Below, one piece after another: positions 1-64,000 of a stretch of DNA of 64,000 bases. The notes beneath the pieces are model-generated. The model made no database searches, was not told the DNA's origin, and saw only the letters and a list, made by a program, of their open reading frames with translations. Each line of letters opens with the position of its first letter. Position 1 is the stretch's first letter. Origin of the DNA: Smithella sp. (GTDB taxonomy: Bacteria > Desulfobacterota > Syntrophia > Syntrophales > Smithellaceae); assembly GCA_012510495.1 (NCBI GenBank), contig JAAZHX010000117.1, forward strand, positions 1-64,000. The letters run 5' to 3'. Made by a program: the position numbers and the translations under genes.

Positions 1-2
1 GC

Positions 3-761
3 GGGATACCCTATGACCTCTATAAAGGCAAACCCTACATCATGGGGCACACCGCGGAATTTATCGCCCAGATGTACGGCATTTCCCGCGAAGAAATGGA
101 CGAAGTCGCCCTGCGCAGCCACAATAACGTGGAGCGCGCCACGAAGGAGGGGGATTTCGCCGAAGAAATCGTTCCGCTCGAGATTCCGCAGAAAAAAGGC
201 AAACCGCCCAAGATTTTTGACAAGGATGAACACTTCCGGCCCGGCATCACCCTGGAAGACTTGAGCAAACTTTCGCCGGCTTTCATTCCCAAAACCGGCA
301 AGGTCACGGCGGGCAACGCTTCGGGGCTTAACGACGCGGCCAGCGCCACGGTCATTATGTCCATGGAAAAGGCGAAGGAGCTGGGCCTCACACCGCTGGC
401 CAAAATCAAGGCGGTCGGATACGGCGGATGCGATCCGTCGCTCATGGGGTTGAGCCCCGTTCCGGCGGTTCGCAGTCTGATGAAGCGTTCCGGCCTGAAG
501 CTGGAGGACTTTGAACTGATCGAGTTGAACGAAGCGTTTGCCGCCCAGTATCTGGGATGTGAAAAAGAGCTGAAAATCAACCGGAAAATTACCAATGTGA
601 ACGGCTCCGGAATCGGTCTGGGCCATCCGGTCGGCGCAACCGGCAACCGGATTATGGTGACGCTCATTCATGCCATGAAGAAGCGCAAAAAGACGCTGGG
701 CCTCGCCACGCTGTGCGGCGGGGGAGGCGTTTCCATCGCGACAGCCATTGAAATGCTGTAA
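3..761 (+). CDS. Thiolase (acetyl-CoA acetyltransferase family), C-terminal part
   Basis: The reading frame is open from the left edge, so the N-terminal half with the nucleophilic Cys lies outside. The visible 252 codons carry late thiolase motifs: NEAFAAQ, GHPVGATG with the active-site His, and a C-terminal CGGGG loop corresponding to the usual CxGGG proton-donor Cys. Family role: thiolytic cleavage of 3-ketoacyl-CoA or condensation of acetyl-CoA. It is followed by a relic dehydrogenase and a dienoyl-CoA-reductase-like flavoprotein, which suggests an acyl-CoA degradation operon. Chain-length specificity cannot be read from the sequence. Confidence 0.9.
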   Translation, partial: GIPYDLYKGKPYIMGHTAEFIAQMYGISREEMDEVALRSHNNVERATKEGDFAEEIVPLEIPQKKGKPPKIFDKDEHFRPGITLEDLSKLSPAFIPKTGKVTAGNASGLNDAASATVIMSMEKAKELGLTPLAKIKAVGYGGCDPSLMGLSPVPAVRSLMKRSGLKLEDFELIELNEAFAAQYLGCEKELKINRKITNVNGSGIGLGHPVGATGNRIMVTLIHAMKKRKKTLGLATLCGGGGVSIATAIEML

Positions 762-790
762 ACACCGTCCCGTCATCGGGGAGGAAGATC

Positions 791-850
791 ACGGAGGATT
801 TAAAAGTCAAAGTTGCTCTGGTGACGGGCGCGGCGATGGGCATGGGCCGG
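791..850 (+). pseudogene. Relic of a short-chain dehydrogenase N-terminus
   Basis: The gap between the thiolase and the flavoprotein translates, in the frame starting at 791, as TEDLKVKVALVTGAAMGMGR. This is the classic SDR nucleotide-binding start (TGxxxGxG). A GAGGA ribosome-binding site lies at 781-785, but the codon where ATG is expected reads ACG. Similarity ends after about 20 codons, where the next gene's leader begins. An SDR would fit an acyl-CoA operon. Seen: motif and missing start. Inferred: decay by deletion. Confidence 0.6.
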
Positions 851-875
851 AGTCGATCAACCATAAGGACGGGAC

Positions 876-2948
876 ATGCGTTATCAACTCCTTTTTTCAG
901 AAGGCCGGATCGGCAACGTGATTTTGCGCAACCGCGTGGTTCTGCCTCCCCTGGAAGTGGGCATGGCCAATTTTGACGGGACCCCTTCCGAGCAGCTCAT
1001 CGCCTATTATGAAGAACGCGCGAAAAACGGCCTCGGACTGCTGATGACCGGCATCACGCGCGTCAATGAACGTCACGGCGCGGGCTTGCCGCGCCAGCTG
1101 GCCATGACGTCCGACCGGCACATCGAACCCTTTGCCCGCATGGTCGAACGCGTTCACCGCCACGGCACAAAAATTTTCTGCCAGCTGCACCACCCCGGCC
1201 GTCAGAGCAATTCGCTGATGATCGGGTCCTGGCCTCTCATGGAACGGATCGGCCGCCTCTGGCCGGGGTACTGGAAACATTTTTTCAAGCTGGTGCCCGC
1301 GGCGGAAAAGTTTGCTAAAACCGGCCTGGCGCCGGCCGTTGTGGCGCCTTCGGCCATAGCCTGCGAATATTCCAAACAGAAAACGAGGGCTTTGTCGAAC
1401 CGGGAAGTCCGAAGCCTGATCGGCGACTTCGTCCGGGCCGCGCGCCGCGTTCAGCAAACCCGCGCCGACGGCGTCGAACTGCATGCCGCGCACGGCTATC
1501 TCATCCAGCAGTTTCTGAGCCCCCGCACCAACCGGCGAACGGATGAATACGGCGGGTCCTTTGAAAACCGTATGCGCTTTATCCTGGAGATCATCCGCGG
1601 CATCCGCGGTCTCTGCGGTCCGGATTTTCCCATTATTGTCCGTCTGGCCGTGGACGAATACTACCGCTCAATCGGCAAGCCCGGCCTGGGCATTGAACTG
1701 GCGCAGGGCGTGGAGATTGCCAGGCGCCTGGAACAGGCCGGCGTCGATGCCCTCGATGTTTCCTCGGCCAACTATGAAACCATGAACTACTGGCTGGAGC
1801 CAGCCTCCTTTGAACCGGGATGGCGCAAGAATCTGGCCCGCGCCGTCAAGGAAAAGGTCGGGATACCGGTGCTGGCCGCCAATGTGATCCGGAGCCCGGA
1901 GCAGGCCGAGGCGCAGCTTCAGGGAGGGTGCCAGGATTTTGTCTGTCTGGGACGCCCGCATCTGGCGGATCCGGCCTGGTCGGGAAAAGCCGCCCTGGGC
2001 CGCGAACAGGACATCCGGCGCTGCATCAGCTGCCTGTGGTGCTTTGAGTCCTTTTTGACCAATGCCGCCAGGGGAGAGACGCTGGAATGCGCCGTCAATC
2101 CGCGTCTTGGCCGTGAACGCGAAACGGCCGATCCTCTGAAGAACGGCGCTGGCCGCGTGGTGGTCATTATCGGCGCGGGGCCAGCCGGACTTTCCGCGGC
2201 TGAGATTCTGGGCTTGCGGGGATTCAAACCCATCGTTCTGGAAAAGAACGCCTTCGTGGGAGGACAGCTCCAACTGGCCAACAAGCCCCCCAAAAAGGAA
2301 AAGATCAACTGGTGCTTTGCCGATCTGGAGCATGCCGCGGTGCAAAACGGGGCCGAAATCAGGTTCAATACGGAGGCCACACCCGCGTTAGTGAGGGCTT
2401 TTGCTCCCTATGCCGTTATGGTGGCCACCGGGGCAAAAGCCGTCGTCCCGCCCGTGGAGGGGGTTCATCTTCCACATGTCTGCACCGTCACGGAAATCCT
2501 GAACGGTGCGATCCGGGTCAAAAATCAGCGGGTTGCCGTGATCGGCTCGGGCATGACCGGCCTGGAAACAGCGGAGAAACTGGCGGAGGAAGGCAACCGG
2601 GTCCTGGTCGTGGAAATGATGGATCAGATCGCGCCGGGCGTCCATCTTCAGCATGTGGACGACATCCTCCCGCGACTGAAAGCGTACGCAACGGACTTTA
2701 TCACCGGCCACAAACTGGTCCAAATTTTGGCAGACGCCATTTTTCTGGAAAGCGCCGCCGGCGGCAAACGCCGCGAAGAGAAGACCGATGCCGTTGTTCT
2801 TTCCGTCGGTGTGCAAAGCAACAACGCGCTGGCCGCTGCGCTTCAATCTCACTTTCCCAGACTCTGCGTCATCGGCGACGCCCGCAAGGTCGGCCGTATT
2901 CCCCAGGCTGTGAGAGATGGTTTTGACACAGCCTGGAATTTGATGTAA
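876..2948 (+). CDS. Old-Yellow-Enzyme family Fe-S flavoprotein (2,4-dienoyl-CoA reductase-like)
   Basis: 690 residues, the usual length for the FMN/4Fe-4S/FAD multidomain reductases (FadH, TMADH, BaiCD). An N-terminal OYE barrel (about 1-370) has HAAHGY at 203-208 and the family signature SPRTNRRTDEYGGS. The cluster cysteines are C383, C386, C389 and C405 before AVNP. This CxxCxxC spacing resembles trimethylamine dehydrogenase more than FadH (CxxCxxxC). The C-terminal FAD/NAD(P) half has GAGPAG near 433 and a second GSGMTG fingerprint. It probably reduces an enoyl/dienoyl thioester or enone. It lies 33 bp ahead of an SCP2-like gene in the same operon. The exact substrate is unknown. Confidence 0.85.
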   Translation: MRYQLLFSEGRIGNVILRNRVVLPPLEVGMANFDGTPSEQLIAYYEERAKNGLGLLMTGITRVNERHGAGLPRQLAMTSDRHIEPFARMVERVHRHGTKIFCQLHHPGRQSNSLMIGSWPLMERIGRLWPGYWKHFFKLVPAAEKFAKTGLAPAVVAPSAIACEYSKQKTRALSNREVRSLIGDFVRAARRVQQTRADGVELHAAHGYLIQQFLSPRTNRRTDEYGGSFENRMRFILEIIRGIRGLCGPDFPIIVRLAVDEYYRSIGKPGLGIELAQGVEIARRLEQAGVDALDVSSANYETMNYWLEPASFEPGWRKNLARAVKEKVGIPVLAANVIRSPEQAEAQLQGGCQDFVCLGRPHLADPAWSGKAALGREQDIRRCISCLWCFESFLTNAARGETLECAVNPRLGRERETADPLKNGAGRVVVIIGAGPAGLSAAEILGLRGFKPIVLEKNAFVGGQLQLANKPPKKEKINWCFADLEHAAVQNGAEIRFNTEATPALVRAFAPYAVMVATGAKAVVPPVEGVHLPHVCTVTEILNGAIRVKNQRVAVIGSGMTGLETAEKLAEEGNRVLVVEMMDQIAPGVHLQHVDDILPRLKAYATDFITGHKLVQILADAIFLESAAGGKRREEKTDAVVLSVGVQSNNALAAALQSHFPRLCVIGDARKVGRIPQAVRDGFDTAWNLM

Positions 2949-2981
2949 AAGAAAAAACCCATCAAACAGGAGGATCGGAGG

Positions 2982-3512
2982 ATGAGCATCATCAAAGACG
3001 TTCCATCCGGGACCAAGCCGCTTATGCGGGCGTATGTGGCGATTTTTCTGTGGTTCACCGGCCGGGCCGTTCAGGCCGCCGCCCGGGTCGATCGCGAGGT
3101 CAAAGAGGAATTCGATTCGCTCCCCGACGATTTCACTTTTTCCCTGGGATGTATTCCCAACGACCCCCGAATGGTGATCGGCAAGGAACAAGGCAGGGTG
3201 AAGTATCTCGGCGGCGATCCGAAGGGCCGGCGCGTTCATGTTCGGCTGATCATTAAAAGCATCGATGCCGCCTTTCTTCTTTTGTCTTTTCAGGAAAGCA
3301 CTGCTTTATCCACGGCCCGCAACCGCCTGATGGTCGATGGCGAGATTCCGCAGGCCCTTTCCGTTATCCGGGTTCTCAACATCGTGGAGGTTTACCTCCT
3401 ACCCAAAATCATCGCCTCTCTGGCGGTGAAACGATACCCCTCCTGGTGGTCGATGGGCCGTAAGCTCGGAGGGCGGATCGGCGTCTATACCCGTACACTG
3501 CTAGGCATCTGA
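2982..3512 (+). CDS. SCP2-like sterol/acyl-binding domain protein (tentative)
   Basis: 176 residues starting at ATG after an AGGAGGATCGGAGG ribosome-binding site. No catalytic motif is visible. The pattern of an early F-x-S-L strand, a G-rich turn (YLGGDPKG) and a late segment (MVDGEIPQAL) followed by an amphipathic helix is reminiscent of the SCP2 lipid-carrier fold, which shields acyl chains in a hydrophobic tunnel. It sits between the flavoprotein and the Fe-ADH pair with 15-33 bp gaps, so it is probably co-transcribed. A carrier role for a hydrophobic substrate of the operon is inference; it may be an unrelated hypothetical. Confidence 0.5.
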   Translation: MSIIKDVPSGTKPLMRAYVAIFLWFTGRAVQAAARVDREVKEEFDSLPDDFTFSLGCIPNDPRMVIGKEQGRVKYLGGDPKGRRVHVRLIIKSIDAAFLLLSFQESTALSTARNRLMVDGEIPQALSVIRVLNIVEVYLLPKIIASLAVKRYPSWWSMGRKLGGRIGVYTRTLLGI

Positions 3513-3527
3513 CGAAAGGAAAAACCC

Positions 3528-4694
3528 ATGGATCTTTCAGCCGGTTTTGTATTTACCTGTCCGTTCAAAACCAATTCCGGAAACAAGGCGCTTTCGCACC
3601 TGCCGGTGGAACTGGCCGGTCTCAATGCCGCGAGGCCTCTGGTTGTTGCCTCCGCCGGGACCGAAGGCCGGAAGGCCGTGAAAATTCTGAGGAGCGCTTT
3701 TGGCGATTCGGGAATGACGCTGGGCCTTTTCGACAACGTGACTCAAACAGCCGATCTTGGCCTCGTCGATCACCTGAAGAACCTCTGCCTGGAAAAAAAG
3801 TACGATGCCGTCATTGCCCTGGGTGGAGGAAAAGCCGCCGATGTTGCCAAGGTGCTGAACCTGGCGGTCTCGTTGAAGACGCCGGACGTGCGGCAGCTTC
3901 TGCCGGAAGCGCCCATCCGCGTCCGCCTGTTGCCGCTGGTGGTCGCGCCGGCCGCCGGCGCTGACGGCCTGGAAACGTCGCGATTCGCCCATCTGGGAAG
4001 GAAAGTGTTTTCCTCTGAATCTCTGGCGCCCGTCTTGGCCGTTCTGGATCCGCGCCTGGCAAAGGGAAAAAGTTCGATCGGGATGGCCGCGGCGGGTATT
4101 GCCGCGCTGGGCCGCGCGGTGGAGTCGCACATTCAGGCGGATCAAAACCCGTTTCGAAAAGCCTATTCCTTCGCCGCCATCCGCTTTGTCAGGGAAAATC
4201 TTTCGGTCGCCGTTGCCGATCCGGGCAATCGAAAAGCGGCGCTCGCCTTGTTGAATGCGGCTGCGATGTCCGGCTGCGCCTTTTCCAACGCGGCGGCGGG
4301 CAGACTCCACAAACTCGGGCAGGTTTTTTACGATCTGCTGGGTATTCCCCAGGGCGTGATCATGGCCATGTGCCTGCCCCATATTCTGGGAGATTATCTC
4401 AAAGAGGGCCAATATGACCTGGCGGCCCTTTTTCAACCTCTGGCCGGAGACGATGCGTTTGCGCGGACGCCTGCCGGGAAGCGGGCAGAGGCCGCTTGCG
4501 ACCTGCTGAACCGCCTTCTGAAAGAACTTCAGAACGCCCTGGGAAAAGATCTGCCGAAAAGCCTCGCGGAGGCGGGCGTTTCCGGCTACAGGAAAGAGGA
4601 AATTCTGGACGTTCTGGGCGCGGATGCAGAAGGACGTTATCTGTGCGGCGTTGTCGAACGGGTGGCCAACGGAAGACCGGAAAGGAAGGGGTGA
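3528..4694 (+). CDS. Degenerate iron-alcohol-dehydrogenase-like protein (probable pseudoenzyme)
   Basis: 388 residues with the Fe-ADH layout: GGGKAADVAK corresponds to the NAD-binding GGGSxxDxAK, and SGCAFSNAAAG to the helical AG-FSN segment. The metal site is largely lost. The usual TG-D-ALSHAVE reads AGIAALGRAVE (Asp to Ala, His to Arg), and the PHG ligand reads PQG. The second catalytic His in the VHxxxH segment is Gln, and only the first His there (LHKLG) remains. PTTAGTGSEV has become PAAGADGLETS. The frame is intact and a good GAAAGG site precedes the start, so it is expressed protein rather than debris. It ends 5 bp before an intact paralogue, suggesting a non-catalytic partner. Confidence 0.75.
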   Translation: MDLSAGFVFTCPFKTNSGNKALSHLPVELAGLNAARPLVVASAGTEGRKAVKILRSAFGDSGMTLGLFDNVTQTADLGLVDHLKNLCLEKKYDAVIALGGGKAADVAKVLNLAVSLKTPDVRQLLPEAPIRVRLLPLVVAPAAGADGLETSRFAHLGRKVFSSESLAPVLAVLDPRLAKGKSSIGMAAAGIAALGRAVESHIQADQNPFRKAYSFAAIRFVRENLSVAVADPGNRKAALALLNAAAMSGCAFSNAAAGRLHKLGQVFYDLLGIPQGVIMAMCLPHILGDYLKEGQYDLAALFQPLAGDDAFARTPAGKRAEAACDLLNRLLKELQNALGKDLPKSLAEAGVSGYRKEEILDVLGADAEGRYLCGVVERVANGRPERKG

Positions 4695-4699
4695 TTCCG

Positions 4700-5947
4700 A
4701 TGCTGTTGCCGGATTATTATGAATTCTGCTGTCGCGTAAAAATCGTTGCAGGTCATGACGCCCTGGAAAAAATACCGGATCTGCTGATCGAAAAGGGTGC
4801 GAAAAAACCCCTGATCATTACGGACAAGGGGATTGCCGGCGCGGGCCTCATCGATATCGTTTCCCGGGCGATCGGGGACCGCGTGGCCGCAGGCCTTGTT
4901 GCCGATGATGTTCCCCCCGATTCAGATCTCCGGGTCGTCAACCGGCTGGCGCGTCTTTACCGGGACCATGCTTGCGACTCTCTTTTGGCTGTCGGCGGCG
5001 GTTCCGTCATGGATACGGCCAAGGGGGTCAATATCGTCGTTTCAGAAAACGCCGACGATCTGATGGCTTTCAGCGGCGCCGGAGCATTGAATCGGCGTCT
5101 GAAGCCCCTGATTGCCGTGCCGACCACGGCGGGCACGGGTTCGGAAGTGACTCAGGTGGCTGTTGTCAAGGACCATGAAAAGCATCTGAAGATGGCTTTC
5201 ACCAGTTATTTTCTGCTGCCCGACATTGCCGTGCTCGATTCCCGGATGACCTTGACCATGCCGCCCTTCATCACGGCCATGACCGGCATGGATGCCATGA
5301 GCCATGCCGTGGAAGCCTACTATTGCCTTCAGAAAAACCCGCTGAGCGACGCCCATTCTCTGGCCGCCGTCGGCATGATTTACCGGTATCTGCCTCTGGC
5401 CGCGAAGAACCCGGAAGACCGCGACAGCCGCCTGGCCATGGCCGTTGCCGCCTGTCTGGCGGGCATTGCCTTTTCCAATTCCATGGTCGGACTGGTTCAC
5501 AATCTCGGTCACGCAACCGGCTCCGTCTGCGGTGTTCCCCACGGCCTTTGCATGGCGATTCTGCTGCCCTACGGTCTGGAATACAACATGCACAAGCGCG
5601 GCGGGGTCATGGAGGATCTGCTGTTGCCCATGGCGGGCGAGGAGGTTTACCTGGCCACGCCCCCGGAGCGGCGGGCGGAAAAAGTCGTGTCCCTGATCCG
5701 CGGCCTCAATGAAGATCTTCACGCCGTCACCGGCGGCCGGCACGCCAGGTGTTTGCAGGAGATCAGGGATCGGGAGGGGAAGCTGTCGGTGCCCCGTGAC
5801 GTTCTGCCGGAAATCGCCGCCGCGGCGCTGCTGGACGGAGCGTCCATTTATAATCCGGAGGATACGGATTTCGAGGACAATCGAATGGTTCTGGAGGCAG
5901 CCTGGGAAGGAAAGCCCCTGGACAGGACTCGCGTGAAAAAAGGCTGA
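4700..5947 (+). CDS. Iron-containing alcohol dehydrogenase
   Basis: 415 residues from the ATG at 4700, chosen because AAAGGAAGGGG lies 9-19 bp upstream and the protein then matches family length. All hallmarks are present: GGGSVMDTAK, PTTAGTGSEVT, and metal ligands in TGMDAMSHAVE (Asp and His) and VHNLGHATGSVCGVPHG (two His plus the second conserved His). It catalyses NAD(P)-dependent interconversion of an alcohol, hydroxyacid or diol with its carbonyl. It is directly followed (19 bp) by the aldehyde:ferredoxin oxidoreductase, so alcohol to aldehyde to acid oxidation, or the reverse, is the natural reading. The substrate is not determinable. Confidence 0.9.
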   Translation: MLLPDYYEFCCRVKIVAGHDALEKIPDLLIEKGAKKPLIITDKGIAGAGLIDIVSRAIGDRVAAGLVADDVPPDSDLRVVNRLARLYRDHACDSLLAVGGGSVMDTAKGVNIVVSENADDLMAFSGAGALNRRLKPLIAVPTTAGTGSEVTQVAVVKDHEKHLKMAFTSYFLLPDIAVLDSRMTLTMPPFITAMTGMDAMSHAVEAYYCLQKNPLSDAHSLAAVGMIYRYLPLAAKNPEDRDSRLAMAVAACLAGIAFSNSMVGLVHNLGHATGSVCGVPHGLCMAILLPYGLEYNMHKRGGVMEDLLLPMAGEEVYLATPPERRAEKVVSLIRGLNEDLHAVTGGRHARCLQEIRDREGKLSVPRDVLPEIAAAALLDGASIYNPEDTDFEDNRMVLEAAWEGKPLDRTRVKKG

Positions 5948-5966
5948 AAAACGAAAGGGAGCCCTC

Positions 5967-7916
5967 ATGAACAGACCTTACATGGGAAAAATCCTCATGG
6001 TGGATTTGTCCAACCGGACAATGACGGAAGAAGAAATCCCCGACCGGGTTTATGAACAGTATCTGTCCGGCATGGGGCTGGGCGCTTATATCCTGTATAA
6101 CCGGATGCCTGCGGGCGCCGATCCGCTGGGCCCGGACAACATCCTCGGCTTCTGCTCCGGCTTTCTCACGGGAACCGGCAGCCTCTTTTCCGGCCGCTGG
6201 ACGCTCGTGGGAAAATCGCCGCTTACCAGGGGCTGGGGCGACGCAAACTGCGGCGGCACCTTTTCTCCGGCCATCAAACATTGCGGTTATGACGCCATTT
6301 TCTTTACCGGCATCAGCTCCGGCCCCGTCTATCTGTATGTAAAAAACGGCAAAGCGTCTCTGAAAGACGCAGCGGACCTCTGGGGACTCGACGCCGTCGA
6401 GACGGAAGAAGCGCTCAAAAAGCAATACGGTCCAAAAGCGGCCGTGGCCGTCATCGGCCCCGCGGGCGAGAAGCTTTCGCTGATTTCCGGCGTTTGCAGC
6501 GACAAGGGCCGGATCGCCGCCCGGTCGGGTCTGGGCGCCGTCATGGGCGTCAAAAAACTCAAAGCGGTTGTTCTCGACGGCGTTCAGAGAATCGGCGCGC
6601 ACGATCCGGCGGAAATGAAACGGCTGAGCCGGCACTGCAACAAATGGGTGAATTTTCCCCTGACCCTTCCCCCGGGAAGCGTTCTTGCATATCTTGGCGC
6701 CTTCATGCGGATCACGCCGGTTCTTTTTCCCCAGGACGGTCTTTTATACAAAACAATTCTGAAGAAATGGGGCACGGGAGGCATGAACCAGTTGTCTGTC
6801 GAAATGGGAGATTCACCTCTGAAAAACTGGGACGGCTCCAATCGCGATTTTCCCATGTCGAAATCCCGGACCATCAATCCGGACATTATTAAAAGCATGG
6901 AGATCGTGAAGTACCACTGTTATTCCTGTCCCGTGGGATGCGGCGGCATCTGCGCCACGAAGGGGAAATATCCCCATACCCACAAACCCGAATATGAAAC
7001 GGTTCTGGCGCTGGGCGGCCTGTGCATGAACGAGGACCTGGACAGCATCTTTTACTTGAACGAGTTTCTCAATCGGGCCGGCATGGATACGATTTCCGCG
7101 GGCGCAACAGCGGCGTTTGCCGTCGAGTGCTACGAAAAGGGCATTCTCACCAAAGAAGACACGGGCGGTCTGGATCTGAAATGGGGAAATGCGGAGGCGA
7201 TTGTCTCCCTCCTCCGGAAAATGGTCGACCGGGAGGGCATCGGCGATCTTCTGGCCGACGGCACGAAAATTGCCGCTCAAAAAATCGGCAAAGGATCGGA
7301 AGCCTGCGCCGTCCACGCCGGCGGTCAGGAGCCGGCGATGCACGACGGCCGGAACGATCCGGGATTCAATGTCCACTACAGTCTGGAGCCGACGCCGGGC
7401 CGTCACACGCTGGGCGCCCATCTGTATTACGAAATGTTTCAGTTGTGGAAGCGCGTGAAAGGGGTTCCCAGGCCTGCCCCGCTTTTCACGAAGAACAGCA
7501 AGTATGCGATCGACGGAGAAAAGGCGCGGGCGGCCGCCGCGTGCAGCAAGTTCATGAGCCTGGCCAACGGCGCGGGTATGTGCATGTTCGGCCTTTTCAT
7601 CGGAGCCAAAAGAGTTCCGACCTTCGACTGGCTGAACGCGGCGACGGGCTGGCGGCTGACCCCCGAAGACTACATGACCATCGGCGAGCGTATCCAGACG
7701 CTGAAGCAGGCTTTCAACGTCAAACACGGCATTGAGCCGAGAAACAATTTCATCAGCGGCCGCGCTTTGGGTAATCCGCCCCAAAAGCGGGGCGCGAACA
7801 AGGGAAGGTTCGTAGATATTGAAAAACTTGCGCCCGGCTACTGGGAAGAATTCGGATGGGATGCGGCCACCGGCAAGCCCAAAGAGGAAACCCTGCGCAA
7901 ACTGGGAATACAATAA
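5967..7916 (+). CDS. aor: Aldehyde:ferredoxin oxidoreductase (tungstopterin enzyme)
   Basis: 649 residues, close to the 605-620 typical of AOR. The N-terminal pterin-binding domain begins KILMVDLSNR and includes GRWTLVGKSP and SPAIKHCGYDA. The 4Fe-4S cysteines are C318, C321 and C325, with a fourth in the late GAGMCMFG segment, as in AOR. It interconverts aldehydes and carboxylates with ferredoxin, in the cytoplasm, using a W (or Mo) bis-pterin cofactor. The next gene, 10 bp downstream, encodes a multi-cluster ferredoxin, its likely electron partner; the following genes look like pterin-cofactor handling proteins. Which metal it uses cannot be told from sequence alone. Confidence 0.9.
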   Translation: MNRPYMGKILMVDLSNRTMTEEEIPDRVYEQYLSGMGLGAYILYNRMPAGADPLGPDNILGFCSGFLTGTGSLFSGRWTLVGKSPLTRGWGDANCGGTFSPAIKHCGYDAIFFTGISSGPVYLYVKNGKASLKDAADLWGLDAVETEEALKKQYGPKAAVAVIGPAGEKLSLISGVCSDKGRIAARSGLGAVMGVKKLKAVVLDGVQRIGAHDPAEMKRLSRHCNKWVNFPLTLPPGSVLAYLGAFMRITPVLFPQDGLLYKTILKKWGTGGMNQLSVEMGDSPLKNWDGSNRDFPMSKSRTINPDIIKSMEIVKYHCYSCPVGCGGICATKGKYPHTHKPEYETVLALGGLCMNEDLDSIFYLNEFLNRAGMDTISAGATAAFAVECYEKGILTKEDTGGLDLKWGNAEAIVSLLRKMVDREGIGDLLADGTKIAAQKIGKGSEACAVHAGGQEPAMHDGRNDPGFNVHYSLEPTPGRHTLGAHLYYEMFQLWKRVKGVPRPAPLFTKNSKYAIDGEKARAAAACSKFMSLANGAGMCMFGLFIGAKRVPTFDWLNAATGWRLTPEDYMTIGERIQTLKQAFNVKHGIEPRNNFISGRALGNPPQKRGANKGRFVDIEKLAPGYWEEFGWDAATGKPKEETLRKLGIQ

Positions 7917-7926
7917 GAGGTTACCT

Positions 7927-8382
7927 ATGGCCTACACGATCACGGAAAAATGCAACGGTTGCGGCGCCTGTGTGCGCCTGTGTCCGGCGGACGCCATCTC
8001 GGGCGAAAAAAAGAAGCTCCATACGATCGACGCGGCCTTGTGCATCGAATGCGGCGTCTGCGGCCGGATATGCCCACAGTCTGCCCTGCTGGATGCGGCA
8101 GGGATTCCGTGCGCGATGATCAAGCGCTCCGAGTGGCCCCGGCCGGAGGTTCTTCTGAAGGCCTGCATCGCCTGCACGATTTGTGTTGACGCATGTCCGG
8201 CGGGGTGCCTGGCGATGTCGGATGTTCCCCGCGACAAAGGCGTGGACGCTTTTCCGTATCTGAAGGATCCCAAAGCCTGTATCGGCTGCGCGTTTTGCAG
8301 TCGGGAATGCCCGGTGGACGCCATCGTAATGAAATCACCGGCGCCCGCGCAGAAACCGGCCGCTGCCGGTGATTCAGCATGA
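7927..8382 (+). CDS. Ferredoxin-like protein with four 4Fe-4S motifs
   Basis: 151 residues from the ATG at 7927 (AAGAGG just upstream). There are four CxxCxxCxxxCP motifs: CNGCGACVRLCP, CIECGVCGRICP, CIACTICVDACP and CIGCAFCSRECP. They are arranged as two 2x[4Fe-4S] modules joined by a short linker. A C-terminal Pro/Ala-rich tail follows. The position directly after aor, and a 4-bp ATGA overlap with the next gene, make it the probable electron acceptor or donor subunit of the aldehyde oxidoreductase. It could also pass electrons onward to the OYE-type flavoprotein. Confidence 0.88.
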   Translation: MAYTITEKCNGCGACVRLCPADAISGEKKKLHTIDAALCIECGVCGRICPQSALLDAAGIPCAMIKRSEWPRPEVLLKACIACTICVDACPAGCLAMSDVPRDKGVDAFPYLKDPKACIGCAFCSRECPVDAIVMKSPAPAQKPAAAGDSA

Positions 8383-9470
8383 GCAGGGAAACAATATGGC
8401 GGTATAAAATCGACAAAATCATTTCCGGGGGTCAGACCGGCGCGGATCGGGCGGCTCTGGACTTTGCCATTGCCCGCCATATTTCCTACGGCGGCTGGCT
8501 TCCCAGCGGGAGAAAAACGGAAGACGGCGCCCTCGATCCTGCCTATCAACTCAAAGAAATGCCGACGAAGGACTATGCGAAAAGAACGGAGCAGAATGTT
8601 CTTGACGCCGACGGCACGGTGATTGTCACGCATGGATTTCCGGTCGCCGGATCGGCGCTGACGCTGGAATTCGCCCGGAGGCACAACCGGCCCTGTCTTC
8701 CCATCGATTTGAAAGAAACATCTTTGGAAAAAGCGGCCCAAAGCCTGGTTTCCTGGCTTCGAGAGAACAGCATCCGTGTCCTCAACGTGGCGGGGCCGAG
8801 GGCGGGCAGGGATCCGGTCATCTATCCGGCGGTGATGAATCTGCTGCGGCAATCGATCGTGGTGGAGAAACCAGTGGACGCCGTACTGTTCGATTTCGGC
8901 GGCGTGCTGGCGGAGGAAGGCTGGAAAGAAGGTTTGCAGGCGATCGCCCGCGCCAACGGATTGAAAGCTGCGGATCTGCTGATGATTGCGGCCGACACAG
9001 TTTATGAGACGGGTTACATTCTGGGAAAAGGCTCGGAAGTCAGCTACTGGGACGCCATACGGCGGAAGACCGGCATCAAGGGGGATTACGCTCTCCTGCG
9101 GGATGAAATCCTGTCCCGCTTCATCTTGCGGGAGCGGATGATGGAGCTGGTCAGAAAGCTGAAATCGGAGCGACTTGTCGTCGGCATTTTGAGCGATCAG
9201 ACGGATATGCTGGACAAACTGAATGCCCGGATGAATTTTTTTCAGGAGTTTGATCATGTCTTCAACAGCTACCACATGGGCAAGGGCAAACGGGACGCGA
9301 CCCTGTTTGACGATATTGCCAAGCGGTTGCAAATTCTTCCGGAGCGGATTTTGTTCATCGACGATGATCCCGGGAATATCGAACGGGCGGGACAGAAGGG
9401 CTGGCAAACCATCCATTACGCGGATGAAGATATTTTTCATGCGGAAGTGAATCGACTGCTGGACCTCTGA
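8379..9470 (+). CDS. Fusion of a molybdenum-cofactor-carrier-like domain and a HAD hydrolase
   Basis: 363 residues, translationally coupled to the ferredoxin by ATGA. Residues 1 to about 160 match the SLOG/Rossmann MoCo-carrier family: IISGGQTGADRAALD, GWLPSGRKTEDG, then a GTVIVTHG strand and GSALTLEFA. From about 167 a HAD-type domain begins with VDAVLFDFGGVL, the Asp nucleophile motif, and ends with LFIDDDPGNIERA, the acidic Mg site. MoCo carriers bind the pterin cofactor; HADs are mostly phosphatases. Next to a W-pterin enzyme, the fusion may hold or dephosphorylate a cofactor intermediate. That coupling is inference. Confidence 0.75.
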   Translation: MSRETIWRYKIDKIISGGQTGADRAALDFAIARHISYGGWLPSGRKTEDGALDPAYQLKEMPTKDYAKRTEQNVLDADGTVIVTHGFPVAGSALTLEFARRHNRPCLPIDLKETSLEKAAQSLVSWLRENSIRVLNVAGPRAGRDPVIYPAVMNLLRQSIVVEKPVDAVLFDFGGVLAEEGWKEGLQAIARANGLKAADLLMIAADTVYETGYILGKGSEVSYWDAIRRKTGIKGDYALLRDEILSRFILRERMMELVRKLKSERLVVGILSDQTDMLDKLNARMNFFQEFDHVFNSYHMGKGKRDATLFDDIAKRLQILPERILFIDDDPGNIERAGQKGWQTIHYADEDIFHAEVNRLLDL

Positions 9471-9576
9471 GGACCGTCTCCAGGTGGAACGGCGCGGCCG
9501 TTCAGTCCGAGGTTGCCCGGCAAGACGAACGGTCAAAATTTTTCACAACGCTTGAGGTTTATCCGTCAGAGGGATC

Positions 9577-10557
9577 ATGGTCAGAGAAGAAAAGACTTTT
9601 CATGGAATGACCATGCCGTCCTATGAAGATCTGTTTGCCAGAAATTACGGGATTTTTTCCGAAGCCCGTCAGGAGAGACTCCGCCGGGCTTCCGTTCTTA
9701 TCGTGGGCTGCGGGGGAATCGGCGGCACAGTCGCAATCATCCTCGCCCGCTCGGGTGTGGGCCGTTTCGTTCTCGTGGATTTTGACCACTATGAATCAAC
9801 CAACATGAACCGGCAGATTGCCTGCTTTGCCGACACGCTCGGACGCAACAAAGCGCAAGTGGTCGGAGAGCAGATCGTAAAAATCAATCCCGATGCCGTA
9901 GTCGAGATCCACGACCGGCTTCTGGACCACACCCGGATCGCTTCCCTGATTCCCGGGGTTGACATGGTTTTTCCGGCCGCCGATGATTTTGCCTTCAGCA
10001 TCATGGTTTTCCGGGACGCGCAGAAGCTTGGCCGGATCGCACTGCTGGCTGTGCCATCAGGGACCTGGGCAAACGTATGCATGATTTCCCCGGACGGTCC
10101 AACGGTGGAAGAAATAGAAGGTGTGCCCCGGCTCGAATCATACGAAGCGCTGAAGCGGTTGTTTGAGGTTCGGAAGTATAGGCTGGGCACGTACGATTTT
10201 CCTCTTCGGGCGGATTGGCGAATGGAAGCCTACCGGGCGTTTATTGAGGATGACGGCCGGCCTCCCCAGATTTGTCCTTCCGTCTGGATTTGCGCATCCC
10301 TTGCGGCCCTGGAGGTTGTCAAACATCTGACCGGACAGTGGAAACCCGTCGTCGCTCCGAGATACTGGATGATTACGAGAAACCGCATCCGGATCCAGCG
10401 GGTCAACGGACCGTATGTCCAGACGCTGCTTGTCTGGCAGAGGAGGCTTCTCTGGCACGTTTTTCAGACACGGCTGGGTCCGGGGCTGGAAGGCTTGCAA
10501 AACCTGTGGTGGCGGTTTTTCCGCCGCTTGCGAAAGAACCACCAGGATTCCGCATGA
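9577..10557 (+). CDS. ThiF/MoeB/HesA-family E1-like protein, intact nucleotide loop
   Basis: 326 residues. The adenylation fold shows VGCGGIGG, the acidic strand DFDHYESTNMNRQ with the conserved N-x-x-RQ, and FPAADDFAFS at the place of the catalytic Asp loop. Unlike E. coli MoeB there are no CxxC zinc pairs. The C-terminus is a Trp/Arg-rich amphipathic tail ending WRFFRRLRKNHQ. Family members adenylate the C-terminal Gly of ubiquitin-like sulfur carriers (MoaD, ThiS). No MoaD/ThiS gene is visible here. Context after aor and a MoCo-carrier fusion suggests pterin-cofactor sulfuration or a related modification. Confidence 0.75.
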   Translation: MVREEKTFHGMTMPSYEDLFARNYGIFSEARQERLRRASVLIVGCGGIGGTVAIILARSGVGRFVLVDFDHYESTNMNRQIACFADTLGRNKAQVVGEQIVKINPDAVVEIHDRLLDHTRIASLIPGVDMVFPAADDFAFSIMVFRDAQKLGRIALLAVPSGTWANVCMISPDGPTVEEIEGVPRLESYEALKRLFEVRKYRLGTYDFPLRADWRMEAYRAFIEDDGRPPQICPSVWICASLAALEVVKHLTGQWKPVVAPRYWMITRNRIRIQRVNGPYVQTLLVWQRRLLWHVFQTRLGPGLEGLQNLWWRFFRRLRKNHQDSA

Positions 10558-11498
10558 CAATGGACGCCAAACCCGGCTATACGACGCTTTTCAACAGAAA
10601 TTACGGCATTTTCTCCGCGGCCCAGCAGGAGCGGATCAAAAAGACACGGATCCTCATCGTCGGCGACAGCGGTGTGGGGGAAACGCTGGCCGTTCTTCTT
10701 TCCCGTTCCGGGTGTGAGCATTTTATCCTGATCGGACAGGACGCCTACGAACCCTCGGACATGAATCGTCAACCCTGCTGCTTTACCGATGTCCTCGGCC
10801 GGAACAAGGTTTCGGTGATCGCGGAAGTTCTGAAATCCATTAACCCGGAAATATCGGTTGACGTTTCCCCGACCCTTCCCCCGCCTGCGGCCCTGGAAGG
10901 GTGGATGACCCGTGCGGACATTATCATTCCCGCCGTCGATGACCTGGCTTACAGTGTCATGCTTTTCCGCGCCGCGAGAAAAAACGGCAAGACCGCTGTT
11001 CTTTGCATGCCCTCCGGCGTCATGGGCTGGGTCAGTGTGTTTACCCCCGAATCGCGCACGCTCGAGGATTGCTTCGGTATCCCCGATCTGGATTACGCAC
11101 AACTGACGGATGTCGTGCGCACGCCGGAATTCAAATGCGCCCAGTACCATTTCATCACGGCCGGCGGCTGGCGGATGGAATGGTATCGGGAATACTTTCG
11201 GGGCGGGCGCCCGCTGGCTCAGATTTGCGCCGTGGCATGGCTTGCGGCGAGCCTGGCGGCACTGGAAACGCTCAAGGTTTCTTCGGGAATATGGCCTTTC
11301 GTTTGCGCACCCCGATGCTGGTCCATTCAAAAAGCGGACGTGTCGCTGTCCCGTTTCAGCCGGTTGGCCAAATACCACCGCAAGCTGGGCTGGCTGATCT
11401 TCGGCGGCCGGCGGGGCAGGTCGCTGCATCGCTGGACCGGTCTTTTCTGGAACCGGTTCTTCCGGTATTGGCAGGAGCGCCAGCGCAGCTCTTATTGA
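10554..11498 (+). CDS. ThiF/MoeB-family paralogue with degenerate nucleotide loop
   Basis: 314 residues; the start ATG at 10554 overlaps the previous stop (ATGA), so the two are translationally coupled. It shares FNRNYGIFS near the N-terminus, MNRQPCCFTDVLGRNK and a Trp/Arg-rich C-terminal tail (WNRFFRYWQERQR) with its neighbour. The glycine loop, however, reads GDSGVG instead of GCGGIG, and the acidic strand is IGQDAYEPSD. The pair recalls E1 heterodimers with one active and one inactive adenylation subunit, but that parallel is inference. No zinc cysteines are present. Confidence 0.7.
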   Translation: MTMDAKPGYTTLFNRNYGIFSAAQQERIKKTRILIVGDSGVGETLAVLLSRSGCEHFILIGQDAYEPSDMNRQPCCFTDVLGRNKVSVIAEVLKSINPEISVDVSPTLPPPAALEGWMTRADIIIPAVDDLAYSVMLFRAARKNGKTAVLCMPSGVMGWVSVFTPESRTLEDCFGIPDLDYAQLTDVVRTPEFKCAQYHFITAGGWRMEWYREYFRGGRPLAQICAVAWLAASLAALETLKVSSGIWPFVCAPRCWSIQKADVSLSRFSRLAKYHRKLGWLIFGGRRGRSLHRWTGLFWNRFFRYWQERQRSSY

Positions 11499-11576
11499 TG
11501 CGGCGCATAGACACGATCTGTTACCTTATCCGTCCGCGTCTGCCTGCACGGCCAAATGCCTTCCTAAACGGCCGGT

Positions 11577-12794
11577 TTACCCCTGTAATGTTTTTAGAAT
11601 TCTGAAAACATCTCTGTCGTTCATGATTCCGGGAACCGGATAGGGGATGCATTCCCTGTGCACCGATTCCGCAATTTCCGGAAAGTCCGCTTCCCGAAGC
11701 TCCGGAATGGCCGCGCCGATACCGTAGGCGCGGTTAAAGCCGCGAAGGGACGCAATGAAGGCGGCCGCTTTCTGAGGCAGGCTCATTCCGGGTTTTGAGG
11801 CCCCGATGACATCGGCCAGACGGGCGAGGCGGCGGCTGACCGTCCGGCCGTAAAATTCAAGAACCAGCGGCATCACCGCGCCAATGACCCGTCCGTGTGG
11901 CAGATGATACATACTGCCGATCTTGTGGGCGAACGGGTGGACGTAGCCTGTCAATGCGCGGTTGAGGACGATGCCGGCGTAATAGGAGGCAAGCATCATC
12001 TGACCGCGCGCTTCCAAATCGCCGCCGTTTTTATACACTCTGTCGATATGGCTGAAAATCATCCGGACCGCTTTTTCCGAATAGGCGTCCGAGAACTTGC
12101 AGTGCGCGCCGCCGATGTAGCCCTCAACAGCATGGGACAGAGCATCCATGGCGGTGATGGCCGTGAAGAACGGCGGCAGGCCAAGGGTAAGCTCCGGATC
12201 GAGCACGATGACGTGCGGATGGATAAGAAAATCGTTCACCGTGTACTTGATGTTTTTCCCGTTGTCGGTGATGACCGCTGCGCTGGTGGTTTCCGCGCCT
12301 GTTCCGGCGGTGGTCGGCACGGCGACAATGCGGGGAAGTCTCTTCGGGACCGGCAGCATGATTTTGAAATACCCCCTCAATTGCTCGGTGGTCCGTCGGG
12401 GCCTGACCGTTCTTCCGGCAACCACCTTTGCGCAGTCCATGGGCGAGCCGCCGCCGAAACCGACTACGGCGTCGCAGCCGTTTTTTACATACAGATCGTA
12501 GGCTTCCTCGACATTTTCAATGGAAGGGTTCGGCTGCACGCCGTCATAGACCGCGCAGGGCATGCCGGCGGCTTTGAATGCTTCCAAAAGGCCGGCGGGG
12601 AGATGTTTTTCCATCAACACACGATCCGTGATCACGAGAGGTTTTTCAATATTTTGTTTTTTCATCAGATCAGGGAGTTTTCGAATGCTTCCCGGTCCTT
12701 CAAGCACCACGCTTTTCTGGGAAGGGACAACAGCGATGAAGCAAGCAGTGGCGGCTTTCAGGGTTTTGAGCAGCGGTTTCCGAAAAGGAATCAT
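11577..12794 (-). CDS. Iron-containing alcohol dehydrogenase
   Basis: 405 residues using the ATG at 12794, chosen because AAGGGAG lies just upstream and longer versions would run through the promoter. GGGSPMDCAK, PTTAGTGAETTS, AMDALSHAVE and VHPFAHKIGSMYHLPHG give a complete NAD site and metal-ligand set. It points away from a TetR gene with a well-formed sigma-70 promoter in the shared 292-bp intergenic region, so local repression by that TetR is likely. It is more divergent from the two Fe-ADH proteins at 3.5-5.9 kb than they are in layout. Substrate unknown. Confidence 0.88.
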   Translation of the reverse strand: MIPFRKPLLKTLKAATACFIAVVPSQKSVVLEGPGSIRKLPDLMKKQNIEKPLVITDRVLMEKHLPAGLLEAFKAAGMPCAVYDGVQPNPSIENVEEAYDLYVKNGCDAVVGFGGGSPMDCAKVVAGRTVRPRRTTEQLRGYFKIMLPVPKRLPRIVAVPTTAGTGAETTSAAVITDNGKNIKYTVNDFLIHPHVIVLDPELTLGLPPFFTAITAMDALSHAVEGYIGGAHCKFSDAYSEKAVRMIFSHIDRVYKNGGDLEARGQMMLASYYAGIVLNRALTGYVHPFAHKIGSMYHLPHGRVIGAVMPLVLEFYGRTVSRRLARLADVIGASKPGMSLPQKAAAFIASLRGFNRAYGIGAAIPELREADFPEIAESVHRECIPYPVPGIMNDRDVFRILKTLQG

Positions 12795-12846
12795 GTCCGG
12801 TTTTCTCCCTTGTGCGCAAAAGGCATCGTGCCTTTGATATGCGGTC

Positions 12847-12875
12847 ACTATATGAGGAAAGAACAGGCCTGTCAA
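12847..12875 (-). promoter_or_regulatory. Sigma-70 promoter for the Fe-ADH gene
   Basis: On the minus strand TTGACA (12875-12870), a 17-bp spacer and TATAGT (12852-12847) precede the Fe-ADH start by about 52 bp. It is near-consensus and correctly oriented. Confidence 0.8.
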
Positions 12876-12926
12876 CGAAAAGGCACTGTAAAGCGCGATC
12901 ACTCTTCCTGTTGCGGTAATATTTCA

Positions 12927-12955
12927 TTGACATCAAGGTGAAGTTTTCCTATGCT
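12927..12955 (+). promoter_or_regulatory. Sigma-70 promoter for the TetR gene
   Basis: TTGACA at 12927-12932, a 17-bp spacer and TATGCT at 12950-12955, about 130 bp ahead of the TetR start. It is divergent from the Fe-ADH promoter; the two -35 elements are about 50 bp apart. Confidence 0.7.
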
Positions 12956-13006
12956 CGCTTGCCCATAAAGACGAGATCTGCTTAAAAAGAGCTGTTGACG
13001 GATGCG

Positions 13007-13020
13007 CCGGAAAATTCCGG
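13007..13020. promoter_or_regulatory. Inverted repeat in the TetR leader, possible operator
   Basis: CCGGAA and TTCCGG arms separated by AA lie between the TetR promoter and its start. TetR proteins bind short palindromes near their own promoters. The assignment is by position only. Confidence 0.35.
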
Positions 13021-13086
13021 TCATTCGTAAGGCGGATCAAAAATCGGGTGTAATGAAAAATAAGATTTGTTGCTCCCTGCAGGAAT

Positions 13087-13698
13087 GTGATGAAAGAACG
13101 AAACAGAAATGATTTGATCCATCTGAGACGGGTCCAGTTGACCCGGGCGGCGTACAAAGTGGTCGGTGAAAAGGGCTATTCGGATTTCACCATCAAGGAC
13201 ATCGCGAGGGAAGCCGGCCTCTCCACGGGGCTGGTCCACTATTACTTCAAGAACAAAGAAGATCTCCTGTTTAAATTATTGAAGGGAATGAACGTCAATC
13301 TCAAGAATGATCTGAGCAAAGCGCTTTCAGCGCTGGAAAATCCGCGGGAGAAGCTCCTGGCTTTCTGCAACGAAGCGTTTGATCTGGTGCATAAGGAAAA
13401 AGCGTATTTCAGCGTACTGGTTGATTTTCTGGCCCAGATTAACCGAAAAAAGCGGCTGCGTCAGGCGATGGTGAAGCTTTTTCAGAGCTACCGCGATGAG
13501 ATTGAGGCCATTCTTCTGGAAGGCGCGGCCAAGGGAGTGTTTACGGTGAGGGATGTGCGCTTTACGTCGGTCACCATTGTTTCCCTGATCCAGGGGGGTA
13601 TTTTCCAGCACTTCATTGATCAGGAGGCTTTTGATTATTCCACCTATACGGAGAAAATGAAAAAACAGATTTTTTCCCTGGTCATGAATGATTCATAA
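13087..13698 (+). CDS. TetR/AcrR-family transcriptional regulator
   Basis: 203 residues. The N-terminal helix-turn-helix is typical: FTIKDIAREAGLSTGLVHYYF followed by NKEDLLF. The remainder is an all-helical ligand-binding domain with no recognisable ligand signature. The start is GTG at 13087 or ATG at 13090, just after a GCAGGAA site. It is transcribed divergently from the Fe-ADH at 11.6-12.8 kb, the usual arrangement for a regulator and its target. A fatty-acid or aldehyde-like effector is plausible but not shown. Confidence 0.88.
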   Translation: MMKERNRNDLIHLRRVQLTRAAYKVVGEKGYSDFTIKDIAREAGLSTGLVHYYFKNKEDLLFKLLKGMNVNLKNDLSKALSALENPREKLLAFCNEAFDLVHKEKAYFSVLVDFLAQINRKKRLRQAMVKLFQSYRDEIEAILLEGAAKGVFTVRDVRFTSVTIVSLIQGGIFQHFIDQEAFDYSTYTEKMKKQIFSLVMNDS

Positions 13699-13806
13699 CG
13701 CCTTCCAGGAAGGCCTTGCAGAGTAAGCGCGGTAAAGGATTCAAGGGATCGATGGCGGCCGCGCCGGCCTCTTCCGCCGTTGTCCAACGCCTCGCCAAAC
13801 TATTGC

Positions 13807-13858
13807 TTGACAACTCAAAACGGACACCCTATAGTTTTACTCCAAAACAGGGTGTCCG
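13807..13858 (+). promoter_or_regulatory. Consensus promoter overlapped by a long inverted repeat
   Basis: TTGACA (13807-13812), a 17-bp spacer and TATAGT (13830-13835) form a near-perfect sigma-70 promoter for the small Cys-rich gene at 13931. A 10-bp perfect inverted repeat, CGGACACCCT (13821-13830) and AGGGTGTCCG (13849-13858), straddles the -10 and the start point, with an inner GTTTT/AAAAC pair. It could be a repressor site or a hairpin at the 5' end of the transcript. Confidence 0.75.
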
Positions 13859-13930
13859 TGGAATTCAACAGGCCTGTTAACTGTTTCGTATCCGGCATCG
13901 GCCGGCAGCGGAAAAAAAGAGGGAGCATCC

Positions 13931-14209
13931 ATGAGCAAAGAATACAAATCGGGGACCTATTGCATCGAGGTGAAGTGCCCCAAGCATAAAGAGCTTGAGG
14001 GACTTACCGCAGAGGCATACCTCAAGAAAAAGAAGGCGCACTGCAAGACATGCCTCGCCTGGAAATTTTTCATCTGGGCGAAAGACAACAAATGGCGCAT
14101 TATTCATACCTGGCCCGAAATCTCCAACAAGCAGCTGGCCGCCATGATCAAGGGGATTGATCCGGTTCGTGTTGAGGATTTGACGGAAGAAGAAATCATG
14201 TGTCTTTAG
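13931..14209 (+). CDS. Small Cys/His-rich protein, paralogue A (unknown function)
   Basis: 92 residues after an AGAGGGAG site. I do not recognise the family. Cys and His sit in a pattern that could bind zinc or an Fe-S cluster: C11, C16, H19, then H37, C38, C41, with a final C91. A basic lysine-rich stretch (KKKKAHC) and an aromatic segment (AWKFFIWAKDNKW) follow. It is paralogous to the inverted gene at 14551-14829: 58 of 92 positions are identical by direct comparison, with every Cys and His of the pattern kept. It has its own strong promoter. Confidence 0.75.
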   Translation: MSKEYKSGTYCIEVKCPKHKELEGLTAEAYLKKKKAHCKTCLAWKFFIWAKDNKWRIIHTWPEISNKQLAAMIKGIDPVRVEDLTEEEIMCL

Positions 14210-14550
14210 AATGTCCCTGTTTTGAAGCGGATATTGATCTGATCCACGGAAAGATCAAAGATCAGCGAATGCGAGAATAGCCGGTGATGAAGAGCATTCC
14301 GGAGCTTGCGCCGCGCCAGAGCCGGACTCACAGGGCTTGCTGATTTTCAGAGACGCCGGCGGCCAGGCCCTGCCGGGCTTTTCGGCTTGAAACGCATGCG
14401 GACGGCGGTTGTCGCTTCCTCCGGCATGCAGAGGAGGCGCAAAATTTCATGAACAGCTGTTTTGGGGGAACGGTCGGAGCGGGCGTATCCGAAATTTTCC
14501 GGAGTTTTCCCGTAAACGTCTGTCCGTGACCTCCCGAAGTCTTCCCTGGT
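14210..14550. other. 341-bp spacer between the two facing paralogues
   Basis: GC-rich sequence with no convincing gene, RNA or terminator with a T-run on either strand. Nothing recognised. Confidence 0.6.
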
Positions 14551-14829
14551 CTACAGGCACATGATTTCGTCTTCCGTCAAATCCTCAACACGAACGATGT
14601 CCAGGCCTCTGAGTCTTGCGGCGAGTTCTTTGCTCGACATTTGGGGCAGGGAATGAACGATACGGAATTTCTTGTCCTTCACCCAGTTGAAGAATTTCCA
14701 GGCTTCACAATCCGCGCAATGCACGTGTTTCTTTCTGAGATAGGCGTTTCCGTCGAGTCCCTCGAGAGCCTTGTGTTTACGGCATTTGATTTCCTTGCAA
14801 AAGGTTCCGATCTGGTATTCTTTCTCCAT
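14551..14829 (-). CDS. Small Cys/His-rich protein, paralogue B (unknown function)
   Basis: 92 residues, same length as paralogue A at 13931 and transcribed towards it. C11, C16, H19, H37, C38, C41 and C91 are at identical positions; the C-terminal VEDLTEDEIMCL is almost unchanged. The start ATG follows a GAGGAATTAGAA leader. A consensus promoter lies about 90 bp upstream. Conserved size and metal-ligand pattern under about 63 percent identity suggest a functional pair under selection rather than a recent duplication. No function is proposed beyond possible metal binding. Confidence 0.75.
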   Translation of the reverse strand: MEKEYQIGTFCKEIKCRKHKALEGLDGNAYLRKKHVHCADCEAWKFFNWVKDKKFRIVHSLPQMSSKELAARLRGLDIVRVEDLTEDEIMCL

Positions 14830-15132
14830 TTCTAATTCCTCATTTCTCCCGGGCCGGGCAACTGCCTGCCCTGGCAGGTTGAAGGGCCGGACTTTTGCCA
14901 GCGCCCTTTTCGTGCCGAATTTATAGGCGGTATGATTTTGCTTGTCAAGCGATAGTTCTGCGCCAAAAATCCTGTTTTGTCCTGCCGCGTTTTTGTGCTA
15001 CACGATAATCCGGTGTCCTCGAATTCATCACCCGGAAACGCCGGTCCGGCAGACTGTGGATAAGACGGAGGATGTCGAGAAGTCGTTTTCTCTTCAAATT
15101 TGGGACAACCTGTTTTTATGGAGGTGAAGGCA
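14830..15132. other. 303-bp divergent intergenic region
   Basis: It holds the paralogue B promoter (14920-14948) and, at its right end, the GGAGGTGA ribosome-binding site of the hemerythrin gene. No other feature is recognised, and no clear + strand promoter. Confidence 0.5.
14920..14948 (-). promoter_or_regulatory. Consensus sigma-70 promoter for paralogue B
   Basis: On the minus strand TTGACA (14948-14943), a 17-bp spacer and TATAAA (14925-14920). The -35 lies in GCTTGACAA, the same octamer context as the paralogue A promoter, but the long inverted repeat seen there is absent. Confidence 0.8.
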
Positions 15133-15663
15133 ATGAAACCGCGCGGACTCCTGATGATCGAACACCGATTGATCGAAAAAGTATTGTCTGTAGCGCAACA
15201 AAAGGCTCTGTCCATGACGGAACTGGACTACCAGCCGGCTTTTGTTGAAACCATCGTCGATTTCATCAAAACCTATGCGGACAGAACGCATCACGGGAAA
15301 GAGGAAGATATCTTGTTTACGGAGCTGGCGAAGAAAAAGCTCGATGACGACCATCTGCGCATCATGAAAGAATTAATCGATGAGCATCAACAGGCAAGGT
15401 CGAAAACAGAGGAAATCGTCGAGCTGAACGAAAAATTCAAAAAAGATGATCGAAGCGTCGTCCCGGCGATTACGTCCGCGATCGTCTGGCTGGCGGGGTT
15501 TTACCCGGCCCATATCCAGAAGGAAGATGCCGTGTTCTTTCCCGGCACGGAGCCGCAATTCCGGCAGGACGAGCTGGAAGACCTGCTCAACCGGTTTTAT
15601 GAATTTGATCGTATGATGATTCATGAAAAGTATCAGAAAGTGTATCAGTTCATCAAATCCTGA
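15133..15663 (+). CDS. Hemerythrin HHE-domain protein
   Basis: 176 residues from the ATG at 15133, selected because GGAGGTGA lies 6-13 bp upstream. His/Glu motifs of a four-helix di-iron HHE domain appear in order: IEHRLIE near the N-terminus, HHGKEEDILF, DEHQQAR and HIQKEDAVFFP. Such proteins bind O2 or NO, or act in iron and redox handling in anaerobes. It is a free-standing cytoplasmic protein with no fused signalling domain. The neighbours give no specific role. Confidence 0.85.
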   Translation: MKPRGLLMIEHRLIEKVLSVAQQKALSMTELDYQPAFVETIVDFIKTYADRTHHGKEEDILFTELAKKKLDDDHLRIMKELIDEHQQARSKTEEIVELNEKFKKDDRSVVPAITSAIVWLAGFYPAHIQKEDAVFFPGTEPQFRQDELEDLLNRFYEFDRMMIHEKYQKVYQFIKS

Positions 15664-15757
15664 GCATAAAGCGCTGTTCCGGATCCGTCAGGTGACGAAA
15701 AACGCTTCCGACGGTCAATGATGGACAGGATAGAACGGGATAAGTTTTGCGGGGAGC

Positions 15758-16648
15758 ATGCCGCCTGTGAGAAAGGACCATAACGCATCGGGAAAGCCGG
15801 ACCGGCCCCGGCCTGGATCCGCCGCCGGCAAAAGGCCGGGGAGCGTCCGCAAAACCGCGGCCGCGCCGGAAGATGTGGATCCGCGCGTCTGCGGCCTGCG
15901 GGATGCGGTGAAGCGCGGCTGGTACCGCCTGGAGACCGGAGAGCTGTTCGCGGGCTTTCAGGTTACCCGGAAGGATGTGGCGCTGGACGTGGGATGCGGG
16001 GAAGGGAACGCCGCGCTGTTTTGCGCCCGGCAGGGGGCGCATGTTGTTTGCTGTGACGCGGATGCCGGAAAAATCAAAGCGCTCGCGGAAAAGATGAAGG
16101 AAGCGGGCGCCAGAAAATTTGAGGCGTTCATCAGTGATTCGCTGCCGCTTCCGCTGCCGGACGCATACGCGACGAAAATTCTCTGCACGGAAATGCTGGA
16201 GCACACGCCGGAACCCGAAAAAATTATGGCGGAGCTGGTTCGGGTGGGCAAGCCGAATGCCCGGTATCTGATCACTGTGCCGGATGCCCGGTCGGAAAAA
16301 GTACAGATGCCCGTCGCGGATCCGCTCTATTATTCGTCGCCCAACCATATACAGATTTTTGATCGGAAGAGATTCCTTTGGCTGGTGGAAGATTCGGGAT
16401 TGGCGGTGCTGAAGCACGATACATGGGGGTTTTACTGGACGGTCTTCATGTCGTTGTTTTGGGTCGCGCATCGTAAGGAACGCCTCCAGGGTGCCATTCT
16501 GGACAACATCAAGCCCCCCTATCCCCCCGTTTTGCAAAGCTGGGCCAACACCTGGGCGCAGATGATGGAGCTGGAAGGGTCTGAAGCCCTGATGGAGTCC
16601 TTTGATCAATATTTGCCCAAGACACAAGTGATTGTCGCCGAAAAATAA
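15758..16648 (+). CDS. Class I SAM-dependent methyltransferase
   Basis: 296 residues with a Lys/Arg/Pro-rich N-terminal 50 residues. Motif I is LDVGCGEGNAALF, the acidic end of strand 2 is CCDAD, and the post-motif TEMLEHTPEPEKIMAEL is typical of UbiE/Methyltransf_11 proteins. The remaining C-terminal part (HIQIFDRKRF, WLVEDSG) resembles small-molecule methyltransferases. The start at 15758 is not firmly fixed. The substrate cannot be predicted from the sequence or neighbours. Confidence 0.8.
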   Translation: MPPVRKDHNASGKPDRPRPGSAAGKRPGSVRKTAAAPEDVDPRVCGLRDAVKRGWYRLETGELFAGFQVTRKDVALDVGCGEGNAALFCARQGAHVVCCDADAGKIKALAEKMKEAGARKFEAFISDSLPLPLPDAYATKILCTEMLEHTPEPEKIMAELVRVGKPNARYLITVPDARSEKVQMPVADPLYYSSPNHIQIFDRKRFLWLVEDSGLAVLKHDTWGFYWTVFMSLFWVAHRKERLQGAILDNIKPPYPPVLQSWANTWAQMMELEGSEALMESFDQYLPKTQVIVAEK

Positions 16649-16695
16649 TAAAATGGATCGGGCGCCAGCGTTGAGATCTGATGCTGCAGCCAAGA

Positions 16696-18993
16696 TTATT
16701 TGGGCAGCAGATCGCGCAGGAACGCCCCCGCCTCGCGCATTTTATTTCGGAGTGCGTCCATGACCGGGTGAACCGGATGGTCAGGGCAGGTTTCCCTGGG
16801 AGCCGTTGACCGAAGGTAAGCTTCCGGAAAGATCCGGGGACACAATGATGTGGCGAGGTACCCGGATTCCGGATCGATCACCGACCGCTCAATCCCGTCC
16901 GGAACGGCGACGGCCGGCGGTCCGGAGAGAGAATAAAAGGCGCGCATAAAACGCGTAAAAATCCGCAGCGCTCCGGTTGCACCCGTCAGACCGGTGTCCG
17001 CCCCGGAATCATACCCCACCCACACGGCGCAGACGATGTCGGGCGTATAACCCACAAACCAGGAATCCCGGTTGCCGTTGGTCGTTCCGGTTTTGCCCGA
17101 CACAGGGAAATCCAGATGAAGGGACTTTGCCTCCCGGGCCGTGCCGCGCTCCAGGACTCCCTCCAGAGCGTAGCCGGTCAGATACGTTGTCCGCGGATCG
17201 AAGACCTGTTTGGGTTTCATTTTTCCGGACCAGAGCCGGTCTCCGTCCGGCGTTGTCACGGAAAAAAGGGCAAACCGTTCAAAACGCGTTCCGCCGGAAG
17301 CAAGCGTCGCGTAGGCATAGGCCAGCTCGAGGGGTGATACTTCAAAGCTGCCCAGCGCCATGGAGGGAACGGGCAGCAGGGGACTTACGATGCCGGCCGC
17401 CCGGGCGGTTTTCAAAACCTCATTGAACCCCACGTCGGCGGCCAGCCGGACGGTGGCCGTGTTGACGGAATCTTCGATGGCTTTTCGGATCGTGATGTTT
17501 GTGTATTGCTTGTTTTCAAAATTGGTCGGCGTCCACATTCCTTCCGGCGTGGAAAAGGAAATCGGTTCGCCGGAGACCAGCGTGGAAAGTGTCCAGTTAC
17601 CGTGCTTGGTGAGCGATTGGGAGAGTGCCGCCAAAAGGACGAAGGGCTTGAAAGCGCTTCCCGGCTGGCGCAAAGCGTCCACCGCCCGGTTGAATCTTGT
17701 CTGCGCGTAGCTGCGTCCGCCGACCATCGCCGTGATGCGCCCTGTTTTCGGATCGATGGCGACCAACGCCGCCTGCAGCGGCTCACGGGCGGGACGGGTC
17801 GTCTTTTCGATGGTTTCGAGGCCGCGGGCAACCGCTTCTTCCGCTGCGGTCTGCTGAAAAGAATCGAGGGTAGTGTAATACCGGTATCCGGGATGATAGA
17901 GTCGTTCCGAGCCCAGCTCTTCTTTGGTGATCCTCAGGATGTAGTCGATAAAGTAGGACGAGAGGTGGGCGGGGGGAACTCCGGCATGGATTTTTACCGG
18001 CGCCGCGGATGCCTGTTCAAACTCCGGCTGTGTGATCATCTCCAGTTGCCTCATTCTGGACAGGACTTTACCGCGCCGCTCCAGGGCTGCCCGGGAATTT
18101 CTGGCAAGGCTGTACCGGTTCGGGGCGTGGATGATGCCGGCCAGCAGCGCCGCCTCTTCCAGGGAAAGGTCCGCCGCATGCCTGGAGAAATAAAAACGGG
18201 ACGCCTCTTCAACACCGTATAGGCCGCGATCGCCGGCCTGTCCCAGGTAAATTCTGTTCAGATACATTTCCAGAATCTGTTTTTTCGAGTAGCGCAGCTC
18301 CAGCGCCAGGGCGAATTCCATCTCCCGCAGTTTGCGCGCAAACGTTTTTTCCGGAGAAAGGAAGACGTTTCTTGCCAGTTGCTGCGTAATGGTGGATGCG
18401 CCCTGGGCAAATCGCTTCTCCCGCAGGTTGACCGATAAGGCTCGGCCGACGGCGAGAACGTCAATTCCGAAATGAGAATAAAAGCGTTTGTCTTCGCAGA
18501 CGATCACCGCCTTTTGCAGGGAAGGGGAAATGTCGGAAAGAGGAACCGGTAAACGGGGTTCCATGGTCGGACCTGTCAGGCGGCCGATTTCCTCCGGCTC
18601 CAGGCGAACCGAATCCAGCGGATTGCCTTCCGGGGACGCAATCGTCGCTACCCGTCCGTTGGCGAGGGAAATTTCCACCGGACCGGAAGTCTTGGAACGC
18701 CCGTTGTGGCCGGCGTCGTGAAGGAGCAGCCGGATACGCGCTTTATCACTGGAAAAAGTTCCGGGTTTGGAAGGCTTTCCCGAGACCTGTCTGTAGAAAA
18801 GTTTGTTCAGCCGTTCGACTAGGTGCAGGTTTCCGGGATGATCGTCTTTGCGGATTTCCAGAGGCTGTCCGTAAAAAATCGTGGGAGATGTCTTTGTGCG
18901 CTCGGAGATGCCTTTGCCTGTTTCGATATACAGTAAGAGGATATGAACCAGCAACGCAGCTGCCGGCAGCACAAAAAATATTCGGCGAATCAC
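16696..18993 (-). CDS. Class A penicillin-binding protein (PBP1B-like)
   Basis: 765 residues from the GTG at 18993, preceded by GGGGAGG; this gives a short cytoplasmic tail followed directly by a signal anchor (FFVLPAAALLVHILLLYI). A small domain before the catalytic part resembles UB2H of PBP1B. The GT51 transglycosylase has EDKRFYSHFG and GASTITQQLARN. The transpeptidase has SAFK, SVN and KTGTTNGNRDSWF. It polymerises and cross-links peptidoglycan at the outer face of the inner membrane. The opposite-strand methyltransferase ends 47 bp away. Confidence 0.92.
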   Translation of the reverse strand: MIRRIFFVLPAAALLVHILLLYIETGKGISERTKTSPTIFYGQPLEIRKDDHPGNLHLVERLNKLFYRQVSGKPSKPGTFSSDKARIRLLLHDAGHNGRSKTSGPVEISLANGRVATIASPEGNPLDSVRLEPEEIGRLTGPTMEPRLPVPLSDISPSLQKAVIVCEDKRFYSHFGIDVLAVGRALSVNLREKRFAQGASTITQQLARNVFLSPEKTFARKLREMEFALALELRYSKKQILEMYLNRIYLGQAGDRGLYGVEEASRFYFSRHAADLSLEEAALLAGIIHAPNRYSLARNSRAALERRGKVLSRMRQLEMITQPEFEQASAAPVKIHAGVPPAHLSSYFIDYILRITKEELGSERLYHPGYRYYTTLDSFQQTAAEEAVARGLETIEKTTRPAREPLQAALVAIDPKTGRITAMVGGRSYAQTRFNRAVDALRQPGSAFKPFVLLAALSQSLTKHGNWTLSTLVSGEPISFSTPEGMWTPTNFENKQYTNITIRKAIEDSVNTATVRLAADVGFNEVLKTARAAGIVSPLLPVPSMALGSFEVSPLELAYAYATLASGGTRFERFALFSVTTPDGDRLWSGKMKPKQVFDPRTTYLTGYALEGVLERGTAREAKSLHLDFPVSGKTGTTNGNRDSWFVGYTPDIVCAVWVGYDSGADTGLTGATGALRIFTRFMRAFYSLSGPPAVAVPDGIERSVIDPESGYLATSLCPRIFPEAYLRSTAPRETCPDHPVHPVMDALRNKMREAGAFLRDLLPK

Positions 18994-19232
18994 TGCATCC
19001 TCCCCGCCTCTTTCCGGAAAGGCCTCTGGATCAGAAATCGCTTTTGCATGGTCTGATTTTACGGACAAGCTTGTTTTATAGCAAGTTAATTTAATTCCCG
19101 CTGCTTCTGCATTGACAGAGGGGGCTGCGACAAAAAAGTTGGTAGATAGGCACAAAAGATATTGACAGGGTTGATTTTGCTTCTCTGTACTGTATGCATA
19201 GTAAACAAACAGTATAGAGGGGAGGGTGACCG

Positions 19233-19878
19233 ATGCAAGAGACGATAGCAAGCTTGGAGGCGAAGCGGGTCGGCGAAAACGAAGGTGCCCATTATTTGTC
19301 TGGGGATCATGAACGAATTAAAGAGCCGGGGCGTTGAAGACATTCTGATTGTCTGCGTTGGCGGTTTAAAGGGACTCCCGGAGGCGATTAACAGCGCTTT
19401 CCCGAAAACGGAGATTCAACTCTGTATCGTGCACATGATCCGTAACTCGCTTAAATATGTAGGATCAAAATATCAGAAAGAATTTATCGCCGATTTGAAA
19501 ACAGTTTACAAGGCGCCCAGCGAAGACAAGGCTGTTTATGAGTTGGATAAGCTGATGGCCAAGTGGGGCCAGAAATATCCTCTGGCGGTGAACCCGTGGA
19601 AAAACCACTGGACCCATGTAGCCACCTTTTTCAAATACCCTGAACACATTCGGAAAATCATTTATACAACAAACGCTCTGGAGGGTCTTCACCGGCAGCT
19701 CCGCAAGGTAACGAAAAACCGGTCGGTTTTTCCGAATGATGAGTCCCTTACAAAAATATTATTTTGGGCGATTCAGGATGTTATGAAAAAATGGACGATG
19801 CCCCTGGCCAACTGGGCTTTGACAATCTCCCAGCTGGCTGTTATGTATGAAGGCCGTTTAAATTTGGCGGCAATATGA
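19233..19878 (+). pseudogene. IS256-family transposase remnant
   Basis: About 198 codons of the C-terminal half of an IS256-type transposase are readable from 19285: FPKTEIQLCIVHMIRNSLKY, then YTTNALEGLHRQLRKVTKNR with the catalytic Glu. A short N-terminal-looking stretch begins at ATG 19233 after GGGAGGGTGACC, but in another frame, so the middle is deleted. The second catalytic Asp (usually CVDGLKG) reads CVGGLKG, so it is catalytically dead. A possible right end, TTTACACAGATTATTTTACA, follows at about 19889. Immobile debris. Confidence 0.85.
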
Positions 19879-20029
19879 AAAAAATTCCATTTACACAGAT
19901 TATTTTACAGTCTCATATCTTACTGATCGCCATGCCGTATTACGGTTTTGTACCAGTCATCTATCCGCACTATTCGTGCACGTTAACGTTCGGTAACAGT
20001 CCCCTAATCATTTCAAGAGCCCATGATGG

Positions 20030-21067
20030 CTAGACAACAGGCAGGGCGACTGTTCCTTTCTTATAATAAGGTTTCTCTTCCTTCCACATCCGGTAGATAA
20101 TCTCCAAAAGCTTGCGGGCCACAGCAACACGAGCAATTTTCTTGCCGTTCCTGGATATCCGTTGGTAAAAACCTTGTAACCATAAATCTTTAGCCGGTGC
20201 TTTTTGGGCAGCTTCGATCATGGCCCAGCGTAACCATTTATTCCCCTGCTTGGTAATCTTGCCTTGGTAGGTTCGGTTGCCGCTGGAATAGGTCGAAGGG
20301 ACAAGACCCGCATAAGAACATAACTTGCCGGCAGACATAAATCTTTCAATATTGTCTATCTCGTATCGAATGGTTACGGCAAGGATAGGACCTATCCCCG
20401 GAATGCTCCGCAAAAGAGTACATATCTTGTCCTCCCGGCATAGAGTCCGTATCCGCTTCTCGGCTTCTTTAATCTTTTTATCCGTCTCCTCCAGGAGATC
20501 AAGGTACTCATTCAGAATGACCGTATCGTTACCCTTGAGGCTGACGGCCCTTAAATAGGAAAGCCCCCGTTTGCCAAACTTATCACTTAACGATGTAAAT
20601 GGTTGATCTTCTATATGGTTCCTCGTTAAAACGGAATGAATGATGTTCTTGATCCGCACTTTCATCGCGACCAGGGAGGATCGGTAACGTAATAAGTTCT
20701 TCTGACCCCTTGTCTCCAAATCTGGCGCATAGGCCCGAGGTATCAAATCCGCCCGCAGCAAATGGGCCAGCGTCTCGGAATCTATGGTGTCCGTCTTGAT
20801 CCGCGCCTCGGCTATCAGTCTTGTCTTCAAGGGATGGGCCATGATGAGTTCGTCCACCAACTCGGAGGCTTCATCATAAAAATACTCCCAACCATAACAG
20901 GCTTCCATGACCGCCTTTACACCACCTGATAAATCGGCATGCTTAAAGTAATGCCGGATCGACGAACGATCTGTTGAGGCTTTATCTCTTCTGATTATTT
21001 CGCCTTGTTCATTCATGATCGTCGCTACAAAGTATTGCTTATGATAGTCAATTCCTATATACTTCAT
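20030..21067 (-). CDS. IS110/IS116-family transposase
   Basis: 345 residues from the ATG at 21067, preceded by AAGGAGGTGCACGCG. The N-terminal RuvC-like DEDD domain shows IGIDYHK, MEACYGWE and KTDTIDSETLAHLL; the C-terminal Tnp_20 domain has RSIPGIGPILA and SYAGLVPSTYSSG with the conserved Ser. The gene is full length and looks intact. Its base composition is more AT-rich than the neighbours. IS110 elements lack long terminal repeats, so element borders cannot be placed by eye; the non-coding flank of these elements can encode a bridge RNA. Confidence 0.9.
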   Translation of the reverse strand: MKYIGIDYHKQYFVATIMNEQGEIIRRDKASTDRSSIRHYFKHADLSGGVKAVMEACYGWEYFYDEASELVDELIMAHPLKTRLIAEARIKTDTIDSETLAHLLRADLIPRAYAPDLETRGQKNLLRYRSSLVAMKVRIKNIIHSVLTRNHIEDQPFTSLSDKFGKRGLSYLRAVSLKGNDTVILNEYLDLLEETDKKIKEAEKRIRTLCREDKICTLLRSIPGIGPILAVTIRYEIDNIERFMSAGKLCSYAGLVPSTYSSGNRTYQGKITKQGNKWLRWAMIEAAQKAPAKDLWLQGFYQRISRNGKKIARVAVARKLLEIIYRMWKEEKPYYKKGTVALPVV

Positions 21068-21154
21068 CGCGTGCACCTCCTTAATTGCTTTTTTAAACGT
21101 AGGGGTTAGTGTAACACTATCGCCCTCTGGGAGGTGCACTTTTTTCATGTTATC

Positions 21155-21531
21155 ATTCCCTGCATTCTCGAACCGCAGGGGAATTCAAAGGCCTTCCGGA
21201 AAAGCTGGGCGCGGCTGATTCAGAAGATATATGAGGTTGACCCCCTGGTGTGTTCAAAGTGTCAGGGGGCCATGCGGATTATCAGTTTCATCGAAGACGC
21301 GCAAGTTATCCGCGATATTCTCACGCATCTGGGGCTCTGGCTTGTCCGATCAAGGCCGCCGCCTGCCTGTGCGATGCACGCAGACAGGCCGAAAAGCCAT
21401 GACCCGCCAAACATCGAATACGCTGCGGCTGATCTTCAAATCCAAACACACACTGACATTATCGGAGCCTGTCCTCGACCTGATCGGGGAACGACCCTGA
21501 ATATTCCTGGGATGATTATATACAGTCATAA
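21155..21531 (+). pseudogene. IS91-family transposase C-terminal remnant, frameshifted
   Basis: The frame reads KSWARLIQKIYEVDPLVC, then CQGAMRIISFIEDAQVIRDIL and HLGLW, typical of the C-terminal zinc-binding region of IS91/IS801 transposases. The expected C-terminal end, DPEYSWDDYIQS and stop, is present at 21493-21531 but in a different frame, so at least one indel separates them. The 5' part is missing; it adjoins the upstream end of the IS110 gene. The rest of the IS91 gene is not seen on the other side. Confidence 0.75.
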
Positions 21532-21707
21532 CGCTTTTTAAAAAAATAAGGCGCGACGGGGAGGTCTGTCTGAATTGGGACTGAAACGACCTTTATGGCG
21601 GGTGAAAAGATCAAATGGTGTGCAAATTTTTCAATAGAACGAATGTTGCAAAATATTTTCAAAGGGATCATCAGCGCAACAACCCACATCTTGTGGTCAA
21701 GATTTTC

Positions 21708-21736
21708 TTGACATACAAGTCCCCGTTTCTTATACT
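21708..21736 (+). promoter_or_regulatory. Consensus promoter for the ankyrin-caspase lipoprotein
   Basis: TTGACA (21708-21713), a 17-bp spacer and TATACT (21731-21736), 52 bp before the GTG start. Two CTTG...CAAG inverted repeats overlap the -35 region and could be an operator. Confidence 0.75.
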
Positions 21737-21788
21737 GCCGTTCACAGAAAGCAAGTTCTTATCAATTATCAATAAAAGGAGATTGGTT

Positions 21789-23057
21789 GTGAAAAAGCTT
21801 CTCGCGCTATTCATAATTATTTGCATAACCATATTTGTGGGGTGTGTGACCGCTCCTCCTTTTTATAGAGCAGCGGGGGAGGGCGATATGAAGACCGTCA
21901 AAGAGCTGCTGGATCGAGGTACTGATGTAAATCAAAAAGGGGGAGGCGGCCTGCTGAATGATGGTAGCGCCCTGGATATTGCAAGTATGATGGGCCATAC
22001 CGAAATAGTAAAGCTTTTGCTCGACAGAGGTGCAAATGTAAATTACGCACACGGGAACATGGGGTGGACAGCTTTGAGTTCGGCGGCATACAAAGGCCAT
22101 ACCGATACCGTAAAGCTGCTAATCGAAAGGGGCGCCGATATCAACAGGGCAATCTTTGCATTGGACAAGGGGGTTGGAACAGGTCAGGCCATTGAGCTTC
22201 TTAAGGAGCTTAGGCGGGAAAGAGCCGCTATACAGTCCGCGACGGCCAGGCCATCGGCAGAAATTCGTTCTGCTCCGACGGCGATCAGGTCCGATATTGA
22301 CGAACTTCCCGCTGTCAGGGCAAAGCAAAACGGAGATTCCTATGCGATCGTGATCGGTATTGAGCAATACCGCCAAAAACTCACCAAGGCTGATTTTGCA
22401 GTGGCTGACGCCAGGATCGTTACAGAGTATCTCACGAACGTAATGGGTTTTCCGGAAGAAAATGTTGTTACACTTTTAAACGATAGGGCAGCAAAAAGCG
22501 ACTTTGAAAAGTATTTTGAAAAATGGCTTTCCAATAATGTTGAAAAAGATGCCACGGTATTTATCTATTATTCCGGTCATGGCGCCCCGAATCCGAAGAC
22601 CTTCGATGCCTATCTCGTGCCCTATGATGGAGACCCCTCTTTCATTGACCAGACGGGATACTCTCTGAAAAGGATGTACGATGCCCTTGGGAAACTACCC
22701 GCGAAAGAAATCATTGTCGCCCTTGATGCCTGTTTTTCAGGAGCGGGCGGAAGATCGGTAATTGCCAAAGGTGCGAGGCCGCTGGTGATGAACCTTCCCA
22801 GCACTGCGCTGTCGAAGAACATGACGGTTCTGTCCGCCTCTTCGGGCGAACAGATCAGTTCTACCTATGATGAAAAAGGCCACGGTCTGTTCACGTATTT
22901 TATGCTCAAAGGAATCAAGAACGAAGATGTTGTCATGCCGGATGGTTCTATCAAGATGGCCGACCTGTTCAGTTACATTAAACCCCAGGTCGAGCGCATT
23001 GCCCGTAAACAATACAACAACGAACAGACGCCACAATTGATCGCAGGAGGCAATTAA
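21789..23057 (+). CDS. Ankyrin-repeat caspase-like (peptidase C14) lipoprotein
   Basis: 422 residues from the GTG at 21789 (AAAAGGAGA upstream). A lipoprotein signal peptide ends at VGC with C19. About three ankyrin repeats follow (residues 25-125: GHTEIVKLLLDRGANVN, GHTDTVKLLIERGAD). A caspase/metacaspase domain starts near 184 (YAIVIGIEQY) with the dyad H264 in YYSGHG and C315 in DACFSG. Caspase-fold proteins cleave after basic or acidic residues; here the protein should be anchored to a membrane on the periplasmic side. It abuts a DUF4384-like gene (0 bp), suggesting one unit. The substrate is unknown. Confidence 0.87.
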   Translation: MKKLLALFIIICITIFVGCVTAPPFYRAAGEGDMKTVKELLDRGTDVNQKGGGGLLNDGSALDIASMMGHTEIVKLLLDRGANVNYAHGNMGWTALSSAAYKGHTDTVKLLIERGADINRAIFALDKGVGTGQAIELLKELRRERAAIQSATARPSAEIRSAPTAIRSDIDELPAVRAKQNGDSYAIVIGIEQYRQKLTKADFAVADARIVTEYLTNVMGFPEENVVTLLNDRAAKSDFEKYFEKWLSNNVEKDATVFIYYSGHGAPNPKTFDAYLVPYDGDPSFIDQTGYSLKRMYDALGKLPAKEIIVALDACFSGAGGRSVIAKGARPLVMNLPSTALSKNMTVLSASSGEQISSTYDEKGHGLFTYFMLKGIKNEDVVMPDGSIKMADLFSYIKPQVERIARKQYNNEQTPQLIAGGN

Positions 23058-23897
23058 ATGTGTCGGGATGAAAGCTGGATCATAAAAGGAATATACATCC
23101 TTTTCATTACATTTTTGCTGCCGTCGGTTGTCTGTGCGGCGGAGGCGCCGGTCTGGGTGGAAGCCACCGGCGAGGCCTTGATGGGCGAAATCGAAACCCA
23201 GAAGGAAGTCAGAGAGCGCGCAAGGCGGGAGGCCCGGAACCAGGCCGTGGAAAAGGCGGTCGGCGTGTTTATCCGATCTCATACGCTGGTTTCCAATGCC
23301 CAGGTGGCCGACGATCTCATCTACGCCGCCGTCCGGGGGAAAATCAAAAGTGAGCGGACGGTATCCGCAGGCTGGGACGAAAAGGAAAGAAACCTCTACC
23401 GCGTTAAAATAAAAGCGCTCATCGAACCCGTCTATCCCGAAAAAGGCGAAGGCCTGTCCGTGAAGCTTTCGCTTTCCAGGACGGATTTAAAAGAAGGCGA
23501 AGACGTCAAAATTTTCTATTCGGTAAGCGAAGACGCCTACGTCTACATCTTTTCCATCGCCGCGGATGGTTCCGTGACGTTGCTTCTGCCCAACGTCAAT
23601 ACTGCCGATAATTTTACCCGGGCGGGAAAAGCTTATCAATTTCCGCAAGGTGACAGCCGCATCCGGCTTACGGCCATGTTTCTGCCGAATCATCAAGGGA
23701 CTTTTGCCGAGGAAAGAATCAAGATCGTCGCCACGCGAAAAAAAGAGCCTTTGCTTTCTTTAGGTTTTAAAGAAGGCGTTTTTCAGGTATATGACGCTAA
23801 GTCAACGGGGATGATAAGTGATCTTACGAGAAGGCTTAATCAGATAGAACCGGCCGATTGGGCAGAGTCCACTGTAGTCTATACCCTCAAGAGATAG
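23058..23897 (+). CDS. Secreted FlgT-like/DUF4384-like protein
   Basis: 279 residues; the start immediately follows the stop of the caspase gene. A signal peptide (FLLPSVVCAAEA) is followed by a FlgT/LPP20-like domain: VEATGEALM, then ARREARNQAVEKAVGVFIRS and a late YRVKIKALI. The second half (EGEDVKIFYSVSEDAYVYIF, DGSVTLLLPN) has the appearance of DUF4384, a beta domain often fused or adjacent to caspase-like and kinase proteins. It is probably periplasmic and works with the lipoprotein peptidase. No enzymatic motif is seen. Confidence 0.7.
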   Translation: MCRDESWIIKGIYILFITFLLPSVVCAAEAPVWVEATGEALMGEIETQKEVRERARREARNQAVEKAVGVFIRSHTLVSNAQVADDLIYAAVRGKIKSERTVSAGWDEKERNLYRVKIKALIEPVYPEKGEGLSVKLSLSRTDLKEGEDVKIFYSVSEDAYVYIFSIAADGSVTLLLPNVNTADNFTRAGKAYQFPQGDSRIRLTAMFLPNHQGTFAEERIKIVATRKKEPLLSLGFKEGVFQVYDAKSTGMISDLTRRLNQIEPADWAESTVVYTLKR

Positions 23898-24385
23898 ACA
23901 TTCCTATAAGAAAAACCAACCTTTCAAGAGGCAATTGCTGATTCGCAGAGAAACTCGAATATGCGGACTTGTAGATGTTATACGTAACAAAAGTACGCAT
24001 CAAGCGGATGAACCAGAATTTTCCATTCAACGACCATGACGGCAGCACGGTTGTCCGGGGGGTGACATTTTCGTCGCATCCCCGTGACAAATACGACATC
24101 CCGCGCAAAGTCAATGCCGGCATTCATTTTTCGGGCGCGCGCCTGATGCGGTCAGGGCGGCAGGAGACATGCGGGTCGCCTGTTTTTTATCGCGTCCAGG
24201 AGCCTGCATCCTGTATATTCCGTTAAACCAATGGCTTACTAAGAATACAGTTGTTGGCACGTCTGTTGCTCATTGATGCAGACGAGCAAGGCAGCCCGTT
24301 CTTTGATCCGCAGTCATGCAGTATCCTCATGAGAGGAAAGCGGCCGGATGCGGCCGGTTTCCCCAAAAACGTAAGGGAAAGGCAT
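23898..24385. other. 488-bp region without a recognised gene
   Basis: An 83-codon frame at 23975-24226 has no recognisable domain and no good ribosome-binding site; I do not call it. No clear consensus promoter is seen, although one for the downstream regulator and ATPase operon should lie here. Could be decayed coding sequence. Confidence 0.4.
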
Positions 24386-26613
<2,228 letters not shown>

Positions 26614-26689
26614 GGCGCGATCCCCGAACGCGCCGCACACAGACGGCAGGGTGCGCGTTTCCCAAACGCCCCGAACAAGGGAGTAAGAC

Positions 26690-27019
26690 ATGGTTGAAAT
26701 AAGACGAACCACCAACCGGCGCCGGCAGATGGCGGATCATTTCGCGGAAAAGGTCGCCCAGCGGGAGGCGCTGCGCATCAAAGGCCTCAAACATAAACAT
26801 GAAACGGTCTGGTTTGGTCTGGGGATGTTCGGCATTGTCGGATGGGCGGTGGCGATCCCCACACTGGTCGGCGTGGCCCTGGGGCTCTGGATCGACCGGA
26901 CGTGGCCCAGCCAGTATTCCTGGGCGCTGATGGGGCTGGTGGCCGGCGTGATCGTCGGCTGTATCAACGCAGCCTATTGGGTTAGAAAAATTCGCAGCCG
27001 GATCATCGAAGAGGAATGA
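26690..27019 (+). CDS. atpQ: N-ATPase accessory membrane subunit AtpQ (AtpI-like)
   Basis: 109 residues; a basic N-terminal half (RRTTNRRRQMADHF) and two transmembrane helices, GLGMFGIVGWAVAIPTLVGV and WALMGLVAGVIVGCINA, joined by GLWIDRTWPS. This matches the AtpI-like protein AtpQ found only in N-ATPase operons. AtpI-type proteins help assemble the c-ring. It ends 1 bp before atpR. Confidence 0.88.
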   Translation: MVEIRRTTNRRRQMADHFAEKVAQREALRIKGLKHKHETVWFGLGMFGIVGWAVAIPTLVGVALGLWIDRTWPSQYSWALMGLVAGVIVGCINAAYWVRKIRSRIIEEE

Positions 27020-27020
27020 C

Positions 27021-27323
27021 ATGACATCGAACACTGTGGGGATGCTTGTTTTGATGCTGGCCGCAGGAATGGCGCTGGGCGCTCTCTATTTCGGCGGTCT
27101 GTGGCACACGGTGAAGAGACTGCCGCAGACGGAAAGCCGCGCCCGCCTGTTGCTGGTCAGCCTGGCGGCGCGTCTGTCCGTCCTTTTGGCCGTGTTTTAC
27201 TTTTTGCTTCAGGACGGCCGCTGGGAACGGCTGGCCGCGGCCCTGATCGGTTTCGTGGTGATGCGCAAAATCCTGACGGTTCGCCTGGGACCGCAAAATC
27301 CGGCGGAAGCGATACAGGAGTGA
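27021..27323 (+). CDS. atpR: N-ATPase accessory membrane subunit AtpR
   Basis: 100 residues with three predicted transmembrane segments: MLVLMLAAGMALGALYFGGL, LLLVSLAARLSVLLAVFYFL and a third around AAALIGFVVM. The GALYFGGLWHTV start and the intramembrane Arg in AARLSV fit the AtpR family, a hallmark of N-ATPase operons with no counterpart in ordinary F-ATPases. The exact role is not settled; an assembly role with AtpQ is the usual proposal. Confidence 0.88.
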   Translation: MTSNTVGMLVLMLAAGMALGALYFGGLWHTVKRLPQTESRARLLLVSLAARLSVLLAVFYFLLQDGRWERLAAALIGFVVMRKILTVRLGPQNPAEAIQE

Positions 27324-27359
27324 CGCAAAGGGTTTTGATCAACCGTTGAAGGAGATCCT

Positions 27360-28085
27360 ATGGAAATCGTCCAGTTAAGTCAGATCAGTCCGGATCAGGT
27401 CGTTGTCTGGAGCTGGAATTTCATCACGATCAACGTAACCATTCTCTATACCTGGCTGGTGATGGCCATTCTGGTTGGCGGTTCCATTTTGGTCACCCGC
27501 AATCTTTCTTCCGAGATGAATGTTTCGCGCTGGCAGCATTTCCTGGAGGTTGTGCTTTCCGTCGTCCGCGGAGAAATCAGCGAGATGACGAAGAAGGGCG
27601 CGGACCATTATATTCCCCTGATCGGCACGCTTTTTTTATTCATCTGCACCTCCAATGTGCTGGCGGTGGTGCCGGGATTTATTGCGCCGACGTCTTCCAT
27701 GACGACCACGGCGGCGCTGGCCACCTGCGTGTTTATCGCCGTTCCGTATTATGGAATTTCCCGAACCGGCGTTCTGCATTACGTGAAGGAATATTTTCAG
27801 CCGAACTTCATTTTCTTCCCGTTCCACGTTATGGGCGAACTGTCGCGGACGCTCGCGCTCACCGTTCGTCTTTTCGGCAACATTATGAGTCATGAAAAAG
27901 TCATCGGCATTCTGCTGGCCGTCACGCCCTTTCTGTTTCCCGTTGTAATGCAGATACTGGGGCTCCTGATCGGTGTGATTCAAGCCTACATTTTCGCCAT
28001 TCTTTCCATGGTCTATATCGCCTCGGCGCTTTCCACCGAGGAGGGAGAGCACACGGACGTTAAAAAAGAAGGCTCTGCAGCCTGA
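27360..28085 (+). CDS. atpB: N-ATPase subunit a
   Basis: 241 residues, about six transmembrane segments. The key helix reads GELSRTLALTVRLFGNIMSHE, containing the essential stator Arg (VRLFGN) that faces the c-ring. The C-terminal helices (GLLIGVIQAYIFAILSMVYI) carry the Gln and Tyr typical of subunit a. With the c-ring it forms the ion channels. A GGAGATCCT ribosome-binding site precedes the start. Confidence 0.93.
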   Translation: MEIVQLSQISPDQVVVWSWNFITINVTILYTWLVMAILVGGSILVTRNLSSEMNVSRWQHFLEVVLSVVRGEISEMTKKGADHYIPLIGTLFLFICTSNVLAVVPGFIAPTSSMTTTAALATCVFIAVPYYGISRTGVLHYVKEYFQPNFIFFPFHVMGELSRTLALTVRLFGNIMSHEKVIGILLAVTPFLFPVVMQILGLLIGVIQAYIFAILSMVYIASALSTEEGEHTDVKKEGSAA

Positions 28086-28111
28086 TAAATTGAAATAAAG
28101 GAGGAGTATAT

Positions 28112-28378
28112 ATGGACAACGTAAGTCTCGTCGCGATGGCCTCGATTATCGGTGCGGGTTTGGCAATGGGGATCGGTTCAATCGGTCCCGGACTGGGCAT
28201 GGGACAGGCAATCGCCCAGGCGCTGGCCGCGATCGCCCAGCAGCCGGATGAGAGGAATTCCTTAACGCGGACATTGTTCGTCGGTTTGGCCATGATTGAA
28301 TCCATTGCCATTTACTGTTTCGTGATTTCCATGATTCTGATTTTCGCCAATCCGTTCTGGAGTTTCATTATCAAGTAG
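28112..28378 (+). CDS. atpE: N-ATPase subunit c with sodium-site residues
   Basis: 88 residues after a strong AAAGGAGGAG site. Two-helix hairpin with the GIGSIGPGLGMG glycine motif. Q32 in helix 1 and E63, S64 and Y68 in helix 2 (MIESIAIY) match four residues of the Na+-binding site known from Ilyobacter tartaricus (Gln32, Glu65, Ser66, Tyr70). The Thr67 position is Ile here. It ends ANPFWSFIIK, like Na+-type c subunits. This supports Na+ rather than H+ transport, though the ion used is inferred. Confidence 0.93.
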   Translation: MDNVSLVAMASIIGAGLAMGIGSIGPGLGMGQAIAQALAAIAQQPDERNSLTRTLFVGLAMIESIAIYCFVISMILIFANPFWSFIIK

Positions 28379-28389
28379 GGGGATAAACC

Positions 28390-29160
28390 ATGCATATCGA
28401 CTGGTTTGTATTTTTAGCGCAAATCTTCAACTTCCTTCTGCTGATGTATTTGCTGAAACGCTTCCTATACGGGCGAATTATCAAAGCCATGGACGACCGG
28501 GAGGCGAAAATCGCCGCGCGTTTCACCGAGGCGGATGAACTGAAGACGATAGCGGAAGAAGAAGCCCTGCTCTATGAAAAGCGCAATCAGAGCCTCAATG
28601 AGAAAAAAGAAACCATGCTCAACGAGGCGACGCTGGCGGCGGAAGCCAAACGCAAGGAGCTGATGGAAAAGGTGCGCGTGGAAGTGGATGCGGTCAAGGC
28701 GCGCTGGCAGGACATGCTGGTCCGGGAACAGGACGCCTTTTTCTATGATTTGCGCCAGCGGGCGGCCAGGCAGTTATACGCCACGGCGCGCAAGGCCCTT
28801 TCCGACCTGGCGGACGCCGATCTGGAGGAGAGAATCGTCGATGAATTCCTCCGCCGGGTGCAGTCGCTGGACGAGGAAAAAAGCGCTCAGCTGCGTAAGG
28901 CGATCAGCGGCGGAAGGAACCAGGTGACGATCCAGAGCGCTTTCGGGATTCCCGCCCCGAGGCAGACCCAGATTGAGGAAGTCCTGAGAAAGCAGATCAT
29001 CCACGGATTTACCATCCGTTATTTGCATGAACCGGATATTGTTTCGGGAATTGAAATGCGGGTCAACGGCCATAAAATCGCCTGGAGCCTGAACGAATAT
29101 CTGGAAACCCTGGTGGAGAGTTTGACGGAAACGCTCCAGAAAGAAGCGCATGCAGCGTAG
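28390..29160 (+). CDS. atpF: N-ATPase subunit b with delta-like C-terminal extension
   Basis: 256 residues, much longer than a normal b subunit (about 160). One N-terminal membrane helix (FVFLAQIFNFLLLMYLL) is followed by a long charged coiled coil (about 40-150). The last about 90 residues (VTIQSAFGIP, a helical segment, then EPDIVSGIEMRVNG and a final ETLVESLTETL helix) resemble the C-terminal domain of subunit delta. No atpH gene exists in the operon, so this extension probably replaces delta at the top of the stator. Confidence 0.88.
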   Translation: MHIDWFVFLAQIFNFLLLMYLLKRFLYGRIIKAMDDREAKIAARFTEADELKTIAEEEALLYEKRNQSLNEKKETMLNEATLAAEAKRKELMEKVRVEVDAVKARWQDMLVREQDAFFYDLRQRAARQLYATARKALSDLADADLEERIVDEFLRRVQSLDEEKSAQLRKAISGGRNQVTIQSAFGIPAPRQTQIEEVLRKQIIHGFTIRYLHEPDIVSGIEMRVNGHKIAWSLNEYLETLVESLTETLQKEAHAA

Positions 29161-29172
29161 TATAATTGTTGT

Positions 29173-29232
29173 GGTAGGGAACCGGTTTCAATAACCTAAA
29201 GGCGGCGCAAGGTCAGGCAGCCGTTCCCTACC
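29173..29232 (+). other. Intercistronic inverted repeat between atpF and atpA
   Basis: GGTAGGGAAC (29173-29182) and GTTCCCTACC (29223-29232) are a perfect 10-bp inverted pair with a 40-nt loop that contains a smaller GGTT/AACC hairpin. It occupies the only long gap in the second half of the operon (93 bp) and ends 21 nt before atpA. It lacks a T-run, so it looks like an mRNA-processing or translation-control structure rather than a terminator. Confidence 0.65.
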
Positions 29233-29253
29233 GGATGCCACAGGAGGCGGCAA

Positions 29254-30822
29254 ATGAATCAGGAATCAACCCCTTTGAAAAGTCAGGAGCTGAAAACCTT
29301 TCTGGACGATACATTCGATACCATGGACAAGGTTTTGGAAGAACAGAATCCTGAACTGAGACAATACGAAATCGGCACCGTGCAGTTTGTCGGCCGGGAT
29401 ATCGCCCGGGTCAGCGGCCTGCCGCATATCCGCGCGGAAGAGCTGGTGCGGTTTTCCGGCAATTACATGGGACTGGTGTTCAACATCGATCCCAAGGAAA
29501 TCGGCGTGATTCTTATGGACCCCAGTGAAAATATCCAGGTGGGCACGGAAGTGCAGCGCACCAAGCGCGTGCTGGATGTGCCGGTGGGCGAAGGTCTGCT
29601 GGGGCGGGTGGTCGACCCGCTGGGGCGTCCGCTGGACGGTCTGGGGGAAGTAAACACCGCCATGCGCCTGCCGGTGGAGAGGCCCGCGCCTGCGGTCATG
29701 GACCGCGCCCCGGTGACGGTGCCGCTGCAGACCGGCATCAAGGTGATTGACGCGCTCATTCCCGTAGGGCGGGGTCAGCGCGAGTTGATTCTGGGCGACA
29801 GAATGACCGGCAAAACGGCGATTGCCGTCGATACCATCATTAATCAGAAAGAAACGGGAATCATCTCCATTTATTGCGCGACCGGTAAGAAAAGCGCCGA
29901 TGTGGCCAAGGTGATCGCTGAACTGCGCGATCACGGAGTGATGAAATCCTGCATCGTGGTGGTGGCCACCGGCGAAGACACGCCGGGCCTGCAGTATATC
30001 GCTCCCTATGCCGCGACCAGTATGGGAGAGTATTTTGTGGAGCAGGGCAGGGACGTTTTGATTGTGTATGACGATCTGACATCCCACGCGCGTGCGTACC
30101 GCGAAGTGTCGCTGCTGTTACGACGGCCTCCCGGAAGAGAAGCGTTCCCCGGAGATATCTTTTATATTCACTCGCGGCTTCTGGAGCGTTCCACGCATAT
30201 GCGGCCGGAATTGGGCGGCGGATCGCTGACGTCGCTCCCCATTACGGAAACGGAAGCCCAGGATATGTCGTCTTATATTCCCACCAACCTGATTTCCATT
30301 ACAGACGGGCAAATTTATCTTTCGCCGGTGCTTTTCAGCAAAGGAATTTTGCCTGCGGTGGATGTCGGCAAGTCCGTTTCCCGCGTTGGTGGCAAGACGC
30401 AGCTTCCCGCGTACCGGTCCGTGGCGGGCGATCTGCGCCTGTCCTACTCGCAGTTTGAAGAACTGGAGTCCTTCTCCCGGTTTGGCACACGACTCGACGA
30501 CGCCACGCGGCGGACGCTGGAGCGCGGCTGGCGCGTGCGCGAAATCCTGAAACAGGGTCAGTTCAAACCGCTGCGGGCCTCCGAACAGATTGCCTCTCTT
30601 CTTTCAGTGACCGCGGGCGCCCTGGATCTGGTTCCGACGGAAAAGATCCGCGAAGTGGAGGAGCGCCTGCTGGAAACCGTCAACGAACAGCTTCCGGAAT
30701 TGTGCACACGGATTGAAGAAGGCAAGAAAATGGATATGGCGGACCACAACAGCATCCTGAACAAAATCAAACCGACGATCGCTCCGTTTGAAGAGCTTGA
30801 GGAAGCCAATGCAAACAACTGA
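29254..30822 (+). CDS. atpA: N-ATPase subunit alpha
   Basis: 522 residues after ACAGGAGGCGG. The nucleotide loop reads GDRMTGKTA (usually GDRQTGKT), followed by [38 protein letters not shown] and the catalytic-interface SRVGGKTQ are present. It is the non-catalytic nucleotide-binding F1 subunit. The N-terminal segment that normally contacts delta is retained. It overlaps atpG by 14 bp. Confidence 0.95.
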
Positions 30823-31699
30823 GTCGCTGAAAAGGAGAATAAAAAGCGCCGGGGATCTTTTATCCGTCGTCAAAACGATGAAGGCCCTGGCTGCCGTGAG
30901 CATCCGCCAGTACCAGCGGGCGGTCGATTCGCTGCGCGATTATAACCGCACTGTGGAAATGGGACTGCAGATCGTGCTCAAGGAGCGCATGGGCGCGACG
31001 ATGAAACGGAAGCATATTCCCATTAAACGTCTCGGCGTGATCGTGTTCGGGTCCGACCAGGGGCTGTGCGGACAGCTCAATGAGCAGATTTCCGTTTTCA
31101 CGCTGGATCACATCAAAGCCACCGGCGTGAAAAAAGAAAACCGCAAAGTGCTTTCGGTCGGCGCGCGTGTGGCGGACTATGTGGAAGACGCCGGGCAGCC
31201 GGTGGAAGAGCTGCTTTCGACTCCCGGGTCCACGGCGGGCATTACGCCGCTGGTGCAGGAAATCATCATGGTTATCGATGAGTGGCATTTTCGCGGCAAT
31301 GTCGATCACTTTTTCCTTTTTTACAATGAATACCTGACCGGAGCTACATACCGCCCCCGCATGCTGCGGCTTCTGCCGGTGGATGCGGACTGGCTCAAAC
31401 AGATCGCCAGGAAAAAATGGGAATCCAAATCTCTGCCGATCTTCCGGATGGACGGCGACAGGATCTTTTCGTCGCTGATCCGCGAGTATCTGTTTGTGTC
31501 GCTGTACCGGGCCTTCGCCGAGTCGCTGGCCAGTGAGAACGCCAGCCGCTTGGCTTCCATGCAGAATGCCGAGAAAAATATTGAAGAACAGTTGCTGGAT
31601 CTGCACGTGCAGTTTCACCGGACCCGCCAGATGACAATCACCGAGGAGCTGCTTGATATTGTTGCGGGATTTGAGGCGCTGCAGGAAGAGGCATCCTAA
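30809..31699 (+). CDS. atpG: N-ATPase subunit gamma
   Basis: 296 residues from the ATG at 30809, which overlaps atpA and has GAGGAAGCC just upstream. The N-terminal helix ([23 protein letters not shown]) and the [12 protein letters not shown] loop are diagnostic of gamma; the C-terminal helix has [16 protein letters not shown]. It is the central rotor stalk. It completes the nine-gene atpDCQRBEFAG set. Confidence 0.92.
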
Positions 31700-31726
31700 C
31701 ATCCAACGAGAAAGGGGGAGTGACGC

Positions 31727-32524
31727 ATGTCAACAGGATCGGACAAAAGAATTTGCGTGATCTGCGCGTGGCGCGAAAACTGCACCAAGCGGTATCGGGT
31801 AAAAACCAACGCCCTGTTCGATGTGAATTGCCCCGATTATACCCGGGATATCAAATTGCGGGATAAGGACGTCGATCGGCTGGTGGAAGATCAGGTCATG
31901 CGCTGGCAGCGAGACAAAAAGGAAAAGCCGGGGCATGTGATCACGCTGTCCAGTGAAACGGGGGCGGGCGGGGGGTTCATTTCCCGGATTCTGGCCACGG
32001 AACTGAAAATGAACATCGTGGGAAGCGAATTGATCCATAAAGTTGCCGAAAGCGCGCATATGAGCGAAAAGGTGATCAAATCCCTGGATGAAAAAAGCAT
32101 ATCGTTTTTCGACAGTCTGATCAGTTCCTTCTTTGAATCGCGGCATATCTGGCCCAATGAATACCTTCGGCATTTATCGATGGTGATGCACACGAACGCG
32201 GAACACGGCAATGTCATTATCATCGGCCGCGGCGGAAGCTTCATTTTGAAGGACAAGGCTTTTCGGGTGCGGATTATCGCGCCGGAAGAAGCGCGTGTGG
32301 AAAAAGTGATGCGGGATCGTCATATGTTCAAAACGGAAGCGCTGGAATATGTGCGCAAGTATGATGAATATCAGGTGGGCTTCATCAAAAACTATTTCAA
32401 GGAAGACATCAACGATCCGAAGCACTATGATATGATGGTCAATACGGATAAGGTCAGTATTGAAAGCGCGGCGGAGTCCATCAAGAAAGCGTTTCTGCTC
32501 CGGAAGTCCATGCCGCAGGAATAG
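31727..32524 (+). CDS. Cytidylate-kinase-like family protein with N-terminal Cys cluster
   Basis: 265 residues after AAAGGGGGAG. The C-terminal 190 residues show the cytidylate-kinase-like pattern: ITLSSETGAGGGFISRILA in place of a P-loop (the usual Lys is absent, as in this family) and VIIIGRGGSFIL, followed by RIIAPEEARVEKVM with RDRHMF. The first 40 residues carry C10, C13, C19 and C35, a spacing that could hold a metal or Fe-S cluster. It starts 27 bp after atpG, so it may be co-transcribed. A redox-sensing nucleotide kinase is one idea, not established. Confidence 0.7.
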   Translation: MSTGSDKRICVICAWRENCTKRYRVKTNALFDVNCPDYTRDIKLRDKDVDRLVEDQVMRWQRDKKEKPGHVITLSSETGAGGGFISRILATELKMNIVGSELIHKVAESAHMSEKVIKSLDEKSISFFDSLISSFFESRHIWPNEYLRHLSMVMHTNAEHGNVIIIGRGGSFILKDKAFRVRIIAPEEARVEKVMRDRHMFKTEALEYVRKYDEYQVGFIKNYFKEDINDPKHYDMMVNTDKVSIESAAESIKKAFLLRKSMPQE

Positions 32525-32539
32525 GAGGGGAAACGGTTC

Positions 32540-32734
32540 ATGACCAGATCTGAGCGCGCTCTGCTGTTTTGTCTGGCGGAGGAAATTATTTTACATCTGC
32601 GCAACCGTCTTGCCGAGATTGAAAATCTTCATCCCCGTGAGTCGGCGCTGGGCATTGCCACGTTTCAAGAGCGGTTGCGCAATATTGAGGAGCTGCTCGA
32701 CGGCGCCAAAAAGGAACACGAGCGGACCGTTTAG
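32540..32734 (+). CDS. Small helical hypothetical protein
   Basis: 64 residues following a GGAGGGGAAACGG site 16 bp after the kinase-like gene. It is predicted entirely helical (ERALLFCLAEEIILHLRNRL, then FQERLRNIEELLDGAKKEH) and acidic/basic mixed, like a coiled-coil adaptor. It overlaps the stop of the convergent histidine kinase gene by 4 bp. No family recognised. Confidence 0.55.
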   Translation: MTRSERALLFCLAEEIILHLRNRLAEIENLHPRESALGIATFQERLRNIEELLDGAKKEHERTV

Positions 32735-33975
32735 CCGACGTTGCTTTTGGGAGCGCCATTAGGCCTGGCGGCCAGATAAATAAAAAACGTTGTGCCGGTG
32801 CCGACCGTTGATTCCATGCTGATCAGCCCGTTGTGGTATTTGATGATGGAATCGCAAATGGCCAGCCCCAGGCCGATGCCGCCCCGCTCCTTCTTTTCTT
32901 TGGTCGTAAAATACGGATCGAAAATTTTGGAGAGGTTCTCCCGGGGGATGCCGATGCCCTTGTCCCGAATGACAATCCGGACATAGTTGCCTTTGCCGAG
33001 CGTCCGGATATTGGTGCCGGTCGTGGTGTTTTCCGCGATCATGTCCATGGGGCCGCCTTCCGGCATGGCCTCCTTCGCGTTCGTGACCATGTTCTCAATG
33101 ACCTGTTTGATTTGCAAGGCGTCCACTTCCACGGGCCAGAGGTCGGGGGCGATCACCGGCGCACAGGTCACCTTCGAGCCGGCCAGGGTTTTCCGGACGG
33201 TCTCCTGGATCAGATCGCCGATCCTTTCAATTTTTTTGACGGGGTAGCCGCCTTGGGCGAAGGTGATCAGGCGGTGCGCCAACTCCTTGGCCTGCAGGCC
33301 TGCCCGCTCCGCGATGGCCAGACCGTTTTCCAGAATTTTGTCCTCTTCGCTTGCCGAAATTTTCGCCAGAAAAACATTGCGCAGAATGGCGGTCAGCAGG
33401 CTGTCAAAGTCCTTGGCGACACCGTCGGCAAAGGTTCCCAGGGATTCCAGCTTGGTCCGTTTGAGCAGCTCTTCCTCAGCTGTCTTCTGCTCGGTGATGT
33501 CTTCCAACGTTTCCATGGCGCCGAACGTTTTGCCGCTGGAATCGCGGATGCTTGTTGCGGTGATCCGGAACCATTTTCCCTTGTCCCCGAGATCCGGAAA
33601 AAACTCCGTCACTTCATAGGCGTACTTCAGGATTTTGGACTTGGTGACTTTACCGGCGTACAGAGAGTAGGAGTGATCGATTTTATTGCTGATGATCAGG
33701 TCCGCCATGCAGGACCGCGGCGAAGAATAAAAAGCGCGCCATTGCTGGTCGGTGCCCAGGACTTCCTCCGCACGGATGCCGGAGAGCCCTTCCAGCGCCC
33801 GGTTCCAGTAGAGGATTTTACGGTCGGTGGAGATGACAAAGGTGGGGATCGGCGAGCTTTGCAGAATGCTGCGGAGGATCTGCTGGTCATTGCGGCCCCG
33901 CCAGATCGCGTAGGCGAAGCTGACAATGGCCGTCGCCGCAAGCAGCAAAACAAAAAGAAGAAAGTGAATCTCCAT
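32731..33975 (-). CDS. PAS sensor histidine-kinase-like protein lacking the phospho-accepting His
   Basis: 414 residues from the ATG at 33975 (GGGAGATTGGA upstream). One N-terminal membrane helix, then a PAS domain (about 30-165), then a dimerisation helix reading SLGTFADGVAKDFDSLLTAI. Family members have AHDFNN here, so the acceptor His is Lys188 (codon AAG at 33412-33414). The ATPase domain is complete: VIENMVTNAKEAM (N box), DKGIGIP, FDPYFTTK and GGIGLGLAIC. It could be a pseudokinase or cross-phosphorylate another protein. No response regulator is adjacent. Confidence 0.85.
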   Translation of the reverse strand: MEIHFLLFVLLLAATAIVSFAYAIWRGRNDQQILRSILQSSPIPTFVISTDRKILYWNRALEGLSGIRAEEVLGTDQQWRAFYSSPRSCMADLIISNKIDHSYSLYAGKVTKSKILKYAYEVTEFFPDLGDKGKWFRITATSIRDSSGKTFGAMETLEDITEQKTAEEELLKRTKLESLGTFADGVAKDFDSLLTAILRNVFLAKISASEEDKILENGLAIAERAGLQAKELAHRLITFAQGGYPVKKIERIGDLIQETVRKTLAGSKVTCAPVIAPDLWPVEVDALQIKQVIENMVTNAKEAMPEGGPMDMIAENTTTGTNIRTLGKGNYVRIVIRDKGIGIPRENLSKIFDPYFTTKEKKERGGIGLGLAICDSIIKYHNGLISMESTVGTGTTFFIYLAARPNGAPKSNVG

Positions 33976-34189
33976 TCCAATCTCCCGTGTTTCCTGTCTT
34001 TCCCGGTAGAACGATCCGTTTGGGCCGCATTCCGGTCCGGTAAAAAAGCCACGGCAACCCGCCGGAATTTTGTTGGACCTGAATAGCAAGGTTGCCTTGA
34101 AATTGCAAGAATGGAAAAGCCCCTGTTAAAAAAAGTTGCAAAGCGGGGAAATATAATGGAAAGGATAGAACCAGTTTTGAAGGTGCGGT

Positions 34190-35263
34190 ATGCGGAGCGT
34201 TTCGGAAAAGAAGAAAGTTCTGGTGGCCATGAGCGGCGGGGTGGATTCGTCCGTCGCGGCGCTGTTGCTTCGGGAGGCGGGTTATGAAGTTGCCGGGGCG
34301 ACGATGCTGCTGGGCGTTCACCGGCCGGGGGGCGCAGCCGGGCGTTTTACGGATGAATCTGTCGCCGACGCGCAAAGCGTGTGCGGGCAAATCGGGATTC
34401 CCCACCAAATTTTTGACTTTGCCGATCTGATGGAGCAAAAGGTGATAGGCCCGTTCATCCGCGAATATCAAAGCGGACGGACGCCGAATCCCTGTGTGGA
34501 CTGCAATCGTTATCTGAAATTCGGCGCGCTCCTGGCGAAAGCCCGCAGCCTGGGTTTTGATGGTCTGGCAACCGGCCATTACGCAAAGATCGAAAAGCGG
34601 GACGGCCGCTGGGCGCTTCTGCGGCCGAAGGATGAAGCCAGGGACCAGACCTACTTTTTGTATCCGATCCCGGCCGGGGATTTGCCGTTGATTCTTTTTC
34701 CATTGGGCGGCATGACCAAAACACAGGTGCGGCAAAAAGCAAAACAAGCCGCTTTGCAGGCGGCCCGCAGGGAGGACAGCCAGGATATCTGTTTTGTGAC
34801 AACGGGGAATTACCGGCGATGGTTTGAAGAGAGGCGCGTGCCGGTTGTTCCGGGCGAGATTGTCAATGAGGCAGGCCGGGTTCTGGGCCTTCACCAGGGG
34901 ATCGCTTCCTACACCATTGGACAGAGAAGCGGCTTGGGCGTCAGCGCCAGGGCCCCGCTGTATGTCCTGAGATTTGACCCGGCAAAAAATCAGATCATTG
35001 TCGGGAATAGGGAGGACCTACTGTCACCGGGCTTGATGGCCGGACATATGAATTGGTTTTGCGGGACGCTCCCCGAAGAGGTGGAGGCGAAAATCCGCTA
35101 TCGGAAAAAGCCGGCGCGCTGCCGCGTCATCCCGGAAAACGGCAGGGTGAGGGTTGTTTTCGTGCAGGCCCAGGAGGCGATCACGCCGGGGCAGTCCGTC
35201 GTTTTTTACGCAGCCGGTGAAGTGTTGGGCGGCGGCATCATCGAAGAAGTTGTTCGCTTTTGA
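34190..35263 (+). CDS. mnmA: tRNA-specific 2-thiouridylase
   Basis: 357 residues. The ATP pyrophosphatase loop is MSGGVDSSVAALLL; the catalytic cysteines sit in NPCVDCNRYLKFG and DICFVTTGNY; GHYAK and SYTIGQRSGLG are family signatures. It thiolates U34 of tRNA-Lys, Glu and Gln in the cytoplasm, using sulfur relayed by a cysteine desulfurase. It is monocistronic, divergent from the kinase gene; a TATAAT lies at 34152-34157 with no good -35. Confidence 0.93.
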   Translation: MRSVSEKKKVLVAMSGGVDSSVAALLLREAGYEVAGATMLLGVHRPGGAAGRFTDESVADAQSVCGQIGIPHQIFDFADLMEQKVIGPFIREYQSGRTPNPCVDCNRYLKFGALLAKARSLGFDGLATGHYAKIEKRDGRWALLRPKDEARDQTYFLYPIPAGDLPLILFPLGGMTKTQVRQKAKQAALQAARREDSQDICFVTTGNYRRWFEERRVPVVPGEIVNEAGRVLGLHQGIASYTIGQRSGLGVSARAPLYVLRFDPAKNQIIVGNREDLLSPGLMAGHMNWFCGTLPEEVEAKIRYRKKPARCRVIPENGRVRVVFVQAQEAITPGQSVVFYAAGEVLGGGIIEEVVRF

Positions 35264-35351
35264 TGCGCGCCTGCCGGATAATCACCTTAAAGTTTATTTT
35301 TTGCCGAAAATATACTAAATGTCACATCAATTTTAAAATGGAGCAAAAACC

Positions 35352-36689
35352 ATGACGACGAGATGCAAGAGCTTACTGATGTTTGCGGTGGCCGTCTTTC
35401 TGCTGTTTTCCCCCTCTGCGGCGTCCGCGCAGGCGTTGACCCTGGAGGAAAGCATCGCCATTGCGCTGAAAAGCAGCTATGTGCTGGACATCGCGAAGGA
35501 GGGGGTCAAGAGCGCCGAGGCGCAGAAGAAGGAGGCCCTGACCGGTTTTTTGCCGAAATTCAGCACGTCCTACAGCTATACACGGCTAAATAAAGCGCCG
35601 TATATGGCCGGTCTTACCTTGCCGACCGTTCCGCCCACGACGGTCGGGCCGGTGGATATGGGAACCGTCAATAATTATAACTGGGTGATCGAAGCCCGTC
35701 AGCCGCTTTTTACCGGCGGGGGAATCCTGGCCAACTATCAGGCCTTTAAAATCGCGGAAGATTCGGCACAGGTTGAAGAAACGGCCAGATCCCTGGATGT
35801 CGTACAGGACGTGAAAATCGCCTATTTCAACATCCTGCGGACGCAAAGATTGACCAAGACGGCCATCCAGCAGGTGGAAATGCTTGCCGCCCACTGCGAT
35901 GTGGCCGAAAATTTTTACCGGGTCGGTTTGATTCCCAAGAATGACATGTTGCAGGCGGAAGTGGAGCTGGCCAACGGCCGGCAAACGCTGGTCAAGGCGA
36001 AGAATGCCGTGGAATCAACGAAAGCGCGGCTAAACACCCTTCTGAAGAGGGACGTGCTGGACGCCGTGGAGGTGGTCGATATTCTCGACTATCAGCCCCT
36101 GAAACAGTCCTTTCGGGAATGCTTGGACACGGCCAGGAAACATCGTCCGGAACTCAAAATTTCCACACTGAAAGTCGAACAGGCGGGCAAAATGGTCCGC
36201 GCCGCGCAAAGCGAATATTTTCCGGCCATCAGCCTGGTTGGTAATTACGGGCGGTTCGGCGATTCGGCATCGCTTTCCGGGACGCCATATAAGGATATGG
36301 AAAACTGGCAGGTCATGGCGGTGGCCAACTGGGATTTCTGGGAGTGGGGCAAAACGAAATACCGCGTGGATGCCGGCAAAGCCAGGGAAACCCAGGCACT
36401 GGATCAGTCCAGGGAGCTCAACGATCAGATCGCTCTGGAGATCCAGAACGCTTTTCTGGTCCTGCAGGAAGCTGAAAGCCAGATTGCCGTTTCGAAAAAA
36501 GTCATCGAACAGGCCGAAGAGAATTTCCGCATTGCCGAAGCCCGCTACAAAGAGCGGGTGGCGCGCTCCACGGAGGTGCTCGACGCGCAGACCCTGCTGA
36601 CCAGGGCCAAGGCCGAGTATGCCAATGCCCTGGCCGATTACAATATCGCTTATGCCCGCCTGCAAAGAGCCATGGGCGTCGCCCGCTGA
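35352..36689 (+). CDS. TolC-family outer-membrane channel protein
   Basis: 445 residues with a clear signal peptide (LLMFAVAVFLLFSPSAASA-QA). Two OEP repeats follow: LTLEESIAIALKSS, then GFLPKFSTSYSYTR in the first half, and EYFPAISLVGNYG with the long helices VIEQAEENFRIAEARYKERV in the second. As a trimer it forms an outer-membrane and periplasmic tunnel. No inner-membrane pump or membrane-fusion gene is adjacent, so it either serves a remote pump or a type I secretion system. Confidence 0.9.
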   Translation: MTTRCKSLLMFAVAVFLLFSPSAASAQALTLEESIAIALKSSYVLDIAKEGVKSAEAQKKEALTGFLPKFSTSYSYTRLNKAPYMAGLTLPTVPPTTVGPVDMGTVNNYNWVIEARQPLFTGGGILANYQAFKIAEDSAQVEETARSLDVVQDVKIAYFNILRTQRLTKTAIQQVEMLAAHCDVAENFYRVGLIPKNDMLQAEVELANGRQTLVKAKNAVESTKARLNTLLKRDVLDAVEVVDILDYQPLKQSFRECLDTARKHRPELKISTLKVEQAGKMVRAAQSEYFPAISLVGNYGRFGDSASLSGTPYKDMENWQVMAVANWDFWEWGKTKYRVDAGKARETQALDQSRELNDQIALEIQNAFLVLQEAESQIAVSKKVIEQAEENFRIAEARYKERVARSTEVLDAQTLLTRAKAEYANALADYNIAYARLQRAMGVAR

Positions 36690-36703
36690 CGGGGCGGAAA
36701 AAC

Positions 36704-37399
36704 TTACTTGTCCACTTCAAACATTTTTTTCTCCGCACCGCAAAGCGGGCAGGTCCAGGAATCGGGAATGTCCTCGAAGCGCGTGCCGGGTTCGATGCCG
36801 TTTTCGGGATCGCCCTCGGCGGGATCATAGACATAACCGCAGATGCTGCACACATAGCGGGCGGCGGCCTGAACTTTGGGTTTGGCGGCGGCCGCGTCGG
36901 CATCAAATGTCGGAGCGGATTTGGGGGATTTGCCGCCCTTGATGTTCCGGTAATAGGCGTACGTCATCGGTGTGCCTTCCCCCACCAGATCCGCCTCGAC
37001 AACCCTGCCCAGGAAAATCGTGTGAGTTCCGCCGTCCAGTTCGCCTTCCACTTCCGCTTCGGCGAATCCCAGAGAGTAATCCAGAACAATCGGCACGCCG
37101 GTGACGCCGATTCTGCTTTTGACGTCTTTTAACTTATCGACGTTACGGCCGCTTTTAAAACCGAAAAGCCCAATCAAGGTCATCGGCGCGGCCTCGGACA
37201 GGATGGAAACGGCAAATTTCCCGCTTTCCCGTATCAAAGCGTGTGTATAGTTATCTTTGTTGATGCAGATGGCCAGCGTGGCGGGCTTGGAGGTAGCCTG
37301 GACCATGGAATTGGCGATCTGGCCGTTAAAGGTTCCGTCTTTGCCGGAGGTGACAATATAGACGCCGTAGCTGATCTGGTGAAGTGCGGCTCTGTTCAT
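36704..37399 (-). CDS. Flavin reductase-rubredoxin fusion (high-molecular-weight rubredoxin)
   Basis: 231 residues from the ATG at 37399 (AGAGGAAAG upstream). Residues 1 to about 150 are a flavin-reductase-like FMN domain ([27 protein letters not shown]). An Ala/Lys linker leads to a complete rubredoxin: [20 protein letters not shown] and [10 protein letters not shown]. In anaerobes such Hrb proteins pass NAD(P)H electrons to flavodiiron proteins that reduce O2 or NO. No flavodiiron gene is nearby. Confidence 0.9.
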
Positions 37400-37492
37400 T
37401 CTTTCTTTCCTCTTTTCCGGAGACATTAATGTCAGCATCTATAGCCGAATTTTTCTTTTCATGCCATAAAATTTCTGAAGGTTAAAAATCTA

Positions 37493-37963
37493 TTGCAAAA
37501 CTTTCCCGAATGCAGATATGATACCCAGGTTTTTAATGAAGCTGTGTGGTTGAGACAGGTTTTGAACATTCTCAAAAAAAAGGCCCTTTATTTTGCCCGT
37601 AAAGAGTATTGCCGGTCGGCGATTTTGGAAAGAGCCGATCTGTCGGCCATCAAGGGAAAACCGCCGCCTAAAATTTTCATTGGACTCGGCCTGATCGCGT
37701 TCAGTTATGTTATCGGTTTGCCGGCGGTTGTGGCCATGGGCGTCGTCGCGGTCTGGGTTCGCAAGCCGCTGGTGGCGATTGTCGGTGCCCCTTTGATTTA
37801 CGCAATTTCCACATTGGTGTTCATTATCGGGATCCGGATGGCGGGGGAAAAATATTTCCAGGTGTTTTCCCGCTGGTTGACCAGGGTTATACTGGAAAAG
37901 ATTCTGGGTAATGATCTCCGGGCGATTATCGGAGAGGATCCTGACAACGGGCCGCGGGGTTGA
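37493..37963 (+). CDS. Small membrane protein of unknown function
   Basis: 156 residues if TTG at 37493 is used; a GTG at 37544 is an alternative and neither has a strong ribosome-binding site. The core has two or three hydrophobic segments (IFIGLGLIAFSYVIGLPAVV, MGVVAVWV and APLIYAISTLVFIIGI) and charged ends. No family recognised. A good terminator follows at 38026-38057, separating it from the lipid cluster. Confidence 0.6.
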   Translation: MQNFPECRYDTQVFNEAVWLRQVLNILKKKALYFARKEYCRSAILERADLSAIKGKPPPKIFIGLGLIAFSYVIGLPAVVAMGVVAVWVRKPLVAIVGAPLIYAISTLVFIIGIRMAGEKYFQVFSRWLTRVILEKILGNDLRAIIGEDPDNGPRG

Positions 37964-38025
37964 AGCGCGCCAGGTTCCGACGGCAGGGGCGCGCGGATTT
38001 CGCCCGGAGGCGCCCTTGTCCGATT

Positions 38026-38057
38026 CCTTCCCGGCGGATTGCCCGGGAAGGTTTTTT
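38026..38057 (+). terminator. Rho-independent terminator
   Basis: CCTTCCCGG (38026-38034) and CCGGGAAGG (38043-38051) form a 9-bp GC-rich stem with an 8-nt loop, followed by TTTTTT. It ends the small membrane gene and lies 22 bp before the acyl carrier protein gene. Confidence 0.85.
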
Positions 38058-38078
38058 ATCACTTTGTTGAGGTGACCT

Positions 38079-38351
38079 ATGTGTACAGTAGAAGAGACCA
38101 TCAGTGAGCTGAAGAGTAAAATCATTGCAACGCTGGGATTGCCGGATGTGACCCCTGACGATATCAAGGACGACGATCCGTTGGTCGGCGGTGAAGCGGG
38201 CATTGATTCCATTGATGTGCTGGAGCTGGTGATGATGATTGAAAAAGATTACGGCGTCAAAATCGACTCTAAAGAACTGGGCGTCAAGGTATTTGCCTCC
38301 GTTCGCACACTGGCGACGTTCATTCTGCAGGTCAGGGCAGCTCGGGCTTGA
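38079..38351 (+). CDS. Acyl carrier protein 1
   Basis: 90 residues. The phosphopantetheine attachment motif is GIDSIDVLEL with Ser44; the flanking acidic helices are typical of type II ACPs. GTTGAGGTGACCT precedes the start. It opens a run of acyl-chain genes: radical SAM, hotdog, second ACP, ketosynthases and thioesterase. It carries growing or modified acyl chains in the cytoplasm. It differs clearly from ACP 2 at 41367, so the two probably serve different partner enzymes. Confidence 0.88.
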   Translation: MCTVEETISELKSKIIATLGLPDVTPDDIKDDDPLVGGEAGIDSIDVLELVMMIEKDYGVKIDSKELGVKVFASVRTLATFILQVRAARA

Positions 38352-38409
38352 TGCATGCCGGAGCTGAAAATGGCCCCGGCTTTCCGAAGATCAAAAGCAG
38401 AATGTTTTC

Positions 38410-39762
38410 ATGAAGAAAGTATTGCTGATTTCCGCCAACAGGATGAAAAAGCCTTATCCGGTTTATCCGCTGGGGCTTGACTACGTGGCAGGCATCCTGC
38501 AGCCCCGTTATCAAATACACATTCTGGATATGAATTTTTGTCCGTCGCTGGATATGCTGGGGGAGCAGATCCGGAGGTATGCGCCGGACTATATCGGCCT
38601 TTCGATCCGCAATATCGACAACACGGACCCGATACACAGCCGGGGCTTCCTTTCCGACTATATCGACATGGTCGGGTCAATACGTCGGAATTCAAACGCG
38701 CCGCTCATTCTGGGCGGGAGCGGCTACACCGTGTTTCCCATCGAATTTTTACGGTCGCTCGGCGCGGATTTCGGCATCGCCGGAGAGGGGGAAAGGCTTG
38801 CATTGCTTCTCAACACGCTGGAAGAAAAGGGGGATGCGACGTCCATTCCCGGGGTGATTACCCCCGAAACCTCGACCGTCGGTTATCGCCCCTGGAAAGG
38901 AGATCCGCGTCGGATATTTGACGCCGCCGCAGGGTATGCGAAATTTTATATATCGTATGGCGGCATGCTGAATCTGCAGACCAAAAGGGGATGCCCGTTT
39001 CGATGCAGCTACTGCACCTATCCCCACATTGAAGGCGGTAAAATGCAGCTTCTGGATCCACAGGAGGCCGCCCGTCAGGCCCGCCAGCTGCAGGATGCCG
39101 GCGCCAAATATATTTTTGTGACCGATTCCGTATTCAACGCCAGTTACGAACACAGCCTGCAGGTGGCGCGGGCTTTCATCGATCGGCGCATCACCGTCCC
39201 CTGGGGAGGATTTTTCGTTCCCGCCGTTTCCCCGAACGGTTATTTTCGCCAACTGGCGGATGCCGGTCTCACCCATGTGGAATTCGGCACGGAGTCGATG
39301 TGCGACGCGATGCTGTCGAACCTGAGAAAGCCTTTTGCCGCCGCCGATGTCTTTACGGCCCACCGGCAAGCTCTGGCGGCCGGTTTGCACGTCGCCCATT
39401 ATTTTATGCTGGGCGGGCCCGGCGAAAGCCAGGATACGCTGCGGGTGACCCTGGAAGGCGCCGACCGGTTGCGTCAGGCGGTTTTTTTCTTCTTCTGCGG
39501 CATTCGCATTTATCCGCATACGGCTTTGTATGACACGGCGGTGCGCGAGGGGCAGATTCAGACCTCGCAGAATCTGATCGAGCCGGTTTTTTACCGCTCA
39601 CCCTTTATTTCCGACGTTGAAATTATCCAGAGGATTGAAGCGCATGCCGCCGGACGGATCAACTGGCTGATCGGGGCGGGGGAAGACAAGACGGCGCGCA
39701 TCCTGCCCAGACTCTATAAGCGGGGGCATACGGGTCCGCTGTGGGAATATCTCATCGCATAG
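38410..39762 (+). CDS. B12-binding-domain/radical SAM protein
   Basis: 450 residues. An N-terminal alpha/beta domain (about 1-140) begins VLLISANRMKKPYPVYPLGL, as in the B12-binding radical SAM family, though the DxHxxG cobalamin-His motif is not seen. The radical SAM cluster is C195, C199, C202 in CPFRCSYC, followed by the usual barrel (FVTDSVFN, FGTESM, FMLGGPGES). Family members methylate unactivated carbons or rearrange skeletons; many lie in lipid and natural-product clusters. Here it is 58 bp after ACP 1, so an ACP-bound acyl chain is a plausible substrate. Inference. Confidence 0.82.
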   Translation: MKKVLLISANRMKKPYPVYPLGLDYVAGILQPRYQIHILDMNFCPSLDMLGEQIRRYAPDYIGLSIRNIDNTDPIHSRGFLSDYIDMVGSIRRNSNAPLILGGSGYTVFPIEFLRSLGADFGIAGEGERLALLLNTLEEKGDATSIPGVITPETSTVGYRPWKGDPRRIFDAAAGYAKFYISYGGMLNLQTKRGCPFRCSYCTYPHIEGGKMQLLDPQEAARQARQLQDAGAKYIFVTDSVFNASYEHSLQVARAFIDRRITVPWGGFFVPAVSPNGYFRQLADAGLTHVEFGTESMCDAMLSNLRKPFAAADVFTAHRQALAAGLHVAHYFMLGGPGESQDTLRVTLEGADRLRQAVFFFFCGIRIYPHTALYDTAVREGQIQTSQNLIEPVFYRSPFISDVEIIQRIEAHAAGRINWLIGAGEDKTARILPRLYKRGHTGPLWEYLIA

Positions 39763-39880
39763 CATCGGTCCGGCTTTTTCGCGACGGAGGGTTGGTTGAC
39801 CTCGCGCCACCTTGCTTGATCGTCAGGTGATTCAGGCAGTTTTGTGCGGGTTCTAAACGGCTTACCCGGAAAGGCTTTTC

Positions 39881-40687
39881 ATGGAATATGGAAAAAAACG
39901 GCTGAGCCCCGCCCTGATTACAGGAGGAACGATTTTGATCTCAGCGTTTGCGGTTTTCTTTGTTTGTCCACTGCTTTCGGCCGCTGTGTTGTCTTTGTAT
40001 GTGGGATTGTGCGTGGCATCCTGCTTTTTCCCCCAAACAAACTTTCTGGGGCCCGTGATCAGCCGGGGACGAACGGGAAAAAATGTTGTGGCCCTCACGT
40101 TTGATGATGGCCCTTCCGAGGCAACAACGAGAAAGATTCTTGCCCTGCTGGATCGCTACGGGGCAAAAGCCACTTTCTTTGTGTCCGGCGTCAACGCCGC
40201 GCGCTGTCCGGATCTGATGCGCGAGCTGATCCGGAGCGGTCACACCGTCGGCAATCACTCTTTGAACCACGATCCTTTCCTGATGTTGAGGAGCAGCCGC
40301 GCGCTGGAGCGTGAAATTGTGGAAGCCGGGAATGTTTTGCAAAAAATGGGAATTGAGGCCCTGGCTTTCCGTCCGCCGGTCGGCATCGTCAATCCGAAGC
40401 TTTTCCCCATTCTGCAGGCGCGGGGTTTGTTTTGCGTGACCTTCAGCCGTCGGGCGCGGGACGCGGGAAATTTGCGCATCCGGAATCTTTCGGGCAGGAT
40501 TTTACAAAAAGTGAAAGGAGACGACATTGTTCTTTTGCACGACCGGCCGCCGCGAAACCCCGAAGACCAGGCCGTTTTATGCAACGAAATGGAAAAAATT
40601 CTGGCGGGCATCCGGGCCAGAGGGCTGAAAGTTGTACCGCTCGCCGAGCTGACGGGCCGGGACATCATGAGGCTGAGATCGTTGTAA
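39881..40687 (+). CDS. Polysaccharide deacetylase (NodB-fold), membrane-anchored
   Basis: 268 residues. One or two N-terminal hydrophobic segments (GGTILISAFAVFFVCPLL, AVLSLYVGLCVASCFF) place the enzyme domain at a membrane. The NodB motifs are ALTFDDGP (D75, D76), HTVGNHSLNH (H126, H130) and FRPPVG. It removes acetyl groups from amino sugars or related amides with a divalent metal. It lies between lipid-cluster genes in the same direction but with wider gaps (118 and 288 bp), so membership of the pathway is uncertain. Confidence 0.85.
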   Translation: MEYGKKRLSPALITGGTILISAFAVFFVCPLLSAAVLSLYVGLCVASCFFPQTNFLGPVISRGRTGKNVVALTFDDGPSEATTRKILALLDRYGAKATFFVSGVNAARCPDLMRELIRSGHTVGNHSLNHDPFLMLRSSRALEREIVEAGNVLQKMGIEALAFRPPVGIVNPKLFPILQARGLFCVTFSRRARDAGNLRIRNLSGRILQKVKGDDIVLLHDRPPRNPEDQAVLCNEMEKILAGIRARGLKVVPLAELTGRDIMRLRSL

Positions 40688-40762
40688 CGGCACGTTTTTT
40701 GTTGAAATTCATTTTGCATCCGCCTGCTGAAAAAATTTTTGGTTGAATAAATAATGACGGTC

Positions 40763-40904
40763 TTGTAAAAAGTAATTCAGGTCGTCACCCTGGCGAAGGT
40801 CGGGGCCCATAATTCATTGTAATTACTGGATGCCGGCCCCCCGACTTCTCGAGGGCAGGCTTCGCCGGTAAGACAAAAAGGCGCCGAAATTGAATTTTTA
40901 CGAA
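40763..40904. repeat. MITE-like or REP-like palindromic element, about 142 bp
   Basis: The ends TTGTAAAAAGTAATTCA (40763) and TGAATTTTTACGAA (to 40904) are near inverted copies. Inside, GTCACCCTGGCGAAG and CTTCGCCGGTAAGAC form a second inverted pair around a GC-rich core with GGGGCCC and GGCCCCCC. The shape matches mobile non-coding palindromes. No other copy was found in this window by eye. Confidence 0.6.
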
Positions 40905-40975
40905 TTCATCAATAAATGATATAAAATTTATTCTTTATTCGGGCGTGAACGAAATATCAGGGAAAGGAACAGGTT

Positions 40976-41344
40976 TTGACCGATCGATGGAAATTGCTCA
41001 AAGATGTCCAGTGGACGGCCTCTGGCGGCATCGAAGCCAAAGCCGAAGTGCCGGAAAATTCCGTTTGGTTTAAGGGCCATTTTCCCGGGGAGCCGATTCT
41101 GCCGGGAATTGCTCTTATCAGCACCGTCTATGAGGCCGTTTTGAAGGATGCGTCCCGCCGGGGAGAGTCCCTCAGAATTTCTTCTTTGAAAAGAGTAAGG
41201 TTTACCGGTCCGGTCCATCCGGGAGAAAAAATGACTCTGATCCTTGCCCGGGAGGTTCAGAACGGTGAAACCCTGTTTCGCTTTAAGGTGACGGTTCGGG
41301 AAACCCCGGTCTGCAGCGGACTGATGACGGTGGTAAAAGAGTAG
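40976..41344 (+). CDS. FabZ-like hotdog 3-hydroxyacyl-ACP dehydratase family protein
   Basis: 122 residues from a TTG start after GGGAAAGGAACAGG. The FabZ signature FKGHFPGEPILPGI carries the catalytic His; the acidic residue normally a few positions later (LIIEALAQ) falls on ILISTVYEAV, so its Glu equivalent may be shifted or missing. Typical role: dehydration of 3-hydroxyacyl-ACP. It lies 22 bp before ACP 2, a likely partner. It may also act as an isomerase or a non-catalytic hotdog. Confidence 0.8.
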   Translation: MTDRWKLLKDVQWTASGGIEAKAEVPENSVWFKGHFPGEPILPGIALISTVYEAVLKDASRRGESLRISSLKRVRFTGPVHPGEKMTLILAREVQNGETLFRFKVTVRETPVCSGLMTVVKE

Positions 41345-41366
41345 TAATGGAAAAAAGGAGACGGAA

Positions 41367-41639
41367 ATGCCTGAAAGCAGCGAACTGAAGGCCATTGTGC
41401 GGCGTGTGGCCGAAATCATTATCGACGAGCTCAAACTGGAAGACCTGACGCCGGACACTTTCAATCCGGAGATGGACCTGGTGGATGAACTGGGCATCGA
41501 CAGCATGGATCTGGCGACGATCGCGCTGGTTTTGCAGGACGAATACAAAATTGTCATCGACGAAGACGATTATCCCCGGTTGAAAACAGTGCGGTTGATT
41601 TGTGAATATATTGGAGAAAAGATGGCTATCCGGCATTAG
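41367..41639 (+). CDS. Acyl carrier protein 2
   Basis: 90 residues after AAAAAAGGAGACGG. The attachment site is GIDSMDLATI with Ser46. The DELGIDSMDL pattern is closer to ACPs of polyketide or aryl-polyene-type systems than to housekeeping AcpP (DSLDTVEL). It sits between the dehydratase-like gene and two radical SAM genes, 22 bp from each, so these four genes are probably one transcript. Confidence 0.88.
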   Translation: MPESSELKAIVRRVAEIIIDELKLEDLTPDTFNPEMDLVDELGIDSMDLATIALVLQDEYKIVIDEDDYPRLKTVRLICEYIGEKMAIRH

Positions 41640-41660
41640 AGGCAAAAGATCAATAACGTC

Positions 41661-42716
41661 ATGACCATGAACCGGCCGAAATTTTCAGACCTCCTGGCCC
41701 GCCCGGACGTCCGGGCGCGCTGGGAAAAAGTGCGCAGGTATTTCTTCCTGCGGGAATCTACCTATGACATGACGAATCGGTGCAATATCCGCTGCGATGG
41801 CTGCTATTATTACGAAGGGGACAAGCCCTTTGCCGCGGAGAATCTTTCCCCTGAAGACTGGCGAAGCCTGATGCGGGCGGAAAAGGCCCGCGGCATCACC
41901 TATGTGGTGCTGGCGGGCGCGGAGCCTTCGCTGACGCAGGATCTGCTTGCCGTCTGCTATGCTGAAATGCCGTTGGGTTGCATTGCCACCAACGGATTTA
42001 AAAAAATACCGGAAGCAATTGGCTACAGGATTCATGTTTCCGTCTGGGGCAACGACGAGACGAGCTTCAAAACGCGCGGTGCCAAAAATCTTCTGAAAAA
42101 GCAGATCGAGAATTACCGCAGCGATCCCCGCGCGGTCTTTGTGTATACGTTTACACGCGACAACATCGGCGAGGCCCATGAGGTTGCTGCGGAGCTGGTT
42201 GCCGCCGGCTGCCCGATGACGTTTAACGTTTTTTCCTCCCCGGTCGGATATGCCGGTTCCCTGCGCCACAATGCGGATTCTCTTTTAAAAACCCGGGAGA
42301 CGATGATGGCGCTTCTGAACCGCTACCCCCAACAGGTGCTTTTTTCCGCCTATAACGCCGTCGCGCACACGAGCGATCGAGGGCTGCACGATCTTTACCG
42401 CTGCTCCTATCCCCGTTGCAATCCATCACGGGACATCGGCCTGGGACGCTCTTTCCGCCAGTACCGGACAGACCTGAACTGGGATCGATCCGTGGCCTGC
42501 TGCGTGCCGGATACGGACTGTGACGACTGCCGCCATTATGCTGCCGGCTCCGCTGTGGTGACGGCAAGGCTCTACCGCCACGCGGGCGACCCGGATGCCT
42601 TTGCCTCCTGGCTGGATTATGTGGACACATATCTGGCCGTTTGGGTCATGGGCTACGAAAAGGGGGAGAATCTCTGCAACAAGACGATCCATCCTCCGCG
42701 AACTGTTGCCGGTTAA
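41661..42716 (+). CDS. Radical SAM protein, twin A
   Basis: 351 residues. The cluster motif is CNIRCDGC (C41, C45, C48) after an N-terminal helix. Further elements: LAGAEPSLTQD (the SAM-binding GGE position reads GAE), CIATNGF, and a C-terminal Cys group CSYPRC and ACCVPDTDCDDC. The latter could bind an extra Fe-S cluster. It lies 22 bp after ACP 2 and resembles the next gene in length and layout. Reaction unknown; radical modification of an ACP-bound chain is inference. Confidence 0.82.
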   Translation: MTMNRPKFSDLLARPDVRARWEKVRRYFFLRESTYDMTNRCNIRCDGCYYYEGDKPFAAENLSPEDWRSLMRAEKARGITYVVLAGAEPSLTQDLLAVCYAEMPLGCIATNGFKKIPEAIGYRIHVSVWGNDETSFKTRGAKNLLKKQIENYRSDPRAVFVYTFTRDNIGEAHEVAAELVAAGCPMTFNVFSSPVGYAGSLRHNADSLLKTRETMMALLNRYPQQVLFSAYNAVAHTSDRGLHDLYRCSYPRCNPSRDIGLGRSFRQYRTDLNWDRSVACCVPDTDCDDCRHYAAGSAVVTARLYRHAGDPDAFASWLDYVDTYLAVWVMGYEKGENLCNKTIHPPRTVAG

Positions 42717-42762
42717 GCCTTCCGGCGCGCCCCGGGATGGAACAAGGAGAAGACTCTGAAGC

Positions 42763-43758
42763 ATGAAAACGGTCAGCGCACTTTTGGATGACGGCTGGCG
42801 CGACCGCTACCGGCGGATCTCCAGCCTCAACATCCGCAGCTCGATTTACGACCTCACCTGCCGCTGTAATTTGCGCTGCAAGGGATGTTTTTTCTTTTCC
42901 TCGGGCGAGCATCAGGTTCAGGAAGAAATGGAATTACGCAAGTGGGAGGCCTTTATCGACCGGGAAAAAGCCCGCGGCGTGAATCTGGCAATTCTCATCG
43001 GCGGGGAGCCGACGCTGTGTATGGACCGCCTGGAAGCTTTTTACCGGCGCATTCCGTCGTACTGCGCGACCAACGGCCTCATCAAAGTTCCCCGCGACCG
43101 TTTTCCCGACATGATGGTGGGTATTTCCCTGTGGGGCAGCGGCGAGGACGAAAAAGTTCTGCGTGGCAGAGATACATTTTCCATTTCCAGCAAAAACTAT
43201 GAAGGCGACCCCTGCGCTTACTATCTTTACACCCTGACGCCCAGACAGGTGGGAAAAACCGAACCGGTCATCCGGCGCATTCGCGATGCCGGTCTGAAGG
43301 TGCACCTGCAACTGCTCTCCAACGACGAAGGCGTGGACGGATTTTCCTGGCGCCCCGAAGAGCTGCGCGATCTGAGGTTTGAAATGGATGAGATGCTGGA
43401 CCGGTATCCACGGACCGTTGTTTCCTGCCGGTATTACCACGAAATCATCACGACCGGCAAAATGCTGGGCCGGCGCTTCGGCTGGAGCGAATGCCCGTCC
43501 GTCACCGAATCCCTGGACCACCGGCAGCCGCCGGTCCGCCGGCTCATCCGTTTTTACCGCTGGGGAGCCGATCTGCAGACCGTGCACCGCTGCTGCACGT
43601 CCGCCACGCGCGACTGTTCCACGTGCAAGGATGGCGCTGCGCACATGAGCTGGGTCATGGTTAACAAGCGCGCCCACATGAACACGACGAAGGATCTGCA
43701 GAACTGGATCGAAGTATATGAGATGTTCGCCAGGCTCTACAAGTTTATTCCGTGGTGA
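42763..43758 (+). CDS. Radical SAM protein, twin B
   Basis: 331 residues after GGAACAAGGAG. Cluster motif CNLRCKGC (C35, C39, C42), then LIGGEPTLCMD and YCATNGLIKVP. Like twin A it has SVWG/SLWG after the core, an R-Y/H motif and a late Cys group, CCTSATRDCSTC. The two are paralogues that may act as a heterodimer or in sequence. It is the last + strand gene before the reversed SPFH gene interrupts the cluster. Confidence 0.82.
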   Translation: MKTVSALLDDGWRDRYRRISSLNIRSSIYDLTCRCNLRCKGCFFFSSGEHQVQEEMELRKWEAFIDREKARGVNLAILIGGEPTLCMDRLEAFYRRIPSYCATNGLIKVPRDRFPDMMVGISLWGSGEDEKVLRGRDTFSISSKNYEGDPCAYYLYTLTPRQVGKTEPVIRRIRDAGLKVHLQLLSNDEGVDGFSWRPEELRDLRFEMDEMLDRYPRTVVSCRYYHEIITTGKMLGRRFGWSECPSVTESLDHRQPPVRRLIRFYRWGADLQTVHRCCTSATRDCSTCKDGAAHMSWVMVNKRAHMNTTKDLQNWIEVYEMFARLYKFIPW

Positions 43759-43790
43759 GGAATCGCCGGCGAACGGTTTGAAACGGTTAC

Positions 43791-44597
43791 CTACTTGGGC
43801 CGGTCCACCTGAATAAAGGGAATGACGCCGCCGGTAACGCCGGGCAATTTGCCGTCCCATTTTTCAATGGCTTTCATCTGGGTTTCGATCTGGCGGAGCT
43901 GGATCAGCTCCGGCGAGATCACCTGCCGCTGCAGCCGGAGCGCTTCGGCTTCCGCCCGCGCCGAAGTGACCTTCTGCTCTGCTTCCACTTTGATTCTGTC
44001 CAGGTCGCGCTTGGCTCGCAGGGCGTTTTGCTCGGCGGTTTGTTTGGATTCAATCGCCCGGTTGAATTCTGCCGAGAATTCAAAGTCCGTCACGGAAAGT
44101 TCGACGATATTGATTCCGAAAACATGCAGCCTTTCCCGCAGATAATTGCGCACCTCCGTTTTGAGCGCCTCTCTCTTGGAGATCAGCTCCTCCGCCGTGT
44201 AGCGGGCCGCCGCCGCCTTGAAGCTTTCCTTCACGGCCGGATCGATGACGCGTTCATTGTAATTCAGACCGATGTTAGCGTACATCTCGCCGGTTTTTGC
44301 CGGATTAAGGCTGTAGTTGAGCACCATCGTCGTTTGAACGGTTTGCAGGTCGCGGCTCGCCGCTTCGGTTTTGGTGGTGGTTTTCTGCACCCGGACGCTC
44401 ATGCGCACCACCTCCTCGGCAAAGGGGATTTTGAAACGCGCTCCCGGCTCAACCACCCGGTTGACCTGCCCGAAGCGCAGTACGACGCCGCGGTCGCCCG
44501 CCTCGATGCTGAAATACGTGGAGAAAAAAAGCAGGATGGCGGCGAAGCCGATGATGGCGCCGAAGATCACTTTTCCCTGAATGTTTTGTACGTCCAT
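43791..44597 (-). CDS. SPFH-domain (prohibitin/HflC-like) membrane protein
   Basis: 268 residues after a GGAGGTCGAA site. One N-terminal transmembrane helix (KVIFGAIIGFAAILLFFSTYF) is followed by an SPFH/band-7 domain: VEPGARFKIPFAEEVVRMSVR, YTAEELISKREALK, then a long Ala/Glu/Arg coiled coil (AEAEALRLQRQ). Members oligomerise in the membrane and control proteases such as FtsH or organise microdomains. It is alone in reverse orientation within the lipid cluster, so its link to it is uncertain. Confidence 0.85.
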   Translation of the reverse strand: MDVQNIQGKVIFGAIIGFAAILLFFSTYFSIEAGDRGVVLRFGQVNRVVEPGARFKIPFAEEVVRMSVRVQKTTTKTEAASRDLQTVQTTMVLNYSLNPAKTGEMYANIGLNYNERVIDPAVKESFKAAAARYTAEELISKREALKTEVRNYLRERLHVFGINIVELSVTDFEFSAEFNRAIESKQTAEQNALRAKRDLDRIKVEAEQKVTSARAEAEALRLQRQVISPELIQLRQIETQMKAIEKWDGKLPGVTGGVIPFIQVDRPK

Positions 44598-44842
44598 GTT
44601 TCGACCTCCTTGCGTTCACCAAAGCAGGTTGCTTCCTGCGGACGCCTGCTCGTTTTCGGAATCGGAGACAACCTATCGCAAGCCGCGGAAGGTTGTCAAG
44701 ACAAATTGACTGGGGTTCCGGCGGCGATTGCCGCCCCGGGTTTTGGTTTTGCGGCCGCGGATGAAAATTATAATTGATATTTTTGAAAAGCTTTTGCATG
44801 ATGACGTCTCGTAAGAATAAAGAATCCTTGGAAAGGTAAAGT

Positions 44843-46096
44843 TTGCGCTTGTCCGGAAAAACACTTATTCTCGGGTATGACGCCGTTTCGTCGCTGGGAT
44901 CGGATCTGGAAATGCAGTGGCGGCGCGCTGCTTCCGGCGAAAGCGGCATCGGGCCTCTGACGCGGTTTCCGTTCGGCGACGATTTTCCCGTGAGAATCGC
45001 GGGCCAGGTCGAAGAAGTGGATATTCGTCCCTATCCTTTCCTGCAACCGCGTGAAATGGCTCACTGGACATCTCCGGTCTTTCCATACGCGCTCTTGACG
45101 GTTCACCGGGCGCTCGGGCGTAGCGGCCTGGACATTACATCCGGCATTGCGCCGCGAACGGCCGTCACGTTCAGCTCGGCCGTCGGCGGACAGGACGCGG
45201 TTTTGAAGGCGGACCGGCAGATGATCGCCGAAAACAAGCTGCCGCATCCCTTCGCCAATCCCAATTCCTGCATTAACATGGTGGGCGGCAAGGTGTCCAT
45301 TCTGACGGGCGCCACGGGTCCAATCTGCGCCACGATAACGGCGTGCGCCACCGGCGTCACGTCCATAATCATCGGCGACATGATGATCCGTCAGAATCTG
45401 GCGGATGTCGTCATTGCCGGGGCGGTTGATTTTCCGCTGGTCGAGCCGATTCTGGCGGGATTTGCCACGATGAACGGAGCGTACCGTCCGAAAGAGGGCC
45501 AGCCCCACGAGGCGCCGGAAAAAACCAGCCGGCCTTTCTCGGCCAACCGCCGCGGTTTTGTGGTTTCCGAGGGCGCGGGAGCGGTCATTCTGGCTTCGCC
45601 GGATTTTGTGCGGGCGCACGGTCTTGCGGCGCGCATCGAAATCGCCGGATTCGGCATGACGTCCGACGCCAGCCACTTTGTGGCCCCCAACCTGAAGACC
45701 GTCCGAAAATGCATGGAATTGACGATCGCCTCCGCGGGCCTGATGCCGGCGGATGTGGATGCGGTCAATGCCCATGCCACATCGACCAGAATCGGCGACA
45801 AGGTGGAAGCGGATGCGCTGGTCGGTGTTTTTGGCGGTAAGGTTCCGCCGTCGTCAGCCAACAAATCGCAAACCGGACATGCGATGGGCGCCTCTTCCGC
45901 CATTGAAACGATCCTGACCATGGAGGGGATGATCCGGGAGACGCTGCTGCCCACGATCAACCATATTCCCGATCCGGCCATGCCGATTGATTGCGTCGCG
46001 GAAGGGGCGAGAAAATTATCCCAGGAAATTGTCATGAAAAACGCATTTGGGTTTGGCGGCTGCAATGCCTGCCTGATACTGCGCCGGGTCGGGTAA
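44843..46096 (+). CDS. Beta-ketoacyl-ACP synthase 1 of the cluster
   Basis: 417 residues, TTG start after GGAAAGGTAA. Type II condensing enzyme with Cys168 in TACATG, His in VNAHATST and His in SNKSQTGHAMGA, so the Cys-His-His triad is complete. Claisen condensation of malonyl-ACP with an acyl-ACP is expected. It is followed after 3 bp by a second ketosynthase. Both are catalytically competent by motif, unlike KS/chain-length-factor pairs, where the second subunit usually loses its Cys. Confidence 0.88.
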   Translation: MRLSGKTLILGYDAVSSLGSDLEMQWRRAASGESGIGPLTRFPFGDDFPVRIAGQVEEVDIRPYPFLQPREMAHWTSPVFPYALLTVHRALGRSGLDITSGIAPRTAVTFSSAVGGQDAVLKADRQMIAENKLPHPFANPNSCINMVGGKVSILTGATGPICATITACATGVTSIIIGDMMIRQNLADVVIAGAVDFPLVEPILAGFATMNGAYRPKEGQPHEAPEKTSRPFSANRRGFVVSEGAGAVILASPDFVRAHGLAARIEIAGFGMTSDASHFVAPNLKTVRKCMELTIASAGLMPADVDAVNAHATSTRIGDKVEADALVGVFGGKVPPSSANKSQTGHAMGASSAIETILTMEGMIRETLLPTINHIPDPAMPIDCVAEGARKLSQEIVMKNAFGFGGCNACLILRRVG

Positions 46097-46099
46097 AGT

Positions 46100-47365
46100 A
46101 TGCAACCTCCGAAAAATCGTAGAGTCTTTGTCGTCGGATACGGAGCGGCCACGCCGCTCGGGGCGACGTTTGCCGAAACCTGGCGGCGGGCCGTTCGGGG
46201 CGAGGCGGGCTTCCGCAAAATCACCCGCTGCAAGGTGGAGTCCGCCTGCGACATCGTGGGGGAGATACCGGACTGGTCACCGCGGGATCTGGATTTTACC
46301 GACGCCAAGGAAGTCTATAACTGGAACGCGGCTTTTGTGATTTTAACGATGGCGGTTTGCAAGGAAGCGCTTGAAGACGCGGGGATCGTGATGGATGAAG
46401 CCACTTCCCCCCGCACGGCCTGCCTGATCGGATCGGCGCTCAACGGCTCGGACGCGTACCGCGCGGCCGTGCACGACCTGGAGCGCCGCGGTCCGCTGCG
46501 CGTGAGCCCTTACCTGCTGCCCAATCTGTGCGCTAATCTGCCTTCCGGCAAGGCGGGTATGCTTTTGAAATTTACCGGTCCCATCTTTTCACCGCAGGGC
46601 GCCTGCGCGTCGGGCAACCACGCGATCGGCATCGGGGCGCGCATGATCCGTGACGGGGACTGCGACTTTGTGTTGGCGGGCGGCGCGGATGCGCCGATTC
46701 TGCCTGAGCTGATTCACGGCTTTGCCAACATGAACGCTACGATCAAGGCGCATGAAGACGACCGCGCGGCTACTGATCCCGCGCAGGCCTCCCGTCCGTT
46801 CAGCATTGACCGCCGGGGATTTGTTCTTTCGGAAGGTGCGGGCGTCGTGGTGCTGGCCGCGCAGGAGGTGATTCAGGCGCACGGGCTTGAACCGCGGGCC
46901 GAAGTGCTGGGTGTGGGCTGGACGTCCGACGCCTATCATTACACCAGCCCCAATCCGGCGACGATTGTTCGGGCTTTACGGGAGACTATCGCGGATGCGG
47001 GGCTCCAACCCGTCGATATCCGGTACGTCAACGCGCACGGCACCTCCACCGCCAAGGGCGACCGGACGGAGGCGCAGTGCCTGAGAGAAATCTTCGGTCG
47101 TTGTCTCGAAAAAATTCCCGTTTCGTCCAACAAATCCCAGCTCGGCCATACGCTGGGGGCTACGGCTGCCATTGAGGCGGCTCTGGCCGTTGAAGGCATG
47201 CGCCGGGGAATTCTGCTGCCGACCATCAACCACCTGCCGGATCCGGAGTTTGCCGATATCGATGTCGTGCCGAACACGGCCCGTAAACAATCTCATGAAA
47301 CCGTCCTGTCCAACGCGTTTGGATTCGGTGGAACCAACTGCTGCGTGATTTTCCGGGGAGTGTGA
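46100..47365 (+). CDS. Beta-ketoacyl-ACP synthase 2 of the cluster
   Basis: 421 residues. Active Cys169 is in GACASGNHAIG, with His in VNAHGTST and His in SNKSQLGHTLGATAA. The N-terminal start (RVFVVGYGAATPLG) is typical of FabF-like enzymes. It starts 3 bp after KS 1 and ends 1 bp before the thioesterase gene, so KS1-KS2-thioesterase is translationally linked. The two synthases are clearly diverged, suggesting different acyl acceptors or a heterodimer. Confidence 0.88.
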   Translation: MQPPKNRRVFVVGYGAATPLGATFAETWRRAVRGEAGFRKITRCKVESACDIVGEIPDWSPRDLDFTDAKEVYNWNAAFVILTMAVCKEALEDAGIVMDEATSPRTACLIGSALNGSDAYRAAVHDLERRGPLRVSPYLLPNLCANLPSGKAGMLLKFTGPIFSPQGACASGNHAIGIGARMIRDGDCDFVLAGGADAPILPELIHGFANMNATIKAHEDDRAATDPAQASRPFSIDRRGFVLSEGAGVVVLAAQEVIQAHGLEPRAEVLGVGWTSDAYHYTSPNPATIVRALRETIADAGLQPVDIRYVNAHGTSTAKGDRTEAQCLREIFGRCLEKIPVSSNKSQLGHTLGATAAIEAALAVEGMRRGILLPTINHLPDPEFADIDVVPNTARKQSHETVLSNAFGFGGTNCCVIFRGV

Positions 47366-47366
47366 T

Positions 47367-47852
47367 ATGAAACCCAAGCCGTTTTTGCCTGACGTGTACA
47401 GGGCCGATGAGCGATTCGTCCGTGACCGGACCACCGGGCTGGTCTGGCACCGCACCCCGTACCGTGTGCTGTACGCGGACACGGACCGCTCGCAGGTCGT
47501 TTACCATTCCAACTATCTGCGTTATTTTGAGGTCGGACGCGCCTCGCTGATGCGGGACGTGACATACCCCTACAAGGCCATTGAAGAAAGCGGCTATGTG
47601 TATCCGATTTACGATTTGGGGTTGTCCTTTTACCGGCCTCTGACCTACGACGATGTCATGCACATCCACACCCGGCCGGTCAACCTGGAGCGCGTGAGGC
47701 TCCAGTTCGATTATGTCATTACTCACGCGGAAAAGGGGGATCTCATCTGCACGGGATTCACCAAACACTGCGCGGCCAACGCCGCCGGTCGCCCCGTGGC
47801 AGTGGACCCGAAGACGGTTCGTTTATGGCAGACCTTTCCCGATCCGGTATGA
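47367..47852 (+). CDS. Hotdog acyl-CoA/ACP thioesterase (4HBT/YbgC family)
   Basis: 161 residues; the start follows the KS 2 stop by 1 bp. The motif YADTDRSQVVYHSNYLRYFE corresponds to the 4HBT signature YxDTDxxGxVYxxNYxxyFE with the catalytic Asp. DLGLSFYRPLTYDD continues the family pattern. It would release acyl chains from ACP or CoA at the end of chain building. The N-terminus is about 25 residues longer than YbgC. Confidence 0.87.
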   Translation: MKPKPFLPDVYRADERFVRDRTTGLVWHRTPYRVLYADTDRSQVVYHSNYLRYFEVGRASLMRDVTYPYKAIEESGYVYPIYDLGLSFYRPLTYDDVMHIHTRPVNLERVRLQFDYVITHAEKGDLICTGFTKHCAANAAGRPVAVDPKTVRLWQTFPDPV

Positions 47853-47962
47853 AGCGTAAATCTTTGACTGTCGGGAAAGGCGATGTGAAAGCGTCCGCGG
47901 CTTGAAAGCGTGCGACATTTTTCGGGGCACCCGCGGCCGCCGCTCTGGATTCGGGAAGGGAT

Positions 47963-48550
47963 ATGATCACTGTATTCTTGATTTGTTTGTCGGCGTATCT
48001 GGCCGGGTCCGTCAATTTTGCGATACTGTTTTTCAAAATTGCAGGACGTGCCGATCCGCGCCTGAGTTTCAGCGGCAATGCCGGAACGACGAATGTCTAT
48101 CGTCTGGCGGGCATGCCCTGGGCGGCGCTGGTGTTTGCCCTCGACATCGGCCGGGCGATGGCTGTGGCGGCTTTGGCCGGGTATTTTCTTGATGGCGAAC
48201 GGCTGGTCTGGGCCGGCTTTTTTCTGGTTCTGGGCAACAGCTTTCCCTGCTTTCATGGATTCCGGGGCGGCAAGGGTGTGGCCAACTATCTGGGATTCGC
48301 GGTTTTGACCGTTCCCATCGCCGCTCTTTCAGCCGCGTGGATCTGGGTTCTGGTTTACTGGGTGAAGCGGACGCCGTTTATCGCTTCCTTCTTTATGGTG
48401 GCAGTGCTTTCGGCGGGGTATATCGTTCCCTTTGGAGGAGACCAGACGGTGATCGCAGGCGCCGTTGCGACTTTCGCTTTGATTGTTTTCAACCACCGGA
48501 AGAATATCCAGGAGTACCGCCGCAAACGCCACCCGTCCTCTCCGGAATAG
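47963..48550 (+). CDS. plsY: Acyl-phosphate:glycerol-3-phosphate acyltransferase
   Basis: 195 residues, about five transmembrane helices. PlsY motifs: AGSVNFAILFFK, then SGNAGTTNVYRLAG, HGFRGGKGVANYLG and a final FNHRKNIQEYR. It acylates position 1 of glycerol-3-phosphate from acyl-phosphate at the inner membrane. It lies 110 bp after the thioesterase in the lipid cluster, offering a route for the product into phospholipid. Whether this is the only PlsY in the genome is unknown. Confidence 0.9.
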   Translation: MITVFLICLSAYLAGSVNFAILFFKIAGRADPRLSFSGNAGTTNVYRLAGMPWAALVFALDIGRAMAVAALAGYFLDGERLVWAGFFLVLGNSFPCFHGFRGGKGVANYLGFAVLTVPIAALSAAWIWVLVYWVKRTPFIASFFMVAVLSAGYIVPFGGDQTVIAGAVATFALIVFNHRKNIQEYRRKRHPSSPE

Positions 48551-48606
48551 GGGGAATTTTTTTCGCCGACGCAGAACGTAAGGCTTGCCGGCTGAAAAAC
48601 GGTTTT

Positions 48607-48870
48607 CTACAGAATCACGTCAATGGCCGGATGAGCTTTGAGCTTCCCGTACAGAGCGAGCCGGTGAGATTCACTCTCCACCGTCAGTTCAACGTTGAGG
48701 CAGATGTATTTAGCTGTTTCACTGCGACGCGACAGGAACACCCGGCAGGGATGGTCGTGGATAATCTCATGAACCGCGTCTTGCATCTTGTCCTGATCCA
48801 CGCCGATGATTTTATAAACCCACCGGCACGGGTAGTTCAAATGAGGTTTTTGTTTTTGGGGGTGCGTCAT
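48607..48870 (-). CDS. DUF493 (YbeD-like) family protein
   Basis: 87 residues from the ATG at 48870 (AGAAGGCGG upstream), the usual DUF493 length. The sequence shows a ferredoxin-like beta-alpha pattern: CRWVYKIIGVD, then HPCRVFLSRRSETAKYICLNVEL. Function in the family is not established; YbeD-type proteins have an ACT-like fold. It faces away from the secreted HhH gene. Confidence 0.7.
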   Translation of the reverse strand: MTHPQKQKPHLNYPCRWVYKIIGVDQDKMQDAVHEIIHDHPCRVFLSRRSETAKYICLNVELTVESESHRLALYGKLKAHPAIDVIL

Positions 48871-49031
48871 GGTCCGCCTTCTCCGTCGGGTGAAAGCTAT
48901 CTGGAAAAGCAAATAAAGTCAAGAGGTTCATGGATCAACCCTCCGATATTATTTTTGACAAGCCCCCGGTCTCTGCTGGAAATCTTTGCACCGGGAACTT
49001 TGTTTTAAAAAATATCATACAAGGAGGTCTT

Positions 49032-49358
49032 ATGTTCAGGAAAAAGCATTTTTTGTTTTTGAGAAATTGTTGTCTTGCGTTTGCCGCCTTGATTCTTTGC
49101 GCCGTCGTGATTGCGACGGCGGCGACATCCGCGCAGGCCGCCCCAAAAGCGTCTGGAAAAAAACTGGCGCCGGCGGTGAAGGTCAATATCAACAAGGACG
49201 ACCAGGCAACTCTGGAAAAGCTTTTGATGATCGGTCCCGTCAAGTCCAAAGCGATTATCGACGGCAGACCGTACCGGAACATTGAAGATGTCATGAACAT
49301 CAAAGGCATCAAGGGGAAGACGTTTGAGATTATCAAGGATTCCATTGTTGTCGAATAA
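49032..49358 (+). CDS. Secreted helix-hairpin-helix (ComEA-like) protein
   Basis: 108 residues from the ATG at 49032, preceded by AAGGAGG. A signal peptide (CLAFAALILCAVVIATAATSAQA-A) is followed by a basic linker and one HhH unit: VNINKDDQATLEKLLMIGPVKSKAIID, then NIEDVMNIKGIKGK. ComEA-like proteins bind DNA in the periplasm; a lone HhH can also serve other roles. It is followed by a second small secreted gene. Confidence 0.82.
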   Translation: MFRKKHFLFLRNCCLAFAALILCAVVIATAATSAQAAPKASGKKLAPAVKVNINKDDQATLEKLLMIGPVKSKAIIDGRPYRNIEDVMNIKGIKGKTFEIIKDSIVVE

Positions 49359-49395
49359 ACGTTGCGGTTCACCCGTTATAAAGGAGGATAAAACG

Positions 49396-49676
49396 ATGGA
49401 AAAAGTTTGTTTTTTGTTTGCGCGTTTTTACTGGTTGCGGCGGCTTATGCCGCGGGGCCCAAAACCTATCAGGTGACCGGGCCGGTTCTGGACGTGAAGG
49501 GGGATGTGATCGCCGTCAAAAAAGGCAGCGATAACCGGGAAGTGGCCAGAAGCGCCGCCACCAGAGTGACCGGCGATGTGAAAGCCGGTGCCAGGGTCAC
49601 GATTGAATACACGATGACCGCGACCAAAATCGAAGTGAAGGAAGACAAAAAGGCAAAAGCCGAAAAGAAAAAGTAG
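49396..49676 (+). CDS. Small secreted Lys-rich protein with an apparent frameshift in its signal peptide
   Basis: AAGGAGG (49381-49387) and ATG at 49396 start a frame that reads MEKVCFL and then leaves the expected protein. The downstream frame (AFLLVAAAYAAGPKTYQVTG, then KAGARVTIEYTM and a Lys-rich end) is a complete signal peptide and mature domain. The two are joined by a -1 shift on T TTT TTG (49410-49416), positioned in the right phase, or by one extra T. Product after shift: about 93 residues, periplasmic, beta-rich. A sequencing or real indel is as likely as programmed frameshifting. Confidence 0.55.
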
Positions 49677-49745
49677 CAGGCCTGCCGGATACCCAAAGCG
49701 CCGGCGGTTGCCGACACCACTCAAACGGCTGCCGCGGCAGTGCAT

Positions 49746-49773
49746 AAAAAAAGGCCCTTAAGGGCCTTTTTTT
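49746..49773. terminator. Bidirectional perfect-palindrome terminator
   Basis: A7-GGCCCTTAAGGGCC-T7 is a perfect 28-bp palindrome, so it should end transcripts in both directions. It follows the small secreted protein at 49396-49676 and precedes msrAB. Confidence 0.85.
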
Positions 49774-49851
49774 ATGACGGTTTGACATTTGCGCAATCGT
49801 CCTTACACTTTCCTTCAGGGAAAGCCAAATTCAAAAGACGGGGCGGACAAA

Positions 49852-50955
49852 GTGAAAAAGGTGTGGATAGTCGCAGGATTGCTGGTGTTTACACTGTCCT
49901 GTCAGGGCGGCAATCCGCCGCTTACCGAAGGGGAGGGGAAAATGACCGGTATCTCCGGAACGGAAAATACAGAGGTGGCCACGCTGGCCGGCGGATGCTT
50001 CTGGTGCGTAGCTTCCGATATGAAAAAACTGCCGGGCGTAATCCGGGTCGTTTCGGGTTATGCGGGCGGTTCGGGAAAAAATCCCACGTACGAGACCTAC
50101 ACGGCCCAGGGACACCTGGAAGCCGTGCAGGTCCACTATGATCCGCAAGCGGTGATCTATGAACAGATTCTCGGTTACTTCCTGAAGCATATTGATCCCA
50201 CGGACGCGGGAGGACAGTTTGCCGATCGCGGTCCCGGCTACCGCAGCGCCGTCTTTTACAGCGACGAGGCGGAAAGAAAAATTGCCGCTCGCGCCCTGCG
50301 GGCTATGGCCGAATCGGGAAAATTCACCAAACCGGTTGTAACGGAGCTGAAACCGTTTACGGGGTTTTATCCGGCGGAGGATTACCATCAGGACTATGAT
50401 GAGAAAAATCCGCTGCGCTACAGGACCTACCGCAACGGCTCTGGCCGGGAAGGATTTCTCCGGGAAGTTTGGAAGAAAGATCAGGGAGCAGGGCCGGCTT
50501 CAGCGCCCCTGTATGGGAAACCGGATGAAGAAACCCTGAAGAAAACTCTTTCTCCGAGGCAGTACGATGTCACGCAGAAAAACGCGACGGAACCGCCCTT
50601 TCAAAACGAATATGTTCACAACAGACAAGAGGGCATCTATGTCGATGTCGTGTCCGGAGAGCCGCTGTTCAGCTCTCTGGACAAGTATGATTCCGGCACC
50701 GGCTGGCCCAGCTTCATGCGGCCGCTGGAGCCGGGCAATATTTCGACAAAAGAGGACCGCAGCTTTTTGACCACGCGCACGGAAGTTCGCAGCAAACACG
50801 CGGACTCCCACCTGGGGCATGTGTTTCCGGACGGCCCGGGGCCTGCAGGCCTCCGCTATTGCATGAATTCCGCAGCCCTGCGCTTCATTTCCAAGGAGGA
50901 TCTGAAAAAAGAAGGCTTCGGACGTTATCTGAAGTTGTTTTCCCCGAAAGAATAA
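49852..50955 (+). CDS. msrAB: Methionine sulfoxide reductase A/B fusion lipoprotein
   Basis: 367 residues from the GTG at 49852, which gives a lipoprotein signal ([11 protein letters not shown], Cys17). MsrA domain with GGCFWC (C49, C52), then [13 protein letters not shown]; MsrB domain with [17 protein letters not shown] and the catalytic [11 protein letters not shown]. The MsrB zinc CxxC pair is absent (YVDVVSG). It reduces both S- and R-methionine sulfoxide, here probably in the periplasm attached to a membrane. Confidence 0.9.
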
Positions 50956-51003
50956 AAGCCGCCGCGCCTTCCGGAAAGAAGGACGGATGATTGGAAGGGA
51001 ATT

Positions 51004-52323
51004 TCAGGAACGTTCCTTCTGAATATGCGCCGCGATGGTGCGGACCCGTTCCATCACGGCCGGCAGATCCATCGTCAGCAGTTGCCGGTTTTCCATGACC
51101 GGTTTCCCGCCGATGATGCTGGTTTTCACGTCTCCCCCCCTCGCGGCATAAACCACTTGAGAATAGGGATTGTAAAGAGGCGTCAGGTGCGGCCGGTTCA
51201 GATCCAGAATGATGATGTCCGCCTGCTTGCCCACCTCCACGGAGCCGATTTGTCGGTCCAGACCGAGAACACGGGCGCCTTCGATGGTCGCCATTCTCAG
51301 GACGGTTTCCGCGTTCATGACCGTAGGATCGAGGAGGGTCCCTTTGTGGACTTTTGCCGAAATGTCCATTTCCTGAAACATGTCGAGATTATTGTTGCTG
51401 GCGCAGCCGTCCGTGCCCAGCCCGACGGCGACACCTTTTTCCAGCATCAGCGGAACCGGCGCGACGCCCGCGGCCAGCTTCATGGAGCTGGTCGGGTTAT
51501 GGGACACGCTGACGCCCAGATCGGCAAAAAGCACGATATCTTCCGGGTTCATCCAGTTGCAGTGCACCGCGACGGTCCGGTCATCCAGCACATCCAGGTG
51601 GCGCAGATGCTGCACCGGCTTCCGGCCGTAGCGTTTTTCAATCGTGTCGATTTCATCCCTGTTTTCCAGAAGATGGGTCAGGTAAAGGATTCCGGCATCA
51701 CGCGCGGCAGCTTTCACATTGATCAGCGTCCGGGGCGAGCAGGTATAGGGCGAATGGCAGAAGAACGCCGGTGTGATCATCGGCGCGTGGGGGAGCCAGC
51801 GTTCCACAAACCGTCCGCCGGCTGCCATCATTTTTTCGTATTGGGGATAATCAGGCGCGGCGAAATCGGCGAATCCCTGTGCCACGACAGCGCGCATGCT
51901 GCAGGCCAGTGCGGCTTCGGCGATTTGATTTTCAAAGAAATACCCGTCGCAGCAGGTGGTGGTTCCGGAAAGGATCATCTCCGCAATAGCCAGCATGGCG
52001 CCGTCGTACACCGTCTGCTTGTTCACGAAGCGCGCTTCCACTGGGAAAATATGATGCTGGAGCCAGTCCATGAGCGGCAGGTCATCCGCCAGGCCCCGGA
52101 AGCAGACCATTGGCAGATGCGTATGCGTGTTGACCAGTCCCGGCAGAATCAATCCGTCCCGGGCGTCGATGATTCTGTCGGCCGACAGGGCGCGGTTTGT
52201 GTCCACGAGGGAGATGCGGCTGCCGGTGATGCCGATGGAAGCATTTTCCATGATGTCCATTTCAGATGACATGGTCACCAGGGTGCCGCCGGTGATTGCC
52301 AGATCAAAATGGCGTGAGGGCAT
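51004..52323 (-). CDS. Amidohydrolase, MTA/SAH-deaminase-like
   Basis: 439 residues. The metal site reads NTHTHLPM, with a later CHSPYTCS and a His/Glu segment THLLENRDE, then VAVHCNW and LGTDGCASNNNLDMF with the final Asp. This matches 5'-methylthioadenosine/S-adenosylhomocysteine deaminases and related chlorohydrolase-like enzymes. It would deaminate by-products of SAM chemistry, attractive beside several radical SAM genes but not proof of a link. Substrate is a guess within the family. Confidence 0.8.
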   Translation of the reverse strand: MPSRHFDLAITGGTLVTMSSEMDIMENASIGITGSRISLVDTNRALSADRIIDARDGLILPGLVNTHTHLPMVCFRGLADDLPLMDWLQHHIFPVEARFVNKQTVYDGAMLAIAEMILSGTTTCCDGYFFENQIAEAALACSMRAVVAQGFADFAAPDYPQYEKMMAAGGRFVERWLPHAPMITPAFFCHSPYTCSPRTLINVKAAARDAGILYLTHLLENRDEIDTIEKRYGRKPVQHLRHLDVLDDRTVAVHCNWMNPEDIVLFADLGVSVSHNPTSSMKLAAGVAPVPLMLEKGVAVGLGTDGCASNNNLDMFQEMDISAKVHKGTLLDPTVMNAETVLRMATIEGARVLGLDRQIGSVEVGKQADIIILDLNRPHLTPLYNPYSQVVYAARGGDVKTSIIGGKPVMENRQLLTMDLPAVMERVRTIAAHIQKERS

Positions 52324-52404
52324 GTCGCTCGCTCCTTAGCGTGAAAATGCCGCCGGACAGGTGATTATTTTCGTTTTTCGTTGTGCTCAACCCGGGCCCG
52401 GGGG

Positions 52405-55400
52405 TTAGTGAAATTCCAGTTTGTAGTAGAGGTCGATGCCGCTTTCCCGCCCCATCTGGCTTTCCACCTGCCAGTTTTTGAAAATGTCGTAGCGCAGAAA
52501 AAATAAATTGCCTCCCGAAAACAGCGAGCGGCCGTAGCTTAGGTACAACTCGGGCGTCAAATACTTGCCCACGACCAGAATGGTTTCCGAAGCACTTTGC
52601 GGCGAACTGCCCGTTCCCTCGGGCGCTACTTTCAGGAGCTTATACCCCATCCGGTTGTTTTTTCCCAGCACATCCGAGGAGATTTCCAGAGAGGCAAGCC
52701 CCAGATAGTCCTGAATCTGCTCCAGTAGATCTTCGGCCTGCTGCGAGGTCAAAACGGCGCCGGCCGCCGTAGCCAGTAGGTTGGCCTGCTTTGAGTCGGC
52801 GCCGAGTGGATGCCCCAGCACAATGTAGGCCAGAATATCCATATCCTGCATGTAGGGTTCAGAATACAGTTTGACCAAAGGCTTTGGAAACGTGCCGCTG
52901 ACCGCGACGCCCGCCTTCACTTCTCCTATATTTCGAAGCGCCAGAATGTCCAGGGCCGGCTGGTTGACCGGACCTCCCGCGTAGAAAAGATGGCCGCGGA
53001 CAATTTCCAGGTTCACGCCGTAGGTCCGGAACCGGCCTTTGACCACGCGTATTTCACCTCTGCCCGAAATGCGTTCCGGGTCGCTGAACGCAATCTCGAT
53101 TTCGCCGCCCAATTTTGCGTCGATTCCGGCCGCGTTGAACTCGGCCTGCTCGCCCAGCGCCAGTTTGACCTGAACATCGAGATCAACGGACGGCTTTCCG
53201 GTTCCGGACTTTGTTTTTCCTTCCCGGACCACGTCAGGGCTGGATTCCACGGGACCCTGTGATTGCGATCCATTAACCTGCAGCAGGGGCAGGATCACTT
53301 CTCCCCGGACGGATATTTTTTCCGGCGTTCCCGAAAAGGTCAGACGGGGAGACGTCTGCACGTGAAGTTCGGGGACATGGATGGCCTGAAACCGATCGCC
53401 GTTCAGGTTTCCCTCGAAATCCGTGATCTTAAACCCTTTGAGGTGAATTCGTGCGGCGCCGTCCAAGTAACCCGGGCCGGAAACAGCACGGAAAGAATCG
53501 ATGATGACGCTGTTTTCCGCCAGACGCGCGTCGATCCGGACGTCCTGCAGCGTGATGCCGGCCGACGGCAGATAGCCTCCCGCTTTGGACAGGCGGACAC
53601 GGCCTTCCAGGAGCGGATCCGCCGGAGTTCCTTTCATTTTCATGGCCAGATCCAGATTTCCTCGGCTTTCCTGAACCAGCCCGGGAAAAAGAACGCCCAA
53701 CGCGCCCTTTTCCTGAACCTGTCCGGCAAGCGAACCCTGAAGAGGCCCCTGTTCATCCAAGGCGACAGGAAAGCGCGCGGGAAGCGGCAGGCTGATTCTG
53801 CCCTGCAGCGTTCCGAGGTCCGTCATCGTCACGCTGATATCGCCCTCCAGCGCGTCTTTTTGCCAGAACCACCGAAAAGATGCCCGGCGAAGGTCGATGC
53901 TGACGTCGCCCTTCTGTCCCCGCAGGTGGATTTTTGAACGGTCCAGGCCGGCGCGGCCCGAAAGAGAAAGGCGCCTGTCCGGCAGAAATTTACCGTTCAT
54001 CTCTCCCGATATTTGGCCTTCCAGGCGTGTGTGGCCAGGCAGAGCGGCCGAAAATTTTTGCAGATCCAGTTCCCGCCAGCGCAGATTCCATTCTCCTGCC
54101 TCGGGAAGCGACCGTTTTGCGGGCAGGGAGGAAAAAAAGTCGCCCTGCAGCAATCCGCCTTGAGACTGCTCAATCTTCACGTCCAGCCGGATTCCCCGCC
54201 GGTCCGCGTTCAGGGTCATTTTCCCCTGTTTGATTGCAACAGTTTGTCCCTGTGCCTGGAGAGTTCCAGTCAGGGCCGCTTCCACGGCAAGGTCGATACG
54301 GCTTAAAGGCAACAGCGTTGCGTGAATGCTTCCGCTGCACGTGCCGGTGAGGGCGCCGCGGTCGATCCAGGAATTGGCCCGGGCCAGATCAAAGTGTGTC
54401 CAGGTCAGATCGACAGGTCCGGTCAGGGGATTTCCGGAAAGTGCCGCAGACAGCCGGAGTGTTTCCGACCCCCGGCCGGTGATTTCCATTGGTCCCAGCG
54501 CAAGGCTTTCCCGGGAAACCGTCAGGGCGGCGGGCGCGGACAGCCTCCAGGGGCCGCCTCCATCTGTGCCTTCGAGTTGAATAATTTTCCCCTGCCAGCT
54601 TTTCGCACGCCATGCGCCCGCGAGGCCCAGATGCGTTTCGTGAGGCCCGCGGCGCATCGAGGCGGCAAACGTGTGGGAAAGGACGGTTCCCCCGCCGCGC
54701 AGCGCCAGTGTGTCCGCGGTCATGCTCTGAAAGCGAAGTCGGCTGAAATCCGCGGTTAATGAGAAGGGAGATTTTTCCCGGTCTTCCAGAAAGGCGCTGA
54801 AGTCCGCCCTGGCAATGGACCAGCCATTCGCCGACAGATCGCGGCTCCTGGCGGAAACGATGCCGCTGAGCCGGTCATGGCGCAAGCGCGCCCATCCGGC
54901 GGCCGTAAGGAATCCCGACGCGCGCGGGATCAGCTTCGACAGGTCACGGATTTCAGCGTTAAAATCCAATCGGTTTTCGACGCGTCCCCTGGCCGAGATT
55001 TCGAATCCCTTTCCTCTCAGCACCAGATGATGAATATCTATGTCGTCGCCCGTAAAGCTTGCCCGCAGGTCTCCCTCCAACTGCCGCCCGTGCAGGCTGC
55101 TTTCTTTCAGCGTGAGATTCAATGCGCCGCTTGCCGGTTCTCCGGCCGAAGCCGATACACCGCCTGCGAGATCAAAATGAACAACGCCCGCCCATTCCGG
55201 ATCCCATTTCGCCGGATCGAGATTTTTCCCCGAAATCGCGCCGCTTATTTTCAGGCCGTCCGTCCACTGTATCTTCAGGTGTCCGTTCAGGGAGCCTCCC
55301 AGCGCCGTTCCCTGAATCGGGCTCAAAATGGCGCTTTCGGAATTCCCGGAATAATCGCCTGACAGACGGAAAGCATGGCGGGTGTCCGCCGTATTGGCCA

Positions 55401-56382
55401 GCGCGACTCGACCCTGGTACCGTTGGCCGGTTCCTTCAAAGAGAAGAGAACCGGAGAGGTTTGCCGGAATTTTCAGCTCGTCGGAAAGATTCACGTTTTC
55501 CGCCTGAAGCTTCATAGTTACGTAAGGGGTCGGGCCTCTGAAGGTCAGTAAACCTTCGCCGGCAACGGATCCCGGACGGTTCTCGCGCCGCAGGCGGATG
55601 TTGGCGAAGGACAGGCCCGCGGGCGTCATGCCGATGTCCGATGACATCCGCAAAAACGGCCGGGTATCCTGCATTCCGTAAATCTGAAGGCTTCCGTTCA
55701 TTTCTCCGGGGCGTCGCCCCGGCTTGAAGGCGCCGTCCAGCCGAACGGAATCGACGCCGGCTGCCGGGTGCGCCAAAGTTGCGGCAAGGTTGGCATTCAG
55801 CAGGGGGCGATGGAAACCGGCGAGAACACTTCCCTCCAGAGTGCCAAAAGACGAGGTGAGGCGAAGATCGCTTACAGACAGGCGCGAATTTTTCCAGGCA
55901 ACTGTTGCGGCGAGAGCCGCGATTGGAACCGGTTCTTCATTTGGGCGGAGATAGGTCAGGTCCCTGATGGCCAGGCGTCCGATGCTTCCGCTGAAAAACG
56001 AAATCCAGCCTCTGACCCTCGGCCAGACCAGATCCGGCTGTTTATCCGGAGAGTTGTCCCATACGGATACCTGCTCCGCGGAAAGCAGAGAAATTCCCAG
56101 ATGACCGGCCAGCGCCTCCAGCGGCCGCATGGAAAGTTGCAACTTCCGTATCCGGATGCTTCCCTGCGGCCACTCAATGACCGCATTCGTCAGGCGAAGG
56201 GTATCCGTCAGATTTCCCTCGGTGGCTTCCGCCCTGATTTTTACCGGTGTGAAGAGGGAAACCGCTTCCAGCAGTTTTCTGCTCCCCGCCTCGCTGCAGG
56301 CAAGCCAGCCCGCGCCCGCGAGAATAACCGCCGGTCCGCCGAAGACAACGATGAGGATGAGATATTTCAACAAACGCTTCAA
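52405..56382 (-). CDS. tamB: Translocation/assembly module TamB-like protein
   Basis: 1325 residues, in the TamB size range. An N-terminal signal anchor (LIVVFGGPAVILAGAGWL) precedes a long stretch of repeated beta strands (SGEMNGKF, SLSGRAGLDRS, EGDISVTMTDLGTLQG), and the C-terminal DUF490 region has GRGEIRVVKGRFRTYG, then ILAYIVLGHPLGADS. TamB bridges inner and outer membranes, with TamA in the outer membrane; roles include autotransporter assembly and phospholipid movement. Its start overlaps the tamA stop (4 bp). Confidence 0.87.
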   Translation of the reverse strand: MKRLLKYLILIVVFGGPAVILAGAGWLACSEAGSRKLLEAVSLFTPVKIRAEATEGNLTDTLRLTNAVIEWPQGSIRIRKLQLSMRPLEALAGHLGISLLSAEQVSVWDNSPDKQPDLVWPRVRGWISFFSGSIGRLAIRDLTYLRPNEEPVPIAALAATVAWKNSRLSVSDLRLTSSFGTLEGSVLAGFHRPLLNANLAATLAHPAAGVDSVRLDGAFKPGRRPGEMNGSLQIYGMQDTRPFLRMSSDIGMTPAGLSFANIRLRRENRPGSVAGEGLLTFRGPTPYVTMKLQAENVNLSDELKIPANLSGSLLFEGTGQRYQGRVALANTADTRHAFRLSGDYSGNSESAILSPIQGTALGGSLNGHLKIQWTDGLKISGAISGKNLDPAKWDPEWAGVVHFDLAGGVSASAGEPASGALNLTLKESSLHGRQLEGDLRASFTGDDIDIHHLVLRGKGFEISARGRVENRLDFNAEIRDLSKLIPRASGFLTAAGWARLRHDRLSGIVSARSRDLSANGWSIARADFSAFLEDREKSPFSLTADFSRLRFQSMTADTLALRGGGTVLSHTFAASMRRGPHETHLGLAGAWRAKSWQGKIIQLEGTDGGGPWRLSAPAALTVSRESLALGPMEITGRGSETLRLSAALSGNPLTGPVDLTWTHFDLARANSWIDRGALTGTCSGSIHATLLPLSRIDLAVEAALTGTLQAQGQTVAIKQGKMTLNADRRGIRLDVKIEQSQGGLLQGDFFSSLPAKRSLPEAGEWNLRWRELDLQKFSAALPGHTRLEGQISGEMNGKFLPDRRLSLSGRAGLDRSKIHLRGQKGDVSIDLRRASFRWFWQKDALEGDISVTMTDLGTLQGRISLPLPARFPVALDEQGPLQGSLAGQVQEKGALGVLFPGLVQESRGNLDLAMKMKGTPADPLLEGRVRLSKAGGYLPSAGITLQDVRIDARLAENSVIIDSFRAVSGPGYLDGAARIHLKGFKITDFEGNLNGDRFQAIHVPELHVQTSPRLTFSGTPEKISVRGEVILPLLQVNGSQSQGPVESSPDVVREGKTKSGTGKPSVDLDVQVKLALGEQAEFNAAGIDAKLGGEIEIAFSDPERISGRGEIRVVKGRFRTYGVNLEIVRGHLFYAGGPVNQPALDILALRNIGEVKAGVAVSGTFPKPLVKLYSEPYMQDMDILAYIVLGHPLGADSKQANLLATAAGAVLTSQQAEDLLEQIQDYLGLASLEISSDVLGKNNRMGYKLLKVAPEGTGSSPQSASETILVVGKYLTPELYLSYGRSLFSGGNLFFLRYDIFKNWQVESQMGRESGIDLYYKLEFH

Positions 56383-58184
56383 AATTCGAACCCCACGGTG
56401 AAGTGAATGCGGAATTCCGGGTTGTCCACGCGGATTTGCCGGGCGATGTATAAATTCAGGGCGCCGACCGGTGTGTGGTAATGGATGCCCGCGCCGGCGG
56501 CCTGATACAGCGCCAGATCGGAAAAAGTGTCGAAGGCGTTTCCGGCGTTATAAAATACGGAAACCGCCCAGTCCTCCAGGATGTCGCGTTGCAATTCCAC
56601 GCAGCCGATCAAAAGGTGCTTGCCGCCGACGACATTACCCTGCGCGTCGCGGGGACCCAGTGATTGATAAGCGTAACCGCGAACGCTTTGATCGCCGCCT
56701 GCGAAAAACCGCAGGGACGGAGGAATGTCGGAAAACTCGTCGGTAAAAACCGTGAAGCCCGCTTTGGCGCTGGTCAGGAAAGACAGGCGCCACGGCAGCG
56801 GAAGGATGTGACTGGCCTCGCCGATGAACTGAAGCAAGTGGGTTGTGGAGCCCAGGGCCTGATGTGTGCCGCGCAGATCGAAGGCGCAACGGAACCCCCG
56901 GTCGGGGCGAATCAGGTTGTTGTAATTATTGTCGGAAAAACGGACGCCCGGAAGAATGTATCTCGAAGTCGATTCCTGACTGCTGATGGTAAATTCTTCG
57001 TGCTGAAATTTGATGTAGACCGAACCTTGTCTCCTGGGGGTGAAGCTGTGCGTCCGGGCCAGTTCCATCGCGATGATCCGGCTGTCGTAGGTGGTGATCT
57101 CCTCCTGCTGAAGGTTGACCTGCAAGGAGGTGAAGGTTCGAATATCTCTTTCGCCGGGCAGAATATAGCTCGTTGCGATTCCCTGGAGCCGCTGGGAAAT
57201 GTACAGGTGAGAATCCAGTTCATGTCCCCGGTGAAGCATGTTGAGATCGCGGTAGCGCAGGGCGAATCTCGCTCCTGTGTCCGTTCCGTATCCGATGCCC
57301 GGCCGCAGAGTGATGCGCGGCGCGGGCGTTAAAAATACTTGCACCGGTATTTTGCCGTCCCGGGCCTGCTCTTTGTCGGCCCGGACGATTACCCTGCGAA
57401 ACCGCTCCGAATTGTTCAACTGGAGCTGGGAGGCGGCCATTTGGGCATAAGAGAAAACCTCTCCGGGCTGAAAGGTGAGATAACGCCGCAGAAAAGCGTC
57501 GGGATAATCGGGAGCCCCCTCGATGATCGTCGTGGAAAAAAAATATTTTTCGCCGGTTTCCAGCGCCAGCGTGATGACGGCCGACAAGCCGGTCTCATCG
57601 ATACGGATTTCGTGAACGGCATAAGCGGCGTCCAGATACCCCAGCTCTTCGGCCCTGGATTTCAGCGCCTGTTTGGCTTTTTCATAGAGGGGATGCGCCA
57701 GCACGTCGCCTTTTCGCAGGGGGAAGTCGGAAGCAAGCGCCTCCAGCGTTGCTTCCGATGCGCCGCCACCGGTGACGGTGACGTTGACTCCGGTGATGAC
57801 GGCCGGCTGACCTGGCTCGATTTGCACCCGCAGCCGATACTTGTCCGTTTCGGGGGCTTCGATTTGTATGACGGCTTTGGCTGAATAATACCCGAAGGGC
57901 TCGAGGGACGCCGGCGCTTTCCGCCCGGCCTGGCGGGCAAACCGCTCCAGCCAGAGCCTGTCCGCTTTTCCGTCCTGCACCAGGCCGGGCGGCAGAGCCA
58001 GCGCCTCCAGGACGTTTTTTCGCGCGTCTCCGTCAATGCCTTCCACGACAACTTCCACCGGACCGGCTGCCACGGCAACGGTAACAAGCGCCGATCCAAA
58101 AAACAGGCAGAAAAGCAGGAGAACGCAGCACAAGGTTCGTACGGTTGGGTGTGATGATGCGATTGCCGGATTGGAAAGGGTCAT
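56379..58184 (-). CDS. tamA: Outer-membrane TamA (BamA/Omp85 family)
   Basis: 601 residues. Signal peptide (LFFGSALVTVAVAA-GP), then POTRA-type segments (VVVEGIDGDARKNVLEALAL, VTVTGGGASEATLEAL) and a 16-strand barrel ending in FRIHFTVGFEF, the C-terminal aromatic signature of outer-membrane proteins. Barrel motifs include RPGIGYGTDTGARFALRYRD and FAGGDQSVRGYAYQSLGP, the Omp85 VRGY loop. It overlaps tamB by 4 bp; the pair is one unit. Confidence 0.88.
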   Translation of the reverse strand: MTLSNPAIASSHPTVRTLCCVLLLFCLFFGSALVTVAVAAGPVEVVVEGIDGDARKNVLEALALPPGLVQDGKADRLWLERFARQAGRKAPASLEPFGYYSAKAVIQIEAPETDKYRLRVQIEPGQPAVITGVNVTVTGGGASEATLEALASDFPLRKGDVLAHPLYEKAKQALKSRAEELGYLDAAYAVHEIRIDETGLSAVITLALETGEKYFFSTTIIEGAPDYPDAFLRRYLTFQPGEVFSYAQMAASQLQLNNSERFRRVIVRADKEQARDGKIPVQVFLTPAPRITLRPGIGYGTDTGARFALRYRDLNMLHRGHELDSHLYISQRLQGIATSYILPGERDIRTFTSLQVNLQQEEITTYDSRIIAMELARTHSFTPRRQGSVYIKFQHEEFTISSQESTSRYILPGVRFSDNNYNNLIRPDRGFRCAFDLRGTHQALGSTTHLLQFIGEASHILPLPWRLSFLTSAKAGFTVFTDEFSDIPPSLRFFAGGDQSVRGYAYQSLGPRDAQGNVVGGKHLLIGCVELQRDILEDWAVSVFYNAGNAFDTFSDLALYQAAGAGIHYHTPVGALNLYIARQIRVDNPEFRIHFTVGFEF

Positions 58185-58202
58185 GATCCTGATCGGTTTT
58201 TC

Positions 58203-58227
58203 ATAGACGGCCTTTGCGGCCGTCTAT
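58203..58227. other. 10-bp hairpin between tamA and a secreted protein gene
   Basis: ATAGACGGCC (58203-58212) and GGCCGTCTAT (58218-58227) with a 5-nt loop. The T-rich tract lies on the + strand side only, while both flanking genes are on the minus strand, so its terminator function is unclear. Confidence 0.5.
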
Positions 58228-58239
58228 TTGTTGTTTTTT

Positions 58240-58599
58240 CTATTCCACTTTCAGCGTCGCTGTTTTCTGTCCCTGGATATTGCAGTTTGCCGTCACTTCC
58301 AGAAGATCGTTTGGCTTTGCCGGTACTTTGTACGTATAGACAAAGGTAGTTTTGCCGGTTTGCGAATCGTATTTCTGGATTCCGAACGGTTCATCGTTCC
58401 TTTTGATTTGAACCTGCTTGATGTAATGGAAACCGGTGAATGTGGATTTGTGCGTGATGGATACCGAAAGCGTCTGGGCTTTCGTGTCATAACGCAGCGA
58501 AAGGTCCTGGGGCGGATCGGCGCAAGTTTGCTGCGGCAGGAGCAAACTTGCGGCCAGCCAGACAAAAATCAGCGTAACGTTCCAAAGATGTTTTTTCAT
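58240..58599 (-). CDS. Secreted protein with a superoxide-reductase-like core (tentative)
   Basis: 119 residues from the ATG at 58599 (AAAGAGA upstream). Signal peptide (LIFVWLAASLLLPQQTCA-DP), then SITHKSTFTGFHYIKQVQI and LLEVTANCNIQGQKTATLKV. The H...HYI...-CN-x-G pattern resembles the neelaredoxin/desulfoferrodoxin iron domain (HYIEWIEL, CNIHGLW), with the second His in the CNxHG motif replaced by Gln. It may be a periplasmic SOR-fold protein with altered iron site. Low certainty without a structure prediction. Confidence 0.5.
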   Translation of the reverse strand: MKKHLWNVTLIFVWLAASLLLPQQTCADPPQDLSLRYDTKAQTLSVSITHKSTFTGFHYIKQVQIKRNDEPFGIQKYDSQTGKTTFVYTYKVPAKPNDLLEVTANCNIQGQKTATLKVE

Positions 58600-58629
58600 A
58601 ATATTCTCTTTGCGGGAAGTCCTCCGGGA

Positions 58630-58845
58630 AGGCCGGCCGCGGCCGACGCTCAGTTCCCCAATCTGATCACTGTCTCCAATGATCCGGGACTTAGCCTGAC
58701 GACCTACAACAGCTGCTCCACCGGGCTTTACACGCTTCATGTCATGGCGGTCATCGCCCTGGCCGGCATGCCGGTTGTGATCGGCTACACCATTTTTGTT
58801 TACCGCCTGTTTGGGGGAAAAGCCAAGGCCGACGATCATTATTGA
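58630..58845 (+). pseudogene. C-terminal relic of cytochrome bd oxidase subunit II (cydB)
   Basis: From about 58654 the frame reads FPNLITVSNDPGLSLTTYNS and then STGLYTLHVMAVIALAG and VYRLFGGKAK, the last transmembrane helix and tail of CydB. The rest of cydB and all of cydA are missing; a secreted-protein gene occupies the opposite strand right beside it. About 63 codons remain. No plausible start. Relic of a lost terminal oxidase, or of a translocated copy. Confidence 0.75.
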
Positions 58846-58867
58846 ATCCCGCTTGAGCGGGACGAGC

Positions 58868-58935
58868 GTTCATTCTCCGCAGCCTGCTGCGATATAATGA
58901 CGTTCATTTCATACCTCGACAGCTTGCTGCGAGGT
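58868..58935. repeat. Two imperfect tandem hairpin units
   Basis: CGTTCATT followed by CCGCAGCCTGCTGCGA (near 58868-58892) and CGTTCATT followed by CTCGACAGCTTGCTGCGAGG (near 58901-58934) are imperfect copies; each forms a hairpin, the second with ACCTCG/CGAGGT arms. They fill the gap between the cydB relic and the next gene. Confidence 0.55.
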
Positions 58936-58942
58936 GGTTGAT

Positions 58943-60013
58943 TTACTTCTGACCCAGCGCTTCTTTTATTTTGCCGCGGTTCTTGATGGCTTCACTGACA
59001 CGGGTAAGCGCCAGGGTGATATCGTCATCGGGTTTGCCCAGTATTTTATCGGACTGCCGGTAAAGGTTCAGAGCGGCGTCCAGGTCGCCCCGGCTTTCCG
59101 CGCAGACGCCCAGGTCATACAAAATCGCGTAGGAGCCGGGAGCGAGGTTGCGGGCCTGTCCCCAGAGTTCGCAGGCGTTGTCCATGCGGCCGTGCCCCGC
59201 GAATTCGATGCCGCGCTTGAGGAGATCTTTTGCTTCCTTCGAATCGATGCCGTCTGTGGAATCGATCAGGCGGATTTCCCGCGTGATGTAATAGGGAGCG
59301 ATATCGCGCCTGAACTGATTTTTGACGGAAGCTTTGGCCTGCTCCAGTAAAACGGTTTCGCTCTGGAGAGGATTGGTGTCCTCACAGCCTGAAGAGTTGG
59401 TCGCGGCGGAGAGATTGCGGGAATAGATCACCCGGCCGGTGGAGACGTCCACCAGCTTCGGGGACACGGCAAAGTTGGCGACGCGCTTTGTGCAGCGGAC
59501 ATGGTAATAGCGCCAGTCAACGCAGGGTCCCTGATAGGTTCGCCCTTTTTTGTCCCTTCTCATTTCATACCGCCTGCAGACGGAGCGTCTTTCCGAGTAA
59601 GCGCTGTCGTCGTGACGGTTTTGTGTGACAACGCCCGTGTAAATTCCCTGAGCGCCGATCATTTTGCCCAGCTTCATGGCTGTTTTCGGGTCTACCAGAC
59701 CGCTGTGCGAAAATTTCATTTCGCTGATGATTTTGTCAACGGAGGCCCGGTCCACCAGCGTGAAATACGGTTTGTCATCAATGCCGATGCCCGCGAGAAC
59801 GCCTTCGATCTCGGCGGTAAATTCGGGTCCGCCCGGGCCGTTGAAAGGCAGAACCGCAACGGTTTTGGTCAGGGATGCCTCGTGGTATTGCGCGGGCTGG
59901 AGCATGTTGACGCTGATTTTCGTCGCGCAGCCGGACAATATCAGGAGGGTGATCGGTAGAATCGCCAGGACCATAACATGAAAAACACCGAACTTTCCGC
60001 GCGTATTGAACAT
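58943..60013 (-). CDS. CsgG-like lipoprotein with C-terminal TPR-like helices
   Basis: 356 residues. Lipobox LSGC with C29. The N-terminal alpha/beta domain (KTVAVLPFNGPG, then FTLVDRASVDKIISEM and KMIGAQGIYTGVV) matches CsgG/FlgT-type envelope domains. From about 260 a TPR-like helical region begins (AKDLLKRGIEFAGHGRMDNA). Such lipoproteins sit in the periplasm or outer membrane. It is 18 bp downstream of the next FlgT-like gene and likely works with it. Confidence 0.78.
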   Translation of the reverse strand: MFNTRGKFGVFHVMVLAILPITLLILSGCATKISVNMLQPAQYHEASLTKTVAVLPFNGPGGPEFTAEIEGVLAGIGIDDKPYFTLVDRASVDKIISEMKFSHSGLVDPKTAMKLGKMIGAQGIYTGVVTQNRHDDSAYSERRSVCRRYEMRRDKKGRTYQGPCVDWRYYHVRCTKRVANFAVSPKLVDVSTGRVIYSRNLSAATNSSGCEDTNPLQSETVLLEQAKASVKNQFRRDIAPYYITREIRLIDSTDGIDSKEAKDLLKRGIEFAGHGRMDNACELWGQARNLAPGSYAILYDLGVCAESRGDLDAALNLYRQSDKILGKPDDDITLALTRVSEAIKNRGKIKEALGQK

Positions 60014-60031
60014 CGTCGTCTCCTTTTTTGC

Positions 60032-61162
60032 TTATTTCAGATACTCCACTGTCAGAGAGTAGGGCGAGAAGTTGACAATTTTGAAGCTTCCCTTTTGCTG
60101 GATGCTGTTGGCCAGATACAAAGTGTTTTCCGGATAGCTGACAACAAACGACCCCATTTCCTTTTCTTCCACACCCGCGACCCAGACGATGTTTTGAAGA
60201 ATGCCTTTGACTTCCAGCACCGTATCCAGATCATTCACGCCCTCCACCCGCACGGCAATCTTTTTGGTGTTGCCCTGAATGTATTGCCCGACTTTGTCCA
60301 GAAGGGAGGGGGTCATGGTTTCCGCCAGTTCCTGCATAGCCTGGGCCGCCGCGTCCTCGACGCTGTTGGCGAGCCCCCTGGCCTGTTCCACGCCCGTGGT
60401 AAGGATTTCCATGTTGCCGGTTTTGTTGTTTTTGGAAAGAATCCGGTAATTGAGCCGAACGGTGACGTGATTGAAGGGCATGGAGAGGCCGTAGCCGATG
60501 TCTTCCCCTTTTTTGGTGGAAATGGCGTAGTCCATCTTCCCGATGATGATCAGGTTCGACAGGAACTTGTACGTCAGGCTGCGCATGGACAGGGTCCTGC
60601 CGGTGCGAACTGCGCTTTCGACGTCTCTCGCGTTCACCGCGTGCGTGGGCGCGACATCCACCACGGTATAGCCCTGCTCGGTCAGCGTGCCGATCAGGGT
60701 TTCGGAAAGAATATTCTTTTCTTCAAACTCATCTCCGTGGCGTCCCGGTTTCCGCGCGGGAATGAAAAGAGCAATGGAATTGTTCAGACCTAGTTGTGAA
60801 ACGGCGTCGCGGGCCTGCGACGGCACGACGCAGGCATTGATTTTCACATTCAGAATGTCGTCCTTCACGAATTCATTGAGCACCTGATAGCTTTTCACCA
60901 TGCCGCCCGCCTTCATTTTAATCACATCTTCAACAAGCGTGAAGTTCTGCACAATGCTGCCGGCTTTGACTTCCGTTCCAGCGACGTCTTCGATTGCCGC
61001 CCATTTGGCGCGGGCCACGGCTTCCATTTTGGCCGAGGGTTTGTCATTGTTGACGATCAGCGATTCGCCGACGGCAGAAATGCATTTGGCCTGGGCGAAC
61101 GCGTCAGGGACGGAAAAACAAAGCAGGCAAAGAACGGAAAGAAGACAAGGTAATATTTTCAT
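60032..61162 (-). CDS. Secreted FlgT-like envelope protein
   Basis: 376 residues from the ATG at 61162 (AGAGGTGG upstream). Signal peptide (LLSVLCLLCFSVPDAFA-QA). An N-terminal FlgT-like domain (ISAVGESLIVNNDKPSAKMEAVARAK, then ILNVKINACV) is followed by a second alpha/beta domain (VVDVAPTHAVNARD, NLIIIGKMDY). FlgT assists the flagellar basal body in Vibrio; related domains occur outside flagella. It is paired with the CsgG-like lipoprotein and echoes the protein at 23058-23897. Confidence 0.72.
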   Translation of the reverse strand: MKILPCLLSVLCLLCFSVPDAFAQAKCISAVGESLIVNNDKPSAKMEAVARAKWAAIEDVAGTEVKAGSIVQNFTLVEDVIKMKAGGMVKSYQVLNEFVKDDILNVKINACVVPSQARDAVSQLGLNNSIALFIPARKPGRHGDEFEEKNILSETLIGTLTEQGYTVVDVAPTHAVNARDVESAVRTGRTLSMRSLTYKFLSNLIIIGKMDYAISTKKGEDIGYGLSMPFNHVTVRLNYRILSKNNKTGNMEILTTGVEQARGLANSVEDAAAQAMQELAETMTPSLLDKVGQYIQGNTKKIAVRVEGVNDLDTVLEVKGILQNIVWVAGVEEKEMGSFVVSYPENTLYLANSIQQKGSFKIVNFSPYSLTVEYLK

Positions 61163-61264
61163 GAAGCCACCTCTTATAAATATTTGGGATGGGTCAGTAA
61201 AACGCCGCCGCAGCAAATTGCTGAAGCTGTTGAAACGCTAGCATAAAAAGGGGCGGTTTTCAAT

Positions 61265-62644
61265 TTATTTGCCGATACAGAAACTGGAGAAAATCCGGGC
61301 CAGAACATCCTCTGAAATTTTTTTACCGGTTATTTCGTCCAGCGCATTCAGGGCTTCGGAGAGTTCAAAAGCGGCAAATTCCGGAGACTGGCCGGTGGCA
61401 AGGCAGGTTTGGGCCGCTTTGAGGCTGTTTCGGGCAGCCTCCAGTGCCAGTTTGTGGCGCAACCGGGTAATCATGACGCCCTCGGTCGGGGCTTCGCCCG
61501 ACTCTGTTAATCCGGTGATGGCTTTCTTGAGGTCCTCCAGGCCGTTGCCGAATTTTGCCGACAGGCTCAAGAGGGGTTTGCCGTAAAGGGGATGATCGGG
61601 AAGCAGGTTGTTCCAGGCAGGCGGCAGGTCGCATTTATTGACGGTCATCAGGATTTTGACGTTGTAGTTTTGGCTTTGTTCCAGAATCTGGAAATCTTCG
61701 TCCGTCAGCGGTTTGCTGCCGTCGAACAGCAGCAGGAGAATATCGGTCTCTTCCATCTGCCGCCAGACCAGGTCGATGCCTTCTTTTTCGATGGCATTCG
61801 TGGGAGGGCGGATGCCGGCGGTGTCCGTCAGGTGGATACAGGCGCCGTCCAGATCGATGGTTTCGGTAATCAGGTCCCGCGTGGTGCCGGGGATGTCCGT
61901 AACGATGGCTTTTTTCCTGCCGGTCAGCCGGTTGAGCAAACTGGACTTGCCCACATTGGGCTTGCCGGCAATGACCACACGGAGGCCCTGGGTGAACAGC
62001 CGGGCCTGCCGATAGGTTGACAGGAGCTGCTCCATGCCGGTGGCGGCCTGAAGAATTTGTCCGGAGACGGCGGGGATTTCCCGGTCGGACACATCCTCTG
62101 AAAAGTCAATGGCGGCTTCCAGGCTCGCGAGAGCGTTAACCAGCAGCGAGCGCAGCTCATCGATTCTGCGCGTAAGCGAGCCTTTCATCTGCGACAGTTC
62201 CATCTGCAATGCTTTTGTCGATTGTGCACAGATCATGGCGGCAAGCGCTTCCGCCTGCGACAAATCCATCCGGCCGTGAAGAAAAGCGCGCTCGGAAAAT
62301 TCACCGGGGTGGGCCGGACGGCAGCCCATTTCCAGGAGCTGCTCCAGAATGGTTTGCAAAATCAGTGGATTGCCGTGGCAAGAAATTTCCAGGACGTCTT
62401 CGCCGGTGAAAGAATGCGGTTTGCGCATCAGCGTGGCCAGCGCCTCGTCCAGAACCGTTTTGCCGTCGGCCGCGACGATGTCTCCGTGATACAAATGATG
62501 GCTTAGCCAGGCGCAGTTGGGGTGAGCGGGACGGAAAATTCGCCCCGCCAGCTCAGGGGCCAGGGGTCCGCTGACCCGGATGAGGCCCACGCCAGCCGTG
62601 CCCAGAGGCGTGGCGATGGCTGCAATGGTGTCTGTCTGTGTCAT
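61265..62644 (-). CDS. mnmE: tRNA uridine-5-carboxymethylaminomethyl modification GTPase
   Basis: 459 residues. N-terminal THF-binding domain, central helical domain, and a G domain with GKPNVGKSS (227-235), IPGTTRD and DTAG. The C-terminus is FCIGK, carrying the conserved Cys of CIGK. With MnmG it modifies wobble U34 in tRNA. It follows jag and yidC in the conserved yidC-jag-mnmE order. Confidence 0.95.
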   Translation of the reverse strand: MTQTDTIAAIATPLGTAGVGLIRVSGPLAPELAGRIFRPAHPNCAWLSHHLYHGDIVAADGKTVLDEALATLMRKPHSFTGEDVLEISCHGNPLILQTILEQLLEMGCRPAHPGEFSERAFLHGRMDLSQAEALAAMICAQSTKALQMELSQMKGSLTRRIDELRSLLVNALASLEAAIDFSEDVSDREIPAVSGQILQAATGMEQLLSTYRQARLFTQGLRVVIAGKPNVGKSSLLNRLTGRKKAIVTDIPGTTRDLITETIDLDGACIHLTDTAGIRPPTNAIEKEGIDLVWRQMEETDILLLLFDGSKPLTDEDFQILEQSQNYNVKILMTVNKCDLPPAWNNLLPDHPLYGKPLLSLSAKFGNGLEDLKKAITGLTESGEAPTEGVMITRLRHKLALEAARNSLKAAQTCLATGQSPEFAAFELSEALNALDEITGKKISEDVLARIFSSFCIGK

Positions 62645-62697
62645 GTTTTACACATCTTTACTATTTACCATCCACCACAATAACCATTCACTAAAAC

Positions 62698-63648
62698 CTA
62701 TTGCCTGTTTTTCGCTTTCGGGTGTCCTCCTGCGCTGCTTTTTTTGGCCGGCAGAACGATGACCTTTCGATATTCGCCTTCGCCGCGGCTTTTGGTGATA
62801 AGTTCGTCATCTTCCTGCAGCGCCAGATGGATGATCCGCCGGTCGTGGGCATTCATGTGGGAAAGCGAAAGGGGTTTCTGCGTTTTCTTCACTTTTTCGC
62901 GGATCCGCCGGGCCATGTCCAGCAGGGATTCTTCTCTTCTTTTGCGGTACTCTTCGGAATCCACCACGATCATCTTGCGTTCCGTTTCGGATTTGCTGAT
63001 GGATTTGTTCAGAATGTACTGAAGCGCGTCCAGGTTCTGACCCCGGCGGCCGATCAAAAGGCCGCTGTCATCTCCCGCGATGTTGAGGATGATGGTTTCA
63101 TTCGTCTCGGCGGCGCTCACCCGGCATTCAAAAGTCATCCTGCTGAGCATGCCGGCCAGCAGTTCCTGAGCCTTGAGCGCCACGGGTGTCGTGGCCGGCG
63201 CCGCTTCGACCGCCGTCACGGCGGGCGATGGAGATTTATCGGACGGTGCGGCCGGTTGGGATGTCCCGGACTCCGGAGACACGGACCTTCGGTGCCGGTG
63301 TTCGGATTTGTTCCGCATTTCCGGTTTGGCCTCGTGCCGTCTTTGTTCGTGCTTGGCTTCCGGTTTTTTATCCGTTGGACGGTCGGCTTTCCTTTCCGGT
63401 TTGCCGTCGGATGTTTCTTCGGGCGGTGAGGTTTGACGGGCGGAGTCCGGGAGAGAGAAATCCATGTCAAAGGAAAAAAGCGAGGCGCGGATTTTTGCCT
63501 TTTTCGCGCCGATTCCCAGAAACCCGTTGGATCCTTCGGAAATAATTTCGATGTTGAGTTTTTCACGCCCGACGCCGAATTCCCGGCAGGCCCGCTCAAT
63601 GGCAACGTCAATGTTTTTATCTTCTATATCCAGTGTTTTTGCGCTCAT
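62698..63648 (-). CDS. jag: Jag/KhpB RNA-binding protein
   Basis: 316 residues. Jag-N domain at the start (KNIDVAIERACREFGVGREK), a Lys/Pro-rich linker (about 75-160), a KH domain with LIGRRGQNLDALQYIL, and a C-terminal R3H domain (SLSHMNAHDRRIIHLAL). KhpB binds RNA and affects cell division and elongation in Gram-positives; the gene sits after yidC in most bacteria. The gap to yidC is 20 bp here. Confidence 0.93.
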   Translation of the reverse strand: MSAKTLDIEDKNIDVAIERACREFGVGREKLNIEIISEGSNGFLGIGAKKAKIRASLFSFDMDFSLPDSARQTSPPEETSDGKPERKADRPTDKKPEAKHEQRRHEAKPEMRNKSEHRHRRSVSPESGTSQPAAPSDKSPSPAVTAVEAAPATTPVALKAQELLAGMLSRMTFECRVSAAETNETIILNIAGDDSGLLIGRRGQNLDALQYILNKSISKSETERKMIVVDSEEYRKRREESLLDMARRIREKVKKTQKPLSLSHMNAHDRRIIHLALQEDDELITKSRGEGEYRKVIVLPAKKSSAGGHPKAKNRQ

Positions 63649-63668
63649 GTTGAACTCCGTAGATCCTA

Positions 63669-64000
63669 TTACGTGGCCAGCTTTTTATTGATGTAGTACT
63701 GTTGCCCGATTTGTAAAATATTGTTCCACAGCCAGTAGATGACCAGCCCCGACGGGAAATTTAAAAAGAAGAAGATGAAAATCGCCGGCATGAACAACAT
63801 GATTTTCTGCTGCATCGGATCGCCCATGGCGGGCGTCATTTTTTGGGTGATGAATTGTGTGGCGCCCATGATGATCGGTGTGATGTAGTAGGGGTCCTTC
63901 GCCGATAAATCCTGAATCCAGAAGAAAAGCGGCGAGTGGCGCAGTTCGATGGAATACATCAGCGCTTTATACAGGCCGAAGAAAACGGGGATCTGGATCA
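63669..64000 (-). CDS. yidC: Membrane protein insertase YidC, C-terminal part
   Basis: The frame continues off the right edge, so only the last 110 residues are visible. [11 protein letters not shown], a long loop, then [26 protein letters not shown] and LPSGLVIYW-type [13 protein letters not shown] are characteristic YidC/Oxa1 motifs. It inserts proteins, including subunit c of ATPases, into the inner membrane. The N-terminal periplasmic domain, if present, lies outside the window. The Gram-negative-type context with jag and mnmE is normal. Confidence 0.93.

Follow-up and report, generated by a model that had tools for sequence, protein, structure and literature searches.

An acyl-chain gene cluster in Smithella

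The window analysed here is a stretch of 64,000 nucleotides from Smithella sp. (assembly GCA_012510495.1, contig JAAZHX010000117.1). Its forward strand carries genes for two acyl carrier proteins (ACPs), a B12-binding radical SAM enzyme, twin radical SAM enzymes, a hotdog protein, two ketosynthases, a thioesterase and a PlsY-family acyltransferase, and profile searches found every one of these genes that the original prediction had named. They had been read as a single run in one direction; the run is in fact broken by a minus-strand SPFH/Band-7 gene (43794..44597; PF01145, 132.3 bits) between rSAM2 and KS1. This gene interrupts the cluster and is not considered part of the pathway; G067 alone among the 20 other G regions has it, and none of 80 named regions does. 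Two features had been missed: a polysaccharide deacetylase gene (39881..40687, forward strand; PF01522, 96.8 bits), whose DD, HxxxH, RPP and HD motifs are kept in 37/37 aligned sequences, and the relic of a dehydratase gene between the thioesterase and PlsY genes, where the gene itself stands in relatives.

ACP1 (38079..38351; PF00550, 39.6 bits) has a GIDSID site, with DSI present in 41/41 aligned sequences; its best NCBIfam match, NF006617/PRK09184, reaches 61.9 bits against a cut-off of 70. ACP2 (41367..41639; PF00550, 39.9 bits) has a GIDSMD site, with DSM in all 87 aligned sequences. The B12-binding radical SAM enzyme (38410..39762) scores 377.6 bits with TIGR04072, the 'ladder' lipid family (cut-off 360), and its CxxxCxxC motif is found in 58/58 aligned sequences. 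The twin radical SAM genes, rSAM1 (41661..42716; PF04055, 31.2 bits) and its paralogue rSAM2 (42763..43758; PF04055, 30.0 bits), encode proteins that are 28% identical, with the C-terminal cysteines CCx5Cx2C and CCx6Cx2C, respectively. Conserved columns are seen in the rSAM1 alignment, rSAM2 was likewise aligned with its relatives, and the predicted structure model of rSAM1 has a pLDDT of 82. The twins reached no NCBIfam model at cut-off, and their matches in a fold search are a spread of radical SAM enzymes; taken alone, they thus speak neither for nor against a lipid role. The three radical SAM proteins do not all match non-lipid enzymes, given that the B12 enzyme matches a lipid model.

KS1 (44843..46096) and KS2 (46100..47365), both matched by PF00109/PF02801, are catalytically intact, as had been predicted, their Cys-His-His triads being invariant in 72 aligned KS1 and 68 aligned KS2 sequences. 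The thioesterase (47367..47852; TIGR00051, 86.1 bits, cut-off 68.7) is of the YbgC/FadM type and has the YxDTDxS motif in 61/61 aligned sequences. The last gene, for the PlsY-family protein (47963..48550; PF02660, 123 bits, cut-off 24.1), encodes the SxNxG..N..R and GGKG motifs, which are present in all 31 aligned sequences.

The hotdog protein and a lost dehydratase

The hotdog (40976..41344; PF07977, 41.1 bits), a FabA/FabZ-like single domain, had been called FabZ-like. Its fold and its histidine bear this out, His35 being present in all 80 ungapped rows of 81; the FabZ acid does not, since that position is Ser49 in the window and is Glu in 7/81 and Asp in 2/81 sequences. The protein also falls below the cut-off of the fabZ model (38.4 versus 155.15 bits). 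Four residues further on, one turn later, an acid stands at position 53 in 59 of the 81 sequences (Asp or Glu) and in the window (Glu53), so that a shifted acid is possible.

In most relatives a PKS-type dehydratase gene, here called X, lies between the thioesterase and PlsY genes, and the His and Asp of PKS-type dehydratases are present in 40/40 X rows (36 distinct). The window holds a relic of X (47825..47928, forward strand), found by tblastn and by DNA comparison with G067. Two pieces survive, the start of the gene, which overlaps the end of the thioesterase gene, and a stretch from close to the end of X; their frames differ and there is an in-frame stop. By tblastn, codons 247-275 give an E value of 2.6e-5 and codons 1-11 one of only 1.1. 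About 0.7 kb is missing relative to G067 DNA, and the spacing from thioesterase to PlsY is 114 bp in the window versus 767-5463 bp in 33 other regions. A search of the window's genome, made without a positive control, found no second copy of X. With X lost in this genome, either another enzyme dehydrates or the pathway has begun to decay.

Conservation across the phylum

Of 297 genomes of the phylum, 21, the window's own among them, encode both rSAM1 and rSAM2 (hereafter twin genomes). The two genes are adjacent in 20 of these, and in G077 KS1 stands between them. The order hotdog-ACP2-rSAM1-rSAM2-KS1-KS2-TE (TE, thioesterase) recurs in several families of the phylum. Counted with identity limits over 48 regions with longer flanks (45 distinct), rSAM2 is found in 48, ACP2 in 47, KS1 and KS2 in 46 each, the thioesterase in 42, X in 40, the hotdog in 38, the B12-radical SAM enzyme in 35, the deacetylase in 32, and ACP1 and PlsY in 29 each. 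Between the window and G067, dN/dS is 0.09-0.24 for the 11 cluster genes. Because of these ratios and the order recurring across families, we conclude that the cluster is more than a chance assembly. Its neighbourhoods in relatives contain linked lipid-type genes and did not show the genes to belong to unrelated pathways.

A partner locus and an acyl-phosphate exit

A separate contig of the same genome (C74) carries a partner locus with a FabG-like reductase, a CrtI-like (phytoene-desaturase-like) oxidoreductase (PF01593), an MMPL exporter and a FakA-FakB fusion. A profile search of the window's own genes found no phytoene-desaturase-like oxidoreductase. One partner-locus gene, B12-rSAM2, is present in 21/21 twin genomes versus 15 of 276 others (Fisher 6.9e-23, kinship of genomes ignored), and in 12 of the 21 it shares a contig with rSAM1, at a distance of 7.7-19.9 kb. 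Parts of the partner locus adjoin the cluster in many relatives; in all six Smithellaceae it is on a different contig. In G030 the cluster is more than 200 kb away from the contig end, which means that the loci are truly apart in that genome. A cluster caller would therefore see half of the Smithellaceae set at a time.

The cluster had been said to lack a ketoreductase and an enoyl reductase. The suggestion that both be borrowed from housekeeping fatty acid synthesis is unnecessary for the first, given the FabG-like reductase of the partner locus (284.1 bits, FabG cut-off 273); for the second, FabK-like proteins, below cut-off, are encoded on the partner-locus contig, so that an enoyl reductase may be at hand.

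A direct lipid outlet had also been proposed. That the outlet is dedicated is supported: the cluster PlsY belongs to a separate, cluster-specific clade (support 100/100), falls below the cut-off of the canonical PlsY equivalog TIGR00023 (104.3 versus 137.2 bits), and occurs in a genome where a PlsB-like gene is present and PlsX was not detected. That it is direct is unlikely. The described substrate of PlsY is acyl-phosphate (PMC5700162), and since no PlsX was found and the partner locus encodes a FakA-FakB fusion, the exit more likely runs through thioesterase, kinase and PlsY. The fusion joins PF02734, PF21645 and PF02645 (Dak2, FakA middle, DegV/FakB) in one chain, all above Pfam cut-offs, and falls below the equivalog models FakA_VfrB (93.6 versus 975 bits) and FakB1 (52.5 versus 350 bits). 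All 5 other Smithellaceae retrieved carry it in their partner locus (63-86%), and of the other 15 G regions, 10 have it in the rSAM1 region; for 5 of the 21 twin genomes, no FakAB turned up in the stretches retrieved. PlsX was not detected in 8 of the 21, and each of these eight has both a cluster-type PlsY and a PlsB-like gene. Nine of the 21 have no cluster-type PlsY; seven genomes have FakAB without it, six of them with a canonical PlsY, and G014, of this kind, has no PF02660 match. As it has been described, the Gram-positive FakAB-PlsY acyl-phosphate route likewise has a kinase, a fatty-acid-binding DegV protein and a PlsY; the Smithella set differs in that FakA and FakB are fused into one chain and that this chain is linked to an acyl-chain cluster, and also in its setting, a Desulfobacterota genome that has a PlsB-like gene and in which PlsX was not detected.

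Proposed pathway and alternative readings

This conserved, uncharacterised gene set of the Smithella group probably makes an unusual fatty chain anaerobically and has its own route for placing it on a membrane lipid. We give a probability of about 0.5 to the reading that the cluster forms half of an anaerobic type II pathway that is divided between two loci and builds an unusual acyl chain. From the genes, their conservation and linkage and their intact motifs we infer the chemical steps as follows. KS1 and KS2 would extend the chain on ACP2, while ACP1 together with the B12 enzyme would handle a starter or else a second chain. Keto groups would be reduced by the FabG-like reductase of the partner locus, and water removed by the PKS-type dehydratase encoded by X in relatives. 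The twin radical SAM enzymes and the B12-radical SAM enzyme may then alter the ACP-bound chain by desaturation, ring closure or methylation. The thioesterase would free the acid, the FakA-FakB fusion kinase would convert it to acyl-phosphate, and the cluster PlsY would transfer it to glycerol-3-phosphate or a similar acceptor, beside the PlsB-type housekeeping route. Finally, the MMPL/LolA pair of the partner locus may carry the finished lipid outwards. More tentatively, and with the odds somewhat against it, the set may represent a second, parallel lipid line in anaerobic Desulfobacterota and some Spirochaetota, running beside PlsB or PlsX/PlsY housekeeping, with its own ACPs, twin-radical-SAM remodelling, single-chain FakA-FakB and dedicated PlsY clade, and leading to an undescribed membrane lipid class.

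The partner locus invites a different reading. Aryl polyene and flexirubin clusters combine ACPs, ketosynthases, a reductase, hotdogs, a thioesterase, LolA, an MMPL exporter and acyltransferases, and the partner locus shares that part logic. It encodes a FlxB-like reductase, a LolA2_flexi-like LolA and a PRK09116-type ketosynthase, as well as an MMPL-methyltransferase fusion, a GT2 protein, an HtrB-like acyltransferase, a BtrH-like protein and a 331-aa partial ketosynthase. The flexirubin-like genes, the HtrB-like acyltransferase and the BtrH-like protein may point to something other than a glycerolipid as the product: the two loci might produce a polyene lipid of aryl-polyene/flexirubin type for export, with anoxic radical SAM tailoring and with PlsY and FakAB as side branches. 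We consider this unlikely, if by no means negligible, as all three models are missed at their curated cut-offs (FlxB 292.7 versus 340 bits, LolA2_flexi 109.4 versus 125, PRK09116 390.6 versus 470), and the radical SAM and acyl-phosphate enzymes are additions here. To our knowledge, FakAB, PlsY and the twin radical SAM enzymes are not among known aryl-polyene parts.

That the pathway is already decaying in this genome, after dehydratase loss and SPFH insertion, is suggested by the X relic with its in-frame stop and by a thioesterase-PlsY spacing unique among 34 regions. We regard it as improbable: catalytic motifs are intact and the dN/dS values are low, although a recent loss would not yet show in them.

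Less probable still is that the cluster yields hydrocarbons or polyunsaturated fatty acids, the products that Rattray and colleagues suggested for a related Desulfotalea psychrophila cluster. For that organism, the account in PMC2649909 gives C31:8 and C31:9 hydrocarbons, with no ladderanes detected, and proposes an anaerobic PUFA route; the CrtI-like oxidoreductase of our partner locus would suit such a product, but thioesterase, FakAB and PlsY point to an ester lipid.

Kinship to ladderane-type lipid clusters, part of the original prediction, is upheld by the TIGR04072 match, which places the cluster with that class. Ladderane-type type II clusters (Kuenenia stuttgartiensis; the antiSMASH class 'ladderane'; Desulfotalea psychrophila, Geobacter and Pelobacter as described in PMC2649909) share with it a TIGR04072-family B12-radical SAM enzyme, two more radical SAM enzymes, several ACPs and FabF paralogues, a FabZ-like hotdog and a deacetylase, and also a CrtI-like oxidoreductase and an MMPL-type membrane protein, here in the partner locus. 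Unlike them, it combines twin radical SAM enzymes, a PKS-type dehydratase, a thioesterase, the cluster PlsY and FakAB. In nine regions around other TIGR04072-family proteins, no protein has rSAM1, rSAM2, KS1, thioesterase, X, PlsY or FakAB as its best match when E <= 1e-15 and half coverage are required; KS2 is matched in one of the nine. Weaker thioesterase, hotdog and ketosynthase relatives occur in these regions, and L166 has a 28% rSAM1-like protein. The cluster resembles the set proposed for ladder-shaped lipids in anammox bacteria and appears to be a distinct variant of the ladderane-type class.

True ladderane lipids as the product are highly improbable, despite the TIGR04072 match, a likeness, gene by gene, to the Kuenenia genes given in PMC4790861 (two successively numbered radical SAM enzymes, FabZ, ACPs and FabFs) and the deacetylase-like Kuste3351 of Kuenenia (PMC2649909). 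The window enzyme, at 377.6 bits, is at the low end of its family (the 15 top-scoring of 297 genomes reach 482-651); both window ketosynthases keep Cys-His-His, whereas three Kuenenia paralogues have altered active sites according to Table 2 of PMC2649909; and no ladderanes are reported there for D. psychrophila. Accidental proximity of unrelated genes, for which the SPFH break and the two-operon layout might be cited, is contradicted by the order kept across families and the 21/21 co-occurrence with B12-rSAM2, and deserves virtually no credence.

Ladderane-class clusters have already been reported in Desulfobacterota (PMC9902471), and those outside anammox bacteria are, according to the same paper, expressed and of function not known. 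The present analysis separates from the 'ladderane'-labelled clusters a variant whose gene set is defined, and offers a testable way out for the chain through thioesterase, FakAB and PlsY. If the proposed chemistry is true, it would mean that radical SAM enzymes remodel acyl chains in the absence of oxygen and that acyl-phosphate is used where the genome shows no detected PlsX. In Desulfogranum japonicum DSM 18378 (L148), a carrier listed in a culture collection, the hotdog-to-X part is accompanied by genes for an MMPL protein and a deacetylase.

Relation to known ladderane-type clusters

The B12-radical SAM enzyme of the cluster at 38079-48550 scores over the cut-off of TIGR04072, the NCBIfam 'ladder' lipid model. 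This match and the linked lipid-type genes support in outline the original prediction of a lipid-type cluster, although the observation itself proved only partly right. By gene content, the cluster is a new variant within the ladderane-type class, with a likely acyl-phosphate outlet of its own. Rattray and colleagues describe clusters of this sort in Desulfotalea psychrophila as well as in Geobacter and Pelobacter; ladderanes were not found in D. psychrophila, and anaerobic PUFA synthesis was proposed (PMC2649909). Ladderane lipids were added as a class in antiSMASH 3.0, citing that work (PMC4489286), and ladderane-class clusters of unknown function are reported to be expressed in Desulfobacterota and other phyla (PMC9902471). 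Candidate genes from Kuenenia have also been introduced into E. coli for expression, reportedly without success in giving ladderanes (PMC4790861). In a limited library, searched by titles and abstract starts, we found no description of paired radical SAM genes combined with a FakA-FakB fusion kinase (FakAB) and PlsY, and nothing on TIGR04072 by name or on ladderanes in Smithella.

Organization and conservation of the cluster

The genome is a 2.8 Mb draft in 332 contigs. The cluster genes lie on the plus strand in the order ACP1, B12-radical SAM, polysaccharide deacetylase, hotdog, ACP2, rSAM1 and rSAM2 (the twins), ketosynthases KS1 and KS2, thioesterase (TE) and PlsY. The cluster had been described as running in one direction, which holds for these genes, but a minus-strand SPFH gene (43794-44597) interrupts the run. 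SPFH genes occur at the cluster in only 1 of 20 other regions from the phylum and in none of 80 regions from named genomes, and the gene is therefore taken as a lineage-specific insertion; the equivalent site in the related genome G067 holds SPFH and a P-type ATPase, the latter called from its first residues only.

Searching 297 genomes of the phylum with rSAM1 (E <= 1e-10) gave matches in 25. In 21 of these, the window's included, identity is 64-100% over almost the full protein and rSAM2 is always present; the remaining four reach 28-36%. A scan of named genomes yielded at least 244 relatives, of which 80 were kept, with titles naming Syntrophaceae, Desulfobacterales, Desulfobacteraceae, Desulfocapsaceae, unclassified Deltaproteobacteria, Spirochaetes and others, including single bins titled Myxococcales and SAR324. 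The closest named relative by rSAM1 is Smithella sp. L075 (90% identity, 351 columns), on a starred branch of the rSAM1 tree. Seven Spirochaetota rows group in this tree more than under shuffled labels, though these bins may be mixed.

Among 48 regions with longer flanks, and within identity limits, rSAM2 is found in 48, ACP2 in 47, KS1 and KS2 in 46 each, TE in 42, the hotdog in 38, the B12-radical SAM in 35, the deacetylase in 32, and ACP1 and PlsY in 29 each. Of these regions 45 are distinct, as are 97 of all 101; the duplicate pairs are G250/L080, G030/L085 and G077/L112, plus G083a/L094 among the 101. Between the window and G067, the 11 cluster genes have dN/dS values of 0.09-0.24.

Three neighbouring genes were also recorded: a minus-strand flavin reductase-rubredoxin fusion (36707-37438; PF01613, PF00301), which is found next to the cluster in 18 of the 101 regions; a plus-strand hydrophobic protein of 156 residues that has no Pfam match (37493-37963), with relatives in the vicinity of the cluster in 41 of these regions; and a plus-strand MsrA-MsrB fusion (49789-50955; PF01625, PF01641), found downstream of the cluster in five.

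Paired radical SAM enzymes

Both twins have a CxxxCxxC motif and C-terminal cysteines (CCx5Cx2C in rSAM1, CCx6Cx2C in rSAM2), which suggests an auxiliary iron-sulfur cluster; a Pfam search gave no SPASM match for either, and no NCBIfam model matched at its cut-off. The fold predicted for rSAM1 has a pLDDT of 82, though values drop to less than 50 near portions of the two cysteine sites. Its fold matches include SuiB, SkfB and BlsE among the first, together with other radical SAM enzymes such as anSME, DesII, viperin and HydE; TM scores normalised by query length do not exceed about 0.5. Neither this broad range of fold matches nor the NCBIfam search points to a particular reaction of the twins.

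Active sites and probable decay of a dehydratase gene

Among open reading frames inside set length and identity limits, catalytic motifs are kept in the aligned KS1, KS2, TE, both ACPs, the deacetylase, PlsY and the B12-radical SAM. For the hotdog, all 80 ungapped rows retain the FabZ histidine. Where FabZ has its acid, the window has Ser, and 9 of 81 rows have Glu or Asp; position 53, one helical turn further, is acidic in 59 of 81 and also in the window, so that the hotdog is a possible dehydratase.

Relatives carry between TE and PlsY a PKS-type dehydratase gene, X (PF21089, PF14765), with the His and Asp of the fold in 40 of 40 rows (36 distinct). It occurs in 40 of the 48 longer-flank regions when any best match is counted, paralogues included and identity limits set aside. 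In the window, DNA comparison with G067 shows about 0.7 kb deleted, the junction carrying a short shared word. The TE-PlsY gap there is 114 bp versus 767-5463 bp in the other 33 of the 34 regions having both neighbours (duplicates included). Misassembly was dropped as the cause because the remnant reads into an in-frame stop and is only 55% identical to its G067 counterpart, compared with 87% for TE and 84% for PlsY; these observations fit true decay. No second copy of X was found in the window's genome by a search run without a positive control.

Partner locus and kinds of TIGR04072 cluster

A second lipid-type gene set, the partner locus, lies at about 40.3-72.4 kb of contig C74 in the same genome. 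It encodes a hotdog, a FabG/FlxB-like reductase, LolA, a CrtI/CrtD-like oxidoreductase and, with them, an ACP, a KS and an acyltransferase. Then come a further B12-radical SAM (B12-rSAM2), a thioesterase, FakAB, a GT2, an MMPL-methyltransferase fusion, an AMP ligase, an HtrB-like and a BtrH-like protein, an ABC transporter, additional ACPs and KSs and one more B12-radical SAM. C74 also encodes two FabK-like proteins (244.3 and 102.9 bits; cut-off 453.1), the lower-scoring one being short and sited directly before B12-rSAM2; given these two proteins, an enoyl reductase may be available to the pathway, and chain unsaturation need not persist.

B12-rSAM2 (E <= 1e-80) is found in 36 of 297 genomes, namely all 21 with twins and 15 of the 276 others (Fisher 6.9e-23, a value that ignores kinship). 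It shares the rSAM1 contig in 12 of the 21, at 7.7-19.9 kb. The 15 twin-less genomes include the 13 top TIGR04072 scorers, and in G285 and G232, for instance, B12-rSAM2 and the TIGR04072 gene adjoin.

In nine twin-less TIGR04072 regions, rSAM1, rSAM2, KS1, TE, X, PlsY and FakAB are never the best match (E <= 1e-15, half coverage), and KS2 is so in one; L165, centred on a weak rSAM1 match, was excluded. Weaker thioesterase, hotdog and ketosynthase relatives are present, as is, in L166, an rSAM1-like protein at 28%. Judged by gene content, TIGR04072 clusters are thus of at least two kinds, the window's being the twin-radical-SAM kind.

Housekeeping synthesis and a proposed acyl-phosphate outlet

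The possibility that the genome has no fatty acid synthesis apart from the cluster, which would then be the main synthase, was dropped, as it has an acpP-fabF pair (fabF 624.3 bits) and also a gene resembling FabD, at 251.6 bits (cut-off 260.9); no FabZ over cut-off and no PlsX were found in it. The housekeeping operon on contig C47 (L177:15945-18328) comprises YceD, ACP, FabF and GlyA (GlyA by eye), with none of plsX, fabH, fabD and fabG, the usual neighbours in such an operon, between them. Regions L184 (G229) and L185 (G250) show a set of FabD, acyl-CoA-dehydrogenase-like, FabG-like, hotdog and KS genes (by eye and from weak blast matches), whereas the corresponding stretches of the window's genome (L183, C306) and G067 show only FabD and a reductase, with a dehydrogenase-like gene in the former.

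The cluster PlsY was likewise rejected as the housekeeping enzyme, a PlsB-like gene being present (472.8 bits, cut-off 618.5). Across the 21 carrier genomes, PF02660 scores are 169-197 bits (11 canonical copies) or 102-130 bits (12 copies, including the window's), with one match of 21.5 bits. The cluster-adjoining copies and two others of the low group form a clade apart from seven canonical copies (100/100); the other four of the 11 (G281, G047, G088, G083) failed the motif filter and were left out. One genome, G014, a single contig, has PlsX and gave no PF02660 or PlsB-like match.

In 8 of the 21 carriers (six Smithellaceae, G134 and G077) no PlsX was detected. All eight have a PlsB-like gene, below the model cut-off; hence housekeeping acylation is probably the work of PlsB, and the cluster PlsY would need another source of acyl-phosphate. 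FakAB (PF02734, PF21645, PF02645) is a natural candidate: all six Smithellaceae have it in their partner locus, and among the 15 other phylum regions 10 have it in the rSAM1 neighbourhood. The proposed exit route would thus run from thioesterase through FakAB to PlsY, as supported by gene distribution. Nine of 12 genomes with a cluster-type PlsY have FakAB within the stretches examined; seven have FakAB without a cluster-type PlsY, six of these with canonical PlsY. At the threshold used for the nine twin-less regions, FakAB appears in just 1 of the 80 named regions, where flanks are at most 10 kb.
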